Virus record (IMG/VR): IMGVR_UViG_3300050016_000047
Location: 32,443-96,442 of that record
Reading direction: 5' to 3' (one strand)
DNA: 64,000 nucleotides
Source of the DNA: a virus
Positions 1 through 64,000 of this stretch are shown one piece after another (positions within the stretch are counted from its first letter, which is position 1; each line of letters begins with the position of its first letter). Below the pieces are notes generated by a model, which worked only from the letters and a program-made list of their open reading frames with translations, was not told the origin of the DNA and did no database searches. Both the position numbers and the translations under genes were made by a program.

Positions 1-202
1 ATAGTAGCATATAGTATTGATTCTATTGTGTTTTAAGTCTTTTGTTTTGTTATAGTTGCGATTTGGGTCCCCTTATTTTCTTGAGACACCCGGCGGACCC
101 AACCCTAGGGGGATGAGCCTCATAGCCACTCTCACCTAGCAGAAAAAACGATTTAAAATATAAATTTTACTTGGGTCCCTTTTCAACTAGGTTCCTTTAT
201 TC
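1..202. other. gene-free left end with repeated TTGGGTCC words
   Basis: I see no convincing gene here. The word TTGGGTCC occurs at 63-70 and again at 171-178, and its reverse complement lies at 95-102, so 63-70 and 95-102 could pair as an 8-bp stem. A weak promoter-like pair (TTGTGT at 26-31, TATAGT at 51-56, 19-base spacer) precedes it. The second TTGGGTCC is only about 25 bases before the first gene. Confidence 0.35.
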
Positions 203-403
203 ATGGTAAACAAATATAAAGTACCCATGAGTATAGAAGTACATTATTCCTGCGGCCATGTTAAACTCTTGGTCAGTCCCGGAGTCGCTGACCCAGACGG
301 TCAGTACACCAAGTTTATATATGAGCAACACATACGTCCGAATGAAGCTGGTATATATAAGTTAAACCTAAAGTTCACAAAATGTCTTGAGTGTGGTTTA
401 TAG
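203..403 (+). CDS. small Cys/His protein, unknown function
   Basis: 66-residue protein that I do not recognise. It carries a CGH pair near residue 18 and a CLEC motif at the very C-terminus, a spacing that could bind one zinc ion. The predicted start has only a weak AGG-like ribosome site. It is the first gene of the rightward strand and is separated from the next gene by a strong promoter, so it is probably transcribed separately. Confidence 0.5.
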   Translation: MVNKYKVPMSIEVHYSCGHVKLLVSPGVADPDGQYTKFIYEQHIRPNEAGIYKLNLKFTKCLECGL

Positions 404-417
404 TTGGTAGGCTAAAC

Positions 418-446
418 TTGACAAATCCTAATATCTGTGGTATACT
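418..446 (+). promoter_or_regulatory. sigma-70-like promoter, extended -10
   Basis: TTGACA at 418-423 and TATACT at 441-446 are separated by exactly 17 bases, and TGG precedes the -10 box (extended -10). The expected start of transcription, about 7 bases after the -10 box, falls on the GTG start codon at 453. Confidence 0.85.
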
Positions 447-452
447 CCTTTA

Positions 453-665
453 GTGAGCTATATATTAGTTAGGACAGACTGCAAGGTTCCCGCGTACTTT
501 GTCCGCAAAACGGACGAAATGGTTGAAGGGACTGGTGTTATAGGCACGTTTGACAAATCCGAAGCTACTTGTTATGCGAATCGTTGTTCCGCCGAATATA
601 TGCTTAATGAAATTACCCACAAGTTCGGTACTGAGATTGGCGATTGGAAAGTAGCAATCCTGTGA
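453..665 (+). CDS. small hypothetical protein, probably leaderless mRNA
   Basis: 70-residue protein of unknown function. The GTG start lies six bases after the -10 box of the promoter at 418-446 and has no room for a Shine-Dalgarno site, so the message is probably leaderless. The gene contains an exact copy of the dispersed hairpin at 501-515, read here as VRKTD. Its stop overlaps the next start as GTGA at 662-665. An internal ATG at 519 would remove a third of the protein and has no better ribosome site. Confidence 0.6.
   Translation: MSYILVRTDCKVPAYFVRKTDEMVEGTGVIGTFDKSEATCYANRCSAEYMLNEITHKFGTEIGDWKVAIL
501..515 (+). repeat. dispersed hairpin, copy 1 (exact)
   Basis: GTCCGCAAAACGGAC: a 5-bp GTCCG/CGGAC stem with a CAAAA loop. 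This is the reference form of a repeat found about twenty times in the window. Here it lies inside a gene, about 50 bases downstream of a strong promoter. Confidence 0.85.
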
Positions 666-1192
666 GTGATGTAGGCGAATATATCAAGTACAACTTTAAG
701 TATACCATGACTAATCCGCCTAAATACAAGTCATATAAGTTTAATTCAGACTCTATGATTGAGAACAAACTTAAAGACATTCCTATTAGGCAGTTAAGAA
801 GTGGTTTTAAAATGGCTTGTGGAAAAGATTTAACGGGTAAAAAGATTCCAAGTATAAATCTAATATATTTTTATATTCCTACTCCGATGGGTTTTAGTAA
901 AGAACCAGAAGAGGCTACTCCGGCGGTTTGTCAAGTCTCGGCGAACAGAAAAGAAATTCACGACGAGTTGGTTCGCAGACACACAGCTACGTTGCCGCCA
1001 AAAACTCCATCACATCTAACTGTTAAAGATATTCAGGAAATGAAGAAGCAGTTATTGAGTTGTAATTTTAAAGACCCTTATATTTATTATGGTAATTCAA
1101 ACTGGCCGTGGGATTCTACCCCGCCGGTTAAGGTAAAGAAAAATGGAAAACACAAACCAGAACGATCCAGCACCCCCGAATCCGGGGCGTAG
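662..1192 (+). CDS. hypothetical protein upstream of tRNA cluster
   Basis: 176-residue protein, rich in Lys, Pro and Tyr, not recognised. I place the start at GTG 662 because it overlaps the preceding stop as GTGA; a longer TTG start at 644 exists. The last ten bases, including the stop codon at 1190-1192, lie inside the 5' end of the tRNA-Pro gene. Such overlap suggests that the tRNA was inserted into, or trimmed, the 3' end of this gene. Confidence 0.55.
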   Translation: MSDVGEYIKYNFKYTMTNPPKYKSYKFNSDSMIENKLKDIPIRQLRSGFKMACGKDLTGKKIPSINLIYFYIPTPMGFSKEPEEATPAVCQVSANRKEIHDELVRRHTATLPPKTPSHLTVKDIQEMKKQLLSCNFKDPYIYYGNSNWPWDSTPPVKVKKNGKHKPERSSTPESGA

Positions 1193-1256
1193 CTTAAGAC
1201 AGAGCACTTGGTTTGGAACCAAGGCGGTGCAGGTTTAAGTCCTGCTGCCCCGACCA
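1183..1256 (+). tRNA. tRNA-Pro(TGG)
   Basis: Full cloverleaf: acceptor CGGGGCG paired with TGCCCCG, D arm, anticodon stem CTTGG/CCAAG around loop TTTGGAA giving anticodon TGG, a T arm, discriminator A and an encoded CCA end. Confidence 0.9.
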
Positions 1257-1325
1257 GTTTTAAACAGTTTTAAACAGTTTTAAACAGTTTTAAACAGTTT
1301 TAAACAGTTTTAAACAGTTTTTAAA
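1255..1325 (+). repeat. 10-bp tandem repeat CAGTTTTAAA, about 7 units
   Basis: Six perfect units of CAGTTTTAAA run from 1255 to 1314, with a seventh carrying one extra T. They begin within the CCA end of tRNA-Pro. Each unit junction contains the near-palindrome AAACAGTTT, and the 10-bp period matches about one helical turn, so all copies would face the same side of the DNA. Confidence 0.9.
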
Positions 1326-1394
1326 GAACCCACGTTTGTTCTAGAAGCTTGACGTACAATCCGTCCTGTGTGGCCGGGAGAAAAGATATTATTT

Positions 1395-1535
1395 ATGTTA
1401 CTTATATTACTTTTAGTGTTATTGTTATGCGGTGGTGGTTTTGGATATAGTACTTGGGGTCTTGCAGGTGGTGGTGGAATCGGTGGAGTAGTTCTGCTAG
1501 TTATCGTTATACTCCTTTTGACAGGGAGACTATAA
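1395..1535 (+). CDS. DUF3309-like small hydrophobic peptide
   Basis: 46-residue peptide. It has a Leu-rich N-terminal stretch (residues 2-11), a Gly-rich centre with GGGFGY and a second hydrophobic stretch ending in LLTGRL. This matches my memory of the DUF3309 family, tiny bacterial membrane peptides of unknown function. It overlaps the next gene as TAATG at 1533-1537, implying coupled translation. The only GGGAG-like site is rather far upstream (about 15 bases). Confidence 0.7.
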   Translation: MLLILLLVLLLCGGGFGYSTWGLAGGGGIGGVVLLVIVILLLTGRL

Positions 1536-1759
1536 TGATTGGATTATTATTCTTAGTAGTCGTATGCGGCGTACTAGTGTATCTTGTAAACAACCTTGTA
1601 CCCATGGACGGTAAATTCAAACTAGTTTTTAATTGTATAATCGGACTTATTCTATTATACTATGTTTTGAGTTTCTTTGGATTGGTTTCTCCCGCTCCCG
1701 GTTTTGGAGCGTATCCCGGTTATCCGTATCGCGGCGGTCCCGGTCCATACAGATATTAA
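1535..1759 (+). CDS. Thivi_2564-like small membrane protein
   Basis: 74-residue protein with two membrane segments (about residues 2-19 and 27-47) joined by the sequence NNLVPMDGKFK, followed by a Pro/Gly/Tyr-rich tail. The NxxxPMDGK loop is characteristic of bacterial Thivi_2564-type membrane proteins, as I recall them. The start at 1535 is chosen because it overlaps the preceding stop as TAATG; a longer reading frame from 1454 would run across the preceding gene. Function is unknown. Both genes are of a kind usual in bacterial chromosomes and unusual in a phage. Confidence 0.65.
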   Translation: MIGLLFLVVVCGVLVYLVNNLVPMDGKFKLVFNCIIGLILLYYVLSFFGLVSPAPGFGAYPGYPYRGGPGPYRY

Positions 1760-1766
1760 TTTCCAC

Positions 1767-1840
1767 ATAGGAATAAGATAGTGGTAGTCTGGCTGCCTAC
1801 AAATCAGTCAGCGGGTGTTCGATTCACTCTTCCTATGCCA
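1767..1840 (+). tRNA. tRNA with anticodon ACA in standard numbering (isotype uncertain)
   Basis: Acceptor ATAGGAA pairs with TTCCTAT, followed by G and CCA. D stem AGAT/GTCT and T arm GGGTG/CACTC are sound. The anticodon stem GCTGC/TCAGT has a C-U mismatch next to the loop CTACAAA, so the loop can also be seen as nine bases. Standard numbering gives ACA (Cys codon TGT), but G73 and A34 are unusual for Cys; TAC (Val) would need a shifted loop. Confidence 0.6.
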
Positions 1841-1845
1841 TTTAA

Positions 1846-1919
1846 GCGGGCTTGGTGTATTGGCAGCGCCATAGTCTTCCAAACTATAGGAAAGGGTTCG
1901 ATTCCCTTAGTCCGCTCCA
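1846..1919 (+). tRNA. tRNA-Gly(TCC)
   Basis: Acceptor GCGGGCT/AGTCCGC, D stem GTGT/GCGC, anticodon stem ATAGT/ACTAT around CTTCCAA (anticodon TCC), T stem AAGGG/CCCTT, discriminator T as in bacterial tRNA-Gly and an encoded CCA. Confidence 0.92.
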
Positions 1920-1926
1920 TTTCTAA

Positions 1927-1999
1927 TGGCCTGTCGTATAATTGGCAATACGCCTCCCTGTTAAGGAGTACGATGTAGGTTCAAGTCCTACTGGGCCAG
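1927..1999 (+). tRNA. tRNA-Asn(GTT)
   Basis: Acceptor TGGCCTG/TGGGCCA, D stem GTAT/ATAC, anticodon loop CTGTTAA (GTT), T stem GTAGG/CCTAC and discriminator G as expected for Asn. The CCA end is not fully encoded: the sequence continues CCT. Confidence 0.88.
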
Positions 2000-2005
2000 C
2001 CTTTA

Positions 2006-2080
2006 GCTGGACTAGCTCCAATGTAGAGCAGCGCACCTGTAATGCGACGGTTCTCAGTTCAAGTCTGAGGTTCAGCCCCA
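2006..2080 (+). tRNA. tRNA-Thr(TGT), with C at position 33
   Basis: Acceptor GCTGGAC/GTTCAGC, D stem GCTC/GAGC, T stem CTCAG/CTGAG and an encoded CCA. The anticodon loop CCTGTAA gives TGT but has C where U33 is nearly universal, and the outermost anticodon pair is G-A. The discriminator is C. Probably Thr, possibly a weakened tRNA. Confidence 0.7.
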
Positions 2081-2185
2081 CATCAAAAAGTTTGTACCGC
2101 AGTCCGGGCATCGCTACCTTGACCGCCTTAGCGGATAAAACCGCCGAGTTTGTATTTGTTTCACAAGTAAAAAATGAAAGAGTAA

Positions 2186-2470
2186 ATGAATAGTTTTAAA
2201 AAAGTAATAGGCTCCACAGTGTTATTTGCAATGTCGTTCGTAGTAGGAATGCCTCTAGTTAACGCATCTCCTGTTCCTCAAGTTGGTATTCAATTTAGGG
2301 TGTTTGATAGAAACCATAAAGACTACCATGACTGGGATGATAGAGAAGACCGCGATTATCGCGGCTATCTAGAATCCAGACACCGGCCATATATTGAATA
2401 CAGAAAACAAAACAACAAAGAACAAAAGAACTACTGGAACTATCGTCATAGCCATCCAGACAAGGACTAA
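2186..2470 (+). CDS. small secreted DYHxW-type protein
   Basis: 94-residue protein with a clear signal peptide (Lys at 5-6, hydrophobic core to about residue 22, cleavage near VNASP). The mature part is dominated by Asp, His, Arg and Tyr with DYHDWDDRED and NYWNYRHSH patches. I recall similar small exported proteins in Acidobacteriota. Function is unknown. It directly follows the tRNA cluster and is another bacterial-looking gene in the left-end cargo region. Confidence 0.6.
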   Translation: MNSFKKVIGSTVLFAMSFVVGMPLVNASPVPQVGIQFRVFDRNHKDYHDWDDREDRDYRGYLESRHRPYIEYRKQNNKEQKNYWNYRHSHPDKD

Positions 2471-2494
2471 GTAATCTCGGGAGTACGCGATGCT

Positions 2495-2542
2495 GGAACG
2501 ACGGTTCCTACGAGAGTCGCCTCGACGAGTTAAAAGCTCGTC
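2495..2542 (+). other. two hairpins in intergenic RNA
   Basis: GGAAC/GTTCC with loop GACG at 2495-2508, and GACGAG/CTCGTC with a 7-base loop at 2524-2542. There is no U tract after either, so they do not look like a standard terminator. They lie between the secreted protein gene and a tiny basic reading frame. Confidence 0.35.
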
Positions 2543-2549
2543 AAAGTTT

Positions 2550-2663
2550 ATGAAGAAGTTTATGAAGAAAAAGTATATACCCGGAACATACCTATCTAGA
2601 AAAGCTTTTAAACAATATTGGAAGTTGTGGTTAATACCCAATCCGCGTAACGGAAAAATTTAG
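2550..2663 (+). CDS. possible 37-residue basic peptide
   Basis: Short reading frame starting MKKFMKKKY, rich in Lys, Tyr and Trp. There is no good ribosome site, because the start lies directly after a hairpin. It ends with a variant of the dispersed hairpin, read as PRNGK. It may be a real small gene or chance. Confidence 0.3.
   Translation: MKKFMKKKYIPGTYLSRKAFKQYWKLWLIPNPRNGKI
2641..2655 (+). repeat. dispersed hairpin, variant
   Basis: ATCCGCGTAACGGAA: keeps TCCG-N5-CGGA but has lost the outer pair. It lies 32 bases upstream of an exact copy. Confidence 0.4.
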
Positions 2664-2686
2664 AACTATAAGATTGAGTTAGACGT

Positions 2687-2701
2687 GTCCGCAAAACGGA
2701 C
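2687..2701 (+). repeat. dispersed hairpin, copy 2 (exact, intergenic)
   Basis: GTCCGCAAAACGGAC in a non-coding stretch, 64 bases before the start of the next gene. Confidence 0.85.
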
Positions 2702-2764
2702 CCTCGGTTATCTCAGCTATCAGAAGTAAAACATTAAATCAAAAAAATAAAAATAAGGAATCAA

Positions 2765-3301
2765 ATGGCAAATCCTAGTAATATTAATCGTATTTTTGGA
2801 AACCAGATCGCGGTCCTAACAAACGCTATAACCACTGTAGAAACAGCATTCAGTTTCGCTGCTGGGTATAACCCCGGTTCCGGCGTGGCTGTTTGTGCTA
2901 TGCCTGCGAATGCTCTTTACGACGGAGTTCCCTTTACCGTTCGAGCAACAGGTAAGTATACAACGGGTACCACATCAAACGTAACTCCGTGTCTATATGT
3001 AGGCACATCCCTAACCCTAAGCTCAGATTCAGCTATCTCAGCCATGACTACGTTCTCTGCCGTCACCGCGAGCGGTAACTGGATTATAGAAGCTCACGGC
3101 GTATGGGATTCCGTATCCACCAAGTATAACGGATGGTATAACGGTATTGTCGGCACGACAGTCAAAACCGGCACAACCTTTACTAACGCTCAGACAGGAA
3201 TCGCCGCAATCACGGGTCTAAGCTTCCTAGTCTCGTTCACGTTCTCAAGCGGAAACGCCGCGAATACTGCAACCCTAACCGAACTCTCACTAGAAGCATA
3301 G
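2765..3301 (+). CDS. virion-like beta-rich protein, paralogue of the gene at 27971
   Basis: 178-residue protein rich in Ser, Thr, Gly and Ala, a composition typical of phage virion or decoration proteins. It aligns by eye with the product at 27971-28639: PF(T/L)VR(A/I)TG, a central LxxGT strand, the EAxxxWDS segment and a C-terminal SFLVSFTFSS / NFCASATWGN block before the final Glu-rich strand. The start follows AAGGAATCAA. Exact role is unknown. Confidence 0.6.
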   Translation: MANPSNINRIFGNQIAVLTNAITTVETAFSFAAGYNPGSGVAVCAMPANALYDGVPFTVRATGKYTTGTTSNVTPCLYVGTSLTLSSDSAISAMTTFSAVTASGNWIIEAHGVWDSVSTKYNGWYNGIVGTTVKTGTTFTNAQTGIAAITGLSFLVSFTFSSGNAANTATLTELSLEA

Positions 3302-3314
3302 GTCAACATCCGAG

Positions 3315-3344
3315 GGGAGCACCTTCAGATTTTGAGATGCTCCC
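3315..3344 (+). other. 7-bp hairpin after virion-like gene
   Basis: GGGAGCA at 3315-3321 pairs with TGCTCCC at 3338-3344. No T-run follows, so it may be an RNA-stability element rather than an intrinsic terminator. Confidence 0.35.
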
Positions 3345-3358
3345 TAACGGTACCTATT

Positions 3359-3484
3359 ATGACTAAAGATAAAGTCAAACCCGAATCAAACCGCCGATTA
3401 GGTAGCCACTATAAAAGTAAGAAGCTAAAGATTCGCCGATTAACCCAAACTGAATGGGATAAGAACAATCCCAAAGACAAATGA
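3359..3484 (+). CDS. 41-residue basic protein
   Basis: Small, strongly basic protein (MTKDKVKPESNRRLGSHYK...). Its stop overlaps the next start as ATGA at 3481-3484, so it is probably translated together with the papain-fold protein that follows. The function cannot be read from the sequence. Confidence 0.5.
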   Translation: MTKDKVKPESNRRLGSHYKSKKLKIRRLTQTEWDKNNPKDK

Positions 3485-3942
3485 TACTCCTTCGTTTTAT
3501 ATCCAGCCGTTCTTTTGTATCAAAAGCTATTCAAGTTAGAACAGATGGACAAGTTTCGCACGTAGAATACCTAGATACTTCTACGATGATTACTTTCGGT
3601 GCTCGGTTACAAGGTGGCGTGACGCATCGCCCTTATAACTATATTAAACCTGATTGGGAAGAACTATACACTTTCGAAGGTATCGAAGCTTCATATAAGG
3701 AAGCTTTATTTTTTAACGGTCGCAAGTACGATTGGAAAGATATAGCATCGCTCGCAGTAGGTTGGCATCCCGGTGGATACGACCCGGAAGAAGCCGTGTG
3801 TTCTTGTTTGGCCGGATACAGTAATCGTTTGGCATGGGCTAACGGAACCGCCCCAGCGTTACTTAATCCAAACCTTCCTACGTGGGAAATGACTCCACAA
3901 ATTTTATATGGTGCGGTTACTAAACAAGTTGTTGTATATTAA
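3481..3942 (+). CDS. permuted papain-fold (NlpC/P60 or YiiX-like) hydrolase
   Basis: 153-residue protein. The N-terminal strand pattern ending in SHVEYL (His near residue 27) and a later Cys in EEAVCSCLAGY (about residues 106-112) fit the circularly permuted NlpC/P60 (YiiX, C92-like) fold, where His precedes the catalytic Cys. Such proteins cleave amide or thioester bonds in peptidoglycan or lipids. It lies next to a lipoprotein, a papain-type protease and a holin-like gene, which suggests a role in lysis or entry. Confidence 0.6.
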   Translation: MILLRFISSRSFVSKAIQVRTDGQVSHVEYLDTSTMITFGARLQGGVTHRPYNYIKPDWEELYTFEGIEASYKEALFFNGRKYDWKDIASLAVGWHPGGYDPEEAVCSCLAGYSNRLAWANGTAPALLNPNLPTWEMTPQILYGAVTKQVVVY

Positions 3943-3953
3943 AAAGAGGATAC

Positions 3954-4547
3954 ATGAAAATTTTACCTAAAGCACTTCTGGCCTGCGTACTTAGTTTATC
4001 ACTAGTTACGTATGGTTGTTCCACAGCACAATTCTTTACTGTACTGGATCAAGTAGCTCCGGCGGTTCTTAACGTTCTTCAGATTGTAACCATATTTACA
4101 GGCCATCCGGCTAACACCGCTCTTTCTACTAAAGTTTCTGCGGACGTTGCCGCAACGGAAAAACTATATTCTGACTATACGTCTGCTTCCTCGGCGGCTC
4201 AGCCCGGCATTAAGAACGATATTAATGCGGCGTTCGTTGTTCTTAATAGCGACCTAGGAGTTATATTCTCTGCCGCACAGGTTAGCGATCATAACACACA
4301 GCTTAAAATTGCCGCCTTAATTGGACTTATTCAAACAAGCGTGAGTATAGCAGAAGCGATAATTCCTTCTCCCACACCAGCCGCAACTCTGTCAAGTAAG
4401 TTAGACGCAGATACTTTAGTTGCATCCTATAATAAAATCCTAACCGCTCCTACAGGCAACAAAGCGGTGGATAAGTATACTCGTACCCACCAACTTCATA
4501 TCCACAGTAAGCTAGCTCGTGTAGCTACTGCCGGGATTCTTAAATAA
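3954..4547 (+). CDS. lipoprotein, unknown function
   Basis: 197 residues. A signal peptide (MKILPKALLACVLSLSLVTYGC) ends in a lipobox-like VTYGC, so the mature protein is probably lipid-anchored at Cys22. The rest is Ala/Ser/Thr-rich and helical, with a conserved-looking ASYNKILTAPTG segment near residue 158. The ribosome site AAGAGGATAC is good. The stop overlaps the protease start as TAATG. It could be an outer spanin-like component, but it is longer than usual for that role. Confidence 0.6.
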   Translation: MKILPKALLACVLSLSLVTYGCSTAQFFTVLDQVAPAVLNVLQIVTIFTGHPANTALSTKVSADVAATEKLYSDYTSASSAAQPGIKNDINAAFVVLNSDLGVIFSAAQVSDHNTQLKIAALIGLIQTSVSIAEAIIPSPTPAATLSSKLDADTLVASYNKILTAPTGNKAVDKYTRTHQLHIHSKLARVATAGILK

Positions 4548-5350
4548 TGCCAGAACTTCCTCTAGTCAATGGGCACAGGTTTGGCTACATACGTAAACCA
4601 GCCGACCACAGAATGTTCGGAATCTCTTCGGTTCCGAACCTAAAACAAGTAACTCTTCCAACCGTATTCGGATTAGACGAGTTCATGCCTCCGGTCAAGG
4701 ACCAAAAAGACCTAGGAGCGTGTACTGCGTTTGCTTCTACTGTAGACCGCGAAGCTATCGCCCGACAGTATGAAAACAAGCAACCGATTCTCTCTCCGTT
4801 GTTTGTATACTACTATTCTCGTCTACTAGACGGCTCTTTAGATGAAGGCGATGCTGGAAGCACTGGCGAAACAACTTGTCAGGTATTCCAGCGATACGGA
4901 GCTTGTCTGGAATCCGAAGACCCTTACATTACTTCTGACTTTCAAAAGATGCCTTTCACGGCACAGATACAAGCTGCGAAAGAGTTTAAGTCTGGAGCAT
5001 ATCACTCTCTGCACACCGTTCAAGATGTGCAGAACTGCATTTTCTCCGGTTATCGCATTCGATTGGGAATGAATGTATACCAAAGTTTTGAAAACATTGG
5101 TTCTAATGGTTTGATGCCAATACCCAGTCACAAAGAAAATGTTTTAGGCGGGCATGAAATCTTAATATACAGGTTTGACAATTCTGTTAAATGTCCAAAC
5201 ACCCATTCAACTGGAGCGTTTCTTGTAAGAAACTCTTGGGGTAGTTCGTGGGGGCAAGCGGGAAGTTTCTGGATGCCCTACGAGGGAATCGTAAGTTCAT
5301 TACTAAACTGTGACTTAAAAATACAACATTTAGGTCCTGCGTGGAAATAG
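4547..5350 (+). CDS. papain-family (C1A) cysteine peptidase
   Basis: 267 residues with a complete papain catalytic set: oxyanion Gln53 and nucleophile Cys59 in VKDQKDLGACTAFA, His203 in GGHEILIYRFD and Asn229 in RNSWGSSWG. Family members cut peptide bonds. No signal peptide or long pro-domain is visible. It sits between a lipoprotein and a holin-like membrane protein with zero or one base of spacing, so I infer a role in cell lysis or in degrading host surface protein. C1A enzymes are uncommon as phage lysis proteins. Confidence 0.85.
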   Translation: MPELPLVNGHRFGYIRKPADHRMFGISSVPNLKQVTLPTVFGLDEFMPPVKDQKDLGACTAFASTVDREAIARQYENKQPILSPLFVYYYSRLLDGSLDEGDAGSTGETTCQVFQRYGACLESEDPYITSDFQKMPFTAQIQAAKEFKSGAYHSLHTVQDVQNCIFSGYRIRLGMNVYQSFENIGSNGLMPIPSHKENVLGGHEILIYRFDNSVKCPNTHSTGAFLVRNSWGSSWGQAGSFWMPYEGIVSSLLNCDLKIQHLGPAWK

Positions 5351-5680
5351 ATGAAAATAGTATCAAACGCTAAAACTTATGACTGGCCGACATGGTTCAT
5401 TGGAATCCTGCGGTCATTTCTAAGCGGTGGTGCTGCGGCTCTCACTACGGGAACTGGTGGTGCTGTTCTTGGCATTCCCGGTCCTATGGTCTGGAAGTTA
5501 ATACTTATTAACTTTGTTCTGATGGGCCTATACCGCATGGGAGAGTTCCTGCAACTACATGGAGCACCAGACCCAGTACTCCAAGCCGCTCTCGCGGATG
5601 CAAAAGCTGCGAGCGACATGACTAGTCAGAAAATTGCAGATATACAAGCCATACCTTCACCAACTGATCCAAAAACTTAG
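5351..5680 (+). CDS. holin-like membrane protein
   Basis: 109 residues. The start codon directly follows the protease stop. Two likely membrane segments are seen (about 14-38, Gly/Ala-rich, and 44-60), followed by an amphipathic, charged C-terminal tail. Size, topology and position after a peptidase suggest a holin, the pore that releases endolysin, but there is no diagnostic motif. It might instead be a membrane anchor for the protease. Confidence 0.5.
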   Translation: MKIVSNAKTYDWPTWFIGILRSFLSGGAAALTTGTGGAVLGIPGPMVWKLILINFVLMGLYRMGEFLQLHGAPDPVLQAALADAKAASDMTSQKIADIQAIPSPTDPKT

Positions 5681-5687
5681 GTAGTGC

Positions 5688-5785
5688 GTCTAGTAAGGGA
5701 AGTTTTCCAATACCCGGTAAGGAACAACTTCCTAAAGACAATCTACAGTGTCATAGATGGCACCTTACTAGACTCCGGGTATTGG
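5688..5785 (+). other. interleaved inverted repeats forming a predicted pseudoknot
   Basis: Stem A: GTCTAGTAAGG (5688-5698) is the perfect complement of CCTTACTAGAC (5763-5773). Stem B: CCAATACCCGG (5707-5717) is the perfect complement of CCGGGTATTGG (5775-5785). The order A-B-A'-B' makes the two 11-bp stems interlock. A third small hairpin, AGGAA/TTCCT with loop CAAC, lies at 5719-5732 between them. The structure starts 8 bases after a stop codon and ends 26 bases before the next start codon. Confidence 0.75.
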
Positions 5786-5811
5786 TACGTCCCCACTCCA
5801 TTAGGAGACCG

Positions 5812-6048
5812 ATGAAAAGACTCACAGTTTTGTTTTTGTTTCTTATGTTTGCAGCCACCTCTGCATCCGCACAAAGTTTTTCTTTTGTTAATAGCTCCTC
5901 GTCCGGTCCAGAAGACCAAAGTTATAACGACAGTTCCGGCACCGGACTTATGGCCGCTCGGCAGGCACTTGGCACAGCACTTCATCAACTTACCTACGGA
6001 GGAGCAACACTTAGTCCTCCCGCTAACTTGCAGGCCATCGTGCAATGA
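5812..6048 (+). CDS. small exported protein
   Basis: 78 residues with a textbook signal peptide (MKRLTVLFLFLMFAATSASAQ). The mature part is Ser-rich and ends with a short Gly/Leu-rich helix. The start is fixed by the ribosome site TTAGGAGACCG; a longer frame from 5782 would run into the pseudoknot arm. The gene may be controlled by the structured RNA immediately upstream. Function unknown. Confidence 0.6.
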   Translation: MKRLTVLFLFLMFAATSASAQSFSFVNSSSSGPEDQSYNDSSGTGLMAARQALGTALHQLTYGGATLSPPANLQAIVQ

Positions 6049-6082
6049 AATGAAGTATAAACATTTAGTAAAGGAAAATTAA

Positions 6083-6394
6083 GTGGCGAACAACTATAAT
6101 ACAAAACCAATTTACTTAGATTCAACAATGGCTTCCGGATGGAGGGCATTGCAGACTCTTAACGTTGGAACTCAGTGGGGTTTTAACGTTAGTTACGTAG
6201 AATGGCAAGCTCCCGTATCAGCGGGCGACAAGTTTGTAATAGTTGACCCGGCAAGCTCTGCTGTTCTTTTAGAAGGGTCTTGTGGTCAAGCTAACGCAGA
6301 CGTACCTTTTGATTTAGGCGACACTCTCCCGGCGTGGCGAGATTTTAAAGTTACTACTCTTAATTCTGGTATTCTACTTATTTGGTATCGCTAG
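6083..6394 (+). CDS. small virion-like protein
   Basis: 103 residues starting with GTG after AAGGAAAATTAA. It is rich in aromatic and beta-forming residues and has no signal peptide (MANNYNTKPIYLDSTMASGW...). It directly abuts the fibre-like gene that follows, so it may be an accessory virion or adaptor protein. The family is not recognised. Confidence 0.5.
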   Translation: MANNYNTKPIYLDSTMASGWRALQTLNVGTQWGFNVSYVEWQAPVSAGDKFVIVDPASSAVLLEGSCGQANADVPFDLGDTLPAWRDFKVTTLNSGILLIWYR

Positions 6395-8884
6395 ATGAAA
6401 AAACTTCTTACTCTCTTAGGGACGATTATTCTGGGGTTTGTCATAACCGGAACCGCTTCAGCACAGTCCGGTATTCGGGCAAATACTTTTAGTGCAACTG
6501 GCGCTGACATAGCTATCAACAATGCAGGAACAGCAATAGCTTTTCACCAGCTTACGTGGGTTAAAACCGGAACTGTTAGCACTTGTACCGTAGCTCTGGA
6601 TACTTCTGCTGACGGCATAACTTGGAGTGCTGGCGGGGCTATCGCTGGACAAACCTGTACTAGCAACGGTCAGTCTGTAATCACAGGCTCTATTGCTAAC
6701 TATGTACGTATGAACGTAACCACGCTTACTGGTGGTGGAACCATTAACGTAACTTGGACCGGATATACAGCAACTCCGGGCGGAAGCATAACATTCGCTG
6801 GAGCGCCTACCGGAAGTTGTTCTGCTGCACAAACCGCTGTAGATTCAACAACCGGAGATTTCTATTCTTGTAATGGCGGTGTGTGGTTAGCAGTTGGTCC
6901 GGGTGCCGCTGGTTCTGCGGCTTTTAGTACTCTAACTGCTGGTACTAACGGCGGGCAAGCTTTAGTGGTTGGAAACGGCTCAACGCTGTCCGTAACCGGA
7001 ACAGGCACCATTGCTGCTACCTCGGCGGCTAAGTGGACAACTGCTCGCAACCTAGCTGGTAATTCTACAGACGGTTCGGCCAATGTCGCGTTCTCAAACA
7101 AATTTATAGTTCAAGGTACAACGGATTCTGGGTTATCGGGACCGCAATTCTTAGGTGCTTTGGGTACGGGTATAGTAAAGAATACAACTACAACTGGTGT
7201 TCTTAGTATAGCAGTTGCCGGAGACTTCCCAACACTAAACCAAAACACTACTGGTTCTTCTGCAACTCTATCCGGTTCTCTTACACAGTGTACTAGCGGA
7301 CAGTTTGCAACAGGTATTACTTCTACAGGAGCTTCTAATTGCAGTACTCCAGCAGGTTCGGGAAACGTGAGTGGCCCAGTTACAAACACCGATGCTTTTG
7401 TTCCTCAGTGGAACGGAGCTAATAGTCTTCTTCTAAAGGACGGGTTGGCCGTAGCGACCGCTAACACCACTTCGGCTCTAGTTCAAAGAGACGGTTCGGG
7501 TAATTTTTCAGCGGGAACCATTACTGCTACTCTTTCTGGTAACGCTTCTACAGTTACTAACGGTGTGACTGCGGCTTCTAACTTTACAAACGCTCAACTA
7601 GTGATTGCCGGTGGAGCTAATAAAACTCTAGCTACTGGTCCCGCGTATGCGTCAACAAACACAGCATCTAACATTGTACAAAGAGATTCTAGTGGAAACT
7701 TTTCCGCTGGAACTATTACCGCGACCTTAACAGGAAACGCTGATACTGTTACCAATGGCGTCACAGCGGCATCTAACTTTACCAACACTTCTATTCTGGT
7801 AGCCGCCGGAGCTAACAAGACTTCCGCCAGTATGGGATCAGACTTCCTTTTTGCGACTCACACAATTACGGCAGGAGCCAGCGGTGTATTAGATATGTCT
7901 GGCGGTAGTTTGTTTAAAACAACCGTGGGTTCGAGTTTTACTTGCGCGGCAGAAGGATGTTTTGGATTCGATACAGGTCCGGGCAAGATGTACCATGTAT
8001 TTGCTAATGGTGCGGATTCTCTGGTAGCTACTAAACCTGTTTCCGTAACCGTAGCAAATAACGATTGTCCTAAGTGGGTGGTAAGTGGAACCAATATATC
8101 TATTGGAACTACCGGCGCTGCTTGCGCGGCAAGCGGTGTATCGGGAACCACTGGATATATTCCTAAGTTTGCCAGTTCGACTACTGTAGGAAATTCCGCC
8201 GTAGACGACGGAGTAACCACAGCTTCTACTATTACATCTACTGAAGCAATCGTAGCTCCTAGTTTTTCTTCGTCCGCAAGCGGAGCAGGATACTTCCAAT
8301 GTACGCAAGGAACTCTTCCCGGCGTCGGTGGTGCTAACACAGCCACACTAACATGCCCGGCAGCAGTTACGGCGTATGAAGCTGTTCTATGGGGAGCGTC
8401 CGCAACCGGAATAGTTCACGCTTCTAATTCTTCCAACGTAGATACTTTGTCTATCAGTGCCGTTGTCGGCGCAGATATGACCAACAACACCGTAACCGCT
8501 ACACAACTTGCTGCTCAATACTCCAAAGATTCTTGTACGGAACTATGGGGTGGAAGCGGTACATCTTTTGCTCTTACTTCTGGAGACGACGCCATATCTA
8601 ATAACTCCTGTTATAACGACTCTGGTGTAACACGAACCATAACAGCGGTTAAGTGTCGTAGCGATAACGGAACCAATACTACTACGGTGAATCCTACATT
8701 TGGTGCAGCGGGGACAGGAACGACCATATTAAGTGGTGCGCTTACCTGTGGTTCTAGTCTAGCTTATAGTTCTAGTGGAACAGTATCAAATGCAAGTTGG
8801 ACAACGGGTACTGGAATTACTCCAGCCATGAGTGGTACGCTTACTGGAACCAGTATTGCCGTGATTGTAGAGTATACATACTAA
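6395..8884 (+). CDS. large exported fibre-like protein with internal repeats
   Basis: 829 residues, mostly Ser, Thr, Gly, Ala and Asn, with a signal peptide (MKKLLTLLGTIILGFVITGTASAQ). Around residues 364-470 a unit containing VQRDGSGNFSAGTITATLSGN and TVTNGVTAASNFTN occurs twice, the pattern of tail-fibre or adhesin shafts. The C-terminal part from about residue 585 (TTGYIPKFASSTTVGNSAVDDG...) resembles the C-terminal domain of the product at 34651. Probably a receptor-binding or surface adhesin; the signal peptide is odd for a virion fibre. Confidence 0.65.
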   Translation: MKKLLTLLGTIILGFVITGTASAQSGIRANTFSATGADIAINNAGTAIAFHQLTWVKTGTVSTCTVALDTSADGITWSAGGAIAGQTCTSNGQSVITGSIANYVRMNVTTLTGGGTINVTWTGYTATPGGSITFAGAPTGSCSAAQTAVDSTTGDFYSCNGGVWLAVGPGAAGSAAFSTLTAGTNGGQALVVGNGSTLSVTGTGTIAATSAAKWTTARNLAGNSTDGSANVAFSNKFIVQGTTDSGLSGPQFLGALGTGIVKNTTTTGVLSIAVAGDFPTLNQNTTGSSATLSGSLTQCTSGQFATGITSTGASNCSTPAGSGNVSGPVTNTDAFVPQWNGANSLLLKDGLAVATANTTSALVQRDGSGNFSAGTITATLSGNASTVTNGVTAASNFTNAQLVIAGGANKTLATGPAYASTNTASNIVQRDSSGNFSAGTITATLTGNADTVTNGVTAASNFTNTSILVAAGANKTSASMGSDFLFATHTITAGASGVLDMSGGSLFKTTVGSSFTCAAEGCFGFDTGPGKMYHVFANGADSLVATKPVSVTVANNDCPKWVVSGTNISIGTTGAACAASGVSGTTGYIPKFASSTTVGNSAVDDGVTTASTITSTEAIVAPSFSSSASGAGYFQCTQGTLPGVGGANTATLTCPAAVTAYEAVLWGASATGIVHASNSSNVDTLSISAVVGADMTNNTVTATQLAAQYSKDSCTELWGGSGTSFALTSGDDAISNNSCYNDSGVTRTITAVKCRSDNGTNTTTVNPTFGAAGTGTTILSGALTCGSSLAYSSSGTVSNASWTTGTGITPAMSGTLTGTSIAVIVEYTY

Positions 8885-9606
8885 TGAAACCATTACTAAT
8901 TATTCTTATTAGTATCATTCTAAGTTCGCCAGTGTTTTCACAACACGTTATAATTGCAAGACGTAGAGCATCTGGCGGCGGAGGCGGTAACGACCCTCTT
9001 ACATACACATTCTCACAAAGTCAGAAAACTACGGGAACGGCTAGTGGCGCGACCGTAACTTTAACACTTAACCCAGCTTTGCACGATGTTGTAATAGCAC
9101 TTGGCGGTTGTGCGAACACTGGTACGCCGACCGTTGTGGATAATGCCGGGAACTCCTATAGCGTGAAAACAGCTTCTTTAGGTTCTGCCGTTGGCAGCCA
9201 GACATTTGTTTTTGCATCAGTTTTGCTTGATGCGCCGTCCAATGCAGATAAACAAATAATTTTGACCTGTCCCGGCGGCGGCTCAAATGCTACTGTATTT
9301 TCGGCTGTGGACGTAACACCAAATACGACAGGGGCTACTTACGATATTTCAAACTCCGGCGGAACAGCTAGTAGCGTAACGTCAGTTACCACGCCGTCTC
9401 TTTCAACGACTTATGCACAAGAGTTTTGTACGTTTTATGAACTTCCAGCCGGGAGTACATCCAGTATAAACTCGCCGTGGACAGGCATAGGAGCAGACGG
9501 AGATTTTGGTGAGGCTGCCTACAACTTAAGTAGTGCGAATCCATCAGTTCCAGCAGCAACTATTTCGAGCGGCAAATACGACTCGGTTCACCTATGCGTA
9601 TACTAA
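8884..9606 (+). CDS. exported beta-sandwich-like protein
   Basis: 240 residues. The start at 8884 overlaps the preceding stop as TAATG and gives a proper signal peptide (MKPLLIILISIILSSPVFSQ); a longer frame from 8797 does not. The mature protein has RRRASGGGGG, then repeated beta strands (VTLTLNPALHDVVIALGG, VVDNAGNSYSV) that suggest a lectin- or Ig-like sandwich. It overlaps the next gene by 13 bases. Function is unknown, likely surface or fibre associated. Confidence 0.55.
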   Translation: MKPLLIILISIILSSPVFSQHVIIARRRASGGGGGNDPLTYTFSQSQKTTGTASGATVTLTLNPALHDVVIALGGCANTGTPTVVDNAGNSYSVKTASLGSAVGSQTFVFASVLLDAPSNADKQIILTCPGGGSNATVFSAVDVTPNTTGATYDISNSGGTASSVTSVTTPSLSTTYAQEFCTFYELPAGSTSSINSPWTGIGADGDFGEAAYNLSSANPSVPAATISSGKYDSVHLCVY

Positions 9607-11525
9607 AAAACCTTTTAGTACTTGTAGCGTTCCTGTTCTTGGCACAATCGGCCAGTGCTGCTACCGTGTACGTCTCTCAGTCTGGCGGTTCGACAAGTTG
9701 CGGTGCAGACGGCACGCAAACTACAACCGCCCTCGCCTCCGTGACTTGGACGGCTGGCAATACATACAAACTTTGCGGCACCTTCACATTTAGCGGTGGG
9801 GTTACCGGAATTGAACCGACCGCCTCCGGTACGATGGGTAACGTTCTCACCATCTACGGCGAAAACAACACGGTCATCCAGTCTCCTTATTTTTCTCATG
9901 GTGGCGGCGGAATCAACATTGATGGACTCTCTTATATCCATATAACCAGTGGAACACCTTGTGGTCAAATTCACAACTCGGTTGAAGCGGTAACTGTTTG
10001 CGATCCTACTATTCAAGATACTGCTAATGGTGATTCATTAGCGAATCAGCAAGACACGACACTAATTCACGCGATTGGTTGTACGAACTGCGAAGTGGAT
10101 AACTGGAATCTACTAAACGCCTATGTAAGCGACCTCTCAGGAGCTATTAAAGATAACACGCAGGTTGTAGCATCTCAGTTTAGCGGGGACGGGAATAGTT
10201 TTCATAACAACAGAGTTATAAATGCGGGCGAAGGCGTAGATTTTGCCCACTACACGACCGCGAACACTTTCCATATCAACAACAACTACTTTCAGAAAAT
10301 CGGTTGGTCGCTGGGTTGTGCGGGTGATAGTTCCTTGGTACAGAAGGTGTGGTTTGACGATAACCACGTTACTGACCCCGGTGTTTGGGCGTTGAATGCC
10401 CACATTAACGGCATCCATTGTTTCAACGGTTCTGGCGGCGGTATTCTCACACTCTACGTCTACAACAATCTGATGGATGGCTCATGGAATACGGGCATCA
10501 CGTCCGGCGTTTTCTTAGAAGGAAATATTAGCAATTGGACGACGAGCACAGGCAAGCTAATCGCGTTCAATAACATCTTTCACACGACGGACAACACAAA
10601 TCCCGGAGACGGCTGGATAGGCGACTTTGCGGGCAACGGGCATTTGGTCTTTAACAACACTTTCCTCGGCGTGAATGGGACATCCTATCTATTCGGTGTT
10701 AGCACGAATGGCGTGCAGACCGCGACAGGGCTGACTTTTGAAAATAATATTCTTCAGGGTGGAGGTCAGGTAATCCGAGACATTGATACGCCCGCGACAT
10801 ATACTAAGATTGACTACAACTTCTATGCAAACTCCGCAACTGGTAACCCCATATGGGAGTTTACATCGGGTTGTCGCGTAAGCAGCTTGGCTGATTGGCA
10901 AGCTTGCTCTCCGTCTCCAGATGCTCACGCACAGGCACAACTTGGCTCCCCGTGGGCAAACCTAAACAACACTACTGGTGTTGTATCCACAGGGTTCGCC
11001 GGGAATACGGGAGGATTAAATCTTACGTCGTTGTGCAGCGGCGATCTAGTTCCTTTGTGTTCTGATATTATTGGGGTTTCCCGTCCGGGTGGTTCAACTG
11101 CTTGGACCGTTGGGGCATATCAGTTTTCTGCTGGTGGTAGCCCAACGGCGGATTTATCGCCAACTAGTATTAGTTTTGGTAACGTAACGACAGGTACAAC
11201 CACCGGGACCAGCACGGTGACGTTAACAAACAATGGCTCAGTAACACTAAATATATCTTCAATCGCTAAAGGTGGCTCTGACACAACAAAATTTAGTTTG
11301 ACTAACGGGTGTAGTACAACTCTTGCCGCGAGTGCTTCTTGCACCTTTACTGTCAGTTTCAGTCCAACCGCAGTTACTAGCTATAGTGCAAATATAACCG
11401 TTACAACAGATGCTAGTACAAGTCCCGATCTTGTGACGTTGACGGGTGCTGGTGTTGCAGCAACTCCGGGCGGAGCGGTTTCTGGTGGAAAATTCGTTTT
11501 AGGTGGCACAGCACTTAATCACTAA
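9594..11525 (+). CDS. exported parallel beta-helix protein with choice-of-anchor D domain
   Basis: 643 residues. Signal peptide (MRILKNLLVLVAFLFLAQSASA), then a right-handed beta-helix-like region to about residue 500, with repeated Asn/Gly-rich turns (NNRVINAG, NNYFQKIG, NNIFHTTDN) as in pectate lyase-like or tailspike proteins. Residues of about 520-625 form a choice-of-anchor D (ASPM/SPD-2/Hydin-like) domain: DLSPTSISFGNVTTG, TLTNNG, CSTTLAASASCTFTVSF. It may bind or cut a surface polysaccharide. The middle of the gene looks more GC-rich than its neighbours, which suggests transfer. Confidence 0.7.
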   Translation: MRILKNLLVLVAFLFLAQSASAATVYVSQSGGSTSCGADGTQTTTALASVTWTAGNTYKLCGTFTFSGGVTGIEPTASGTMGNVLTIYGENNTVIQSPYFSHGGGGINIDGLSYIHITSGTPCGQIHNSVEAVTVCDPTIQDTANGDSLANQQDTTLIHAIGCTNCEVDNWNLLNAYVSDLSGAIKDNTQVVASQFSGDGNSFHNNRVINAGEGVDFAHYTTANTFHINNNYFQKIGWSLGCAGDSSLVQKVWFDDNHVTDPGVWALNAHINGIHCFNGSGGGILTLYVYNNLMDGSWNTGITSGVFLEGNISNWTTSTGKLIAFNNIFHTTDNTNPGDGWIGDFAGNGHLVFNNTFLGVNGTSYLFGVSTNGVQTATGLTFENNILQGGGQVIRDIDTPATYTKIDYNFYANSATGNPIWEFTSGCRVSSLADWQACSPSPDAHAQAQLGSPWANLNNTTGVVSTGFAGNTGGLNLTSLCSGDLVPLCSDIIGVSRPGGSTAWTVGAYQFSAGGSPTADLSPTSISFGNVTTGTTTGTSTVTLTNNGSVTLNISSIAKGGSDTTKFSLTNGCSTTLAASASCTFTVSFSPTAVTSYSANITVTTDASTSPDLVTLTGAGVAATPGGAVSGGKFVLGGTALNH

Positions 11526-11536
11526 TAGAGGAATAT

Positions 11537-11824
11537 ATGACTGACTCACACGACGCAAAAGCAGTTCTAGGAACTAAACCAAAACACTCCAGTAAGTCCA
11601 AGGGTAAAAAAGTTCACGAAATGCATATCCGCAAAGCGGACAGCGGCGGGTATATTGCTAAGCACGATATGGAACAACCCGAAGACCCTTCGCAAGAAGG
11701 TAATCCTAGCGAAGAACACGTACTACCCGACGTTCAAAGCCTTGCTCAGCATGTCCAAGACCACATGTCCCCGGAGCCTCCTGAAGCCGCACCATCGCCA
11801 GAAGACGCCGGAGCGGGAGCTTAA
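11537..11824 (+). CDS. small charged protein
   Basis: 95 residues: a Lys/Ser-rich N-terminus (KPKHSSKSKGKK) and a Glu/Pro-rich C-terminus. It is probably disordered, with no known domain. It contains a dispersed-hairpin variant read as IRKAD. The start follows AGAGGAATAT. It opens the packaging and head module. Confidence 0.5.
   Translation: MTDSHDAKAVLGTKPKHSSKSKGKKVHEMHIRKADSGGYIAKHDMEQPEDPSQEGNPSEEHVLPDVQSLAQHVQDHMSPEPPEAAPSPEDAGAGA
11627..11641 (+). repeat. dispersed hairpin, copy 3
   Basis: ATCCGCAAAGCGGAC within the small charged protein gene; the A-to-G change in the loop extends the stem by one C-G pair. Confidence 0.7.
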
Positions 11825-11837
11825 CTTGTTAAAAGGT

Positions 11838-11876
11838 ATGAAACAATGTGTGTATTCTTCAGATGGACGAGAATGA
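11838..11876 (+). CDS. possible 12-residue leader peptide
   Basis: ATG preceded by AAAAGG encodes MKQCVYSSDGRE and then stops, immediately before the next small gene. It may be a leader peptide or chance. Confidence 0.2.
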   Translation: MKQCVYSSDGRE

Positions 11877-11888
11877 GTGGGTGTTAAT

Positions 11889-12068
11889 ATGAGCGCAAGT
11901 CACATGTTAGGAAAAGGTAAAAAAGTTCATCCGGGTTTTCGCTCCGTTCAAGGTCGGCTAGCAAAGAAGTATGGTAAGAAAGCCGCCGGAGCCATCCTTG
12001 CGGCTAGCACTCGCAAGGCGTCCAAGTCCGCTAAGAGAAACAATCCACGACTGAAAAGAGTTAAATAA
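11889..12068 (+). CDS. small very basic protein
   Basis: 59 residues with about one third Lys or Arg (GKGKKVHPGFRSVQGRLAKKYGKKAAGAIL...KRNNPRLKRVK). It is likely to bind nucleic acid, and could be a packaged DNA-binding protein given its place before the terminase. The start ATG 11889 is chosen over an in-frame GTG at 11877. The stop is one base before the next gene. Confidence 0.55.
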   Translation: MSASHMLGKGKKVHPGFRSVQGRLAKKYGKKAAGAILAASTRKASKSAKRNNPRLKRVK

Positions 12069-12233
12069 ATGGAATGCCAACATCTAGATTTAAAGAAAAC
12101 AACCGATAAAGCGGATGACGGCTCTCCAATATATTATTGTGCGGCAAAGTGTGGAGCAGGTCTTTTCGTTGTGACTCCGTTGAAGATTGTAGTTAGTTAT
12201 GGACGGGTTAACGAAAAACCAGTAGATGCTTAA
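12069..12233 (+). CDS. 54-residue Cys/His protein
   Basis: Starts MECQHLDLKK and later has YYCAAKCGAG, a C-x2-H ... C-x3-C arrangement that could bind zinc. It overlaps the terminase start by 8 bases, so it is coupled to it. A small terminase subunit would be expected about here, but this protein lacks a helix-turn-helix, so I do not call it that. Confidence 0.5.
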   Translation: MECQHLDLKKTTDKADDGSPIYYCAAKCGAGLFVVTPLKIVVSYGRVNEKPVDA

Positions 12234-14064
12234 TCCTCTAATAAACCTACCCGATGAAGACCTTTATAATCGGATGTGTGAGTTAAGAGAACTTCAAAAG
12301 CATAAACCCTCGTCTCTAGATGACATAGAACAATCTGACTTGGGTATAGAAGTTCGCAGACGAGCTAAAGCCGATCTTTACTTCTTCTTTAAGTATTTCA
12401 TAGGATTCGAAGAGAAGAAAAATGATCTAGTAGTAGACCGTGTACATCGCCCAGTATGTGATTTGTTCGTTAAAAAGGACGACTCCAAACCAATCGGCGA
12501 GCAAGATTGGCGTAAAGACCGTTTGCTTCTTTATCCTCGCGGTAGTTTTAAAAGTATTATAGACGTAGCCGACGCCGCTCAATGGATACTTAACTTTCCT
12601 AACATAACGATTTTATTTATGACGGCTTCCAAGCCTCTTGCTGTAGGGTTCTTGGACGGTCTTAAAACACACTTTGTCATAAAACAAAACAATCCCAGTT
12701 TTATGAATCTTTTTTTCTCTAAGTTTTGCGTTGACGAGAATAAACTAGACAACGCCTATCAGTTCTATTCCCCACAAAGAACGTTCGACCGCAAAGAACC
12801 AACAGTCATGGCGTCTAGTATAGAGTCTACGTTGTCAGGGTTCCACTTTGAAGTAATGAAGGTGGACGACGTAGTTTCAAACATAAACTCAGAAAACGAA
12901 CTACAGCTTAGAAAAACTATAAAACAGTTCCACTTAAACCGTAAGATGCTTATGTTGTTCGGGTATCTGGATATAATCGGTACTCGTTACGACGACATGG
13001 ACTTATACGGAGAAGCAATAGAGAAGAACGTAGGCAACGTAGTATCTACTAAGCTCAGTCCTTGCCAAGAAATAATAGATAATCAAGACAACGGTTTTAG
13101 AATCCTAATAGGTAAAGGTGTAGTCCTTAAACCGGGATTCGAAGAGAAGACCTATGTAGAAGCTGGAGAAGAAGGCTGCGACCTTTTATTTCCAGAATAC
13201 TTAAGTTATCCGCGTCTTATGAAAGAGTGGCGGATAGATGAAGTGTCTTTTGAAGGCCAGATTAATAATACACCGCGTCAAAAGACTTTCACTACTTTTG
13301 ACCGTCCGCTTTTACTACGCCATACGGTACCTTTCACCGCTCTTCCGTTAAGTGGTCCTATTTCTATAACATGGGATTTCGCGTTTAGCAAACAAAAAGG
13401 AAGAGATTATAGTACAGCTTGTGTAGCCATATACAACGATAAAGGTCAGATGTTTATTATAGACCTTATCAGAGACAGATTTAAAGCTAACGACTTGGCA
13501 GAAGCCGTTGTAAAACTAGCCGAGAAATGGCGACCACAAGTAGTAGGTATTGAGGATTGTTCCGGTTCTAGGTTCTTAGAACCCGCGATTATTGACCACG
13601 CAAGAAAGAACGGCTCCCCCGATGTAATGGCGGTATGCGCCGGGATTGACTGGTTTGCTCCAGATGGGCAAAAAGACGCTAAAAGAATACGTATGTCAGC
13701 TTTGCATCCTTGGCTTGTTAACGATCGTTTATTTTTTGTTTCTCATTTACCGTATCTGGAAGTCTTGTACAAAGAGTTCGAGTTGTGCTTAAGCAACCAT
13801 CATCACGACGATATTCCAGATGTAATTTCTCAGCAACCCCGATACGCTCCACGTCTTCAACAAATGATTGAAAAGAATGAAATCCCAACTCTAAGTCGTG
13901 AAGACGCAGCCTATAACATTTTATTTGAAAGCGCGGATTGTTTTGGAAGAATAGGCATGGGTTGGATTCATCAACCGCTAACACCCCCGATGGAAGACGA
14001 CGTGGCTACAGAAAGTCAAATGCCCGGTTTAGAAAACATACTTGGTGCTGGTTTAATAGGATAG
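12226..14064 (+). CDS. terminase large subunit
   Basis: 612 residues, the usual size for the DNA-packaging motor. The ATPase part has a Walker A-like LYPRGSFKS (about residues 102-110) and a Walker B-like VMKVDDVV (D214, D215). The nuclease part has the RNase H-like acidic motifs TWDFAFSKQKGRDYS (D384) and VVGIED (E443). It cuts concatemeric DNA and pumps it into the prohead through the portal encoded just downstream. Confidence 0.9.
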   Translation: MLNPLINLPDEDLYNRMCELRELQKHKPSSLDDIEQSDLGIEVRRRAKADLYFFFKYFIGFEEKKNDLVVDRVHRPVCDLFVKKDDSKPIGEQDWRKDRLLLYPRGSFKSIIDVADAAQWILNFPNITILFMTASKPLAVGFLDGLKTHFVIKQNNPSFMNLFFSKFCVDENKLDNAYQFYSPQRTFDRKEPTVMASSIESTLSGFHFEVMKVDDVVSNINSENELQLRKTIKQFHLNRKMLMLFGYLDIIGTRYDDMDLYGEAIEKNVGNVVSTKLSPCQEIIDNQDNGFRILIGKGVVLKPGFEEKTYVEAGEEGCDLLFPEYLSYPRLMKEWRIDEVSFEGQINNTPRQKTFTTFDRPLLLRHTVPFTALPLSGPISITWDFAFSKQKGRDYSTACVAIYNDKGQMFIIDLIRDRFKANDLAEAVVKLAEKWRPQVVGIEDCSGSRFLEPAIIDHARKNGSPDVMAVCAGIDWFAPDGQKDAKRIRMSALHPWLVNDRLFFVSHLPYLEVLYKEFELCLSNHHHDDIPDVISQQPRYAPRLQQMIEKNEIPTLSREDAAYNILFESADCFGRIGMGWIHQPLTPPMEDDVATESQMPGLENILGAGLIG

Positions 14065-14065
14065 T

Positions 14066-14209
14066 ATGATAACGGTCTATTTGATTGTAAACACCGCCAA
14101 CGATAAAGTGTATGTGGGGCAGACTTCTCAAAATTTGCATCGAAGATGGCTGGCGCACTGTCATCGTTCTGTTTGTTCCAAGCGAACGATACTACCACAG
14201 AGGTTCTAA
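14066..14209 (+). pseudogene. truncated GIY-YIG endonuclease
   Basis: 47 codons give TVYLIVNTANDKVYVGQTSQ and HRRWLAHCHRS, which match the start of a GIY-YIG nuclease (YLI...KVYVGQT, Arg in LHRRW). The remaining catalytic residues, including the Glu, are missing because a stop follows at 14207. Free-standing GIY-YIG genes are homing endonucleases. This is a decayed remnant, or a domain kept for another use, wedged between terminase and portal. Confidence 0.75.
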
Positions 14210-14215
14210 AAAATA

Positions 14216-16333
14216 ATGGCTCTGCTAGAACAACCAATAAAATCTCCACAAACCGACGGCGTGGACCCTGTCGCGGCCCGACGTGTTCTGACAACCGGAG
14301 AATGGGATGATGCCAGCGCTTTAAAAATCGTAGTTCAGGATGCACAAAGAGCAGAGAATTTTGAACTAACAAAGCAATGGGTTATGGCTTGGCCGCAGGC
14401 AGCAGTATTGTATCAGTCTCCATACATGTCTAAGTATTGGGAAGGAACACAGACTGAACAGGCCAACGTGCCGTTCTTCACTGTGGCGACTTCGGTAAAC
14501 TCTCTAGTCCCTCAGATTATGAATGGTTTGTTCTATGACGATCCGCCATTTATGATTCAGAAGCGTCCCGGGACTTCTGACTTGGCCGCAAAAGCTGTTG
14601 AAGAAATCCTAGCCTATCAGATTGGCGATATTGATTTTAAACGAGAACTAAGACTCGGTGCGATTAATGCGGTGTTATTCGGTACTGGTATATGGAAATG
14701 GGGATGGGAAACTTCTACTAGAGAACGCAAAACCTATCGTAGAAAAACAATGACGCCGACCGTAAAAGTCGGGGTTCTACCAGACGTTCAAATACAAGAC
14801 AACGACGAAGAAATAGAAGAAGTCTTAACCGAAGAATATATAGACCGACCTACTTTTGAACACATTGTTAATCTACGGCACCTACTAGTTGACCCCGGAC
14901 TTAACGTTCCCGACATTCGTAAAGCTGGATATGTAGTTCATCGTATGTATTTAACTTGGGATGGTCTGGATAAACTTCGTGACCGTCCCGGTTTTACGAT
15001 ACCTTCTAGGGAAGAACTACTTGAGCTTTTCTTACCACCAGTAGAAATGGCCGAACGCGCGACTGCCGAAGTTACGGTACGGAATCCTCTTTGGGATGCT
15101 CGTGCAGAACCGCGCTACGAGAGTACTACGATTGACCCTTTTGCTCAGCCACTAGAAGTCCTAGAGCGTTGGGATAACAATAAATACATTGTCGTTCTAC
15201 AGAAGAAACTCGTTATATGTAATGACAACAATCCTTATGGAGTTATTCCTTTCTTGTCCGTCGGATGGTGGGATGTTCCTGAGAGTTTCTGGTCTTTGGG
15301 ACTAGCTAAAACTATTGGTTCAGAACAACGCATCCAGCAAGGTGTTACTAACGCTTGGCTGAACAACCTATCTCTAAATCTAAACGGCGTGTACACGCGC
15401 GTGCGAGGTAAGAATGCTCCAACGCAAAGTATCCGAATTGCCCCCGGACGTATTATTGATATTGAGGAGCAGGGAGATTTTACCCCTCTCAAACGGCTTG
15501 ACAGCATTCCCGAAGTAGGTGCTGCAATTCAAATGTCTCAAGCTCGCGCAGAAAGCATATCAGGAGCTAACGAGCTTATTACACAAGGAAGCCTGAGTGG
15601 TGGTGGAAGAAGTTCCATAACTCGAACTGCTTCCGGTGCGAACCTGATGGCTAGCGGTACTGGTTCCAGAATCCAAGACTTCGTTGAGAAAATCGCAGAC
15701 CAAGTTATAATTCCATTCTTGTACGCGGCCACAGATATGAATAGCGCGTTGATGCCGCTGTCCACTCTTAAGTATCTTCTTGACCAAGAACTTCAGTCTG
15801 CTTATAAAGGCGACTTACTAGACATACTTAATGCTAGAGTTAAGTTTAATATTTCTGCGGCTGCCAGACTACAGTCTCGTAGAAACATGGCTCAAGCTCT
15901 GCCAATTCTTATCCAGTACATTACAAGTCCTGCGATTATTCAGAGTCTTGGTACTGAAGGTAAGAAAATCAAGAACGATGAAATCCTTCGTATGCTTTGG
16001 GAAGTTTCGGATTGGAAGAACTTCCGAGATGTAATTGTAGACATGACTCCAGAAGACCAACAGAGATTTATGTCTCAGACTCCGGGTGCGATAGCTGCGA
16101 TGCAAAATCAAGGTAAGCAGAAACTAGAAGACCAGAAGTTTAAGAACAAGCGAGTTCTTAACGAAGACAACAACGTAGCTAGAGCCGGGAACACTTTCTT
16201 GAAACAAGCTGGCGAAAGCAATCTTGAAAGAGCACAAAACGAAGTAGCTAGACAAACTATAGAAAGATCGGCCACTAACTTTGAAACGGAAGGACAGCCC
16301 GGAAATCAAGGTTTCGGCGACGTACAACCTTAA
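14216..16333 (+). CDS. portal protein
   Basis: 705 residues, located directly after the terminase. It is rich in charged helices and contains typical portal-like segments (VPFFTVATSVNSLVPQIMNGLFYDDPPFMIQKRP near residue 80; GVIPFLSVGWWDVPESFWSLGLA near 340; a long helix-rich C-terminus with Gln/Asn). The length fits podovirus or P22-like portals. It forms the dodecameric ring through which DNA enters the head. Identification rests on position, length and general pattern rather than a catalytic motif. Confidence 0.8.
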   Translation: MALLEQPIKSPQTDGVDPVAARRVLTTGEWDDASALKIVVQDAQRAENFELTKQWVMAWPQAAVLYQSPYMSKYWEGTQTEQANVPFFTVATSVNSLVPQIMNGLFYDDPPFMIQKRPGTSDLAAKAVEEILAYQIGDIDFKRELRLGAINAVLFGTGIWKWGWETSTRERKTYRRKTMTPTVKVGVLPDVQIQDNDEEIEEVLTEEYIDRPTFEHIVNLRHLLVDPGLNVPDIRKAGYVVHRMYLTWDGLDKLRDRPGFTIPSREELLELFLPPVEMAERATAEVTVRNPLWDARAEPRYESTTIDPFAQPLEVLERWDNNKYIVVLQKKLVICNDNNPYGVIPFLSVGWWDVPESFWSLGLAKTIGSEQRIQQGVTNAWLNNLSLNLNGVYTRVRGKNAPTQSIRIAPGRIIDIEEQGDFTPLKRLDSIPEVGAAIQMSQARAESISGANELITQGSLSGGGRSSITRTASGANLMASGTGSRIQDFVEKIADQVIIPFLYAATDMNSALMPLSTLKYLLDQELQSAYKGDLLDILNARVKFNISAAARLQSRRNMAQALPILIQYITSPAIIQSLGTEGKKIKNDEILRMLWEVSDWKNFRDVIVDMTPEDQQRFMSQTPGAIAAMQNQGKQKLEDQKFKNKRVLNEDNNVARAGNTFLKQAGESNLERAQNEVARQTIERSATNFETEGQPGNQGFGDVQP

Positions 16334-16524
16334 TGACTCCTCTTACAGCAAGCCATTTTGAAGCTGGCGTGGAAGCTATGCGACTCGTAGCCGTAGACAG
16401 AGTAAACGAGTGGCATAAGGCAAAGTGGAATGACCAAGAAAGTTTATCCATAGCAGAAGTTCATCAACTATTAAACTGTGTTTCTGCCGACATTCAAATC
16501 GCTGCGGTTCAGGGCGAGCAATAA
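16333..16524 (+). CDS. 63-residue hypothetical protein
   Basis: Starts at an ATG that overlaps the portal stop (TAATG). One helical domain is likely; no family is recognised. It may be a head-completion or scaffold accessory protein because of its place between portal and scaffold. Confidence 0.5.
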   Translation: MTPLTASHFEAGVEAMRLVAVDRVNEWHKAKWNDQESLSIAEVHQLLNCVSADIQIAAVQGEQ

Positions 16525-16544
16525 ACTAAGCGCGAAAGGCTTAC

Positions 16545-16922
16545 ATGGCTAACATGAGTTCGGAAGATTTCATTAGTAGAATAGAAAGCATACGTCAGGC
16601 TCCGCTTGACAGTAACGAAGTTTTAGAAATACAGATGTGGCAGGACGGAAAAGCGTTGTCACAATTAGTAGCTTTTCCGGGATGGGAAGTTATCATATCA
16701 ATGCTGCAAGGATATGCAGAAGCAGAAGTACAGCGTTGTATGAAAACCGATCCTAAAAATAAAGAAGAAGTCGCCGCGTCTCATGCAGTTGCGTTTGCTT
16801 TAAACGGAGTTTTTCTTAGATTCTTAGAAGACGTAAACAATAGAATCGAAGCTTCTAAAACAACTCCGGATGTTATTAAACAGCAGATTAGAAAACCAGC
16901 AGATGTACCGTTCGAACAGTAA
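16545..16922 (+). CDS. 125-residue hypothetical head-module protein
   Basis: Helical, slightly acidic protein (EDFISRIESIRQAPLDSNEVLEIQMWQDGKALSQLVAFPGWEVI...). Phage head modules often carry such a protein between portal and scaffold; its function is unknown. The ribosome site AAAGGCTTAC is present. Confidence 0.5.
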   Translation: MANMSSEDFISRIESIRQAPLDSNEVLEIQMWQDGKALSQLVAFPGWEVIISMLQGYAEAEVQRCMKTDPKNKEEVAASHAVAFALNGVFLRFLEDVNNRIEASKTTPDVIKQQIRKPADVPFEQ

Positions 16923-16958
16923 AGTAAACCGTGCTCCCGGATTGGAGCAGGAGAATGT

Positions 16959-18122
16959 ATGACTGAACAGATACCAGTACCAGTAGACCCTTGGATTGAT
17001 GATGATTTTGCACCGCTAGACACTCGAAAAGATAAGTCAGACCTTATGCACGCTTTGGTAGACTTGGCAGACGAAGAACCAGAGTTTGCCCCTACCGCAG
17101 AAGAAGTGGTAGCAGCGGATGGTCCGAAGATTGTAGTTCCACCCGCTCCGGAAATTTTGGTAACCGATAAACCAGAAGTTATTGATTATCCGGATGGTTC
17201 CAGAGTTACAATAGAGAAAACGCCAAAAGGTCTTAAAGCTACACTAGACCCCGGCAACGGCAAGAGTCTAGAAGTTTTTTACGGCAAGACCGAGAGCGAA
17301 CTTCTACGCCAGCTTCTTCCGGCTAAGTTAAACGCGACTAAGATTATAAACAAGCAGAACAAAGAACTAAAGACTGTCCGTATTGCGGACGAGTCGCGAG
17401 CGGTTCCAGCACCGCCGGTTAGTAAAGCTCTTACTGCCGATGAAGTGTTCGAAATTAAAACACAACTGGCAAGCAACCCCGACTTAGCTATGGAGACTTG
17501 GTTCCAAAAGAAAACAGGTCTATCGCTGGCGCAGCTTTCAAGTTTCGTTCAGAACGGCCAAAACGCCGCGAACAAACTAAATGCTGAAACAGAAGCTAAA
17601 GAATTTTTGCTTGATAACCCAACTTATTACAAAACAGACAATAACTTTTATGAGTTGGTTGGATACATCGCCAGAGTTAAGGGCGATAAAGATGCCAAGG
17701 CTTTACTAGTAGATGAAAAGCTAGAAGCTCTTATGGAACATCTTTCCAAGATTGGTGTATTCACCAAAGAGAATTTGTCGGAAGCTTTTGATGAATTATC
17801 AGAAGCGGGAGAACTAGAAACTGCTCCCAGACGACAACGTAGGGAAGTTCCAGCCCCTACAGAAGAAATTGTGGAGCCTCCGGCGATTCCGGCGGCACCC
17901 GCAACGGTACAAGAAGTGCCTGCGACAGATGAACGGATTGTTCGAACTGTTCGTAGATCGAGAGCGGCTTTTGGACTTCGAGGAACGGATACTACGGTAC
18001 CCGCAATCGAACCATCCAGCAAAGCGCCCTCAGACGAAGAGCTTGATAGTTTGAGTGACGCAGAAATTTCTGATTTGATGAATCAGACTAAACGACTGCG
18101 TGCTCAATCCGCTCGGCGCTAG
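16959..18122 (+). CDS. scaffold-like protein
   Basis: 387 residues directly before the capsid gene, very acidic and rich in Glu, Ala and Pro, with long helices (residues about 115-290) and a basic C-terminus (KRLRAQSARR). This composition and position fit a capsid assembly scaffold that guides the shell and is then removed. A dispersed-hairpin variant lies at 17376-17390. The ribosome site is GCAGGAGAATGT. Confidence 0.7.
   Translation: MTEQIPVPVDPWIDDDFAPLDTRKDKSDLMHALVDLADEEPEFAPTAEEVVAADGPKIVVPPAPEILVTDKPEVIDYPDGSRVTIEKTPKGLKATLDPGNGKSLEVFYGKTESELLRQLLPAKLNATKIINKQNKELKTVRIADESRAVPAPPVSKALTADEVFEIKTQLASNPDLAMETWFQKKTGLSLAQLSSFVQNGQNAANKLNAETEAKEFLLDNPTYYKTDNNFYELVGYIARVKGDKDAKALLVDEKLEALMEHLSKIGVFTKENLSEAFDELSEAGELETAPRRQRREVPAPTEEIVEPPAIPAAPATVQEVPATDERIVRTVRRSRAAFGLRGTDTTVPAIEPSSKAPSDEELDSLSDAEISDLMNQTKRLRAQSARR
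17376..17390 (+). repeat. dispersed hairpin, copy 4
   Basis: GTCCGTATTGCGGAC in the scaffold-like gene, read as VRIAD. The stem is intact while the loop differs (TATTG). Confidence 0.65.
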
Positions 18123-18152
18123 ATATAATCTAAACGAACCGAGAATAACCAA

Positions 18153-18710
18153 ATGAGTTACTCCCCGGCTTCGATTTTGACCTCTGGCTCGCTACCGAAC
18201 CTAGTTGCTATTCACTATGAACGGTCAAGCATTCCAAACTTGAAAGCTCAAACTCCTTTCATGTCAATGACGAAGCAAAAACCGTTGCCGCTGCGAAGTG
18301 GTAACCAAATCCAGTTTTATACTTATGCTCTCTTGGCTGCTAATACCAACCAAGCCGCAGAAGGTACCGTAGGAAGTCCTATCTCCGAAAGCACCACAAA
18401 AATCGTGGCGACTATCGGTCAGTACGCGGACTTCATCAACTCTTCAGACCTAGCTATGGACGTAGCGATTGACGATCCGTCGTTGCTCCAGAACCTATCA
18501 GACGAGTTGAACTACCGCCTAGCCCTAACACTAAACTCACTAGTACAGCTAACCGCTGATAGCGCGACAGGTGTTGACGGCAGCGTAAACATCCAACTAG
18601 CAGCGGGTTCATACCTAACTGCAAATAACATCCGTACTGCGGCCCAGCAACTAGCTGGCGTGAACGCCCGTCCTCTAACTAAGGATGGCTACATGGGCGG
18701 AATCATCCAT
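18153..18710 (+). CDS. major capsid protein, exon 1
   Basis: Codons 1-186 of the capsid protein (MSYSPASILTSG...NLSDELNYRLALTLNSLVQ...GGIIH). The sequence resembles the N4-gp56 family of HK97-fold capsids. Reading through to a stop at 18725 would give a truncated protein; instead group I intron 1 begins after the T at 18710, where exon ATCATCCAT pairs with intron GTGGATGAT (18732-18740), including the expected U-G pair. Spliced exons 1-4 give 362 residues. Confidence 0.8.
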
Positions 18711-19375
18711 AAAATAGCAGCATAATTAGGGGTGGATGATATAAACGACGACTAATGCCCTACGTCGTTCACGATAAACTTCAAAATGTCGTGAAACTTA
18801 AATTCAGCTATATCGGTGGAACTCTCAACAGAGACAATACCGAGGGAAGATACCATTGGAACATTCATTAACAGATTTGGCGTATGCAGCAGGAATTATA
18901 GACGGTGAAGGTAGTATACTAATACTTCGCGGAGTCGGCTATAATAGAAAAGGCGAACCATATAAAAGATACGGTTGCCGAGTATCTGTTAGCATGACAG
19001 ACAAACTTGTTCCTGAATGGCTTCATAAAAATTTCGGCGGTTCTTTTTATTTTCGCCAAATGAAAGGTGCTTGGAAAGACCAGCACATTTGGATGATAAC
19101 GAATAGAAACGTAAGACTGTTCATCGCGGCTATAAAGCCGTTTCTTAAGACTAAATCTAAACAAGCTGATTTAGTTTTGGAATACCTAGACCATGTTCAA
19201 GAAAATAATCCCGAATATCGGGAATTGATGGTAGGTAGAATGAAAGAATTAAATCGAAAAGGTAAACCCGTAACGACTAATACGCTGAACAATCCGCAAA
19301 ACGGATTGAAGATAGAGTCTGAACTTTTGGGAGACCAAAAGAGCGACCCGATTGTGAAATCGGCGGTAGCAACAG
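18711..19375 (+). ncRNA. group I intron 1 in capsid gene
   Basis: 665 bases. P1 pairs 18702-18710 with 18732-18740 across the splice site with a U-G pair. Core strings shared with the other two introns include CTATATCGGTG (near 18808) and AATACCGAGGGA (near 18834). A LAGLIDADG gene occupies the peripheral loop and runs into the 3' core (GATAGAGTC near 19311). The 3' end is placed at G19375 because it restores the capsid reading frame; that end is inferred. Confidence 0.8.
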
Positions 19376-19380
19376 TTTAG
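18856..19380 (+). CDS. LAGLIDADG homing endonuclease (intron 1)
   Basis: 174 residues from a TTG start. A single LAGLIDADG-type motif, AYAAGIIDGEGSI (residues about 9-21), supplies the dimer interface and an acidic catalytic residue; such single-motif enzymes act as dimers. It would cut intron-less capsid genes and spread the intron. The reading frame continues through the ribozyme's 3' part, and its stop lies five bases beyond the predicted splice site. A hairpin repeat lies near its 3' end. Confidence 0.85.
   Translation: MEHSLTDLAYAAGIIDGEGSILILRGVGYNRKGEPYKRYGCRVSVSMTDKLVPEWLHKNFGGSFYFRQMKGAWKDQHIWMITNRNVRLFIAAIKPFLKTKSKQADLVLEYLDHVQENNPEYRELMVGRMKELNRKGKPVTTNTLNNPQNGLKIESELLGDQKSDPIVKSAVATV
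19292..19306 (+). repeat. dispersed hairpin, copy 5 (intron 1)
   Basis: ATCCGCAAAACGGAT: both outer bases changed together (A/T instead of G/C), which keeps the stem. It lies 75 bases before the end of the LAGLIDADG gene. Confidence 0.8.
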
Positions 19381-19538
19381 CTACAGTGACTTTAAAAAGC
19401 ACTTCCAAAACACCTTGGTTTTGAATGATACCTCCAGCAACGGACTAAGTGATATTCTAAAACGTAACGAGAGCACAGTCGGTAAGCTATTTGCTCCTGT
19501 TTCCAACGAGGATACCATTGAGTTCGCGGGTGTTCGGT
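19376..19538 (+). CDS. major capsid protein, exon 2
   Basis: Encodes FSYSDFKKHFQNTLVLND... to EFAGVR plus the first base of the next codon. The frame is open only when read from 19376. Intron 2 starts after T19538: exon TTCGGT (19533-19538) pairs with intron GCCGAA (19556-19561), again ending with a U-G pair. Confidence 0.75.
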
Positions 19539-20194
19539 TAACAAAAGCTGCTTAAGCCGAATTAAAATCTAACTATATCGGTGAAGACCTTGATTATTTG
19601 CAAAAAGTGCAATCAACCAAAACAACCAAGTGAAATGGATAAAGGCCGAGAAGGTCGGCCAAATCTATCTACTTGTGCAAAGTGTCGCTATAAGAAACAA
19701 GCGGACTGGAAGAGAAATCATCCCAAAGTTCGTCTTGTTAATTTTGCCAAACACCGCGCCAAAGAAAAAGGTTTAGATTGTACAATAACCCACAACGATT
19801 TTGAAATTCCAGAGTTTTGCCCTGCAACCGGCATTAAGTTGGAAATAGGAGTCGGAAAACTACACGATGCTTCTCCAACCCTTGACAGATTTATTCCAGC
19901 GTTAGGTTATGTACCGGGAAATGTAGTTGTTATCTCGTACAAAGCCAATCGAATTAAGAACAACGGAACTGCCAAAGACTTAGAGAATGTAGCAAAGTGG
20001 ATGAAGCAAGTTCAAGAAAATACCGAGGGAAGACTGTCCGCAAAACGGACGGAACCCGTAGAGGCTAATACGTTAGACAGTGCCTTTGAAAAAGATGCAC
20101 TGAAGATAGAGTCCGACCTTACAGGTGACTGTAAGAGAACGTCAGTGGTGACACTGGCGGCAACGGCACATAGATTAGATGTAGTTAACTACTG
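19539..20194 (+). ncRNA. group I intron 2 in capsid gene
   Basis: 656 bases. It shares CTATATCGGTG, AATACCGAGGGAAGA, GGAACCCGTAGAG and GATAGAGTCC core strings with introns 1 and 3. An HNH gene fills the peripheral loop. An exact dispersed hairpin (20036-20050) forms a stem-loop between GGGAAGA and GGAACCC, where intron 3 has an unrelated CCGC-GAAA-GCGG hairpin. The 3' boundary is inferred from reading frame and the terminal G rule. Confidence 0.8.
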
Positions 20195-20201
20195 GCCGTA
20201 A
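19581..20201 (+). CDS. HNH homing endonuclease (intron 2)
   Basis: 206 residues from a GTG start. It has CKKC and CAKC zinc-knuckle pairs near the N-terminus and a segment LDRFIPALGYVPGNVVVISYKANRIKNN seen in phage HNH homing enzymes. The frame runs through the intron core, and its last codons cross into exon 3. It is expected to nick or cut intron-free capsid alleles. A degraded relative lies at 23328-23516. Confidence 0.8.
   Translation: MKTLIICKKCNQPKQPSEMDKGREGRPNLSTCAKCRYKKQADWKRNHPKVRLVNFAKHRAKEKGLDCTITHNDFEIPEFCPATGIKLEIGVGKLHDASPTLDRFIPALGYVPGNVVVISYKANRIKNNGTAKDLENVAKWMKQVQENTEGRLSAKRTEPVEANTLDSAFEKDALKIESDLTGDCKRTSVVTLAATAHRLDVVNYWP
20036..20050 (+). repeat. dispersed hairpin, copy 6 (exact, intron 2)
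   Basis: GTCCGCAAAACGGAC used as a stem-loop inside the ribozyme and also as coding sequence of the HNH gene (SAKRT). Confidence 0.85.
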
Positions 20202-20421
20202 TAACAAAGCTGTTAAGCAGACCACAACCGCTCCAACCGCAACCATCTCCAGCCAGACATACTACAATACGTATATCTTCGCTGACGATGCTATTTTCTC
20301 CGTGTTCTTGGGTAAGAATCCTGAGACTGGCGAGAAGAACTATAAATTAATGATACAAGAAGCGCCAATGTCGGGTTCAGTTTCCGACCCAGCAAGGCAG
20401 ATTGGTGGATGGGTAAGCTAT
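20195..20421 (+). CDS. major capsid protein, exon 3
   Basis: Encodes ...RNNKAVKQTTTAPTATISSQTYYNTYIFADDAIFSVFLGKNPE...DPARQIGGWVSY. It contains the conserved C-terminal capsid region (YIFADDAIF, ARQIGGW). It ends at T20421, where AAGCTAT pairs with intron GTAGCTT (20430-20436) as a near-perfect P1 with a U-G pair. Confidence 0.75.
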
Positions 20422-20672
20422 TAATTATAGTAGCTTTGCAGAGTAATCTGCATCGAACACAAGGCTATATCGGTGAAACACTCTTTGAGTCAATACCGAG
20501 GGAAGGCCGCGAAAGCGGAACCCGTAGAGACTACACGCCTTGCTCCTTATTTTAAGGATGATGATATAGTCCGTTCTGCATGGCGACATGCAGAGAGTAG
20601 CAGAAATGACTACTCTCGCTATCAAGCGATAACAATTAAGAATACCCGTTATACGAACACCCTTAGGCCGGG
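20422..20672 (+). ncRNA. group I intron 3 in capsid gene (no ORF)
   Basis: 251 bases, the compact form without an endonuclease gene. P1: 20415-20421 with 20430-20436. Core strings CTATATCGGTG, AATACCGAGGGAAG, GGAACCCGTAGAGACTACACG and GATATAGTCC closely match T4-type group IA introns as I remember them. It ends at G20672, which puts exon 4 in frame. Confidence 0.85.
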
Positions 20673-20813
20673 ATCAACAATGGTGCTTCGCCGACTGCAA
20701 TCACAAACTTCCAGTTCCTAAAGAATTGGAATACAAAGGAAAAGGGAGTGGCCCGAATCCACTCCCGATTCCAACTCGTTCCATTAATGAAAATGATGGG
20801 AGTTGGAGTATAA
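20673..20813 (+). CDS. major capsid protein, exon 4
   Basis: Encodes INNGASPTAITNFQFLKNWNTKEKGVARIHSRFQLVPLMKMMGVGV and the stop. The sequence is in frame only after removal of intron 3. GASPTAITNFQ is typical of the C-terminal part of N4-gp56-like capsids. Confidence 0.75.
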   Translation: MNNGASPTAITNFQFLKNWNTKEKGVARIHSRFQLVPLMKMMGVGV

Positions 20814-20826
20814 AAAGGAGTATAAA

Positions 20827-23001
20827 ATGGATTATTATGTTGCACCGAATGGAGTAGCAATAGGCTCTGGAGCAATAGACAGCCCTTGGGATATCACAAC
20901 CGCGTTCAATAGTAAAGGTCATGTTATCCAGCCCGGTGATACGCTATATATTCGCGGCGGAGTTTATCTAAGTCCCGGTAATTATACGTGGTGGCCTGTA
21001 TTGATAGGCGTGCCCGGCAATCCTATCTACGTCCGATCTTACCCCGGCGAACGGGCTTCGCTCGATATGCAAAATGGCGGCGATATTTTAATCTTCGATG
21101 ACGTTAATAGAGTAGGAAACAATCGCGGTAACGTTCAGTATGTGGAGTTTTGGGACCTTGAGATATTCTCCTCCAACGGTAACCGCTCCGGTGGCATTCC
21201 AGAACTACAAGTCGGTGGTCCAGGCGTTGTTTTCATCCATTGTTACGTTCATGACTTAGCGAATTGGATTTTCCAACAAGGTGCTAAGGACTCTGGAGCG
21301 TACGGAAATATTATTCTCGACTTCGGCTGGCTTGAGCCGGATCGTGGTCATGGTCATAACCTATACATTGAGAACGATGGTTCAAATGGTTCAACAAAAA
21401 CATTTGAGAACAATATCATCGGTGTATCCTACGACATTACCGTACAGGAGTTTGGTACGGCAGCGTTGACAGAAAACATCAACTTCTTCAAGAACACCGT
21501 GTTCGATGGTGGAGCCAAGGTCGGTGGGGCCAGCATTCAGTTTATGATTGGTCAGAACCGGCCAAAGGGTATTCGCGTCAATGAAAATACCTTCTTCGTA
21601 TCAGATATATATGGTTCCGGCGCGGTAGATTTTGGCTGGCCGTGGGATGTTGAGAACCACGATGTTGAAGTTCTGGACAACTACATCGTTGGCCCTTCGG
21701 TTGATCTGCGTAACTGGGACTATGCCAACTTCCAGCGCAACCACATCTTCTCACGCAATACCGACAGCCAGTTGAACGTCTGGACTTACACTCCATCGAA
21801 TCCTCCACAGAGCACAAAGAACTGGCTTATGGACAACAACGAGTACGGTGCTGGAACACTTCGCCTCGCCAGTGGCCATATAGACAACAACGGGGCACCA
21901 GCCACCGATACCAATCAGGGATATACCGACATAGTTCCTTGGCGTGCAGCAACCGGAGTAGATGCGAACTCCACATTCAATGCCAAGCCACAACTAGTTG
22001 TCAGGATAAATCCAAGTACAAGAATGCTAGGGCGTATTCACATTACAATATTAAACCCAGACTCCTTACCAACGGTTCCAGTGGACTTTAGCGGAATTAC
22101 CGATCTACATGATGGTGACAAGTACGAACTTAGAGATGCTCAGAACTTCTATGGACCGGCAATACAAACTGGTGTATGGAGCTCTGCTGCTGCTACTCTT
22201 ATCGTACCTGCTACTGGACTTGTACGCAAGGCTTTCACCGGAGCAGCTAACGTTCCGCATACCGCTCCAAAACTTCTCACGTTTGTGTTGCTAGCAGGAA
22301 CCGCTCTAAGTGGTGGTTGGGCTCCAATACCTGGACAGCCTGTACCAACGCCAAGTCCGATTCCGATTCCAGTACCTATTCCACCAAAACCAGTAGGAGG
22401 ACCAATGGTCGTAAACTTATTTACCGCAAATCCAATATCCCTTCCAGCAGGCGGAGGAACCGTTGCGCTGTCATGGGATGTCTCAGGTGTTGTTAGTTTA
22501 AGTCTGACCAGCGACCAAGGCTTGCAAGGAGGCTTGGAGCCGCTCGTAAAGACTACCGGACAACTTTCCGTTAAACAAACGACAGTTTTCACCTTGACCG
22601 GATCAGATAACACTACAGCTACGCTGACCGTCACGGTTGCCGGTGTTCCCGCTCCTACGCCGACACCCACTCCAACTCCTACTCCTACGCCAACTCCGAC
22701 GCATAGCGCCACGTTAAATTGGTCAGTAAGTCCAGATGCTGATGCTGGCTACAACATCTATCGTAACGGCGTAAAGATTGCCACTGTTGCTACACCCTCA
22801 TACATTGATCATGCTGTTGTTGCTGGAACAACATATATTTACGCTGTTAGTACCGCAGCCAGTGCAACAGGGAGCGAAAGTAACATGTCAACTAATGTGT
22901 CCGCTGCAATTCCATCAGATCCGACACCAGATCCCCCGACGCCACCTGCACCGTTGCCACAACACACGGCACCGACAAACTTAACCGTCACCGTACAGTA
23001 G
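20827..23001 (+). CDS. parallel beta-helix (tailspike-like) protein with Fn3 domain
   Basis: 724 residues. The start at 20827 follows AAAAAGGAGTATAAA. Residues 1-500 look like a right-handed beta-helix (YVAPNGVAIGSGAIDSPWDITTAFN, GDTLYIRGGVYL, repeated NNxI turns), as in pectate-lyase-like tailspikes. Then come a Pro-rich linker, an Ig-like domain, a (PT)n stretch near residue 620, a fibronectin type III domain (SATLNWSVSPDADAGYNIYRNG) and a Pro-rich tail. Likely binds or degrades a polysaccharide receptor. Confidence 0.75.
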   Translation: MDYYVAPNGVAIGSGAIDSPWDITTAFNSKGHVIQPGDTLYIRGGVYLSPGNYTWWPVLIGVPGNPIYVRSYPGERASLDMQNGGDILIFDDVNRVGNNRGNVQYVEFWDLEIFSSNGNRSGGIPELQVGGPGVVFIHCYVHDLANWIFQQGAKDSGAYGNIILDFGWLEPDRGHGHNLYIENDGSNGSTKTFENNIIGVSYDITVQEFGTAALTENINFFKNTVFDGGAKVGGASIQFMIGQNRPKGIRVNENTFFVSDIYGSGAVDFGWPWDVENHDVEVLDNYIVGPSVDLRNWDYANFQRNHIFSRNTDSQLNVWTYTPSNPPQSTKNWLMDNNEYGAGTLRLASGHIDNNGAPATDTNQGYTDIVPWRAATGVDANSTFNAKPQLVVRINPSTRMLGRIHITILNPDSLPTVPVDFSGITDLHDGDKYELRDAQNFYGPAIQTGVWSSAAATLIVPATGLVRKAFTGAANVPHTAPKLLTFVLLAGTALSGGWAPIPGQPVPTPSPIPIPVPIPPKPVGGPMVVNLFTANPISLPAGGGTVALSWDVSGVVSLSLTSDQGLQGGLEPLVKTTGQLSVKQTTVFTLTGSDNTTATLTVTVAGVPAPTPTPTPTPTPTPTPTHSATLNWSVSPDADAGYNIYRNGVKIATVATPSYIDHAVVAGTTYIYAVSTAASATGSESNMSTNVSAAIPSDPTPDPPTPPAPLPQHTAPTNLTVTVQ

Positions 23002-23068
23002 TTCACACAACAGGGGGAATCGAAAGATTCCCCCTAGTAATACAATTAAAGCTGGAGAGAGAGAGAAA

Positions 23069-23350
23069 ATGCTACCACACTTTGACGGTACTGTTACTCT
23101 TGGTAATCTTCTTGAGCTTATAGGACTTTTGGTATTTGGATTACTTGCTTGGAGAGATATGAATTGGCGAATGAAAATTCAAGAAGAATTTAAAGCAGCG
23201 CAACTTGTAATTAATTTAAAGCGTGATGATCAATTAGTTCAACAGGAAAAAGATCTTAGCCTTGTTCGTGAAGCAATTGTTCAACTTACTGCCATGAATC
23301 AAGGACAAGATCGAAGACTTATACTACTTGAAAATCGCCAATATAGATAG
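23069..23350 (+). CDS. small membrane protein with coiled coil
   Basis: 93 residues: one membrane segment (about 12-27), then a charged helix with heptad-like pattern. The topology resembles spanin or holin-accessory proteins. Its 3' end abuts a broken HNH fragment, so its original C-terminus may have been changed by that insertion. Confidence 0.5.
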   Translation: MLPHFDGTVTLGNLLELIGLLVFGLLAWRDMNWRMKIQEEFKAAQLVINLKRDDQLVQQEKDLSLVREAIVQLTAMNQGQDRRLILLENRQYR

Positions 23351-23516
23351 AATTCTACCAGAACTGGGATACGTAAAAGGCAACGTGGCTGTTATGTCGT
23401 TTAGAGCAAACTCTCTAAAACGAGACGGATATTTAAAAGAATTTAAGTTATTAGTAAGTTGGTTGGAAGAACAAGAACTTCGCAGGATTGGCTCAGCGGC
23501 GACGGCAGCAGTTTAG
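23328..23516 (+). pseudogene. C-terminal fragment of HNH endonuclease
   Basis: IDRILPELGYVKGNVAVMSFRANSLKRDG lines up with LDRFIPALGYVPGNVVVISYKANRIKNNG of the intron 2 endonuclease, but the N-terminal zinc knuckles are absent. The DNA at its 3' end (GGCAGCAGTTTAG) resembles the 3' end of intron 1 (GTAGCAACAGTTTAG), so this may be the tail of a former intron. A dispersed hairpin follows immediately. Confidence 0.75.
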
Positions 23517-23530
23517 TCCGCAAAACGGAC
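23516..23530 (+). repeat. dispersed hairpin, copy 7 (exact, intergenic)
   Basis: GTCCGCAAAACGGAC begins with the last base of the HNH fragment's stop codon and ends 11 bases before the next start, so it could cover that gene's ribosome site. Confidence 0.85.
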
Positions 23531-23541
23531 AGAGAATAAAA

Positions 23542-23724
23542 ATGTCTGACGAAATGTACGCCTTGGTAGGCACTGAAACAAAAGAAATTATCGTGGACAA
23601 GATTCCGTGCGGAAGAAGCATAACAACAGTTTATAGAGATTCTGCGGGCGACGTAGTTCGCCGCGACGTGAATATAGAAGTAGACGAAGGTATTATCATG
23701 GGTATCAAGGACGGTAAACTTTAA
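23542..23724 (+). CDS. 60-residue hypothetical protein
   Basis: MSDEMYALVGTETKEIIVDKIPCGRSITTVYRDSAGDVVRRDVNIEVDEG...: a small beta-rich acidic protein. The start at 23542 is preferred; upstream in-frame codons belong to the HNH remnant and hairpin. It overlaps the following gene as TAATG. Confidence 0.5.
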   Translation: MSDEMYALVGTETKEIIVDKIPCGRSITTVYRDSAGDVVRRDVNIEVDEGIIMGIKDGKL

Positions 23725-24446
23725 TGAGTATCACTCAAGCCATTGCGAATTCTTTTAAAACACAACTACTAACCGCGTCTCACAACTTTTCTGTGTTGAC
23801 CGGAACCAACACAGTCTCGTCCGTAGCTGCGGCATCCGGTACGTTGGGTCCAGGTGGCACCGCTACTACTGTGTACACTGGAACCATGACAAACGCCGCG
23901 ACTAACGGATATGTCGGCATGACTATTACGTTTACTGGATTCGCCACGGCAGCAAACAACGGAACGTTTCTTTGTGTCGCATCCACCAGTACCACGCTTA
24001 CTGTGACGAACCCTAACGGAGCTAACTCCGGTGCCATGGGTACTATATACGCCACGCAAGATGTGTTTGCGATAGCTATGTATACGTCTTCGGCGACTCT
24101 TTCAAAATCTACTACAGCGTATACGTCTTCTAACGAAGTCGGTTCGTCCGGCACATACGTTACCGGCGGAATCGGACCACAAGGCAACCTTGTCGGAAAC
24201 GCGATGGCGCTGGTAAGTACCACACCAGTGCTATCCACTGACACGGCGTGTTGCTTATTCGCTACTATCGCTTGGACTTCAGCTACTATCACCGCTCGCG
24301 GAGCACTTATTTATAATGCTTCCCTTGGCGGACAACCAGCGGTTGTAGTCCTTGACTTCGGCGCTGATAAAACCTCTACCGCTGGAACGTTTACAATTAC
24401 CTTTCCGGCGCAAACGGCAAGCAACGCGATTATACAATTAGCATAA
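23724..24446 (+). CDS. virion-like protein
   Basis: 240 residues, Ser/Thr/Ala/Gly-rich beta protein without a signal peptide (MSITQAIANSFKTQLLTASHNFSVLTG...). The N-terminal ITQAIANSFKTQLL helix followed by strands is common in phage tail or baseplate-associated proteins. No specific function. Confidence 0.55.
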   Translation: MSITQAIANSFKTQLLTASHNFSVLTGTNTVSSVAAASGTLGPGGTATTVYTGTMTNAATNGYVGMTITFTGFATAANNGTFLCVASTSTTLTVTNPNGANSGAMGTIYATQDVFAIAMYTSSATLSKSTTAYTSSNEVGSSGTYVTGGIGPQGNLVGNAMALVSTTPVLSTDTACCLFATIAWTSATITARGALIYNASLGGQPAVVVLDFGADKTSTAGTFTITFPAQTASNAIIQLA

Positions 24447-24455
24447 AGGTTTAGA

Positions 24456-26531
24456 GTGGCCTACGCTTACTCGCAAAAAATAACCATAGACCACACCAAG
24501 GTCCCGAACACCGACCAAACGAATTACCCGCTGACATTCTACGGGACTTACGCGGCGTTAGCTACTGTTGCGAATGGCGGTAACGTTGTCAATACCGCCA
24601 CAGTTAATGGTCTGGTTGTTCCTACAGATTTAATCTTTACATCTGATTCTGCTTTAACAACCATACTTAGTTACGAAGTTGCATTCTATGATGCAACGAC
24701 GGGTAAAATTGAAGCCCACATACTTATAGCAACTCTGTCTCACACGGCAGACACGTTAATTTATTTGGGTGCCGGAAATGCGGCAGTTACCACATTCCAA
24801 GGCGGTTCGGTCGGCTCGGCTTGGAACAGCGGTTTTAAGTTCGTTGCCCATCTTTCTGATGGAACAACACTGTCTGGTAAGGATTCGACTAGTAACGCAA
24901 ACAACCTTTCAGGACAGGACGGATCACCGTCCGCTGTCGCCGGAAAACTTGACGGTGGCATGGCGACCAGCAGCAGCGATTTGCGAGCACCTGACGCAGC
25001 ATCTCTCCAACCAACGAATATTACGGTTGAGCTGTGGGTAAACAGTTCCTCTCCCGGTTCTTACATTTTAAGCAAGTTGTATGCCGTCGGTGGTATCGCC
25101 AGCTATGCGATGTACACTAGTTTCTCTTCCACTTCCATATATTTCTACGTATCGGATGGAAGTTCTCTAACGAAATCTCCTAACGGGGGAAACGTCTGGG
25201 ATGGGAACTGGCACTACGTCGTAGGAACGTGGGACGGTACAACAGCAACTATTTATGCGGATGCAACTTCGGGCGGCGGCACAGCCGGGGCCAGAACAGC
25301 AGCATACACTGCCTCAAACCTTTATCTCGGTTCTTTTGACGGCACGTCTTCCAGCCTTTATTACAACGGCAGCATGGATGAAGTGCGAATTTCAAACGTC
25401 GTCCGTTCCGCCGACTGGATTACTACCACATACAACAACCAGTCCAGTCCATCCACGTTTTATACACTTAGTTCCAATGGCGGAACTAATATAACCGTTT
25501 CTGTAACGGGTTCTAGTATGACTGGTTCTATTGGCACTGTTACTGAAACCGGAACTGCAAACGTATCTCCTTCTGGAAGCAGCCTTACTTTTTCAATCGG
25601 TACACCAACAAAAACTGGAACGGCGAACGTAACGTCAAGCGGTAACAGCCTTACCTTTTCAATCGGCACTACTACAAATACCGGAACAGCTAATGTAACT
25701 CCAATTGGCAACAGTCTTACTTTTTCCATAGGCACTCCTACTAAAACAGGAACCGCGAATGTTTCACCAACTGGAAGTGTTATAACAGGTTCGGTTGGAA
25801 CCACTACTGAAACAGGTTCGGCGAATGTATCTCCTTCCGGCTCCGCGTTAACGCTTTCTGTTGGAAACGTTACAGCTTCCAGTAATGTAAGCATATCAGT
25901 AAGCGGAAACAGCGTTACCGCAAGCATTGGAACACTGTCTATAACCGGAAACTCCTCAGTGAGTCCTTCCGGTGTAGTGATAACTAGTTCTGCCGGAACT
26001 GTAGTTGTTTCTGGTAATGCAACCGCAGTTTTAAGTGGAAACCTAATTACAGGTGCTATAGGAACTGTTACTATTACAGGTAGCGCCACTATATCTGTAA
26101 ACGGGAACGTTATAACTTGTTCTGCCGGAACCGTAACTGTAAGCACTGGCGGAAATATAACCGTTAATGTTACCGGAAGTTCTATGTCTTTTAGCATAGG
26201 AACGCCGTCTATCTCCGGTTCAGCGAACGTGAGTACTACTGGTAGTTCTCTTGCGTTGCAGGCCGGAAACATAACCATATCCGGCAATGCAAATGTGTCC
26301 GTAAGCGGAAACCTATTAACTTCCGCATCCGGAACAGTGTTAATCGTCGGGAATGCAAACGTATCCGTAAACGGAAACTTAATCACTTCTGGTGTTCATA
26401 GCGTATCCATAGGTGGTAACGCGATAGTACTTACCACTGGAAACGTTATCACGGCTGCTGTTGGAAATGTCAACATCATAGTACCCGGAACTCTAGTATA
26501 CATAATTCGCGTAATTAATAAAAGTAACTAA
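24456..26531 (+). CDS. LamG-domain fibre protein with tandem beta repeats
   Basis: 691 residues from GTG. Residues of about 125-320 form a LamG / concanavalin A-like jellyroll (FVAHLSDGTTLSGKDSTSN, TVELWVNSSS, WHYVVGTWDGT, GSMDEVRISNVVRS). From about residue 345 to 680 there are about 18 short units of the type GTANVSPSGSSLTFSIGTPTKT, each around 18 residues, i.e. a long repetitive shaft. Likely a receptor-binding fibre that grips glycans. Confidence 0.75.
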   Translation: MAYAYSQKITIDHTKVPNTDQTNYPLTFYGTYAALATVANGGNVVNTATVNGLVVPTDLIFTSDSALTTILSYEVAFYDATTGKIEAHILIATLSHTADTLIYLGAGNAAVTTFQGGSVGSAWNSGFKFVAHLSDGTTLSGKDSTSNANNLSGQDGSPSAVAGKLDGGMATSSSDLRAPDAASLQPTNITVELWVNSSSPGSYILSKLYAVGGIASYAMYTSFSSTSIYFYVSDGSSLTKSPNGGNVWDGNWHYVVGTWDGTTATIYADATSGGGTAGARTAAYTASNLYLGSFDGTSSSLYYNGSMDEVRISNVVRSADWITTTYNNQSSPSTFYTLSSNGGTNITVSVTGSSMTGSIGTVTETGTANVSPSGSSLTFSIGTPTKTGTANVTSSGNSLTFSIGTTTNTGTANVTPIGNSLTFSIGTPTKTGTANVSPTGSVITGSVGTTTETGSANVSPSGSALTLSVGNVTASSNVSISVSGNSVTASIGTLSITGNSSVSPSGVVITSSAGTVVVSGNATAVLSGNLITGAIGTVTITGSATISVNGNVITCSAGTVTVSTGGNITVNVTGSSMSFSIGTPSISGSANVSTTGSSLALQAGNITISGNANVSVSGNLLTSASGTVLIVGNANVSVNGNLITSGVHSVSIGGNAIVLTTGNVITAAVGNVNIIVPGTLVYIIRVINKSN
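25490..26480 (+). repeat. degenerate ~54-bp coding repeat array
   Basis: About 18 imperfect units of roughly 54 bases encode N-V-S-x-S/T-G-x-x-L/I-T-x-S-I/A-G-T-x-x-x-T/S-G. Later units drift (SVSGNLLTSASGTVLIVGN), which suggests expansion followed by divergence. Confidence 0.7.
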
Positions 26532-26548
26532 AGTAATTAAGGAGTCTC

Positions 26549-26938
26549 ATGTCTGTAACAGGAACATTTCAAGGTCAAATCTTAGGTAACGACTCTACCG
26601 TTGCTCCCGGTACACCACAAGTTCCCAAAGCCGTAAACGGTCAGTACACAGGAACCGTGACTGAGTTTGCGAATGCTCTGGTGGTAGGGACTTCTCCAGT
26701 CTCTTTGGGACTGTTGGCATCGCCCGCGCAATTTGTATACATAAAAAATATCTCCACCAGCACTCAAACCATAACCGTAACTTGGACTCCTAACGGCGGC
26801 TCTACAGCAACCATATTAGTTCTTCAGCCACTAGGTTTTATATTTTTCGTAGAACCGGATGCGGTAAAAGGTATTTCAGCTTTAACTGTTACATCTTCTG
26901 CTTCAGCAGGTAGTATTGAATACTATATCGTCGGCTAG
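26549..26938 (+). CDS. small virion-like protein
   Basis: 129 residues, beta-rich, no signal peptide (MSVTGTFQGQILGNDSTVAPGTPQVP...). The ribosome site AAGGAGTCTC is strong. Position after the LamG fibre suggests a tail or fibre accessory. Family unknown. Confidence 0.5.
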   Translation: MSVTGTFQGQILGNDSTVAPGTPQVPKAVNGQYTGTVTEFANALVVGTSPVSLGLLASPAQFVYIKNISTSTQTITVTWTPNGGSTATILVLQPLGFIFFVEPDAVKGISALTVTSSASAGSIEYYIVG

Positions 26939-26956
26939 CTATTTAAAGGATAGAAA

Positions 26957-27265
26957 ATGAGCACACCTCAGATTGACCATTTACCGCCGCAAAATCTTTT
27001 AGACTTAGCTAGAAATGAATCCGCCATGACTGCGGTTCGTATTCGCGCGGCTGAGTTACTTATAGACGGTGGCTACAAACAAGCAAACCATCCAGACATA
27101 GTTGATCTTGTTTGGACAATTAAGAATAATCGCGCACAGGGTAAAGACGAAAAACTCGAACCTTCTCCCGAAAAGTTTGTTCCCGCACCTAGTCCGGAAG
27201 GCGGACTGCGAGCAAGTGTAACTACCGAAAGTCTTCTTCAAGACAGTTTTAAGTTAGAGGAATAA
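26957..27265 (+). CDS. 102-residue hypothetical protein
   Basis: Helical protein (DHLPPQNLLDLARNESAMTAVRIRAAELLIDGGYKQANHPDIVDLV...). The N-terminal half resembles short HEAT-like or DNA-packaging accessory helices, but I cannot assign it. Its stop overlaps the next start by one base (TAATG). Confidence 0.45.
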   Translation: MSTPQIDHLPPQNLLDLARNESAMTAVRIRAAELLIDGGYKQANHPDIVDLVWTIKNNRAQGKDEKLEPSPEKFVPAPSPEGGLRASVTTESLLQDSFKLEE

Positions 27266-27882
27266 TGAAAACTATTGTCTTGTACGCCGCGCGGCACGGT
27301 ACGACTACTTTAAATCAGCAAAATTGCTTTCGCGGAAAGATAAACGTTCCTCTTGATAAAGACGGCATACGAGACGCACACAAACTCGCCTTCCTGTTTA
27401 AACCAATAGAAATGTCCGGAGTTATAGCTTCAGACAAAGAACGTTCCGCGCATACCGCAAGAATAATATGCTCAGAACAAGACCACACTCCGGTTCTAAC
27501 AGACGCCTTACATCCTCTAGATGTTGGCATGTTTACAGGTAAACCCAAGGACGCTCAAACTCGTGAAGAACTAGACTACTATATTAAACACCCGGACGAG
27601 AGTATTCCAGATGGCGAAAGTCTTAATGAGTTTAGAAATCGTGTTCGCCCAGCACTTCAGGAAGCAATGGAAATAGGTAACGCCAAAGGTTCTCCAATTT
27701 TACTAGTAGTTCATTCCAGTGTCATACACGAAATAGGAACGGCTATAAATGGAGATAATGTTTCGTGTTTAGTAAAACCCGGAGGAGTTATTGCAGTATG
27801 CGTTGAGAACGGCGAGTTTCACGCAGAACCTATTTTTAAACCTAAAGAAGAAACTTCAAACACCGCAGATTCGATTAGTTAA
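27265..27882 (+). CDS. histidine phosphatase (phosphoglycerate mutase-like)
   Basis: 205 residues with the histidine phosphatase signature RHG at residues 10-12 (AARHGTTTLN), a second catalytic His in LLVVHSS near residue 150 and an Arg/Glu-rich middle (ASDKERSAHTARII). The family removes phosphates through a phosphohistidine intermediate. The substrate cannot be told from sequence. It may alter host sugar phosphate or nucleotide levels; a metabolic enzyme among virion genes is unusual. Confidence 0.85.
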   Translation: MKTIVLYAARHGTTTLNQQNCFRGKINVPLDKDGIRDAHKLAFLFKPIEMSGVIASDKERSAHTARIICSEQDHTPVLTDALHPLDVGMFTGKPKDAQTREELDYYIKHPDESIPDGESLNEFRNRVRPALQEAMEIGNAKGSPILLVVHSSVIHEIGTAINGDNVSCLVKPGGVIAVCVENGEFHAEPIFKPKEETSNTADSIS

Positions 27883-27970
27883 AAAATTTTTTAAAGTTTT
27901 AAGAAATCCTCCCGCTTAACGGGGAAAAGCTTACCACGTTTTAATACGAAACAAAAAGGAATAAAAAATC
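27883..27970 (+). other. AT-rich spacer with small hairpin
   Basis: Begins AAAAAATTTTTTAAAG and contains CCCG-CTTAA-CGGG (27911-27923). A weak terminator or 5' leader element is possible. No gene is seen. Confidence 0.35.
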
Positions 27971-28639
27971 ATGGCAAATGCAAATACATTTACTAGTTTG
28001 AGCGGTGGAACCGGAGATAACCAGATTCCATCACAAACTCTAGCGGCTACAACAGAAACAGAATTTCAGAAGACTACTGGTACTACCACAGCGGTAGCTG
28101 TTTTAAGTATTCCTCTAGGAACCGCTATAGCAGGTTCAGCTAGTCCTCAAAATCCGAGCGTTAACGCAGCTTTGATTGGAAGCACTGGCCGTTACTATGG
28201 ACTACCGACGGGAGCTAGTCGCCCTTCTCATACAGCCACGGCTTTTGAAAGTCGCCCTTTCTTGGTTCGCATAACAGGTTTGGCAACGCCCGCGTCTGAT
28301 GCTGGAAACACTCTAGCTGTTATTCTATACTTGGGTACAACTAAATCCGGTACTGCTATTGGTACTACGGCTACGGTTGCTCAAGCTACAACTACAACTG
28401 CTAAACATTTCATTATGGAAGCACAGTTGATGTGGGATAGCACTTCCCAAGCTGTAACAGGTCAGTACTGGTTTAGTCTACCCGGAACATCTGGAACAGT
28501 TTATAGCACTTGGAAGACTTTGGCGAGCGCCGGAAGTACAATCGCTTTAACTGGATTGAACTTCTGTGCTTCAGCTACTTGGGGCAACGCTGTTGGCGGA
28601 GTCGTAGCAGTCAAAGAGTTCTCAATCAGCGAACTATAA
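27971..28639 (+). CDS. virion-like protein, paralogue of the gene at 2765
   Basis: 222 residues, beta-rich. It shares PFLVRITG, a central LxxGT strand, MEAQLMWDS and a final C-terminal strand with the product of 2765-3301, which is 44 residues shorter. The family is not recognised. Two related virion proteins suggest two variants of a decoration, neck or whisker-like component. Confidence 0.6.
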   Translation: MANANTFTSLSGGTGDNQIPSQTLAATTETEFQKTTGTTTAVAVLSIPLGTAIAGSASPQNPSVNAALIGSTGRYYGLPTGASRPSHTATAFESRPFLVRITGLATPASDAGNTLAVILYLGTTKSGTAIGTTATVAQATTTTAKHFIMEAQLMWDSTSQAVTGQYWFSLPGTSGTVYSTWKTLASAGSTIALTGLNFCASATWGNAVGGVVAVKEFSISEL

Positions 28640-28671
28640 CGAACTGTAAAAAATAGATACAGTGAGGAATC

Positions 28672-29349
28672 ATGTATTCTGAACCAATCCCAGTAGAAGC
28701 AACACCTTACGATCACGATACGCAGGAGTGTTTTAGCTGTCGTAGAATACTCCTGCTTAATCGTTTTCGTAACGACACATCCACAATTAGCGGTAAAAAC
28801 ATCCAGTGCGAAGAATGTTTGGCGGCACCGAGACTATCCACAAGAGAACATGTTAATAGATTAGAAGAACTTAATTATAGTTCTGAAGCTACTAGGGCAC
28901 AACGATGGGGTCGTGACCAACTCGATTTCATGGACTCTCGCCCGCGAGTAGGCAAAGAACTTCACCACAGTAAGTTTCTACAAAAACTATATAACATGGT
29001 CGGGCCTAACGGAACTAAGATTTACATTACCGAAGGAAACATTCTTGGAGACCTAAGTATATTTAAACTGCTTGGCAGAGCACCCAAGGGCGAAAGGGAT
29101 TTCGAATATCTCTGCTATATGCCTACAGGAATGCTCAGTGAGTACTCTATTATTGAGTTTGATAAGCGCGACATACCAATTAAAGAAGAACGTAGAGGAT
29201 ACCGAACAGTTCTTCTAAGACTAATCAAGGCCAGTGTAATCACAGAAGAACAATGCAGACAAGAGTTTGGTGAAGCGGTTGGGCCAGCAAGCATTCCTTT
29301 TAATAGAGACTTGTATCGTTGGAGAAACAGAGAAGCATCCAAGTTTTAA
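28672..29349 (+). CDS. zinc-knuckle hypothetical protein
   Basis: 225 residues. The N-terminus has CFSC and CEEC pairs (residues about 19-46), like the zinc knuckles at the start of phage HNH proteins, but no HNH core follows. The remainder is helical and charged. It may be a DNA-binding protein derived from an HNH ancestor; function unknown. Confidence 0.5.
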   Translation: MYSEPIPVEATPYDHDTQECFSCRRILLLNRFRNDTSTISGKNIQCEECLAAPRLSTREHVNRLEELNYSSEATRAQRWGRDQLDFMDSRPRVGKELHHSKFLQKLYNMVGPNGTKIYITEGNILGDLSIFKLLGRAPKGERDFEYLCYMPTGMLSEYSIIEFDKRDIPIKEERRGYRTVLLRLIKASVITEEQCRQEFGEAVGPASIPFNRDLYRWRNREASKF

Positions 29350-29403
29350 AAAGTTTTAAATCATCCGTTAGTGGTTTCGGATTAAACCATATCAGGAGAA
29401 TAT

Positions 29404-29925
29404 ATGACAAAAGAACTACTAGGAAACGAAGAAGAAGTAAAAACAAAGTCTGACAAGTCCGCCAAAGTGGAAATGACTATTGGCGACCTTGAAAAAATAG
29501 TTGGACAAATTAAAGACCAATCCGACGATAAGATGCAGAGTCTTGCCAAGATGATTGCAGACGCTCTTATCGAATCTAAGAAACCGTATGTCAGTCCGCA
29601 GCAACTAGAGAACGAAGAAACAATGCGTAAGAGTATGCGGGAGCAGCGCAAGCGTCTAGAGGAAGACCTAGAAGCTAGCAAAGCTACGTGCCCTCACATG
29701 CAGGGTAGTAACGCTCTAAGCGACGTTTCCGGACCTATGACAGCTATTGTTCAGCATCGTTTGGATACCGGCGAGGTTATTGGAATCTGTACAAACTGTA
29801 TTCGCGTGTTCCGCCAAAACGACCCAGATTACCTAGAATGGATGCGTAAGAAATCAGGAAACAAAATGTCTTCTGCTGGTATTCGTATGTTCATGCGTCC
29901 AGCCGAAGTCATGGCCGCACGGTAA
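29404..29925 (+). CDS. coiled-coil protein with C-terminal Cys pair
   Basis: 173 residues. The first 90 are highly charged and likely coiled coil. Then CPHMQ and CTNC (residues about 98-140) could bind a metal, and a basic helix closes the protein. Not recognised. Position suggests a head or neck accessory. Confidence 0.5.
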   Translation: MTKELLGNEEEVKTKSDKSAKVEMTIGDLEKIVGQIKDQSDDKMQSLAKMIADALIESKKPYVSPQQLENEETMRKSMREQRKRLEEDLEASKATCPHMQGSNALSDVSGPMTAIVQHRLDTGEVIGICTNCIRVFRQNDPDYLEWMRKKSGNKMSSAGIRMFMRPAEVMAAR

Positions 29926-29929
29926 ACTC

Positions 29930-29944
29930 GTCCGCAAAACGGAC
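29930..29944 (+). repeat. dispersed hairpin, copy 8 (exact, intergenic)
   Basis: GTCCGCAAAACGGAC fills half of the 30-base gap between two genes and ends 11 bases before the next ATG. Confidence 0.85.
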
Positions 29945-29955
29945 AAGCAGGTTAG

Positions 29956-30678
29956 ATGCCATCTTCTAATAATACTTTAGCAAGAACTATAAACTATGCT
30001 TCCGCCTGTGTCGGCCAAGTTCCGCTGGTCGGCATTGGCGGCAATGCAAACGAACCTGCTTTTTCCATAGCCGACTGGGTTCGTAACTTTATTTTAGCGC
30101 CTCCTTTTTCTTGGAGATGGAACAGACAAGTAAACTATATAACCACTACTATAGGTCAACAAGATTATACACTACAGCAAGCTAACTTAGGCTGGCTGGA
30201 ACAAGCTACTATTTTAGTAAATGGTCAAACACAACAACTAGAAGTTTGGCTAGACCTGTCCGAAGAAACGGTAAATAATCAGCCCGTTCGAATCGCAACT
30301 AGATTAGATGATACTGAGGGCAACATAACTTTTAGAATATCCCCGCCTCCAGACAAAGCTTATAAGATAACGATTACGTTTCAAAGAAGTTCGAGTCTGT
30401 TCCAAGCAACTACAGATACGTGGTCGCCGATCCCGGACTACCTATCCTATCTTTATAATCAAGGTTTCTTAGCTAAGACCTACGAATATAGAAACGACGC
30501 GAGATTCGCACTAAGTATGCAGATGTTTGTACGTCAGGTTATAGCCGCGAATGCCGGACTTACCGATTCGCAAGTTAACATCTTCTTAGGCGACAGGTTG
30601 AATACTCAAAGAGAAGCGCAGAACGCTACAGGTACTTCTAGTTCTGCTCAGGCTGGGAGAGGCTTCTTCAATGGCTAA
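29956..30678 (+). CDS. head-tail connector-like protein, copy A
   Basis: 240 residues. Its sequence FSWRWNRQVNYITTTIGQQDYTLQQANLGWLEQATI matches the product at 30786 (FNWKWNRANLAPFLTVALQQDYVTNVTNLAWIEQGW), so the pair arose by duplication. Helical N-terminal and C-terminal parts flank a beta domain. Such proteins occur in phage genomes as head-completion or tail-tube-like adaptors; the precise role is inferred. Confidence 0.6.
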   Translation: MPSSNNTLARTINYASACVGQVPLVGIGGNANEPAFSIADWVRNFILAPPFSWRWNRQVNYITTTIGQQDYTLQQANLGWLEQATILVNGQTQQLEVWLDLSEETVNNQPVRIATRLDDTEGNITFRISPPPDKAYKITITFQRSSSLFQATTDTWSPIPDYLSYLYNQGFLAKTYEYRNDARFALSMQMFVRQVIAANAGLTDSQVNIFLGDRLNTQREAQNATGTSSSAQAGRGFFNG

Positions 30679-30784
30679 AACATGTACTAAATGCGGTATC
30701 GAAAAAACCCCAGATGATATTACAAGACTTCAAGCGGCTACCGAGTTTTTAATAAAACATAGTGAAATTGGAGTGGGAGCATAA
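30671..30784 (+). CDS. 37-residue zinc-knuckle peptide
   Basis: MAKTCTKCGIEKTPDDI... carries one CTKC knuckle of the type that opens HNH homing endonucleases in this genome (compare MKKCTRCGLLKN at 43343). It overlaps the preceding gene and stops two bases before the next. It is probably an HNH remnant. Confidence 0.45.
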   Translation: MAKTCTKCGIEKTPDDITRLQAATEFLIKHSEIGVGA

Positions 30785-30785
30785 A

Positions 30786-31766
30786 ATGGCGTCCACCTTT
30801 GCTCTTCAAGATATTGTCAACCAAATGCGCGCCTATCCAACTATCACTCCTATTCTCGGAGCCGGAGGATACACCCAGCAGCCCGCCTTGACTATTGCCA
30901 ATGATGTTCTTCAAAAAATAATTGCCCAGAACTTTAATTGGAAGTGGAATCGAGCAAATCTTGCGCCATTCCTAACGGTCGCATTGCAGCAAGACTATGT
31001 TACGAATGTCACTAACTTAGCTTGGATTGAACAAGGATGGCGCATAGATATAAATAATCCAGCTACAGCAACTCCGGGCAATACTAATCCAGTGTTTGCC
31101 ATGGAAGCTGTATCTGACTTAGCTAGAACCTATTTTCAAGGTACGCCTTTTAATTTATCGTGGGTTCCTAACAGCATAGCTATAATGGGAACGTGGCAAG
31201 CGAATACTTTGTATCCGAACGGATTTAACCAAGTACAAACCCCTACTTCTCCTATACAACAATTTATAGATGTTAACGGCAACATACTTTTCGTTACTAC
31301 AAACGGTACAAGTGGCGGTTCGCAACCCGCTGCTGCGGCTAGCGCGGCTGCTGGTACAACAGTAGTGGACAACACGGTTACTTGGACCGTAGCCGACCCT
31401 AACGGCGCTGCGATTCGATTAGCTCCTATGCCCGCGACTTCTGGAATCGTATGGAGTATTTGTCCAGTCTATCAAAAGAAACCACCCATTCTTACAAGTC
31501 TACAAAACCTCTTAACCCCTCTTCCGGACGAATATTTATACTTGTTTCGTCAAGGATTTTTGGCGATGTGTTATGGACACTCTGGTTCGCCACAGTTTAA
31601 AGACGCATACGCGATGTGGGAGGAAAATATATATACTGCTTTACGTTCGGCAGACAGAGAGACTGAAGACAACGTATTCTATCCAAGTCAAAGTATTATG
31701 GGCGATAGTACATGGCGTAACGGGCTACCCGCTGGCCCCGCTTGGCCCTATTTTTCGGGATGGTAG
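30786..31766 (+). CDS. head-tail connector-like protein, copy B
   Basis: 326 residues, starting at 30786 after GTGGGAGCATAAA. It shares an N-terminal half with copy A (WxWNR, QQDY, LAWIEQ) and a C-terminal PDEYLYLFRQGFLA / PDYLSYLYNQGFLA block. An insertion with TWQANTLYPNGFNQ, FVTTNGTSGGSQP and TWTVADPNG looks like a carbohydrate-binding-type module similar to segments in the product at 38261. Likely a virion connector. Confidence 0.6.
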   Translation: MASTFALQDIVNQMRAYPTITPILGAGGYTQQPALTIANDVLQKIIAQNFNWKWNRANLAPFLTVALQQDYVTNVTNLAWIEQGWRIDINNPATATPGNTNPVFAMEAVSDLARTYFQGTPFNLSWVPNSIAIMGTWQANTLYPNGFNQVQTPTSPIQQFIDVNGNILFVTTNGTSGGSQPAAAASAAAGTTVVDNTVTWTVADPNGAAIRLAPMPATSGIVWSICPVYQKKPPILTSLQNLLTPLPDEYLYLFRQGFLAMCYGHSGSPQFKDAYAMWEENIYTALRSADRETEDNVFYPSQSIMGDSTWRNGLPAGPAWPYFSGW

Positions 31767-31771
31767 AATTT

Positions 31772-32347
31772 ATGAACTTAAAAAAATGTTCTAGATGTGA
31801 AAAGGAACAAGAAACTTCTAACTTCTGGAGAGACCAAAGAAACTATGATGGTCTTAACGGAACGTGTAAAACATGTGGTAAAGAAGCAAGCAAACAGTGG
31901 CGAATAGATAATAAAGAAAAGAATACGTTAGATAAGAAAAATTGGTATCAAGAGAATAAAACTGAGATTTTGGCTGCTATGCACGACGAGTACAAAAATA
32001 ATCCAGAACCTCACAAACTACGACAACGCGAAGGTCGAAAATGGGACCCCGACAAATATAGAAACTATGATCTAAAGAAAAAATATGGCATAACTTTAGA
32101 AGATAAACTTCGCATGTTCAAGGAACAAGGGGAGAAGTGTAAGGTTTGCGGCTCTACTGAAAGCCGAGCCAAATACCCCGGCATCACTGGTTGGCATGTT
32201 GACCACGACCACATAACTGACGAAGTGCGTGGAATCTTGTGTCATCCTTGCAATCTTACAATTGGTCAATGCGATGAAAGTATTATACGATTAGAAAAGA
32301 TTATAGAATATTTAAAAGCAAACAAACTTAAAGTGGCGGCAGTTTAA
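31772..32347 (+). CDS. HNH endonuclease (endonuclease VII type)
   Basis: 191 residues. CSRC and CKTC knuckles at the start; the nuclease core is CKVCGS...WHVDHDHITDEVRGILCHPCN, with the catalytic VDHDH and two CxxC zinc pairs. It is a free-standing mobile gene between two virion genes, with its stop one base before the next ATG. The last bases (GGCGGCAGTTTAA) resemble intron 3' ends in this genome. Confidence 0.9.
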   Translation: MNLKKCSRCEKEQETSNFWRDQRNYDGLNGTCKTCGKEASKQWRIDNKEKNTLDKKNWYQENKTEILAAMHDEYKNNPEPHKLRQREGRKWDPDKYRNYDLKKKYGITLEDKLRMFKEQGEKCKVCGSTESRAKYPGITGWHVDHDHITDEVRGILCHPCNLTIGQCDESIIRLEKIIEYLKANKLKVAAV

Positions 32348-33523
32348 ATGACTAAAACGATCACTGGAACTTGGAGCTATCCCGACGCGACTCCAGCGGC
32401 AAACGCTATACTTAATCTACAACTTTCTTCCGATGCAGTAGTAACCGGAACTTCGCAAATTGCATCTAGAATTAAAACAATACAACTTAATTCTTACGGA
32501 CAGATTCCAGCAGGGGTGATTATATGGGCAAACGACGAGTTAAGCCCTGATGGAACTGTATACATAACCAGCGTAATAGCTCCCGGCGGCGGACTAGTGT
32601 ACGGTCCTCAAGAACTTTCTTTAACGGGTTCCAGTCCAATAAATATAAACAACGCGGTCCCCACAACTGAGAATGTTGCGTTTGTCGCACCCGTTCTATT
32701 GAATCCTACTGCAACCCAAGAGATAACCGGGTTCGATTTAATAGTAGACAGTAACTTAAGTATTAAAAGCAGCCTCACTCATAAAACCACTTTTGTTTCC
32801 ACGGCTACTGCTGACAGAACAGTTACTTTTCCAGACAACACTGGAACAGTCGCCGAACTTAATTTAGCTCAAAGCTTCTCAGGTCTTCAAACCTTTGGTT
32901 CTGGAATAACTGGAACTGGAGACATTGGAACACTTCAACTAGGAGCTACGGCTTTAGGAAGTACTAATAGCTGGCCGGTTCCACAAACATTTTTGGCTGT
33001 TCTTTCGGCGACTGCTAACCCGGCTACTGTTGGGTTCTTACGACTCGCCAGCGCGGACGGGGTGTTGTGGAGAAATGCCGCAAACGGAGCAAACCTTACT
33101 TTAGCTAAAACAGGTTTAAACACTCCAGAAACTCTTACGTGGAACGGTTTAAATATACCGTGTCCACCGGCAACATTCACTCCCGTTAATCTAACTGGTC
33201 AAACAGCTACTATAGGAAGTACTCTTTTGTATGCTACTCCTTCATCCGGGTCTGGTTTATATAGAATTTCCTACTACGCTTATACAACTACTGCTGGAAC
33301 TGGCGGAACACTTACGCTCACTCTTGTTTGGGATGATGCGTCTTCTAAAACATATACTACTGCCGCTGTTAGTTTAAGTGCGGTAGATATTACAAGCGTA
33401 CTCAGCGGAAGCGCATTAGTGTATTCTAGCAGTTCTCAAAATATAAATTATTTAACAACTGTTTCCGGTAGCACCGGAAGTCCACAGTATGCTCTAAGAA
33501 TAAGGCTGGAATATCTTGGATAA
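32348..33523 (+). CDS. tail fibre-like protein
   Basis: 391 residues, no signal peptide. The N-terminal domain (TKTITGTWSYPDATPAANAILNLQLS...) looks like an attachment domain found at the start of phage fibres. The middle has shaft-like strands (DRTVTFPDNTGTVAELNLAQSF), and the C-terminal beta domain ends YALRIRLEYLG. It overlaps the next gene by 8 bases. Confidence 0.6.
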   Translation: MTKTITGTWSYPDATPAANAILNLQLSSDAVVTGTSQIASRIKTIQLNSYGQIPAGVIIWANDELSPDGTVYITSVIAPGGGLVYGPQELSLTGSSPININNAVPTTENVAFVAPVLLNPTATQEITGFDLIVDSNLSIKSSLTHKTTFVSTATADRTVTFPDNTGTVAELNLAQSFSGLQTFGSGITGTGDIGTLQLGATALGSTNSWPVPQTFLAVLSATANPATVGFLRLASADGVLWRNAANGANLTLAKTGLNTPETLTWNGLNIPCPPATFTPVNLTGQTATIGSTLLYATPSSGSGLYRISYYAYTTTAGTGGTLTLTLVWDDASSKTYTTAAVSLSAVDITSVLSGSALVYSSSSQNINYLTTVSGSTGSPQYALRIRLEYLG

Positions 33524-33995
33524 AATATTAATAGGTGGGCGCGAAACGTTTCCATATCACAGAGAACACATGTGGCGAATTGACCACGAAGGAACCCATT
33601 ACTGTAGCCAAACTATTGAAGGATTGGTTTCGGCTCTCGGCGAGTTTCACAGTGTGGTTGTCCGCAAACCGGACGAACCTTTTGTTCCTGTAGACGAGTG
33701 CGAAAAGTGGTGTTCGGTTATTACTAATCCTATGGCTCCGTTAGCAGTACGACAGGAAGCCAATATTAGAGTACGTCAGTTCGCCGCGCAAGGCAGCGCA
33801 CAAGCACAATTTATAGTAGACGCTTTAGATGTAAAAGCATTATATTATTCGCCGGATGCGGTCAAACTTAGTATGAACCTTGACAAAGATTTTGCTTTAA
33901 TCACCAACGAAGAACTTACCGAAAACGTGAAAAACTTGGTTTTGCGGGCGAAACTACTTAACGAAATTGCTGCGATATACAGAGGTTTGAATTAA
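33516..33995 (+). CDS. 159-residue hypothetical protein
   Basis: TTG start overlapping the fibre gene. Mixed alpha/beta protein with a WRIDHEGTHYCS segment and a helical C-terminus. It contains a dispersed-hairpin copy read as VRKPD. Not recognised; it may be a fibre chaperone or virion protein by position. Confidence 0.45.
   Translation: MDKILIGGRETFPYHREHMWRIDHEGTHYCSQTIEGLVSALGEFHSVVVRKPDEPFVPVDECEKWCSVITNPMAPLAVRQEANIRVRQFAAQGSAQAQFIVDALDVKALYYSPDAVKLSMNLDKDFALITNEELTENVKNLVLRAKLLNEIAAIYRGLN
33660..33674 (+). repeat. dispersed hairpin, copy 9
   Basis: GTCCGCAAACCGGAC: loop change A to C; the 5-bp stem is intact. It is in coding sequence. Confidence 0.75.
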
Positions 33996-34651
33996 TGCAA
34001 CTAAATCCCCAGAACGTACTCAGTCCGGCGATAGTCGGTAATGGATTCACTATTACTGTAAGCGGCGGAAGTGTTTATATTAATTCTTCCACACTAGTTT
34101 TAGTTCCAACTACCGTAGTTAATCTTACCGCGAATTCTGTAAACTATGTATACTTTAATATATTATCTGGGTTTATTTCAGTCAATACTACTGGGTTTCC
34201 TTCGGACGTATATCAAATAGCTACAGCAACAACTGACGGTACTGGAATACGATCCCTCGTAGATAGCCGACCCGATCTTTTCTTATCTTCCAGTGGAGGC
34301 GTTAGCGGAAGACTCGTAGTATCTGGAACTCCTCTAGCGACTAATGCAAGTCAGTTTACTTTAGTTGGTTGGGGAGCCGGAGTTACTAAAGCGGTTACTG
34401 GATTTGATGGCGGCCATAGACTTACTATTACTTGTGGAACAACCCCGTCGGTTTCACCAACTTTTGCATTGACGTTTGTGGACGGTCCTTTTACAAACGC
34501 TCCGCTAATCACTGGACAGAAGACTTCTGGTACTGGTAGTTGGTCTGATTTAAAAGTAGTTAGTACTACGACTGGGTATACCGCGACTTTCGAAGACCTT
34601 CCTGTTGCAACCAAGACTTATGAGTTTACAATACTCAATATAGGAATATAA
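33995..34651 (+). CDS. fibre or baseplate-like protein
   Basis: 218 residues starting at a TAATG overlap and ending in another with the next gene. Beta-rich (NGFTITVSGGSVYINSSTLVLVPTTVVNLTANSVNYVYFNILSG...), of a type often placed before tail spikes in phages. It could be an adaptor for the large fibre that follows. Confidence 0.5.
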   Translation: MQLNPQNVLSPAIVGNGFTITVSGGSVYINSSTLVLVPTTVVNLTANSVNYVYFNILSGFISVNTTGFPSDVYQIATATTDGTGIRSLVDSRPDLFLSSSGGVSGRLVVSGTPLATNASQFTLVGWGAGVTKAVTGFDGGHRLTITCGTTPSVSPTFALTFVDGPFTNAPLITGQKTSGTGSWSDLKVVSTTTGYTATFEDLPVATKTYEFTILNIGI

Positions 34652-37600
34652 TGAAAAAACTTCTATTATACACTTTACTAGTGTTTGGTTTGTCCTCTCC
34701 AATCCTTGCTCAGACTTCTAAGACTGGGCGAATTATGGAGAACACTCTAGCGAATCGCCCCGCGACTTGCGATCCTACAGACGTGTTTGCCCAAACCGAT
34801 TCTCCATATCTTATGTTTAGCTGCGGTCCTGCGAATACATGGGAACCTATGGCGTTAGCGACTCCGACTTTTATAACTACTGGTAGTGAAACCAATCTTC
34901 CTAATTCTCGTCAGTTGGTTGCAGGAACGAACACGACAATCGACACTGGAACACCAGGCCAGATCAAGGTGAATTCGAGTGCCGGAGCGGGCGGTGTCCC
35001 TACTTTTTCGACGGTGAGTTATTCGGCTACGCCGGTGTACCCGTTAACGGGAAATGACGTTCTGTCTATGACGGTAGCGGGGGATGTAAGTTCTTCGACG
35101 ACAAGTGGCTCTCCTGTGGCGGGGTGGCAGGTAACATTCCAAATCAAAGAGGACTCGACGGGTGGCAGGAACCGCGTGTTTGTGTGGCCTACCTCGTTCA
35201 ACCAGCAGCCGCTCCTAATTATTAGTCCGCTCCAGATTTCGACGTTCACGTTCCAGTACAACGGGACGAAGTGGATACTAGTGAGCCACCACACCGATGA
35301 CGCATGGTCGGTGCAATACGCCTCTCCTTTTGGAAATGACGCAAATGACGGCAAGAGTTGGGCGACTGCTAAGTTTGCAATGGAGGCCGCGGCGTGCTCG
35401 CTGTACCTCGGTAATTGCACAACGCGCACGACCGGCTATGGTCATGTTTATTTCGCTGAGGGCACCCACGCGTGGGCTAGCAGCACTGCTTATGGTTTGC
35501 GAATGATGACGAGTGGTGACCCAGCCTTTAATTCCACCAATCCTCCTGCCGGATGGATGAACTCTACGGGGCAGACCTTTGGCTTTAGTGGCGTAGGCTG
35601 CGGAAGTCACAATCAAGGACTGGAACCAGCCTGCTCGATGGTTGGCACCACGGCCGACGGAGTGAGCATCCAGACGAGCAGTATGTCGGAGCCGCAGGAG
35701 TTTCAGGACATCGTTACAGGTGGCCAAGTTCTTGTCGGTATCTGCTCCGACTATACCCGAGCCAATTCTTGCGGTTCCGTTACCGAGACATTCAGGAACG
35801 TACAGGCGAATGGAACGCTTGCACATGGCTCCGCGTTCGCTGTGGGAGCAAATTCGTTCTGGATTCACTTCTTCGAGTGTGGCTGGCAGGCATACAACAT
35901 CCCGGCGACAATAGTATCCACGACCAATATGGGATTATCGAGAGCGTCTGGTATTGTCACGGTTACGACGACCGCTCCGCACGCATTCTCATCCACTTCC
36001 GGTGCGACCACCTATCCGTTCCCGGATAGAGTATTGATCGAAGACGCCGATGATCCGACTTTCGACGGTACGTTTGTCATCACCGGAACGCCAACGAGCA
36101 CATCGTTTACCTACCTACAGACCGGATTACCGAACGCCACAAGCGAACGCGGAGCCGCAATCGTAGACCGCAACTTCGGAGGAGATATTGATGATTTCGG
36201 CGCGATGGGGGATTTTACGCAGGGATACATCTCCGTCGTCGGAGGCGAGGGGCACTATGGCGGATGGCGTTGGTGGAACGATGGCGGCAACGGAGACGGG
36301 ATGGTGTTCCAAGGCTATATCGTAGAAGGAGACTTTGCGGTGACCGCACCGGCATTTGCATACGATTCGCATGGTGGCAGTATATTGATGGCGACGGTGG
36401 ATCAGATAAGGCTGGCCGATAACGCCGGGGTCGGGAACACGGCTGTGATAGACCCTAGCGCCGTTGCGTTCGCTGGTGGTCTGCGTATTGGAAGTGGAAT
36501 TGACGTATTCGGTCCCGGCCAAGTCGGCTATCCAGATACGCTTAACCAAAAGAATCCGCTCACGCAGTCTCAATACGGGATGTTCAGAGGGCATCTGTAC
36601 GGCGTGCCGCCCGACGCCGGGGAATCAACTCCCATATTCGTTCGGTATCCAAACCTCTTTAACACGTCTGTAGCTACCCTAGAAACAAATTGCACCAACG
36701 TCGGGGCAACACCTGCCCTTTATGCGGACCACCAGGGCGGGATGAACGGCGTGTCCTGCACGAGTGCTGGCGGCACGCCTCTGCAATGGAATTTTTCTAG
36801 TGTCGCTTTAACTAGTGTTCACGTCGGAGACTACATAGTAGTGGCCGAGCGGGCTATTAACATAAACCCGCACGCCCTTGGGAACAGAGGGACTAGTCCC
36901 GATGCGATAGCGATAAATGATTTGAGTTGGGGTGGCGATACAGTTACTTATGCCGCCGTGCCTAATCTTAACATCGTCGCCACCGGTCAAGGGGACAGTA
37001 ATTACGAGTGGGTCTTAGCAGTGAGAAAGATTGCCACGACGACAAGCAGCACGCCTACGGCGCTGTGGTACGAGCTAGTTGACAATATTCGCGGGCGGAT
37101 CGTAGACCAAAGCAGCATGATGTTCCTTCATATTCCTTATAACGACCCTCTTGCCACGGACAACGAAGTCGTGAACTTGGCGGCAACGCTGCGTTCTTAT
37201 CCAAGTACAGCAGCGGTAGGGGAAATGTGGGCAGGCCCGCAGCAGATCACGCACAACATCTCGGGACTTACCACGGGCTTTATTCCAAAGGCTGGCAGCG
37301 CCACCACGATCAGCGCCAACTCCGCCTGCGACGATAGCGTTACCACCGCGACCACGATCACCTGCACTGAGCCCCTTGTGGCCACGTCGTTGACAGCAAC
37401 GGGCAGCGGCGCCGGTGTGCTTCAGCTGGGCAACGGCTCAGCGCCGTCGCTGCTCGCCAACGGCTTTTCATTCTTTGCTCCAGTCACCATCACAACGGGA
37501 TTCGGATGGAGTGCTCCTGCAGGTGAAAACGCCAGCGCCGGGCTTTTGCATCTTGCTGCTGCGGCCAGCCACATATCGGCGGCGACTGTAAGCGCCGTCA

Positions 37601-38025
37601 CCAGCGCGGATATGGCCGTGGTGAACACGCGGCAAACCTGCGACATTCCGGTGGGCGACACCAGCGCCAGCGCGCTCGCCAACGCGCAGCTCGGACCACA
37701 GTCGCGCATCTGCTACATTCCCGCCGCCGCCACGATCGTGGAGATGGACGTGAACGCCGACGCCGGCACGCCAAACGTGATCGTGGGCCGAAACCACGCC
37801 GGGACGATCGCTAATGTAGTTTCCGCGGCTCTGGCCACGGCTGCCTCGGGCGGGATCGCCTGCACGAATACGGGCGGCACCACCGGGATCGACGGCGCCA
37901 CCACCTGCACCAACACACTGCAAAACACCAGCCTATCCGCTGGCGACTACCTGGAGCTGGTGAGCGGCACGGCCGGCGGCACCGCTAAGTTTTTCGTTGT
38001 GCACGTGATCTACACGATCAACTGA
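34651..38025 (+). CDS. very large exported beta-helix tailspike-like protein
   Basis: 1124 residues with a signal peptide (MKKLLLYTLLVFGLSSPILAQ). From about residue 222 the YASPFGNDANDGKSWATAKFAMEAA motif is the usual entry to a right-handed beta-helix, followed by Gly/Asn-rich coils to about residue 700. The C-terminal part (GFIPKAGSATTISANSACDDSVTTATTITCTEPL...) resembles the C-terminus of the product at 6395. Bases from about 34.93 kb onward are distinctly GC-rich. Likely a host-surface polysaccharide-binding or -degrading fibre acquired by recombination. Confidence 0.7.
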   Translation: MKKLLLYTLLVFGLSSPILAQTSKTGRIMENTLANRPATCDPTDVFAQTDSPYLMFSCGPANTWEPMALATPTFITTGSETNLPNSRQLVAGTNTTIDTGTPGQIKVNSSAGAGGVPTFSTVSYSATPVYPLTGNDVLSMTVAGDVSSSTTSGSPVAGWQVTFQIKEDSTGGRNRVFVWPTSFNQQPLLIISPLQISTFTFQYNGTKWILVSHHTDDAWSVQYASPFGNDANDGKSWATAKFAMEAAACSLYLGNCTTRTTGYGHVYFAEGTHAWASSTAYGLRMMTSGDPAFNSTNPPAGWMNSTGQTFGFSGVGCGSHNQGLEPACSMVGTTADGVSIQTSSMSEPQEFQDIVTGGQVLVGICSDYTRANSCGSVTETFRNVQANGTLAHGSAFAVGANSFWIHFFECGWQAYNIPATIVSTTNMGLSRASGIVTVTTTAPHAFSSTSGATTYPFPDRVLIEDADDPTFDGTFVITGTPTSTSFTYLQTGLPNATSERGAAIVDRNFGGDIDDFGAMGDFTQGYISVVGGEGHYGGWRWWNDGGNGDGMVFQGYIVEGDFAVTAPAFAYDSHGGSILMATVDQIRLADNAGVGNTAVIDPSAVAFAGGLRIGSGIDVFGPGQVGYPDTLNQKNPLTQSQYGMFRGHLYGVPPDAGESTPIFVRYPNLFNTSVATLETNCTNVGATPALYADHQGGMNGVSCTSAGGTPLQWNFSSVALTSVHVGDYIVVAERAININPHALGNRGTSPDAIAINDLSWGGDTVTYAAVPNLNIVATGQGDSNYEWVLAVRKIATTTSSTPTALWYELVDNIRGRIVDQSSMMFLHIPYNDPLATDNEVVNLAATLRSYPSTAAVGEMWAGPQQITHNISGLTTGFIPKAGSATTISANSACDDSVTTATTITCTEPLVATSLTATGSGAGVLQLGNGSAPSLLANGFSFFAPVTITTGFGWSAPAGENASAGLLHLAAAASHISAATVSAVTSADMAVVNTRQTCDIPVGDTSASALANAQLGPQSRICYIPAAATIVEMDVNADAGTPNVIVGRNHAGTIANVVSAALATAASGGIACTNTGGTTGIDGATTCTNTLQNTSLSAGDYLELVSGTAGGTAKFFVVHVIYTIN

Positions 38026-38261
38026 TGGACACCCTACGAGTCGCGGCCCTTTCCTTGCTCCTGATTCTCGGCACGACCGGAACCTGCACGGTTACGATTA
38101 CACCGGGCACGACTGCGGCGAACGGGTGGACGTGTGACGCGCACGACCTGACGACACCAGCCGACGTGATAAATCAGACGGGAAGCAATACAACGACTTG
38201 CACTATTTCGGGAACGACGGTTAGTGGCGATATAATTACGTGGAAGGCGGCATCATTCTAA
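38025..38261 (+). CDS. small exported protein
   Basis: 78 residues. Signal-peptide-like N-terminus (MDTLRVAALSLLLILGTTG), then a short Cys-containing beta domain (CTVTITPGTTAANGWTCDAHDLTTPADV). It starts at the preceding gene's stop (TGATGG overlap) and ends TAATG. Its base composition goes with the GC-rich patch, so it was probably acquired together with the spike. Confidence 0.5.
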   Translation: MDTLRVAALSLLLILGTTGTCTVTITPGTTAANGWTCDAHDLTTPADVINQTGSNTTTCTISGTTVSGDIITWKAASF

Positions 38262-40774
38262 TGCCCGACCCATCTCTATTAGCTCTTGAAGGCAGCCAGC
38301 CAGAATCTACGGTACGATTCGTGCCTTTGAGTTGTCAGAAGTTCTTTAGCGGACTGTTCACTCAGCGCAGTCCGTTTAACGGACCAGATACTCGCTACGA
38401 GACTAAATATCTCGGCGGACGTCCTGATATGCTTATTGACGGCGAAAACATAGAACTAACCAACTACGGTACGCTTATTCGCCGACCGGGGCTAATTCAC
38501 TATACAAACCAAACCCTGTCTACTCCCATCATGGCTTTTTACTCCTTTCATAGTATTACGAACGGAGTGAAAGTAATGGCTGACACGGGTGTGGAAACGT
38601 ACTATATAACTCCTACAGCTAAGACAAGTATTTATACTAAATCTTTCGGAGCCGGGCAGACGTATTTTCAAGGCGTTGGCGATACTTTGTACATGGGTAA
38701 TGGAGTAGACCAACTCGCTTGGATGGGTTCAGGAAGCACTAGAAACTGGGGAATCGCCACACCACTTGTCGCTCCGTCGGTCGCAAACAACACAGCCGCG
38801 CCACTTTATCCTGTTTGGGTAGCAAGTACCTATTACTCGCCATCGCTACTCATTGTTGATACTAATAACAATCTACAGTTACTCACTACTGGCGGACAAG
38901 TGGGGGCCGTACATCCAACATGGAACGTAACGGTTGGCGGAACCACAACTGACAACACGGCAGTTTGGACTAACCAAGGAACTGCTGATTGGCAAGCGGG
39001 ACACACTTATTCTACCGGGGATGTTGTTCGAACTACTTATTCTGTCGAGGTTGATTTTACAAACTATGACGAAGATGGAAACCCTTTTCAAGACTCTTAT
39101 ACTGTGTACTACGATGATTTCTTTATCTGTACAACTCCCGGTATTTCGGGAGGTTCGACCCCAGACTGGCAGGCGGGAATTGGTTTTATTACTGATGATG
39201 GAGCCGTGATTTGGACTAACCAATCTGCTACTCAGCTTTGGGTAAGTATAGGAGCAAACAATCTAGTTACTACCGTTCAAATAATTTCTGACTCTAACGG
39301 AGCTACTGAAATAGTATCGTCTCCCGGCCTATCTGGAGCAACACATCCTACTTGGGCAACTATACTAGGACAATATACGTTAGACGGTGTTGGTTTACTG
39401 TGGAGAAATCAAGGACTTCCTTCTGCATCAACTGCCGGAACCGCGCCATATTTCTATGTATACAGTTATAAAAACTCAGTTTCCGGACACGTAAGTACTG
39501 CATCTCCGGTAAGTACATCTATTATAAAAGCCGCAAACTCTTATATAGCCGTTCAGGGGGCCAGAAGTCCCGACCCTCAAGTAGACACCGTTGAAATATA
39601 TAGAACTGCACAGGGTGGGGCGACTTTTCAGTTTCTAACAGATATTCCCAATCCTTCCACAAGCGCGTGGACTTTTAATGATTCTATTGCCGATTCAGCT
39701 TTAAACGGTCTTATTCTTGCTCCGCAAGCGGACAGCAACGATCCGCCACCCGCCGGAATGATAGAAATGACTTATCATTTAAACAGAATATGGGGCGTAG
39801 TAGATAACAATGTGTATTATTCTGGCGGACCGGACACTCTAGTAGGCAATGGCAACGAGGCTTTCCCGCCAGCTAACGTATTCGTTTTCCCAGAACCAGT
39901 CAAAAGACTTATAGCAATTTCTACGGGACTTCTTGTAATTAGTACTGACAACCTATATCTTATTCCCGGCACTACTACTGCAACTTTCTATTCTCTACCA
40001 TATCAAGAGGGAATAGGAGCGTTAAATTATAACGCGGTTGCTACGCAAGGCAGTAACATATTTATGTATACTTCAGACCGTCAGTTTTTAAACGTTACTG
40101 AAACAGGGATGAATGAATTAGGTTACGCGATAGGGGATATTTTAAGTGATAACTACGACCCCGCGAATACTTATGTAGCCAGTTTGATTGCGGGAACACA
40201 GGATAAAGCTGTGTATATTAGTGATGGTTCCGCAAGTTGGTATCGGTGTAACTGGAACCAACCTCCCGAAGGCGGTCCTGCGTGGAGTCCAAAAGCGGCC
40301 ATAGTTGGCGGACTTACTGCTTTGAATGCTATTGAAATATCTCTAGGAGTACATAAACTTCTTCTAGGGCAAAACGACGGCGAAGTACTAATGCGCGACA
40401 TTAATACTTTTACTGACGACACAGAAACCTACAGTGCTTTTTTTGAAATCGGCAGTTTCATACTCGCTCAACCCGGACAACTTGCTAGAGTAGCAAGTAT
40501 AACTACTGAGTCTAAAGCCGTGGGAACTGTTCCTTCTGTTTCAGTTAGAATAGATGAAATCGCCGGAAATTTTGAAAACCTTCCGATTTCCGTAAACGAC
40601 CCTCCAATGCTTTCTCCCAGTACTTCTGTTCTCGCCAGAAGATTTTATTTAGAACAGGGCCAAAATCCAGTTATTTGCAGACACCTACAAATGAAACTAT
40701 CTTATCCGTCCGAAGACGCAAAAAATGAACTTTTAACTTTAAGTATATTTGGTGCTCTGCATTACGAGGAATAA
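38261..40774 (+). CDS. tail tube / nozzle-like structural protein
   Basis: 837 residues. The start at 38261 is preferred over TTG 38240 because of the TAATG overlap. The N-terminal part (FVPLSCQKFFSGLFTQRSPFNGPDTRYETKYLGGRPDMLIDGENIELTNYGTLIRRPGL) and the later WGVVDNNVYYSGGPD... blocks resemble large podovirus tail proteins of the tubular protein B / stabilisation class. Two inserted HPTW / TPDWQAG modules look carbohydrate-binding. Role inferred from size and position. Confidence 0.55.
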   Translation: MPDPSLLALEGSQPESTVRFVPLSCQKFFSGLFTQRSPFNGPDTRYETKYLGGRPDMLIDGENIELTNYGTLIRRPGLIHYTNQTLSTPIMAFYSFHSITNGVKVMADTGVETYYITPTAKTSIYTKSFGAGQTYFQGVGDTLYMGNGVDQLAWMGSGSTRNWGIATPLVAPSVANNTAAPLYPVWVASTYYSPSLLIVDTNNNLQLLTTGGQVGAVHPTWNVTVGGTTTDNTAVWTNQGTADWQAGHTYSTGDVVRTTYSVEVDFTNYDEDGNPFQDSYTVYYDDFFICTTPGISGGSTPDWQAGIGFITDDGAVIWTNQSATQLWVSIGANNLVTTVQIISDSNGATEIVSSPGLSGATHPTWATILGQYTLDGVGLLWRNQGLPSASTAGTAPYFYVYSYKNSVSGHVSTASPVSTSIIKAANSYIAVQGARSPDPQVDTVEIYRTAQGGATFQFLTDIPNPSTSAWTFNDSIADSALNGLILAPQADSNDPPPAGMIEMTYHLNRIWGVVDNNVYYSGGPDTLVGNGNEAFPPANVFVFPEPVKRLIAISTGLLVISTDNLYLIPGTTTATFYSLPYQEGIGALNYNAVATQGSNIFMYTSDRQFLNVTETGMNELGYAIGDILSDNYDPANTYVASLIAGTQDKAVYISDGSASWYRCNWNQPPEGGPAWSPKAAIVGGLTALNAIEISLGVHKLLLGQNDGEVLMRDINTFTDDTETYSAFFEIGSFILAQPGQLARVASITTESKAVGTVPSVSVRIDEIAGNFENLPISVNDPPMLSPSTSVLARRFYLEQGQNPVICRHLQMKLSYPSEDAKNELLTLSIFGALHYEE

Positions 40775-40786
40775 GGACCTTAAATA

Positions 40787-41074
40787 ATGCCCACTATAGC
40801 AAGTAGAGTTAGCGCATCTGTCGGAGAACGTATTGGAGAACGTGTTGGACAACCTGTTAGTGGGGTAGTGCAACACAACAGCCCCGGAAACAACAGTTTA
40901 AGTACGCTTTCTCCAATAGGAAATATTGCACCCAACAGAGGAATTGTCCCCATACAATATATGTATGATTTTGATATAAACCGCTTATTTCCGGCCAGCC
41001 CTACGTTTGTTCGGGGTTTCCTAGGTATTCGCGCACTTACCCAAAATCTTGCCCTTCAAGCCAACACTAAATAA
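40787..41074 (+). CDS. 95-residue hypothetical protein
   Basis: Starts MPTIASRVSASVGERIGERVGQPV and later has FDINRLFPASPTFVRGFLG. No domain is recognised. It lies between the large tail protein and membrane proteins and may be a minor virion protein. Confidence 0.45.
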   Translation: MPTIASRVSASVGERIGERVGQPVSGVVQHNSPGNNSLSTLSPIGNIAPNRGIVPIQYMYDFDINRLFPASPTFVRGFLGIRALTQNLALQANTK

Positions 41075-41090
41075 GGATTTAAGGTGTTTT

Positions 41091-41420
41091 ATGGACGACA
41101 ATCTACTAAACATACTTCAAAAACAAAATGAAGTTGCTACTCGTACAGAACAAAAAGTAGATGATTTGCATAATCGTTTGTTCGGAAACGGACAGCCGGG
41201 TACTATTCAAAACATAGAAAAGTCAATTAAAGAGCACGAAGATAAAGACGACAAGATTCAAAATGCTTTACTACAAAAAGTTAGTGGATTAGAAATATCT
41301 CGTAAACTAGACCGCAGGTGGCTTGCCGGGGTTTGTGCAGTAATATCTCTGGAAGGAGTAGTAATAGGGTTTTACTTCCAGTACATATATAATTCTCTTC
41401 GCGTCATTTTGGTGAAGTAA
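41091..41420 (+). CDS. coiled-coil membrane protein A
   Basis: 109 residues. The N-terminal 75 are charged and coiled-coil-like (ILQKQNEVATRTEQKVDDLHNRL), then one membrane segment (WLAGVCAVISLEGVVIGFYF). The start ATG 41091 follows AAGGTG. Its stop overlaps the next gene's start. The pair may act at the membrane during lysis or DNA entry. Confidence 0.5.
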   Translation: MDDNLLNILQKQNEVATRTEQKVDDLHNRLFGNGQPGTIQNIEKSIKEHEDKDDKIQNALLQKVSGLEISRKLDRRWLAGVCAVISLEGVVIGFYFQYIYNSLRVILVK

Positions 41421-41812
41421 TGCCAAAATCAACCCAAGCTTCCCGTGAAGAATTTTTCGAGTTGCAGATTACTTCGCTCGAAAAACTGACCAACGAACGA
41501 TTCAACAATATGGAGAAGGCGCTAACCCTACAGGCGGCGGCAAGTGAGAAGGCGGTCATCTTACAGACTGCTGAAATCGCACGAAGACTTGAGGGTTTAA
41601 ACCACGAAAACGAAAGACTCGCGATGTTCCAACGAACGACCGTAAACAAAGATGTATATGAAGCTCGTCATAATGCGCTTGCGAAAGAGGTAGCCGACCT
41701 CCGAGACTTTAAGAACAACTCACAAGGTAAATACACCGTAATCGCGGCAGTCGTTTCCGCCGGGATTTCAGTTTTGTTTTTGATAATCCAAGTCTTATTC
41801 TTTAAAAAATAG
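41420..41812 (+). CDS. coiled-coil membrane protein B
   Basis: 130 residues: a long coiled coil (EKLTNERFNNMEKALTLQAAASEKAV...HENERL) and a C-terminal membrane anchor (VIAAVVSAGISVLFLIIQVLFF). Similar proteins of unknown function are common in environmental phages. Same overall plan as protein A directly upstream. Confidence 0.55.
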   Translation: MPKSTQASREEFFELQITSLEKLTNERFNNMEKALTLQAAASEKAVILQTAEIARRLEGLNHENERLAMFQRTTVNKDVYEARHNALAKEVADLRDFKNNSQGKYTVIAAVVSAGISVLFLIIQVLFFKK

Positions 41813-41856
41813 CGGGCGAAAAAGTAGTTAAAGCCGCTAAGGAGATTTTAAACTTT

Positions 41857-42306
41857 ATGAAACTAACATTCGTTAGACCTGTCCGCGAAACTGACGCACC
41901 AAAATTTATAGAGTGGTCTAAAGAGAATCCTGCATTCGATCCAAAAGTCGCGTTGTATCCATCCACCATGAACTACGCGGCGTTTAAAAAGAACAAAATA
42001 GTTCTGTATGCTCCTGTTCAGAAACCGCTATTTATAGAAGCACTAGCAATAAATCCAGAAGCCTCTGAAATGGAGATTGCTTCTGCCATGTGTGAGATTA
42101 CCCAAGAAGCTGTGAGCAAAGCCTATCGGGAAGGTTCCGGAGAGATTTACTTTCTTGGAACGAACGAGGACACCATAGTTTATGCTTCCAAGTGTTTCGA
42201 AGAAGTTCCCTACCGACTTTTCAGACTCCGAATATCTAATATCGAAGGACAAAATGAACAAGTTCAAGACCAGCAAAATTCTTTGGCTGTCGGCGAAACC
42301 TCTTAA
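41857..42306 (+). CDS. GNAT-like acetyltransferase fold protein
   Basis: 149 residues with a GNAT-like order: RPVRETDAPKFIEW at the start, a central strand FIEALAINPEASEMEIASAMCEIT and IYFLGTNEDTIVYASKCFEEVPYRLFRL at the end. The usual acetyl-CoA loop (Q/R-x-x-G-x-G/A) is not obvious, so activity is uncertain. Such proteins occur among podovirus internal virion genes. It overlaps the next gene by about 50 bases. Confidence 0.5.
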   Translation: MKLTFVRPVRETDAPKFIEWSKENPAFDPKVALYPSTMNYAAFKKNKIVLYAPVQKPLFIEALAINPEASEMEIASAMCEITQEAVSKAYREGSGEIYFLGTNEDTIVYASKCFEEVPYRLFRLRISNIEGQNEQVQDQQNSLAVGETS

Positions 42307-42916
42307 CAAAGCTACCCAAGAAGAAAAAGACTTGGAGAAAAGTCAGGCCGCGTTCTATACTACTATGCAGCAGGACTATGCCCAACAGTTCGGGGCACAG
42401 TCGGCGATTACCAAGAGTCTGTCCACGGCGTTTGAACCTATTCTACAAGCCGGACAGGGACAATATGGTTACACCCCGGCGGAAGACACGGCTTTGCGAA
42501 CAGGTTCTTCTGACAGTTTTGCTCAAGCCAATAAGAACGCTCAACTTGCTCTTGGCGACCAACTAGCTTCTGAAGGTGGCGGAAACATGTTCCTGCCTTC
42601 CGGCGCAGCGCAGCAACTTAAAGCGCAACTCTTGACTAGTAATTCTGAAGCTGCCGCGACCGATCAGAACAATATTACTACTGCTGGCTACCAACAAGGC
42701 AATGTTAACTTCCAGAACGCCGCTGCCGCGCTTTCCGGCAACGCTCAGATTTTGAATCCGGCAGCATTTTCAAGTAGTGCAAACACCGCTGGAAGCAATG
42801 CTTCTGATTCTGCTCAAGCTATACAAAAGGCAAACGATAGTTGGATGGGTATATTAGGCGGAGCGTTGGGTGGAGTTAGTTCTGTAGCTGGTGCCGCGAT
42901 AGGTAAGAAACTATAA
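42254..42916 (+). CDS. internal virion-like protein, small
   Basis: 220 residues. The start ATG 42254 has the ribosome site GAAGGACAAA; an upstream frame from 42182 lies wholly inside the previous gene. It is rich in Gln, Ala, Ser and Asn, with a hydrophobic Gly-rich C-terminus (WMGILGGALGGVSSVAGAAIG). The composition resembles podovirus internal core proteins that are ejected with DNA. Confidence 0.5.
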   Translation: MNKFKTSKILWLSAKPLNKATQEEKDLEKSQAAFYTTMQQDYAQQFGAQSAITKSLSTAFEPILQAGQGQYGYTPAEDTALRTGSSDSFAQANKNAQLALGDQLASEGGGNMFLPSGAAQQLKAQLLTSNSEAAATDQNNITTAGYQQGNVNFQNAAAALSGNAQILNPAAFSSSANTAGSNASDSAQAIQKANDSWMGILGGALGGVSSVAGAAIGKKL

Positions 42917-42951
42917 TGAAACTTAATCCTGTAGGAAACTAAGGACATGAA

Positions 42952-43359
42952 ATGAAAAAAATAGAAGCTTTACTAGATGCGATTGGGCGGCTCAACGGAT
43001 GCATGGACCCAGAATCGGATTCGTATAGATTACGGAATCCGTTAATGTTAACTAGCTTTGCTAAAATAGGCAAACATGAGTGTGACGAACAAGGTCGCAG
43101 AATATTCAGTAGCTTTCTTAATGGCTATAAGTCTGCTACGTATGACTTAAACTTAAAGATTACTGGCAAGTCTAGAGCGGGAATAATCCCCACTGATACC
43201 GTAGAAAACTTACTTAGAGTATATGGGTTAAAGTCTACTGTTGCTGCGGATAATGTGGTTTCTTTCGTTAGACGCGCTTTAAGAGACCCCGACTTCTGCA
43301 AACAAACTCCACTGTCTTACTTTATAGAAGACGAGGAAACAAATGAAAAAGTGTACTAG
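42952..43359 (+). CDS. 135-residue hypothetical protein
   Basis: Helical protein of unknown family (MKKIEALLDAIGRLNGCMDPESDSYRLRNPLML...). The ribosome site AAGGACATGAA is good. Its 3' end overlaps the start of an HNH gene by 17 bases, suggesting the HNH gene was inserted here and created the present C-terminus. Confidence 0.45.
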   Translation: MKKIEALLDAIGRLNGCMDPESDSYRLRNPLMLTSFAKIGKHECDEQGRRIFSSFLNGYKSATYDLNLKITGKSRAGIIPTDTVENLLRVYGLKSTVAADNVVSFVRRALRDPDFCKQTPLSYFIEDEETNEKVY

Positions 43360-43900
43360 ATGTGGTCTTTTAAAAAATAGAGAAGACTTTTATAAGTTTA
43401 AAAAAAGTCTAGACGGTTTAAAGTGGGCGTGTAAGAAATGTGTATTGGAACAGAATCAGGTTCCCAAAGATTTTATTCTAGTATCTGAGAAAATTTGTCG
43501 TAAATGCGGCAAAATTAAACCCTCATCTTTTTTTGCGAAAAGTTCGGTAGAGGCTGATAGACTACAAAAATGGTGCAAACTTTGTAGAAAAGAACATTAT
43601 GATACTAACGCCCGAAAAGTTTTTTTCAACCACGTCGAAAGAATGTATGGATTGACTAAAGAACAGTATATAAAAATGGTTGCTGACCAAAAAGAATGTT
43701 GCGCTATTTGTGGTTTACAAACAAAACTTCATGTTGACCACGACCATAATACGGGTAAAGTTCGTGAACTTCTTTGTAGTGCTTGTAATACCTCCTTGGG
43801 AAGCGTAAAAGACAACTCAGAGATTTTAAAATCTATGATTGAATATTTGAAAAAACATAAGTCTGACACCGCGTTTGTTGCGGGCGTAGGAGAAAACTAA
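43343..43900 (+). CDS. HNH endonuclease (endonuclease VII type)
   Basis: 185 residues with two knuckles (CTRC, CKKC), a second pair (CRKC, CKLC) and the core CAICGLQTKLHVDHDHNTGKVRELLCSACN. Free-standing homing endonuclease. Overlaps both neighbours (17 bases and one base), which makes the insertion nearly scarless. Confidence 0.9.
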   Translation: MKKCTRCGLLKNREDFYKFKKSLDGLKWACKKCVLEQNQVPKDFILVSEKICRKCGKIKPSSFFAKSSVEADRLQKWCKLCRKEHYDTNARKVFFNHVERMYGLTKEQYIKMVADQKECCAICGLQTKLHVDHDHNTGKVRELLCSACNTSLGSVKDNSEILKSMIEYLKKHKSDTAFVAGVGEN

Positions 43901-45627
43901 TGGCCGAACTAGACCCCGCTGTTCTAAGCACCGCCGATGGCGGTTCGAATATTCAGTCTCCAACTCCAACTGGGGACCAACCAACTACGCCTTCTCCTAA
44001 CGGAAACGTGCAGCAAGACCCTATGCAGGTGACTCCGCAAACCCTGCCTACTAATACTCAGGGGTCTTCAACTCAAGCAATCCCATCGCACATAGCTAGA
44101 GCCGCCGGGATTGGTAAAATCGCGCAGTTCCTATTGGGCAACCAAACAGTAATGGACCCTAAAACTGGAGAAGAATCGACCGTTCCCAATAAGCCGGGAG
44201 ATTTATTCCGACATATCTTAGCTGGAGCAATTCTGGGGGGTGTGTCTGGTGCGGGCACAGAGAATGGATTTAAAGGCGCAAACGCCGGTTCTGCCGCAGT
44301 ACGACAAAACGATCAGCAACAACAAGAACGAATGGACCAGCGTTCGCAGCAAATCCAAGAAAATAACTATAAAAATCAGCAACTTGATTTGCAGAAACGC
44401 CAAGCGACTCGTGAAGACCAAGCCGAATCACAAAGACAGCAAGAATTTAAAGCTACTACCGAACACTGGAATGTAGAAAATATTCGTGCGGACGCTGATT
44501 TTAACATTCGTAGCCAAGACCACGTTGACGCGGTAAACCAGCAAAACCAAGAAATGTCTAAGTGGATCGCCGAAGCTGGCGGGGTTATGGCCCCTGTTAA
44601 AAATAATGACACGATGGGCAATGGTAAAGACCTTTCCAGTGCATATGTTGGCGACCCCGGTTCTTTAAACGCTCCGGCAAATAACGCACGAATGCTTATA
44701 ACTCATGTAGACACTACCGGACTAACTAACGATCCAACTAAGGGTTGGATTGACGAAAAAGGTAATCACGTTAATCTAGAAGACCGTACTACGCACACTT
44801 TATACTACGTTCCACAAACTTCGGCTAAGACTCCAATTCAACTAACTGGCTCACAGCTAATGAAGAACTTTCCAGATGTGTATGGAAATACTTTAGATAA
44901 AGACCATAACTATACAGTTAGTTTTAATGACCTTACTTCTCTCGGCCAAAAACAAGCCGAATCTCGCAGAACTTTTGATACGGAAGTTATGAAAGAAAAA
45001 TCAGACGCCTTGAGAACAGCGTATGAACAAGCTACTCTAGAAAGTACTAACGCTCGGGATCAAATAAAAGACTTAACTACTTCTGGGGTAGAATCTACCG
45101 ACCCCAGAGTTGTAGAACTTCAAGGTAAACTAAAAAACTCTGAAGACGACATGCGTACTATCACTCAGCAAATGAATCCTTATTTGCGTCCTAAAGGTTC
45201 GCCCGCTCCCGCCGGAAGTCCCACTGGTACACAACCTACCGTACCGGGTGCTCCTGAAAAAGACCCCGATTTCGGAGACCTTCCCGAAGCTGGAAGTACA
45301 AAGAAACCAAGCGGAGTTGGAAAATTCATAAAAAACGTATTAGATAAAAGTGATGCGGTTACTTCCGAAACAAACGAACCCGGAAGCGCGATACCAACTG
45401 GTGTAGCTGAAATTCCCGCTAGTGTAGCTCGCCGAAACGCCAAAGTCAGAGGAATGGCCCCACAAGCATATAAAGACGAACTTGCCAAACACGGTATATC
45501 TATAGTTAAAGATTCAGCCGTAGCCAGCATTCCGCCCGGAGCCATAACTGCAACTAATCCGCAAAGCAAAGAGAAATCGTTTTCTACAGACGGTGGAAAA
45601 ACATGGACGGTAGTAGGAGCTAAATAA
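43900..45627 (+). CDS. internal virion-like protein, medium
   Basis: 575 residues, Gln/Asn/Thr-rich with a long charged coiled-coil centre (DQQQQERMDQRSQQIQENNYKNQQLDLQKRQATREDQ near residues 143-185). Disordered Pro-rich stretches occur at both ends. It has no enzyme motif. Size, composition and neighbours fit a podovirus ejection (internal core) protein. Confidence 0.5.
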   Translation: MAELDPAVLSTADGGSNIQSPTPTGDQPTTPSPNGNVQQDPMQVTPQTLPTNTQGSSTQAIPSHIARAAGIGKIAQFLLGNQTVMDPKTGEESTVPNKPGDLFRHILAGAILGGVSGAGTENGFKGANAGSAAVRQNDQQQQERMDQRSQQIQENNYKNQQLDLQKRQATREDQAESQRQQEFKATTEHWNVENIRADADFNIRSQDHVDAVNQQNQEMSKWIAEAGGVMAPVKNNDTMGNGKDLSSAYVGDPGSLNAPANNARMLITHVDTTGLTNDPTKGWIDEKGNHVNLEDRTTHTLYYVPQTSAKTPIQLTGSQLMKNFPDVYGNTLDKDHNYTVSFNDLTSLGQKQAESRRTFDTEVMKEKSDALRTAYEQATLESTNARDQIKDLTTSGVESTDPRVVELQGKLKNSEDDMRTITQQMNPYLRPKGSPAPAGSPTGTQPTVPGAPEKDPDFGDLPEAGSTKKPSGVGKFIKNVLDKSDAVTSETNEPGSAIPTGVAEIPASVARRNAKVRGMAPQAYKDELAKHGISIVKDSAVASIPPGAITATNPQSKEKSFSTDGGKTWTVVGAK

Positions 45628-45630
45628 TAA

Positions 45631-48600
45631 ATGGCTGACCAAACCATATCGCCTCCAGCGGGATTTGTGCTTGATTCTCCAACCGCGACGGCTGCTGCGT
45701 CAGCACCTAGTATAACTCCGCCTACAGGGTTTGTTTTAGACAAGCCTACATCTACTATAAAACCGCCTTCTGGATTCACGCTTGACAGTCCGCAAAGCGG
45801 ACAACCAAATGTCGGCGCGCCGACACAACAAACTGACCCAGAAGCCGGTAAAGCGTGGTACGAGAAAGCATGGGATTGGGCCAACGCTCCTACGGTGAAT
45901 TTTAACAGTTCTAACCAAGGTGGGTTTACCGGCGGGGCAGAAGACGTTGCTAGCGGCCTTACAAGCCCTTTAAGCATAGGATTGACTGTAGGCACCCTAG
46001 GCGGCGGTGCGTTGCTTAAAACGCTCGGTATCGCCGCAGAAGAGCTTCCCTTGGCCGTCCGTGGACTTAAGGCACTCACTGATGCCGGGTTTACAGGTCA
46101 GGCCGCCTACCAAGCCATTCGAGAGAGTCCCAGTGTCCTAGACGCCCTTAAAGACGGCGATTACTCTACAGCCGAACGTCTAGCCACACACGTACTCGCC
46201 GGTGCTACTTTTGCCGAACTTGGCAGACACCAGTTGGCCGGGGATAGCGGCACGCTTGGAGAAGTTACCGGAAAAGTACTCGGTAAGGACGCCGGAGACT
46301 ACGTTAAGAACTTTGCCACTAAAATAGGTGCCAAAGTCGCGCCTACTTTTGAAAACATGCTTCTGAGAACGAAGTATGGTAAGTACCAAGGTGACGTGGC
46401 TACCTACCATAAGATTGCGTCTGACTTAGGCGAAGCTTGGCATAAACAATTTAAAACCCTATCTCCACAAGACCGCGAAGCTACCATGTATCATATGGAA
46501 GCCGGTGGAGACGACTCGCCAGAAACTAAAGCTAAACTTACGGACAGATACAACTACATAGCTGATTCTGCCGGTCGGCCAGAAGATAAAATCCCGGTTG
46601 ACGAAACTCCACAAAGAATCCTCGCTCAGCGCGGACTAGATTACAAGGGCGAACTCACTCCGGGTTCTGGCGTACACATGTTTGAAGACCCGCGTTTCCC
46701 CGGCAAGACCGTAGCTTTAAAACAAGAAGACTTTACCCCCGATAACGTCAAGACCGCGATTCAACAAAAACTCCGTGATTTTAAAATTCCTGAAACTCAG
46801 GTTGAGACTTCGGGCGTACTGGACAAAGACATTCAGCATTATAACGACATAACGGCGGAACAACACATCAAAGACGAATATACTCCCAAAGAAATAGACA
46901 ACTTAATGGGAGCGTACAAGAAAGCTATTTTGGCTACGCCGACAGATAATCCGGCGGTTTATGGATTGTCTAAACAGGCCAGAGATGTTTTTAACGAGTG
47001 GGGAGAGAAAGCAAAAGACAACAGCGTAATCACTAAAACAGTCCAAGACTATATTACGCACTTGTGGGGCAAAGACGCCGATAATCCGGCTGCTAATCTA
47101 TTAGCCCACGATGCTTCTGGTTTTCATACTAACGCTACCATGGCGAGAAACCGTATTTTTGACAACGCTTTCGAAGGTCAGATATATGGTAAGAAACTTG
47201 CTGTTACCGACCCCGTACCCATTGCAGCCAACTATATAAGTAAGATAGGCGAAGCTATCGCCGGACGCGATTTTAAAAAGAGTTTGTTTGGTGTTCGCGC
47301 GGCGGATGGGCGGCCTTTGCTTGCTCACTCAGGGGCGGGCGAACTCCTAGAAGATTCCGTAGATAAAGATGGAAAGGTTCTTCCTCCTTCTGTTATGGTT
47401 AATCCGCGAACTCTTAGAAATATCCGCGTTGCGGACGCGACTGTTCAAGGACTTAAAACCGCCGGAACTTTTGACAGCTTACTCGATGAAGGAAAACTAG
47501 TCAAGCTTCCTTTGAAAGAAGGTAAGCCGCAGAGTTATGCTTGGAGTACCCGCGACTACAGACAAAGTACTTCACCGGACCTAAGAGACTGGACACACGT
47601 TGCCACTGATTCTGGCGGCAAACCCGTGTTTGTAAAATCGGATATTATGGTTCATCCCGACGCTCACGATTACTTAGAAAAACTAATCGGTGAACAAAAA
47701 TCTTCTATTAAAAACATTCCTATTGTATCGAGTTTGTTAAAAGCAGGTGGAGAACTAAAACACCTCCAGCTTGCGTTGAGTCCTTTCCACATCGCCCAAG
47801 AAGGGCTTCGAGCAATAATGACGGGCGTGAGTCCGTGGGGAGTTGAAAAATACAGTTTGGACGACGGCAGTCCGCAAGCTAAAAATCTTCTCAATGGAAT
47901 AAGAGAAAGTCTAACAGTAGGAAAAGACCGTGCAAGCGTACAAGACTACCAAGAAGGTAACGTAGCTTCCGGCCAAAGTAAAATCATATCTAAGATTCCT
48001 TTGGTAAGAGATGTTCAGGCGTCTCTACAAAGTTTTCTTTTTGACAAGTATATCCCCGGACTGAAAGTACGAGCGTTCCATCATTTATTTGAAGACTACA
48101 ACAACTCTCTTTCTAATCCAGAAACTTTGGATAAACTTATTAAACAACGCCCAGATATGAAGGGGTATACTCAAGACCGCGCGGCTGCTAGACTGGCTGC
48201 TGAGGACGCGAATGAAAGATTTGGCGGTTTAAACTACAAACAGCTTGGACGTTCGGCTGGACTACAGGATTTCTTTAGACTGGGTGCGTTAGCTCCGGAC
48301 TGGCTAGAATCAGAAGCTCGCCAAGCCGTAAGAGCAATTAAAGGCGGTCCTCAAGGCAATATTGCCCGAATGGATATGGTTAAACTAACCGCCGGGTTGT
48401 GGGCGTCCAGTCGCGTGCTGAATTTACTAACTAGCGGGCAACCGCATCTTGAAGCTCCGTTTGGTGTAGCCCTAAAAGACAAAGACGGTAAAGAAAAAAT
48501 CTACTCAGTAAGAACTTTGCCTACGGATATTTTTCATATGGTTTCTGCTCCGGCGGATTTCTTACGTGGCCGCGTTAGCCCTCTAACTAAGATTGCTAGT

Positions 48601-49242
48601 ACCGTTTATAGCGGAAGAGACTACGCTGGCCGCCGACAGACTCCGTTCCAAACAGCCGTGGATATAGGTGAAGGGAGCCTTCCTATTCCGGTCCAGCAAA
48701 TCGCGCAGGTTGGCGGCGAACAAGGATTTAATACAACGGACCAAATTTACAAGTCTGCTGGCGGAACGGCTTCCGTGTATAAAACACAGGCTCAGCAAAC
48801 AGCCGCTCAGCTAGCTTCAGATCGTTCTGAAACAGGTCCAGTGGACCCCGCTCAGTTAGCAAAGCACCAAGCCAAACTAAATCTAGAAGACGATATACGC
48901 GCGGGACTCGCCACGGATACAACCGTTCACGACCTAGTTGAATCCGGCGACCTGTCTCCCACTGAAGGTGCAGATATTAAAAAGAATGAAGCATTAACAA
49001 AAGGCATGGACCCGGAAATGGCAAAGTTATACATTCGTGCCGACAAACTTCCAATGAAAGATTTCTTCACGGTTTGGGACCAAGCCACAGGAGATGAAAA
49101 AATCGCTTTGGCTAAATTAATGCACAAAAAAGCTCAAAGCTATGTAAAGAAAGCTGCAAAAGATTTTAGTCCTAAAGAAAAACTAAACGACCCGGTTTAC
49201 AGAAGAATTAAACGCGCCATACCGGAAATACAAACGTGGTAA
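45631..49242 (+). CDS. very large internal virion or polyvalent protein
   Basis: 1203 residues. The N-terminus holds three copies of a PPxGFxLD motif (near residues 9, 29 and 46), a short repeat I recall from very large phage internal proteins. An Ala/Gly-rich amphipathic region follows (residues 110-215), then long helical regions. No transglycosylase or protease motif is seen. Probably ejected with the DNA to build a conduit through the envelope. Confidence 0.55.
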   Translation: MADQTISPPAGFVLDSPTATAAASAPSITPPTGFVLDKPTSTIKPPSGFTLDSPQSGQPNVGAPTQQTDPEAGKAWYEKAWDWANAPTVNFNSSNQGGFTGGAEDVASGLTSPLSIGLTVGTLGGGALLKTLGIAAEELPLAVRGLKALTDAGFTGQAAYQAIRESPSVLDALKDGDYSTAERLATHVLAGATFAELGRHQLAGDSGTLGEVTGKVLGKDAGDYVKNFATKIGAKVAPTFENMLLRTKYGKYQGDVATYHKIASDLGEAWHKQFKTLSPQDREATMYHMEAGGDDSPETKAKLTDRYNYIADSAGRPEDKIPVDETPQRILAQRGLDYKGELTPGSGVHMFEDPRFPGKTVALKQEDFTPDNVKTAIQQKLRDFKIPETQVETSGVLDKDIQHYNDITAEQHIKDEYTPKEIDNLMGAYKKAILATPTDNPAVYGLSKQARDVFNEWGEKAKDNSVITKTVQDYITHLWGKDADNPAANLLAHDASGFHTNATMARNRIFDNAFEGQIYGKKLAVTDPVPIAANYISKIGEAIAGRDFKKSLFGVRAADGRPLLAHSGAGELLEDSVDKDGKVLPPSVMVNPRTLRNIRVADATVQGLKTAGTFDSLLDEGKLVKLPLKEGKPQSYAWSTRDYRQSTSPDLRDWTHVATDSGGKPVFVKSDIMVHPDAHDYLEKLIGEQKSSIKNIPIVSSLLKAGGELKHLQLALSPFHIAQEGLRAIMTGVSPWGVEKYSLDDGSPQAKNLLNGIRESLTVGKDRASVQDYQEGNVASGQSKIISKIPLVRDVQASLQSFLFDKYIPGLKVRAFHHLFEDYNNSLSNPETLDKLIKQRPDMKGYTQDRAAARLAAEDANERFGGLNYKQLGRSAGLQDFFRLGALAPDWLESEARQAVRAIKGGPQGNIARMDMVKLTAGLWASSRVLNLLTSGQPHLEAPFGVALKDKDGKEKIYSVRTLPTDIFHMVSAPADFLRGRVSPLTKIASTVYSGRDYAGRRQTPFQTAVDIGEGSLPIPVQQIAQVGGEQGFNTTDQIYKSAGGTASVYKTQAQQTAAQLASDRSETGPVDPAQLAKHQAKLNLEDDIRAGLATDTTVHDLVESGDLSPTEGADIKKNEALTKGMDPEMAKLYIRADKLPMKDFFTVWDQATGDEKIALAKLMHKKAQSYVKKAAKDFSPKEKLNDPVYRRIKRAIPEIQTW
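45788..45802 (+). repeat. dispersed hairpin, copy 10
   Basis: GTCCGCAAAGCGGAC with a 6-bp stem; coding (SPQSGQ frame). Confidence 0.75.
47422..47436 (+). repeat. dispersed hairpin, variant copy
   Basis: ATCCGCGTTGCGGAC inside the large virion gene, read as IRVAD. One outer mismatch; possibly chance. Confidence 0.45.
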
Positions 49243-49279
49243 GTTAAATGTTAAATCTAGAAGTCGAAGCAGGCTGTAG

Positions 49280-50320
49280 GTGCCCAAACCAACTCCCATA
49301 TATCTCGATGCCAGCATTCGTAGTGTTGAACTTGATGAATTTGAATACAGACTCAAAAATCACATTGTGGGACAAGACGATGCCATAACTGCGCTCGCGG
49401 ATATATACCAGATGTATAAAGCTAAAATGAACTCCCCCGGAAGACCTGTGGGGAGTTTTCTTTTTCTAGGTCCTACCGGCGTGGGTAAGACGGCGTTGTG
49501 CGAAGTCTTAGCTAAAATACTGTTCGGTACTGAGAAAGCCATAATAAAAGTTAATTGCGCGGAATTTCAACACAGCCATGAAATAGCCAAGATTATCGGT
49601 TCGCCGCCCGGATACTTAGGCCACAGAGAAACAGGTTCGTTCTTAAATGAGAAACGCCTAACTGAATACTGCACAAAAGACAATCCACTTAGTATACTTC
49701 TTTTTGACGAAATAGAGAAGTCCTCAGACGCTCTGTGGCAGCTATTACTAGGCATTTTGGACAAAGCTACTCTAACACTAGGCGACAACTCTAGAGTGGA
49801 TTTAAGCAACACAATGATATTTTTGACTTCGAATCTAGGAGGGAGGGATATTACGAAGTTGGCTGCGGATTCTGGACTAGGATTTCATACTTCGGATACT
49901 ACCCATGATGACCTTGAGAACGCCGCGCTGTCCGCAATGCGGATTAAGTTCTCACCAGAGTTTATAAACAGACTTGATAAAATAGTAGTGTTTAATTCTT
50001 TGGGTAAAACTCAGTTGCAACAAATTCTTGACATAGAACTAGAAAACATTCAGGAACGTCTACTAGAAAATGAATATACGAGATTCGCATTCAACCTAAC
50101 CCCAAGCACGAAGGAGTTTTTACTTAAAGAAGGCGTAGACATAAAATACGGAGCTAGACACCTTAAAAGAGCGATTCACCAACACATTGTGTATCCTCTT
50201 TCGAATTTAGTGTCTAGCGGCCAAGTACGAAGCGGCGACTCCGTACTTATAGACAGAATCGAAAACGAAACTAGATTTTGTTTATCTAAGAACGCTTTAA
50301 TTAAGGTTGCCAATCTTTAG
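49280..50320 (+). CDS. Clp/ClpB-type AAA+ ATPase (single ring domain)
   Basis: 346 residues from GTG. It has Walker A GPTGVGKT (64-71), pore loop GYLG (111-114), Walker B LLFDE (140-144), sensor-1 TSN, arginine finger region FINRLD and sensor-2 YGARHLKRAI. This is the second ATPase domain of ClpB/ClpC-type unfoldases without the N-domain and first ring. It threads proteins through its pore. It is the last rightward gene; a ClpP-like gene lies on the other strand at 57281, and they could cooperate. Confidence 0.9.
   Translation: MPKPTPIYLDASIRSVELDEFEYRLKNHIVGQDDAITALADIYQMYKAKMNSPGRPVGSFLFLGPTGVGKTALCEVLAKILFGTEKAIIKVNCAEFQHSHEIAKIIGSPPGYLGHRETGSFLNEKRLTEYCTKDNPLSILLFDEIEKSSDALWQLLLGILDKATLTLGDNSRVDLSNTMIFLTSNLGGRDITKLAADSGLGFHTSDTTHDDLENAALSAMRIKFSPEFINRLDKIVVFNSLGKTQLQQILDIELENIQERLLENEYTRFAFNLTPSTKEFLLKEGVDIKYGARHLKRAIHQHIVYPLSNLVSSGQVRSGDSVLIDRIENETRFCLSKNALIKVANL
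49930..49944 (+). repeat. dispersed hairpin, copy 11
   Basis: GTCCGCAATGCGGAT in the AAA+ gene, read as SAMRI. Confidence 0.55.
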
Positions 50321-50481
50321 TTAGCGGCGGCTTTTTCTGTGAAGGGGAAGACAGTTTTTCCACATTTCTGACAACATAACACATACTTAGGAGAAATATT
50401 ACCCGCCGGGATTGGGCCAACAGGTCGGTCAGTTAAATCCAAAGCAAAGAAGTTGTGTTCCGTATCAGTACAAGTTTTCAT
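50317..50481 (-). CDS. 54-residue zinc-ribbon-like protein
   Basis: MKTCTDTEHNFFALDL...YVLCCQKCGKTVFPF: a CxxxxxH pair and CCxxC near the end suggest one zinc site. The ribosome site AGAGGAGTATAAAA is very strong. Its 3' end overlaps the convergent AAA+ gene by 4 bases, so there is no room for a terminator between the two strands' genes. Confidence 0.6.
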   Translation of the reverse strand: MKTCTDTEHNFFALDLTDRPVGPIPAGNISPKYVLCCQKCGKTVFPFTEKAAAN

Positions 50482-50728
50482 TTTTATACTCCTCTATTAT
50501 AGTCCATTTTCTATCATCTGCGTATTGTAGCAAGAATTTCCAAATCTCACCGTTTTCATAAACTGGGTTATCGTCATAATTTGCCGTGAGCACAAGTTCA
50601 GCGGGTTTATCCCAACCTACAAAATCCTCATACTTACTTACATACCTCGTCTCTCTTCCGGGCGAGGTATTGTTGTCTCTACACCAGTCTAAGAACTCTT
50701 CATATGTTCCCGCGACTACAAGTTTCAA
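50465..50728 (-). CDS. 87-residue hypothetical protein
   Basis: I place the start at TTG 50728, which overlaps the Nudix stop as TTGA; a longer frame to 50782 lies inside the Nudix gene. KLVVAGTYEEFLDWCRDNNTSP...ELVLTANYDDNPVYENGEIWKF is an alpha/beta sequence that looks like small proteins of large lytic phages, but no function is known to me. Confidence 0.5.
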   Translation of the reverse strand: MKLVVAGTYEEFLDWCRDNNTSPGRETRYVSKYEDFVGWDKPAELVLTANYDDNPVYENGEIWKFLLQYADDRKWTIIEEYKNENLY

Positions 50729-51129
50729 AAACTTGCCTCTACAAATTTGGTTCCCTTTTGCAAAGCCAGTGGGATAAGCCACTTAAGATTTGGTACTGTT
50801 GTTTCCACTCTCAAAGTATCCACAAAATAATAATTTACTTCTTCGTCTGTGGTTGTTTTAACGTTTACAAATTTTGGTGAGAAAGCTCGATAAACAAACA
50901 CATTCGCATCGCTACCTTTAAGTTGTGCAAACCACTCCCACTCTCTGTGGGTTACTCCGGTTTCCTCTTCGAACTCTCGTATCATCGCGTTTAAAGGATA
51001 CTCTTCACCTTCAATATGACCGCCGACTCCGTTTAACTTACCGGCTTGCCACTGAGGTTTGTTCTTGCGAATCAATACTACATGCTGGTCGTTCTCACTA
51101 AACATGAAACCTACCACATACTCGGTCAC
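50725..51129 (-). CDS. Nudix hydrolase
   Basis: 134 residues with a complete Nudix box, GHIEGEEYPLNAMIREFEEETGV (G37, E43, R51-E52, E55-E56, G58). Such enzymes hydrolyse nucleoside diphosphate-X compounds such as oxidised dNTPs, NAD or mRNA caps; the substrate is not evident. A strong promoter (51196-51224) lies upstream within the preceding gene. It belongs to a cluster of nucleotide-handling genes. Confidence 0.9.
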   Translation of the reverse strand: MTEYVVGFMFSENDQHVVLIRKNKPQWQAGKLNGVGGHIEGEEYPLNAMIREFEEETGVTHREWEWFAQLKGSDANVFVYRAFSPKFVNVKTTTDEEVNYYFVDTLRVETTVPNLKWLIPLALQKGTKFVEASF

Positions 51130-51470
51130 AGCTTACCCTCCAGTTCGGCCTGCTTAGAATACATTAGAGCGTCTAGAAGTTCTTGATACAAGTCCAGTAT
51201 AACATCTCTGCCGTTATTTGTCAATAGGCGGGTGCCGTATTTCTTTTCGCCGAATTGTGCACGAGTTTCTATATCGTTTGCAATATCTTCATACACACCA
51301 GTAAAACCGGACAATCCTGTTTTAATACGAAGCGACCTAGTTATATCTAATAAATCCCTAAATAAATTAGTGTTATGTGTTTTTCCTAAAACTCCATATC
51401 TAACTTCGGTTGTTACGTCTTGCTGGTTCTGTCCGCTTTGCGGACTCTGCTGCTGTGCTGCCACGTCCAT
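51126..51470 (-). CDS. MazG-like / phage nucleotide-pool protein
   Basis: 114 residues; ATG 51470 has ribosome site ACGAGGAGCGAAAAA. The C-terminal helices FGEKKYGTRLLTNNGRDVILDLYQELLDALMYSKQAE have the acidic E-x2-D spacing of MazG-type all-alpha pyrophosphatases and recur in many phages. It may clear unwanted (d)NTPs. It overlaps the HNH gene upstream by 71 bases and the Nudix gene by 4 (ATGA). Confidence 0.55.
   Translation of the reverse strand: MDVAAQQQSPQSGQNQQDVTTEVRYGVLGKTHNTNLFRDLLDITRSLRIKTGLSGFTGVYEDIANDIETRAQFGEKKYGTRLLTNNGRDVILDLYQELLDALMYSKQAELEGKL
51196..51224 (-). promoter_or_regulatory. sigma-70-like promoter
   Basis: On the leftward strand: TTGACA (51224-51219), 17-base spacer, TATACT (51201-51196). 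It lies inside the MazG-like gene and would drive the Nudix gene and those after it. Confidence 0.75.
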
Positions 51471-51855
51471 TTTTTCGCTCCTCGTTTGTAATTTTGGGGT
51501 GTGATTCGGAACCAAAATGGTCTACATAATAATCAAAAGCTTTAAAAAATAAATCCTCTCTAGATTCTATAAAACCAACCATAGTATTACATCTTTTACA
51601 AAGTAAAGATCGAACTTCTCCACATTGGTGACAATGATCTAGATTGGCGGATAAAGCTTGTAAACCGTTTCTAAGCAGAGGGCCGGAACCACATATTCTA
51701 CATTTGTATTCTTGTTCTTCTAACATTCTGGTTAAGTCTTCTGGCTCTAATCCAAATCTGCGAAGTCTAGCGTTACTTTTGTGGTATTTGATAGCTTCTG
51801 CATTTCTTACACGATACAATTTATTTTTATCTAAAACGTGTTGTGGAGTTTTCAT
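51400..51855 (-). CDS. HNH endonuclease (endonuclease VII type)
   Basis: 151 residues. Core: CRICGSGPLLRNGLQALSANLDHCHQCGEVRSLLCKRCN, with the catalytic His-rich strand and two CxxC pairs. Its frame extends over the start of the MazG-like gene and reads through a hairpin repeat (AESAKRTEPARR), much like the C-terminus of the intron 2 endonuclease (SAKRTEPVE). Confidence 0.88.
   Translation of the reverse strand: MKTPQHVLDKNKLYRVRNAEAIKYHKSNARLRRFGLEPEDLTRMLEEQEYKCRICGSGPLLRNGLQALSANLDHCHQCGEVRSLLCKRCNTMVGFIESREDLFFKAFDYYVDHFGSESHPKITNEERKNGRGSTAAESAKRTEPARRNNRS
51431..51445 (-). repeat. dispersed hairpin, copy 12
   Basis: Leftward reading GTCCGCAAAGCGGAC, in the overlap of the HNH 3' end and the MazG-like 5' end. 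Confidence 0.75.
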
Positions 51856-52217
51856 CTAGAGTCTCGCCCTATTAACAACTCGTGCAATAAGCCACTAGCA
51901 TTAAATATGCACGCACAAAGAGCTTCTTCCAAATCCTGCGTTCTTGCAACTTTTTTATACCCTCTCATTATAAGCCATACGTCCATTAGATGCCGGTACA
52001 AAGATTTCATATATTCTCTTCTTGGAATACCTTTTGTCCAGTTATCACTTGGGCGCAAACTACCATCTTTCATATGACGGTGCTTGTGCATATATTCTGC
52101 GTATCTATGTGTAACTAGCGGAGATATAGCCCCTTCATAATCAAACTTAGTGCTATCTGTATCTCTAGTTGCACCCGTACTAAACTTTCGCAGATTTTCC
52201 CTGTCCCGAGTTGCCAC
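51852..52217 (-). CDS. dATP/dGTP diphosphohydrolase-like protein
   Basis: 121 residues. [59 protein letters not shown] matches the dATP/dGTP diphosphohydrolase N-terminal family of phage proteins as I remember it (conserved RYAEYMHKH, DNWxKGIP, MKSxxRH). It would remove particular dNTPs, either balancing the pool or making a modified genome. GTG 52217 has the perfect ribosome site GGAGGTACGAA. It overlaps recA by 38 bases. Confidence 0.8.
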
Positions 52218-53175
52218 TTCGTACCTCCGTTGTTAGATTGGTTAAAGAGTCTTCGTTTAGTTTAAAGAAAGCTTTAGCTTCATCCTTACCATGGAATCGG
52301 GTTTCTCCCCAAGTTAACCAAGAGCCAGACTTGACTATTATACCACGATTTATAGCTGTGTCAATAAGGTCATTCCCGGCGCTAATACCTTCACCATATA
52401 TTAGGTCTACTTCACACTCGCGGAATGGCCTACCAACTTTGTTCTTAACTATCTTAATTCGTGTTCTAGCACCGACTACTTTATCACCTTCTTTAATAGC
52501 ACTAATACGCCTAACGTCAAGGCGCATACTAGCGTAAAACTTAAGAGCGCGGCCTCCAGTAGTCGTTTCAGGACTTCCAAACATAACTCCTATCTTATCT
52601 CGGATTTGGTTAATGAATATTAAAATCGTATTGCTTTTGGCTACAACTCCAGTTAGTTTGCGTAGAGCCTGAGACATAAGTCTGGCTTGTAACCCCATTT
52701 GAGGGTCGCCCATGTCGCCTTCTAACTCGGCTTTGGGGACCAACGCGGCTACTGAATCAACAACTACTATACTTACGTCGCCGGAACGAATCAGACTTTC
52801 TGCAATTTCTAACGCTTGCTCACCACTATCCGGCTGGCTGACTAATAAATTATCTACATCTACTCCGAGTCTTTTTGCATACTCTACGCTCAAACTGTGC
52901 TCTGCATCTATAAACGCAGCTTGACCGCCTGCTTTTTGAATCTGAGATATTGCCTGCAAAGCCATAGTTGTTTTTCCACCGGACTCAGGACCGTATATTT
53001 CTATGACTCGCCCACGCGGATACCCTCCCACGTCTGTAGCCTCGTCCAGACTAGCGCATCCTGTAGACACAACTTGAACTTCAACTACTCTGTGGTCGCC
53101 AAGCCGAACAATACTTCCGGCTCCGTGTTGCTTCTCAATTTGCGCCATTACGTTATCTAAGTTTGTTTTAGTCAT
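52180..53175 (-). CDS. recA: RecA recombinase
   Basis: 331 residues, near bacterial RecA length. Walker A GPESGGKT (62-69), the Walker B region [12 protein letters not shown], loop L1 ([23 protein letters not shown]) and loop L2 ([37 protein letters not shown]) are all present. It forms filaments on single-stranded DNA for strand exchange and repair. The ribosome site AAAGGGGAG is strong. The phage thus brings its own recombinase, which may help the many homing events seen here. Confidence 0.97.
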
Positions 53176-53183
53176 ACTCCCCT

Positions 53184-53318
53184 TTAAAATGTCACCGAAG
53201 CTGTTAGTACAGAAGCCGCCAGCCAGTATATCATGCGTCGGTAATCACAATTCCACATATACCCGAAAGAAGCCAGTAAAGAAACTACAATTTGTATTAT
53301 TGCAAATGTTTTGCCCAT
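53184..53318 (-). CDS. 44-residue membrane peptide
   Basis: [24 protein letters not shown]...[16 protein letters not shown]: two hydrophobic stretches separated by DYRR. The start overlaps the upstream stop as TAATG. It ends 8 bases before recA. Possibly a small membrane protein; function unknown. Confidence 0.5.
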
Positions 53319-54439
53319 TATAGAAATATCGGCGTAAACATTGACTTTGCGTTATATTTCTTGTTGACTAAGAAAAACGCTTGTTGTGGTTTTTCAAAGT
53401 CTGCTTTGATCGCCACCGCAAAACTGTTGTAGCCAATTAACGCTCCGTTTGCAACAAAATTCCCCGCATCTATAAGTGTATGGTAGTGGCCAAATACGTC
53501 CAAATTTACTGGCGTGGCTTTATTCCACTGTGCAATCGCTTTGTTAGTCGGTATGAAAATTCCTCCTACGCCCCCGCCATACTTAATATCGTGGCCGTGG
53601 TGAAACCGTACCACGTACTTTCCGTCGAATAGCTTTAAGTAGCTGTGGTATCCTTCGGCCACTTGAAACACTATTCTAGATTCGTTGGCGAAATACTCTT
53701 GTATATTATAATACATAAATTGTTCTAGACTGTTTCCTGTTTCTGTCGCGTGGCGCTGCTCCTTAGTCATTCTGCCGTGGTTGCCGCCATGACAAACTAG
53801 AATAAGCTGAGTGTCCGGCGGGGTGTTAGTCAGCATGTATTTCACGCCGCTTATAATTAAGTTCTGCGCGTGGAATATAGCTTCTGATGGAGGCAAGAGA
53901 TTGCTCTCCGCTAGGTCTTCGTGGATGCTGCCGGATATGAAATCTCCTATTAGACCGAGAACGATTGTTTTAATATTGGTATCCCGGCGCATTATATCGA
54001 ATAGCCGAATCCCGCCTTGAAAGAAACTGGTTACTCTCTGCTTACCTATTTCTAGATTAAACTCGTTCTTGTAGCCTACCGCGCCCGGATACACGGGTTC
54101 CTCAATATGCCAGTCAGAAGCAATCATAAAACAAACAGACTCGCTGGTACCCTTGTTTACTTTTGGCTGAATCTCGAATATCTGTGGAGTCCGCGATTTA
54201 AAATCAGTTAGTATATCTAGTTCTTTTTCGAGCAGGATTACTTTTTCTTGCAGATGCGCGGACTTTTGAGATTTTTCTTCTTTCTTTAATTTAAGTTTTT
54301 CTAGTTCAAGTTCGACCTGTTGCTGTGGCGAAATACCGGCTTTAGCAACTGGCGGTTTGCAACCGCACGATTTCTGGTCGCTTCTGAAAGACTTAGTTTT
54401 GCCACAACTCGGGCACTTACGTTTCACTGGTTTAGACAT
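53318..54439 (-). CDS. metallophosphoesterase with zinc ribbon
   Basis: 373 residues; start 54439 by TAATG overlap. An N-terminal zinc ribbon (CPSCGKTKSFRSDQKSCGC), a coiled coil (residues about 45-80), then a calcineurin-like phosphoesterase: SDWHIEE, GLIGDFISG, CHGGNHGR, HHGHDIK and FGHYHT supply the metal-binding Asp, His and Asn set. It resembles Mre11/SbcD-type or phage DNA phosphoesterases and probably acts on DNA ends next to RecA. Confidence 0.85.
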   Translation of the reverse strand: MSKPVKRKCPSCGKTKSFRSDQKSCGCKPPVAKAGISPQQQVELELEKLKLKKEEKSQKSAHLQEKVILLEKELDILTDFKSRTPQIFEIQPKVNKGTSESVCFMIASDWHIEEPVYPGAVGYKNEFNLEIGKQRVTSFFQGGIRLFDIMRRDTNIKTIVLGLIGDFISGSIHEDLAESNLLPPSEAIFHAQNLIISGVKYMLTNTPPDTQLILVCHGGNHGRMTKEQRHATETGNSLEQFMYYNIQEYFANESRIVFQVAEGYHSYLKLFDGKYVVRFHHGHDIKYGGGVGGIFIPTNKAIAQWNKATPVNLDVFGHYHTLIDAGNFVANGALIGYNSFAVAIKADFEKPQQAFFLVNKKYNAKSMFTPIFL

Positions 54440-54657
54440 TAGGAAACTTCCTCTAAAACTTCCTCTAACCAAGTATTTGAATCTAATTTTACAAACCCTA
54501 TAGCCGCACCGTTCTCTCCGCGAAGTTTAGTGAAGCCGTCTATAATTTGTAAATCTATTACATTCTTAAAATCGGCTAGCTTTCCGATCGTGCCTTCCAC
54601 GCCGCTGGCGCTATGCGATTCAGTGTATTTTAACAATCTATAATTTTTAGTGTTCAT
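54439..54657 (-). CDS. 72-residue hypothetical protein
   Basis: MNTKNYRLLKYTESHSASGVEGTIGKLADFKNVIDLQIIDGFTKLRGENGAAIGFVKLDSNTWLEEVLEEVS. The start 54657 follows GGAGAAGATTTTTA; longer frames belong to the HNH gene. Small alpha/beta protein, not recognised. It is coupled to the phosphoesterase (TAATG). Confidence 0.5.
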   Translation of the reverse strand: MNTKNYRLLKYTESHSASGVEGTIGKLADFKNVIDLQIIDGFTKLRGENGAAIGFVKLDSNTWLEEVLEEVS

Positions 54658-55324
54658 TAAAAATCTTCTCCATCCGCTTTGCGGACTCTCTTTGTTTCTT
54701 AAGCAACTTGGCTCTTTTCTTAGTGCCTGTTTTTCCGGGTAAAGTGTATACAGGTTCTCCAAAAGCTTTGCTTGCGGGCGGATTTTCTAAATAATCTGCA
54801 CACGCTCTAAACAACATTATACTGTCATGTAAATGCCCAAGAATATAATTACAAGGAAACTGACAAACCAATCCTCGTATCAAACCTGTTTTATGGTCGT
54901 GGTCTACCGCTGCCCTAGAAACTTTTGGATTTAAACTAAAATCAAATATGGTCTGTATCGGTTTTTTACATATTGCACAAATTCCTCCCTGAGAAGCGTG
55001 TATTAACATCCATTGTTCAGGGGTTATTCCATATTCTTTTACAACTCTATATCTTTTACTAGCCTCTCTAATCTTTTGTTTGTTGGTTTCGTCCGCCCAT
55101 CTTTTTTTATTAGTTTCTGTTTCGCATTGTTTACACCGCCAATGAGTATTATCTGTGGGAGGTGTTATACCTACTTCGGTTAATAAATGACCTTTTCTAC
55201 ACCTAGGTTCCTTTATTAGAGAACGATTTAAAGGAGACTCCGCACACCTATCGCAAAACTTATGCCAAGGGTCTCTATTAAATTTAGAACCACACCCGCT
55301 ACAGGTTTCTTTTCTTTTAGTCAC
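54647..55324 (-). CDS. HNH endonuclease (endonuclease VII type)
   Basis: 225 residues from GTG. It has zinc knuckles (CSGC, CDRC; CRKG; CKQC) and the core CAICKKPIQTIF...AAVDHDHKTGLIRGLVCQFPCNYILG, where one Cys of the last pair is displaced (CQFPCN). The C-terminus (RESAKRMEKIFNEH) reads through a hairpin repeat. It overlaps the next gene by 11 bases. Confidence 0.88.
   Translation of the reverse strand: MTKRKETCSGCGSKFNRDPWHKFCDRCAESPLNRSLIKEPRCRKGHLLTEVGITPPTDNTHWRCKQCETETNKKRWADETNKQKIREASKRYRVVKEYGITPEQWMLIHASQGGICAICKKPIQTIFDFSLNPKVSRAAVDHDHKTGLIRGLVCQFPCNYILGHLHDSIMLFRACADYLENPPASKAFGEPVYTLPGKTGTKKRAKLLKKQRESAKRMEKIFNEH
54672..54686 (-). repeat. dispersed hairpin, copy 13
   Basis: Leftward GTCCGCAAAGCGGAT, 25 bases before the end of the HNH gene. 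Confidence 0.7.
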
Positions 55325-55327
55325 GTA

Positions 55328-55651
55328 TTAATTCTTCTCCGGCCAGTGCCATGTTCCCGGTTCTTTGTTTTCGCTCATGGAACGACTGGTAGCCCATAAC
55401 AGAAACTGTGATGAATAAACGGGCGGATGGTTGCATCCTAGAATCTCGGAATACTCAACATCTTCTTCATCATTTGAACCGTCAAGAAAAACTAATAGAT
55501 TTGAATATCCGTCGTCCCTTCCAAGGTCGGGCCAAGAGTTAACCACGATAGCTGGCCGATGCCTTCCCACAGAATATTTATGACGGGCTGATAAATCATG
55601 TTCTGCCAAAACATAATGAACTATTCTTCCTTCGCTTAGTCCCTGTAACAT
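55328..55651 (-). CDS. 107-residue conserved-type phage protein
   Basis: HRPAIVVNSWPDLG...YSNLLVFLDGSNDEEDVEYSEILGCNHPPVYSSQFLLWATSRSMSENKEPGTWHWPE is a pattern I associate with small proteins of environmental phages; function unknown. Good ribosome site CTAGGAGACTTT. It ends with the host-like motif TWHWPE. Confidence 0.5.
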   Translation of the reverse strand: MLQGLSEGRIVHYVLAEHDLSARHKYSVGRHRPAIVVNSWPDLGRDDGYSNLLVFLDGSNDEEDVEYSEILGCNHPPVYSSQFLLWATSRSMSENKEPGTWHWPEKN

Positions 55652-55659
55652 AAAGTCTC

Positions 55660-55956
55660 CTAGTTTGTATACTCTTTCTTAAGAACTAGAGTGTTCTGTA
55701 AATACATTCCTATTGCATAAGTTAGTTTGTCCGCCTGCTCGTTAGTCAGTGTGGCGATTACAGGTCTGTTCAGTACGGCGGCAAGAGCCTGCTTACAGTA
55801 TTCTTTTTCTGACTCTGCGGAATGGTACTTATCTATGTATTTATCCCGTTCCGACTTATAAATCTTGTTATCGGCTAGTAGGCTGACTATTTGGTTGTAG
55901 CCGAGTATGGCTACCGCTCCTATTAGCGCGGCGAATAAAATCACGAATAAGTTCAA
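55660..55956 (-). CDS. inner spanin-like (Rz-like) protein
   Basis: 98 residues: an N-terminal membrane anchor (LFVILFAALIGAVAILGYNQIVSLL) and a charged periplasmic helix (KIYKSERDKYIDKYHSAESEKEYCKQALAAVL). This plan fits an inner-membrane spanin that helps fuse the envelope membranes at lysis. No clear outer spanin is next to it, so this is tentative. Confidence 0.45.
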   Translation of the reverse strand: MNLFVILFAALIGAVAILGYNQIVSLLADNKIYKSERDKYIDKYHSAESEKEYCKQALAAVLNRPVIATLTNEQADKLTYAIGMYLQNTLVLKKEYTN

Positions 55957-56132
55957 AATCTTCCTCCTAACAGAATACGTAGACGTTGGTTTAATTCTTC
56001 TTCGGTCGCGCCGAATACTTTTTCTTCCTTGTAGCCTTTGTCAGATTTGCCAAATTTAATATAATACCTGTGGTCAACCACCGCGACTAAACCATTATTT
56101 CTGTATAGAATGTTTACTATTGGTTTTTTCAC
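55953..56132 (-). CDS. 59-residue hypothetical protein
   Basis: MKKPIVNILYRNNGLVAVVDHRYYIKFGKSDKGYKEEKVFGATEEELNQRLRILLGGRF. The start GTG 56132 overlaps the preceding stop as GTGA and has the ribosome site GGTGGAG. It ends in an ATGA overlap with the spanin-like gene. Confidence 0.55.
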   Translation of the reverse strand: MKKPIVNILYRNNGLVAVVDHRYYIKFGKSDKGYKEEKVFGATEEELNQRLRILLGGRF

Positions 56133-56272
56133 TTGTTCTCCACCGACTGTCCGCAAAACGGACAAAACTGCGGTTCTTCGGAAAAATCACACTGAAATTC
56201 CTTACCACATGTTTCACACAAATACTCTGATTTATCGTTTGGGTCGCTTCCAACGTAAATAGGGCCACTCAC
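56129..56272 (-). CDS. 47-residue zinc-ribbon protein
   Basis: MSGPIYVGSDPNDKSEYLCETCGKEFQCDF...CPFCGQSVENK, with CETCG and CPFCG knuckles of a classic zinc ribbon. GTG start and TGA stop both overlap neighbours as GTGA. The second knuckle is encoded by an exact copy of the dispersed hairpin read on the opposite strand. Confidence 0.75.
   Translation of the reverse strand: MSGPIYVGSDPNDKSEYLCETCGKEFQCDFSEEPQFCPFCGQSVENK
56149..56163 (+). repeat. dispersed hairpin, copy 14 (exact)
   Basis: GTCCGCAAAACGGAC on the + strand, opposite to transcription; in the gene's frame it reads CPFCG. Confidence 0.85.
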
Positions 56273-56658
56273 GCCGACTCCACTAAAGGTCTTTTTAAAT
56301 CTTTAACTACAGCTTCGTAATCTGATGGTTTTCTGTAGAACCTGTCTATAACTTGCTGCATTCTAGCTCTACCAGCCGGATTCATGCTGTGTACGGTTAC
56401 TCCGTCTCGCGGCCAGTATTCGGGATGCTGTTCAAGCCAAACCACAACATCGTAGCCGGACGCTTGTCCGTCTTCACGAATTTCGCCAAACATGCCGCCT
56501 TTCATCTGCTCGGCAGTAAGGTCGTGGTCAAGAGAAGCGTAACATACTTCACCAGTCCTAAGAAGAGCAATAGCTTCTTCCGCAGTTTTAGCCCAAGTAT
56601 AGTTTGGAAAGCCGAATTTGGCGGGGTTTCGGCAATCGTCCAACCACAAAGGAAACAT
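56269..56658 (-). CDS. cREC-like (cyclic-phosphate processing receiver) protein
   Basis: 129 residues; start 56658 by TAATG overlap with the FmdB-like gene. LWLDDCRNP, an Asp-rich SLDHDL, SGYDVVVWLEQHPEYWP and VTVHSMNPAGRARM match the cyclic-phosphate-processing receiver (cREC) family, a Rossmann-like receiver fold predicted to act on cyclic phosphates in RNA or nucleotide repair. In a phage it could counter RNA-damaging or cyclic-nucleotide defences; that is inference. Confidence 0.7.
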   Translation of the reverse strand: MFPLWLDDCRNPAKFGFPNYTWAKTAEEAIALLRTGEVCYASLDHDLTAEQMKGGMFGEIREDGQASGYDVVVWLEQHPEYWPRDGVTVHSMNPAGRARMQQVIDRFYRKPSDYEAVVKDLKRPLVESA

Positions 56659-56837
56659 TAGAATCCTCTTTGTCCATTTCCGCCCCATTGCATTTTACTT
56701 GGAGTAGAAAGTATCTTTTCAGCGTTGTTTAGTATACCACACTTCCTACACTTTTGCAAGTGGTTTGATTCGTCGTAGTTAACTATCTTTTCGAATACGG
56801 CTCCACAAGTTTTGCATTTAAATTCAAATAGTGGCAC
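56658..56837 (-). CDS. FmdB-family zinc-ribbon protein
   Basis: 59 residues: MPLFEFKCKTCGAVFEKIVNYDESNHLQKCRKCGILNNAEKIL, the typical FmdB pattern (MPxYEFxCxxCG, then CxxCG). The GTG start 56837 has AGGAGTAAAAA. FmdB proteins are predicted regulators; function unclear. It is coupled by TAATG to the cREC-like gene. Confidence 0.8.
   Translation of the reverse strand: MPLFEFKCKTCGAVFEKIVNYDESNHLQKCRKCGILNNAEKILSTPSKMQWGGNGQRGF
56731..56759 (-). promoter_or_regulatory. promoter-like site inside the FmdB gene
   Basis: Leftward TTGCAA (56759-56754), 17 bases, TATACT (56736-56731), with TGG before the -10 box. It would give extra transcription of the cREC-like gene. Confidence 0.55.
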
Positions 56838-56849
56838 TTTTTACTCCTT

Positions 56850-57281
56850 TTATTTAAAGTAGCTGGTTGTTCCAATCGTTGCGCATCTTGGATGTAAATC
56901 CGGTCGCTGTACAATCGCCCGGTCGAACCAACCGCCTTTTTGAAATCCCGCTGACTGCAAATCGCTGTAGTATATTGCACCATTAGTGAGTATATCTTTC
57001 ATAGTACCGTCGAACACGTTATCCACGAACTGTAATACTTTCTGGAAGTTAGGTTCGCGCGGGTCTGCGTAATACACCGTGCGGTTATCCCCTTTTATAA
57101 CCATACTACTAAATTGGTTCTTTGCGGTTATGTTTTTATATAGGTCGCCGCCGAACCAACCCGCAGCCACTCTTGTCCGCAAAACGAACAACACTCCAAG
57201 ACAACCATTTACTCCGTTTGACTCTTCCTCGCGCACAGCTAGTAGGCACGCCAAGCTTTTAACGTAGTTATCAGAAACCAC
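56850..57281 (-). CDS. SleB-type cell wall hydrolase (endolysin)
   Basis: 143 residues. GCLGVLFVLRTRVAAGWFGGDLYKNITAKNQFSSM...DPREPNFQKVLQFVDNVFDGTMKDILTNGAIYYSD matches the cell wall hydrolase (Hydrolase_2, SleB-like) family that cleaves glycan strands of peptidoglycan. The Glu-rich REEE before it may hold the catalytic acid. It is short and has no signal peptide, so it needs a holin. The start overlaps the ClpP-like stop as TAGTG. Confidence 0.85.
   Translation of the reverse strand: MVSDNYVKSLACLLAVREEESNGVNGCLGVLFVLRTRVAAGWFGGDLYKNITAKNQFSSMVIKGDNRTVYYADPREPNFQKVLQFVDNVFDGTMKDILTNGAIYYSDLQSAGFQKGGWFDRAIVQRPDLHPRCATIGTTSYFK
57175..57189 (+). repeat. dispersed hairpin, degraded copy
   Basis: GTCCGCAAAACGAAC in the endolysin gene: one stem mismatch relative to the exact form. 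Confidence 0.6.
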
Positions 57282-57790
57282 TATTCTATCCTATCTATAA
57301 GTTTAAGTTTTAACGCGGTCTTCGCATCGAATATATTTAACTTCATGGCTGTTTTATAGTTAGCAACTCCTATTCGGTCAGACACAATCTCGGCTACTCT
57401 CGCATCCAAAAACTTAGTTTGAATTAGTTGCTCTTTCTTTGTTTCTAAATCGTCTTTGTCTTCGTGAAGGTATTTTACAGGGTGTACCACGAAATAGCAA
57501 CCGGGACTGGAAATTCTATTCGCGGCGGCTGACAAGATTAAAACCGCCGAACTCGCGCAATGCCCTGTAGTACGAATAGTTAAGTTAGGTATAGTTTTAA
57601 GTAAGTCGTGTATGGCAAACCCATCTGGTACGTTTCCGCCACAGGAGTTAAGTAAAATACATCGGTTCTTTGGCTTCGCAAGAACGTCATAATTCATAAA
57701 TAAATTAAGTGAAACGTCTTCCGTTATCTCGCCGAAGATTGGGTACTCGTCCATAGAACCGGATTTTACTTTATACCGTGGGTATTTCAT
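57281..57790 (-). CDS. ClpP-like serine protease
   Basis: 169 residues. CILLNSCGGNVPDGFAIHDLLKTI is the ClpP substrate-binding region; GHCASSAVLILSAA holds the likely nucleophile Ser80; VVHP holds His103. The protein is shorter than bacterial ClpP. It may make a tetradecameric chamber fed by an unfoldase, or act alone as a prohead-type protease. Capsid maturation is one possible use, but it is far from the head genes. Confidence 0.8.
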   Translation of the reverse strand: MKYPRYKVKSGSMDEYPIFGEITEDVSLNLFMNYDVLAKPKNRCILLNSCGGNVPDGFAIHDLLKTIPNLTIRTTGHCASSAVLILSAAANRISSPGCYFVVHPVKYLHEDKDDLETKKEQLIQTKFLDARVAEIVSDRIGVANYKTAMKLNIFDAKTALKLKLIDRIE

Positions 57791-58210
57791 CTAGTGTGTA
57801 ATCACTTCCGGGTCGTCTTTAACAGTAGTAAATTTTGGAACAGCGGGTTTTACTACTGGCTTCCTAGTAGCAATATCTATAACTTTGGCTGGGGTTATTG
57901 GTGTGGAATCCCCGGTAGCGTCTGGTATGGATGGCGCGGACTTCGCAAACTCTTCCGCCGCCAATCTTTCTTCTTCTAGAACTTTCGGCGACTTGAGCGG
58001 AACGAAGTCACGTAGCCACGCCAGCAAGCAAGCCTTTGAACAGAACACAGCTTTAGCAGAATTGCTTAGTTCTAGAATAAGAATCCTGAACGCGGCTTCT
58101 GGAACCGTCTTCATGTCGCGTTGGGCCTCTTCCTGATTCCAGCGAATCTCTGTAGTGCAGGCTTTGTTGTCACAATTCACTACTATTTCTGTTTTAATTG
58201 TTGAACTCAT
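57791..58210 (-). CDS. zinc-knuckle hypothetical protein
   Basis: 139 residues. CDNKAC near the start and CSKAC near residue 60 make a possible zinc site; the C-terminal half is Pro/Ala-rich and flexible. Overlaps the sigma-like gene by 4 bases (ATGA). Function unknown. Confidence 0.5.
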   Translation of the reverse strand: MSSTIKTEIVVNCDNKACTTEIRWNQEEAQRDMKTVPEAAFRILILELSNSAKAVFCSKACLLAWLRDFVPLKSPKVLEEERLAAEEFAKSAPSIPDATGDSTPITPAKVIDIATRKPVVKPAVPKFTTVKDDPEVITH

Positions 58211-58779
58211 TTATTCCTCACGTCTATTTTTAAGTAGTTACGAATCTTTTGCTTTGCACTTATTTCTTTCCACCGCACCCACTTTGCTGTTTTCGTGAAC
58301 GCATCGGCGATTTCTTTACGGGTCTTCTTATCGCAGTTTATGCCGAAGACGCTGCGAATTACTGCTTGCTCCGACCAACTTAAGATTTTCAGACTATCTA
58401 AGATTTTCTCTATATCCAAAAACTCTAGTTCGGGAACAACGTATTTTTGTATCTCGGCTGTCCGCATTACGGACGGATCGGCCAAACTAACGTATTCAAC
58501 GGTTGGTTTCTCCTCGGGACTACTCTTACCCGGCCCGCCGACCTTACCCGGATTATACGCTTTAATACCTTGTTTTTTGTCTCCTTGTTCTTTTCGCAGA
58601 ATATTTAGTACGCAATTCTTAGCCGCGATATAGGCAGTTCCTTTGTTATTAATTTTGTCCCCGGCCTCCAGCAAACTTAAATAACACTCCTGCCGCAAAT
58701 CATCCTGAATATCCGAATCCTTATCAAAAGCGTACTTGGCTACGACCTTGTTTATTTCTTCAGTATAGTCTAATACCAT
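58207..58779 (-). CDS. sigma-70-family-like transcription factor
   Basis: 190 residues. An N-terminal region-2-like helix set (DIQDDLRQECYLSLLEAGDKINNKGTAYIAAKNCVLNILRKEQ) and a C-terminal region-4-like helix-turn-helix (LSWSEQAVIRSVFGI...TRKEIADAFTKTAKWVRWKEISAKQKIRNYL) are joined by a linker. It could redirect host RNA polymerase to phage promoters, perhaps late ones. A divergent hairpin copy lies at 58460. Confidence 0.75.
   Translation of the reverse strand: MVLDYTEEINKVVAKYAFDKDSDIQDDLRQECYLSLLEAGDKINNKGTAYIAAKNCVLNILRKEQGDKKQGIKAYNPGKVGGPGKSSPEEKPTVEYVSLADPSVMRTAEIQKYVVPELEFLDIEKILDSLKILSWSEQAVIRSVFGINCDKKTRKEIADAFTKTAKWVRWKEISAKQKIRNYLKIDVRNK
58460..58474 (+). repeat. dispersed hairpin, copy with loop CATTA
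   Basis: GTCCGCATTACGGAC in the linker part of the sigma-like gene; perfect 5-bp stem. Confidence 0.65.
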
Positions 58780-59729
58780 TACGTGTCAAACCCAACCTTG
58801 GCAGATTCTTTTCGCTTAGGAGCTTTCTTTTTGTTATTTGTAAGACGAGCTAGAGTTTCATCGTAATCCAACCCCATGCAGCACACAGCACTAATTAGTT
58901 CGCGCAAGTGAGCCATGCCAAGACCTTCTGTATCGGCAGCCCATTGCTTTATTGTATCGTTGTCAAGTCCAGAGTTAGGTACGCTAGCCAGATACTCCTG
59001 TCTCGCCTGAAGTGACGGCATTTTTACTTCTAAAATCAAGTCAAACCTACCCGGGCGCTGACTGATGCGTTCTTCTAGTTTTTCGGGATAGTTAGTAGTG
59101 GCGAGTTGCAACACGTTGTTAATTTGGTGCTCGCCATCCAACATACTTAGAATACTGGAAGAATCCCACATTTCCATTTGCGCTTCAATGTCTTCTATAA
59201 TATGTACGATTGGTCGCTCCGGTTCAATTTCGCGCAAAGCCTTGAATCCAGCTATACTAGTATCCGGGTCGTTCATAATAATTACTACGCCGTTTCTGGC
59301 AATCACGTCATCGGTCAAGAGTTTAATCAAACTTGTTTTTCCGCCGCCAGCTATACCATAGAAAAGAATCCCACGCTTGTGCAGTAGGCCGGAATCAATA
59401 TAGTTTTGTTTACTCTCCCAAAAACGTTCTATTTGTTTTAAAACAGAAACCGAGTATCCGTCCGTAATACGATACAGCGCGTCGGCGTTAAACTTGGCCG
59501 GACTGAATATAACTCCTTTGTCCGTATTCTTAATTGTATACACCCCGGCGGGAAGTTCTTTTGCGGTTTTCTCGCAAGACTTATACTCGCCAGCCGAAGT
59601 TATCATCCATTGTGTGTACTTGCTTTCTTTCCCCATGGGTTTTTCCCCTAATATAGCTTGTAATAGTTCATCTTCCGGCCAGTCTTCCATCTTCTTTAAA
59701 GCGTATTCTAATCGGGTTTCGGGGTCCAA
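58779..59729 (-). CDS. AAA ATPase
   Basis: 316 residues from TTG with ribosome site AGGCGG. Walker A GIAGGGKT (125-132), Walker B IIEDIE, sensor TTNYPE and RPGRFD arginine finger place it with FtsH/proteasome/Bcs1-type AAA proteins. It has a flexible basic C-terminal tail. It may remodel protein-DNA complexes or replication proteins. Coupled to the sigma-like gene (stop and start share one base). Confidence 0.85.
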   Translation of the reverse strand: MDPETRLEYALKKMEDWPEDELLQAILGEKPMGKESKYTQWMITSAGEYKSCEKTAKELPAGVYTIKNTDKGVIFSPAKFNADALYRITDGYSVSVLKQIERFWESKQNYIDSGLLHKRGILFYGIAGGGKTSLIKLLTDDVIARNGVVIIMNDPDTSIAGFKALREIEPERPIVHIIEDIEAQMEMWDSSSILSMLDGEHQINNVLQLATTNYPEKLEERISQRPGRFDLILEVKMPSLQARQEYLASVPNSGLDNDTIKQWAADTEGLGMAHLRELISAVCCMGLDYDETLARLTNNKKKAPKRKESAKVGFDT

Positions 59730-60067
59730 TTTATCCGCCTATTCGCATGTGCCGCGTTCGGACTTCCTAAATGGCATGAGTAGCAAATGAAAACACAGTT
59801 ATACAAACTTACGTCTCCGCCCTTACCTTTGGGCACAACCTCGTGCATATGCCCAGTTTGGTAAGTCACTATTTTACCACAATACTCGCACTCGCCGCCG
59901 GACCTCTCGAAAACTTGTTTACGAATCTCGCCTACTGCGTCTTTGCGCGAAGTCTCGGCGACTCTACCTTCGTCGGCGGCTTTAGAAATAGCCGCAGCAC
60001 CTTGGTTACGAAAAAGCTTAACTATCTTGCCGTCTATTTTCTCTACCCACACTCTGCCGCGCGGCAC
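59708..60067 (-). CDS. HNH endonuclease (classical type)
   Basis: 119 residues. Core: CEYCGKIVTYQTGHMHEVVPKGKGGDVSLYNCVFICYSCH, a classical HNH with two CxxC pairs and the GHMHEVVP catalytic strand. The GTG start 60067 overlaps the preceding stop as TAGTG and has AGGAACC upstream. It differs from the endonuclease VII-type enzymes elsewhere in the window. Confidence 0.88.
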   Translation of the reverse strand: MPRGRVWVEKIDGKIVKLFRNQGAAAISKAADEGRVAETSRKDAVGEIRKQVFERSGGECEYCGKIVTYQTGHMHEVVPKGKGGDVSLYNCVFICYSCHLGSPNAAHANRRINWTPKPD

Positions 60068-60729
60068 TAGCCGGTTCCTACTTGGCTTGCATACGTTCCA
60101 TAAAATTCTCGACAAATTCTAAGCATTATTTCTTTGGTCTGAATAATTGCTGGTAGAGTGTTTTGAATCGGCGGGTCCAGATGCCGGGCTACATAAAATG
60201 CCGACTCTACTTCGTCTTTTTCCGATTCACTTAAATAACACGCTCCGAAGCTAAAATAGTTACCACCGTCAGAAGGATGCTTGTCGCCGAACGCGGCTTT
60301 TTTAAACTCGTCAATAGTAACTTCTGGGTCAATTGCTTTAGCTACCAGTTCCTTGCTTACCGTTCCGTCTTGGCTTACCAGTTTCTTTAGTTCTATCGCT
60401 TTGCCGATTCCCATGCCAATAAGGTCTTTTTGGCTGACGATTGGAAGCAAATACTCGGCTACTGAAATATACTGGTAAAGCTGGGTGCGGCCTTTACCGT
60501 ATTTTGTCCGCAGGCTTTCAATATACGTGCTAAACTTGTCGAATCCCCACAGAATCCAGTACTGTTCGTTTTGTACTTTACTGAGCAATACGCCGATTTC
60601 TACTAGGTTGCCGGACAAGAGTTCTTCTTTGTTTTTAATGCTGTCAAGAACAGCGTTTATTTTGATGTTTAAACTTCCTGCTTTATCGCGGTCTTCGTCA
60701 GACCACTTCATTATTTTAGTTTCAGTCAT
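60067..60729 (-). CDS. DUF3102-like or ParB-like helical protein
   Basis: 220 residues. LVEIGVLLSKVQNEQYWILWGFDKFSTYIESLRTKYGKGRTQLYQYISVAEYLLPIV resembles the helix-turn-helix region of DUF3102 / KorB-like proteins that bind DNA. The rest is helical. Probably a DNA-binding regulator; the precise family is uncertain. The start overlaps the previous stop (ATGA). Confidence 0.55.
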   Translation of the reverse strand: MTETKIMKWSDEDRDKAGSLNIKINAVLDSIKNKEELLSGNLVEIGVLLSKVQNEQYWILWGFDKFSTYIESLRTKYGKGRTQLYQYISVAEYLLPIVSQKDLIGMGIGKAIELKKLVSQDGTVSKELVAKAIDPEVTIDEFKKAAFGDKHPSDGGNYFSFGACYLSESEKDEVESAFYVARHLDPPIQNTLPAIIQTKEIMLRICREFYGTYASQVGTG

Positions 60730-60965
60730 TCCGGAAACACCTTTTCAATAATACGTTTAAGTAATTTTTTACCGTCTTGATATTGGTCACCGTTGTAGGT
60801 ATTATTATAAAGAGCATCCAAATCTTTTAGAAGTTTTTCTCGTTCGGTTGGGGATTTTTCTACACTTACTATGGTACCAATAAAATTACAAACGCCCCCA
60901 TTTGGTTTGACTATAACTTCCCCAATTCCTCCACTAAAATTTGGCACTTCTACAGTGATTTTCAC
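60726..60965 (-). CDS. 79-residue hypothetical protein
   Basis: N-terminal beta part (MKITVEVPNFSGGIGEVIVKPNGGVCNFIGTIVSVE) and C-terminal helices. Both ends overlap neighbours by 4 bases. Not recognised. Confidence 0.5.
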   Translation of the reverse strand: MKITVEVPNFSGGIGEVIVKPNGGVCNFIGTIVSVEKSPTEREKLLKDLDALYNNTYNGDQYQDGKKLLKRIIEKVFPE

Positions 60966-61222
60966 CTATGTCTCCTTCCAGATTCGGCATCTAACCTAAT
61001 CATACACTCCAAGCACCAACACCTGCTACCATCCCAACTAACCCCCTTTTGGCACCATTGACGAGGTTTTGGCGCATCTAAGTTAATTCCTTTTACTTCT
61101 GCGTACTTTTTTAGACGCCGCCACTCGCCGTTAGGTTGCACACGATACTGGCGGTCGCTCGCCTGAATAACGGTTCCCGGCGGATGGAACGGGGTCCACT
61201 GTACTGCTGGTGTTTCTTCCAT
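60962..61222 (-). CDS. 86-residue Cys-containing protein, probably leaderless
   Basis: WCQKGVSWDGSRCWCLECMIRLD holds four Cys that could bind a metal. The ATG lies five bases from the TATACT box at 61233-61228, so a leaderless message is likely, although read-through from upstream genes is also possible. Function unknown. Confidence 0.55.
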   Translation of the reverse strand: MEETPAVQWTPFHPPGTVIQASDRQYRVQPNGEWRRLKKYAEVKGINLDAPKPRQWCQKGVSWDGSRCWCLECMIRLDAESGRRHR

Positions 61223-61225
61223 AAT

Positions 61226-61558
61226 TTAGTATACCACACTTTCGTCCGTTTTGCGGATTATACATTTGTCTTCAAATTCCTTTATTCTCTGTTGAGCTTC
61301 ACAGAGTAAGCTCGCTAGTTCAATTTGCCCTTGTCCCAAACTATCGAGAGTACATTCAGGAGAACAAGAGCAAGCTGATTCCGGGAACAATTCAATTTGT
61401 TTTGTGTTTTCGCAATAATGAACACTGGACCCAGACCAATCTTGGACATGCGTTCTAGTCGGGTAAGCGGAGTCTTGTCTTTGCGGACACGATTCTTTAT
61501 GGCAGGGATGGTCCCGCCAATCGTTGCAAAATGGTTCGTGGCAATAGTGGATTTTCAT
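61226..61558 (-). CDS. 110-residue Cys/His-rich protein
   Basis: It has ten Cys and several His (MKIHYCHEPFCNDWRDHPCHKESCPQ...CSCSPECTLD), likely two small metal-binding clusters, then a helical C-terminus. No family recognised. Coupled to the upstream gene by ATGA. Confidence 0.5.
   Translation of the reverse strand: MKIHYCHEPFCNDWRDHPCHKESCPQRQDSAYPTRTHVQDWSGSSVHYCENTKQIELFPESACSCSPECTLDSLGQGQIELASLLCEAQQRIKEFEDKCIIRKTDESVVY
61228..61258 (-). promoter_or_regulatory. extended -10 promoter overlapping a hairpin repeat
   Basis: Leftward TGTGGTATACT (-10 box 61233-61228). The place of the -35 box is occupied by the arm of a dispersed hairpin (GTCCGTTTTGCGGAT at 61244-61258, leftward CAAAA form). 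No good -35 sequence is present, so activity may depend on an activator or on the hairpin-binding factor. Confidence 0.5.
61244..61258 (-). repeat. dispersed hairpin, copy 17
   Basis: Leftward ATCCGCAAAACGGAC; coding as IRKTD and covering the -35 position of the promoter at 61228. Confidence 0.8.
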
Positions 61559-61731
61559 TGTTTATCTCCTCGTTCTACGTTGAATTGGATTAGCTCGACC
61601 GCGCCTTCTTTAATCGCGTCACGGGACTGCAAATGACACGTTCCAATTTGAATCCAATCACCAGTAGCTTTCAGTTTGGCCTTAACTTTGAAGCATGAAT
61701 TGTCGGCGTCAAGCTGGAATCTAAATTTCAT
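61555..61731 (-). CDS. 58-residue beta-rich protein
   Basis: MKFRFQLDADNSCFKVKAKLKATGDWIQIGTCHLQSRDAIKEGAVELIQFNVERGDKQ. I choose ATG 61731 because GGAG lies 8-10 bases upstream and because the promoter at 61753-61781 would start transcription near 61746, after the two earlier Met codons. Confidence 0.55.
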   Translation of the reverse strand: MKFRFQLDADNSCFKVKAKLKATGDWIQIGTCHLQSRDAIKEGAVELIQFNVERGDKQ

Positions 61732-61752
61732 GTGTGTCGTCTCCATGCCCAT

Positions 61753-61781
61753 ATAGTAGATTACTCCCTCACGGATGTCAA
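61753..61781 (-). promoter_or_regulatory. sigma-70-like promoter
   Basis: Leftward TTGACA (61781-61776), 17-base spacer, TACTAT (61758-61753). Confidence 0.65.
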
Positions 61782-61849
61782 GAGTTATTTTCGGGAGTTA
61801 AGTATATAGTTCCCATAAATAAACACCCCACTAGAATAAACCATTTCAT
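61778..61849 (-). CDS. possible 23-residue hydrophobic peptide
   Basis: MKWFILVGCLFMGTIYLTPENNS, coupled to the primase stop as ATGA. Could be a tiny membrane peptide; its stop overlaps the promoter's -35 box. Confidence 0.35.
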   Translation of the reverse strand: MKWFILVGCLFMGTIYLTPENNS

Positions 61850-63720
61850 ACTTCTGCTGCCTTTCCGTAAGGCTCTTGTATATTCGTTTCTTCCACGAAA
61901 CTCGCGTACTCACCTATGAATTTTAAAACTGTAAATGTATTTCCTTCACCTTTAAACCGCGCACCGTGTAAATGAATTTCAGTTTTGGTATCGTAGTCGT
62001 CTTTCGGCGGATTCAATGGGTCCAAACACCTCACGTTGTCTCGGTGAATACTATAAATCGCCGAGGCGTCAGAGCCGCCAGTCTCAGAACCTTTCCAATC
62101 CGATACGTGAACAGCTTTGCCTTTGTTCTGCTGGTTTGTTTTTCTCGGCTGGCCGACTACAATAAATTTAAGTCCGTACTTTACAGACATGTTTTTAATT
62201 CGTTGGAACGCGTCTTCTTGCGCCTTCACCGTGTCTTTCTCGTTTCGGATGATAAAGTGGATGTGGTCTAATACTACCACGGTTGCCCCTAGGCGTTGAA
62301 CCGCCGCTTCGATTAAATCAAGTACCGGAGTCACGGTTGTAAGTGTCGGGTCGTAGCCGATATAGTATTTAATCCCGCCTAGTTGTTTCGCAGCTAGAAC
62401 ATGGTCTGCTTTGACTAAGTGATTTCGGTCTTTACGCAAAACGTGACTGGTTACAATCGTAGAAAATTCATCTGTACTTAGTTCGCACGAATAATTCAAT
62501 ACAACTTCGTTGTGGTTTCTGGCTCCAAATAAAGTCGCATTCATTACCCATGCAGTTTTGCCCTGTTTGGTTTGCGTTGCGAAAATACTCGCCACAGAGC
62601 CGGGTAGCAGAATCGCCATCTTGTCCACACTCGGCCAAGGGAAGCGAAAGCGTTTTGGATGGTCTGCTAGATTGGTTTGACTGGCCGACTGCATACTTTC
62701 AGTCAAACTATAAATATTTGGCATTGGCGCGGACTTAGCAATACTGGTTAAGTCGGCGACTAGGGTTTTAAACGTCTCTAAGTCTTTCCCGCAGTCTGTT
62801 ACGAAGACTTCGTTGGCGTCTTTAAATCCAATCGGCCAATTCAAAAGATAAGTCCGGTCTAATTGTGCCCACAGTTTACGCATGGCTTCCGTACCGGGAG
62901 AATCGGAATCCCCGGCGAGAATCACACACTCAGCTTCCATTAGTTTGTCTTTCATTTCCGGCGTGACTTCAATATTCGCGGAGGGTAAACTTACGGCGTT
63001 GTATCCAGCTTGCGTTAATACAGCGGCGTCAAATTCACCCTCGCACAAATAAACTGGAGAGAAAGGGTCTATGCTGTCCGTGTTGAACAAAGAGGTTTGC
63101 ATTCCGGGCTGACGTATAAAAACTTTGTCAACAATTGATCTATATTTAAGACAAACAACTCTTCCATCGGCAATGCAAGGTAACGCGAGCCATCCTTTGT
63201 CCGCAAGGTGATTGTTTTTCTCTCCGGCCAAATTTCCAAGATTACTAACGAACCCAAACTTGAGATTTCTTGCGGTGTCAAGATTTATTCCTCTTTTCGT
63301 TAAATATGTTAAAGCTTCTTTCGAGTTAGCGAGATTCTGTTCTAACGGGTAGTACTGTTCCATTGTAAAAGTTTTGTAATGGTCTGATTCTTTGTTTACA
63401 GGACTAAAAGTTTTTTCTACTAGAGCTTTCTTACTTTCCCACGAACCGCCAATATATTCTTTCACTCGGCGGACGGCTTCGCCGAACGGAACTTTGTCCA
63501 CAGCTTCTACAAACTGAAAAATATTTCCAGAACGATTGCATCCGAAGCATTTAAAAAGCCAAACTCCTTCATGCTGATAAACTCTTAAACTGGGAGTTTT
63601 CTCGTTATGAATTGGACACAACCCAAGATATTCTTTACCTTCTTTCGAAAGTTTGATGTGATCTTGGTATATCCGCAAAACGGACGGAGATTGTTTTATG
63701 GCTTCAAGATTTTCAGTCAT
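61846..63720 (-). CDS. DnaG/DnaB-type primase-helicase
   Basis: 624 residues, T7 gp4-like order. CHC2 zinc finger: C35, H38, C58, C61 (CPIHNEKTPS...CFGC). Toprim: LCEGEFDAA (E228) and AGDSDSPG (D271, D273). Helicase: Walker A ATQTKQGKT (381-389), Walker B VVVLDHIHFI. It primes and unwinds DNA at the phage fork. A hairpin copy lies near its 5' end. Its polymerase partner is not in this window. Confidence 0.93.
   Translation of the reverse strand: MTENLEAIKQSPSVLRIYQDHIKLSKEGKEYLGLCPIHNEKTPSLRVYQHEGVWLFKCFGCNRSGNIFQFVEAVDKVPFGEAVRRVKEYIGGSWESKKALVEKTFSPVNKESDHYKTFTMEQYYPLEQNLANSKEALTYLTKRGINLDTARNLKFGFVSNLGNLAGEKNNHLADKGWLALPCIADGRVVCLKYRSIVDKVFIRQPGMQTSLFNTDSIDPFSPVYLCEGEFDAAVLTQAGYNAVSLPSANIEVTPEMKDKLMEAECVILAGDSDSPGTEAMRKLWAQLDRTYLLNWPIGFKDANEVFVTDCGKDLETFKTLVADLTSIAKSAPMPNIYSLTESMQSASQTNLADHPKRFRFPWPSVDKMAILLPGSVASIFATQTKQGKTAWVMNATLFGARNHNEVVLNYSCELSTDEFSTIVTSHVLRKDRNHLVKADHVLAAKQLGGIKYYIGYDPTLTTVTPVLDLIEAAVQRLGATVVVLDHIHFIIRNEKDTVKAQEDAFQRIKNMSVKYGLKFIVVGQPRKTNQQNKGKAVHVSDWKGSETGGSDASAIYSIHRDNVRCLDPLNPPKDDYDTKTEIHLHGARFKGEGNTFTVLKFIGEYASFVEETNIQEPYGKAAEV
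63671..63685 (+). repeat. dispersed hairpin, copy 18
   Basis: ATCCGCAAAACGGAC on the + strand near the 5' end of the primase gene, about 60 bases downstream of its promoter. Confidence 0.75.
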
Positions 63721-63920
63721 TCCGGCAAATTATCCTCTTCAGGTAGTATACCATCTTCTTCAGAAAAGTCAATACCGTCTGATCTTAAATCGTCGTACTC
63801 GTCATCTGAAATAAGACCTTCGTCTAAAGCACACTCAAGACAATAGTAATAATCCACATCGCCGACTGAGAAGCATTCCCCCGTTCCGTCACATCCTATC
63901 GTAGAACATATATAAGCCAT
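63717..63920 (-). CDS. 67-residue acidic Cys protein
   Basis: MAYICSTIGCDGTGECFSVGDVDYYYCLECALDEG followed by a very acidic tail. The Cys pairs suggest a small zinc ribbon. Ribosome site AGGAGGG. It overlaps the primase by 4 bases and starts the operon seen here. Confidence 0.6.
   Translation of the reverse strand: MAYICSTIGCDGTGECFSVGDVDYYYCLECALDEGLISDDEYDDLRSDGIDFSEEDGILPEEDNLPE
63745..63766 (-). promoter_or_regulatory. promoter-like site before primase
   Basis: Leftward TTGACT, 16-base spacer, TATACT (63750-63745) preceded by TGG. It lies inside the small acidic gene and would drive the primase. Confidence 0.6.
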
Positions 63921-63953
63921 TTTAAACCCTCCTGAATTAGTTAAAGCTTTACT

Positions 63954-63986
63954 TGAGATAATATCTCACTTGAGAATCCGTTCTAA
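63954..63986 (-). promoter_or_regulatory. promoter with overlapping palindromic operator-like site
   Basis: TGAGATA-A-TATCTCA (63954-63968) is a perfect inverted repeat. It overlaps a leftward -10 box TATTAT (63963-63958) whose -35 box, TTAGAA (63986-63981), sits 17 bases away. A repressor bound here would block the operon. Confidence 0.5.
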
Positions 63987-64000
63987 GCGATTTTACCTTC

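Follow-up and report, generated by a model that had tools for sequence, protein, structure and literature searches.

Arrangement of the interleaved arms between two viral genes

The gap between a gene for a small membrane protein and a gene for an exported protein in the DNA analysed here (hereafter the window: 64,000 nucleotides, bases 32,443 to 96,442 of a 96,442-base virus record) contains two perfect 11-bp complements whose arms are interleaved, and these interleaved arms are a real, non-random sequence feature. We tentatively favour the reading that they belong to an RNA structure between the two cistrons that controls how strongly the exported-protein gene downstream is expressed.

On the plus strand, the arms follow one another in the order A-B-A'-B', exactly at the positions given by the original prediction. 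Arm A (GTCTAGTAAGG, 5688-5698), the 5' strand of helix A, is matched at 11 of 11 positions by A' (CCTTACTAGAC, 5763-5773; duplex -15.8 kcal/mol), and arm B (CCAATACCCGG, 5707-5717), the 5' strand of helix B, is matched equally completely by B' (CCGGGTATTGG, 5775-5785; duplex -19.1 kcal/mol), all pairs being Watson-Crick. The linker between A and B is 8 nt and the junction between B and A' 45 nt (5718-5762), while B' begins 1 nt 3' of A', leaving a loop of the single base 5774. The third, internal 5-bp hairpin of the original prediction is present on the same strand (hairpin D, ATCTA 5741-5745 with TAGAT 5754-5758, spanning 5741-5758), but a better internal helix is the 7-bp stem of hairpin C (GGAAGTT 5698-5704 with AACTTCC 5726-5732; plus strand, 5698-5732), which is seen in both sequence and fold, encloses arm B in its loop and is able to stack on helix A, with which it has base 5698 in common.

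Both flanking genes lie on the same strand as each other, and the element is located between the upstream stop codon and the next ribosome site. The upstream gene (5351-5680, plus strand) encodes 109 aa and ends in TAG (5678-5680, plus strand), which is separated from helix A by a 7-nt spacer, GTAGTGC. Its earlier description as holin-like was not borne out by any family match. Five viral relatives of its product were found, four of which were aligned (47-67% identical) and end at the same place. The downstream gene (5812-6048, plus strand) encodes 78 aa with an N-terminal signal-peptide-like stretch, and no relatives of this protein were found in searches that included viral contigs and protein families. 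A Shine-Dalgarno AGGAG (5803-5807) precedes its ATG at 5812 (together annotated at 5803-5815, plus strand), as had been predicted, about 17-18 nt from B'. CTCC at 5796-5799 is complementary to GGAG at 5804-5807 of this ribosome site, so local pairing is possible.

Non-random character of the element

Within the window, these two are the only perfect complements of at least 11 bp spanning at most 120 nt, against 1.43 expected by chance. The number of helices is thus not in excess, and the signal lies in their interleaving with A' and B' only 1 nt apart. Interleaved pairs within a span of 120 were absent from all 1205 simulated windows; with a span of 100, they were found in one of 4774 simulated windows when both helices had to reach at least 11 bp, in eight of 4774 when the two lengths only had to add up to 22 or more, and in none of 4774 when A' and B' had to be separated by no more than 2 nt. 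Ranking of all 2828 136-nt segments of the whole 96-kb record by the summed stacking energy of crossing helices placed the element first; the two next-ranked segments (35667 and 37333) are inside a long coding frame, whereas the element is outside any long frame. At -43.0, its crossing-helix energy was lower than that of any of 4000 dinucleotide shuffles, for which the mean was -22.5 (sd 3.0) and the minimum -39.1, and its nested folding energy had a z of -2.5. The simulated windows, the genome rank and the shuffles therefore support the original prediction that two such interleaved matches are very unlikely by chance.

The element lies between the two genes, as had been suggested, but the gap is not plainly non-coding because it is open in two frames. 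Frame 0 remains open for 44 codons beyond the upstream TAG, with a GTG 4 nt 3' of that stop, and the frame of the downstream gene is itself open from 5668. When the gap frame was treated as coding and recoded synonymously, an interleaved 10/10 pair arose in only 1 of 100,000 recodings, and hence coding does not explain the arms.

Predicted folding and geometry

In a 200-nt context, the nested fold with helix B reached -55.0 kcal/mol and the rod formed by helix A and hairpin C (with the upper four pairs) -48.9 kcal/mol, and helices A and B compete with these nested folds. With B held and A left free, the energy was -41.3; adding helix A (-15.8) and subtracting a pseudoknot penalty, we estimate that the double structure would be comparable in energy to the nested folds. 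Simultaneous formation of both helices as a pseudoknot is thus predicted to be possible but unusual. The stems are interleaved as in a classical H-type pseudoknot; however, the loop between A' and B' has 1 nt, compared with the at least 3 nt used in a published search (PMC3835772), and the junction is 45 nt rather than short. This geometry rules out the coaxial stacking common in H-type pseudoknots. If A' and B' were stacked as one strand, the 8-nt linker would have to bridge approximately 59-62 angstroms, whereas its maximum is approximately 58.5. According to this model, the shortfall can be resolved by a bend at U5774 or by fraying of a pair or two.

Folding energies of the plus and minus strands were nearly equal (-42.6 vs -42.4), and, together with the perfect Watson-Crick arms, this means that RNA and DNA are not told apart. 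The GGAG of the ribosome site was locally paired in every modelled state, so the folding model alone shows no access switch. An intrinsic terminator was considered and rejected, as the stem is not followed by a T-run.

Searches for relatives and comparison with known systems

Rfam covariance models, including those of HDV-like ribozymes and riboswitches, gave no match to the element either at gathering thresholds or at E values up to 5, in agreement with the earlier remark that no RNA family of such a shape is known to have been described. DNA searches of phages and plasmids detected no homologue, and the element is present in a single copy in its own genome. It was likewise not found by an exact 18-mer search of viral contigs, by genome searches using the upstream-protein alignment and a 50-aa read-through query, or by following neighbouring proteins (the peptidase, a 103-aa protein, the terminase, the exported protein and the holin-like protein) in viral contigs. 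All five viruses carrying a relative of the upstream protein lack the element and have other genes at that place. With a single occurrence and no homologue in the collections searched, there is no covariation support, and the element is so far a single unconserved instance.

The nearest functional parallel is the leader pseudoknot of T4 gene 32, a compact H-type structure located 67 nt upstream of the start, which is bound by gp32 and controls translation and whose T2 homologue is coaxially stacked (PMC3014915). Both are phage messenger pseudoknots (predicted in the present case) upstream of a ribosome site, but the element described here differs in its 11-bp stems, its 45-nt inner and 1-nt outer loops and its downstream product, an exported protein. 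Because the loop geometry differs and this type is defined by binding of the downstream gene's product, we do not claim membership of the T4 gene 32 type. Pseudoknots that control translation in phages have seldom been described, and a review from 2010 regarded the T4-type gene 32 pseudoknot as possibly the sole viral case in translational autoregulation (PMC3014915). If the regulatory reading is true, a second such pseudoknot, of different geometry and from an uncultured virus, would widen the known set.

Viral recoding signals offer another comparison. A spacing of 6-9 nt has been reported for viral frameshift stimulators, and the pseudoknots that promote readthrough hold first or second rank within their respective genomes (PMC3835772). 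Like a UAG readthrough pseudoknot of the Mo-MuLV type, the element has interleaved stems a few nucleotides past a UAG (7 nt from the stop to stem 1, within 6-9 nt), an open frame beyond and first rank in its genome. It differs from this type in its loop lengths, in having no meaningful conserved C-terminal extension, in its bacterial host and in that any extended protein would be hypothetical. In IncI-type plasmids, the repZ/leader-peptide pseudoknot is formed by loop-to-leader pairing under the control of an antisense RNA; there, as here, a structure separates the place where one ribosome terminates from the ribosome site that follows, and no antisense partner was found for the present element. 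HDV-like ribozymes have the order P1-P2-hairpin-P1'-P2', with a P1 of 7 bp, and their pairing elements are ordered in the same way as those of the element. This candidate was not supported; the corresponding P1 has 11 bp rather than 7, 45 nt separate B from A', and 1 nt stands in place of P4 and the catalytic C.

A putative intercistronic regulator and its alternatives

We infer transcription across the gap, simultaneous folding of the helices and a regulatory role, the role being deduced to act in cis from position and anatomy. Helices A and B may fold, together with the enclosed hairpin C, as a compact bent pseudoknot; alternatively, the RNA could switch between the rod of A and C and the B hairpin. 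The 3' end of the element, by its distance from the Shine-Dalgarno, would coincide with the upstream edge of the 30S binding zone, and a ribosome terminating at the upstream stop would be expected to unwind arm A, which begins so shortly after it. The likeliest role would then be to set the output of the exported protein, whether by governing access of the ribosome, by coupling it to translation of the upstream gene, or by responding to a bound protein or ligand. Such a role is consistent with the rarity of the interleaving, the first rank, the perfect helices, the folding z, the position from stop to ribosome site, the missing T-run (which argues against an intrinsic terminator) and the improbability of the arms even if the frame is coding, and it has a precedent in the phage leader pseudoknot of T4 gene 32 (PMC3014915). 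On the other hand, there is no homologue and hence no covariation, the exported-protein gene is also without a known relative, the nested B fold is at least as stable as the estimated two-helix state, the 1-nt loop is unlike those of described H-type pseudoknots, the arms and strand energies fit DNA equally well, and the constantly paired GGAG gives no clear switch.

A plausible though unlikely alternative is a small gene of 43 codons (5684-5815, plus strand) that starts at GTG 5684, where ribosomes would reinitiate after terminating at the upstream stop, and is coupled to the next gene through ATGA, its TGA overlapping the next ATG; the arms would then be coincidental or secondary. The open frame, its start so close behind the stop and its end on the next ATG would suit such a gene, another small frame of this phage (3332-3484, plus strand) fills a gap and ends in an ATGA overlap with the next gene (3481), and in its choice among synonymous codons the 43-codon frame falls within what real genes show (8.5% of gene windows are as low). 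However, the whole-codon score is non-coding-like, below 99% of in-frame windows, no Shine-Dalgarno was found at the usual spacing before the GTG, a second frame is also open, coding alone does not yield the arms, and no protein homologue was accepted. One match to the 43-aa frame, in L008, was rejected, as it runs antisense to a gene of a minus-strand operon and is founded on an 8-residue seed. Alternatively, the element could stimulate recoding, some ribosomes either reading through the UAG into the 44 codons or shifting to -1 at A_AAA (5671-5674) and continuing in the frame of the downstream gene. We consider this very unlikely; that a DNA phage, in the manner of a retrovirus, uses a large non-classical pseudoknot 7 nt past the UAG to give a fixed share of its membrane protein a C-terminal extension, by readthrough or a shift, appears highly improbable. 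The spacer length and genome rank agree with the published stimulators (PMC3835772) and both frames are open, but relatives of the upstream protein stop at the same place, the extension is without relatives and scores as non-coding, approximately one-tenth of long-frame stops are followed by an equally open extension by chance, the signal peptide would end up buried in a -1 fusion, and the loop is shorter than the at least 3 nt of the H-type search in PMC3835772. Moreover, this phage uses UAG as a normal stop codon (20 of 59) and no suppressor tRNA was seen. A suppressor tRNA or recoded UAG and hopping of the T4 gene 60 type were also considered and not supported.

Chance alignment without function is quite unlikely: a frequency of approximately 1 in 5000 for each window can be attained when many windows and many possible shapes are scanned, and conservation is lacking, but the intergenic position, the A'-B' spacing, the first genome rank and the extra stem C would all have to coincide. 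Decidedly unlikely as well is an element for messenger processing or stability that blocks an exonuclease or directs nuclease cleavage to a site between the genes; the intercistronic position and strong helices would fit, yet no known nuclease-resistance or ribozyme family matched, and the interleaving is explained no better than by an intercistronic regulator. It would be most surprising if the inverted arms served as DNA in recombination, replication or protein binding, because arms that are interleaved instead of mirrored would be strange in a dimer site or a cruciform, and the element is single copy with no known site family recognised, even though its perfect arms and equal strand energies do not separate RNA from DNA.

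Other features of the window

A papain-family (PF00112) cysteine protease gene (4547-5350, plus strand) precedes the membrane-protein gene, and in L004 a 45% identical relative is found close to the same membrane-protein gene but on the other strand. From 5812 to 11525 (plus strand), the window encodes a series of proteins that begin with signal-peptide-like stretches, among them repeat-rich proteins of 829 aa and 643 aa; such starts are unusual for phage fibre-like proteins. A second stretch 49% identical to residues 585-659 of the 829-aa protein is encoded at 37270-37494 (plus strand), within a 1124-aa frame (34651-38025). A covariance-model match to a group I intron (61 bits) was found at 20412-20593 (plus strand). 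Five tRNA matches are clustered at 1183-2077 (plus strand), the fifth of which (2006-2077; anticodon UGU by Rfam alignment) was missed by ARAGORN.
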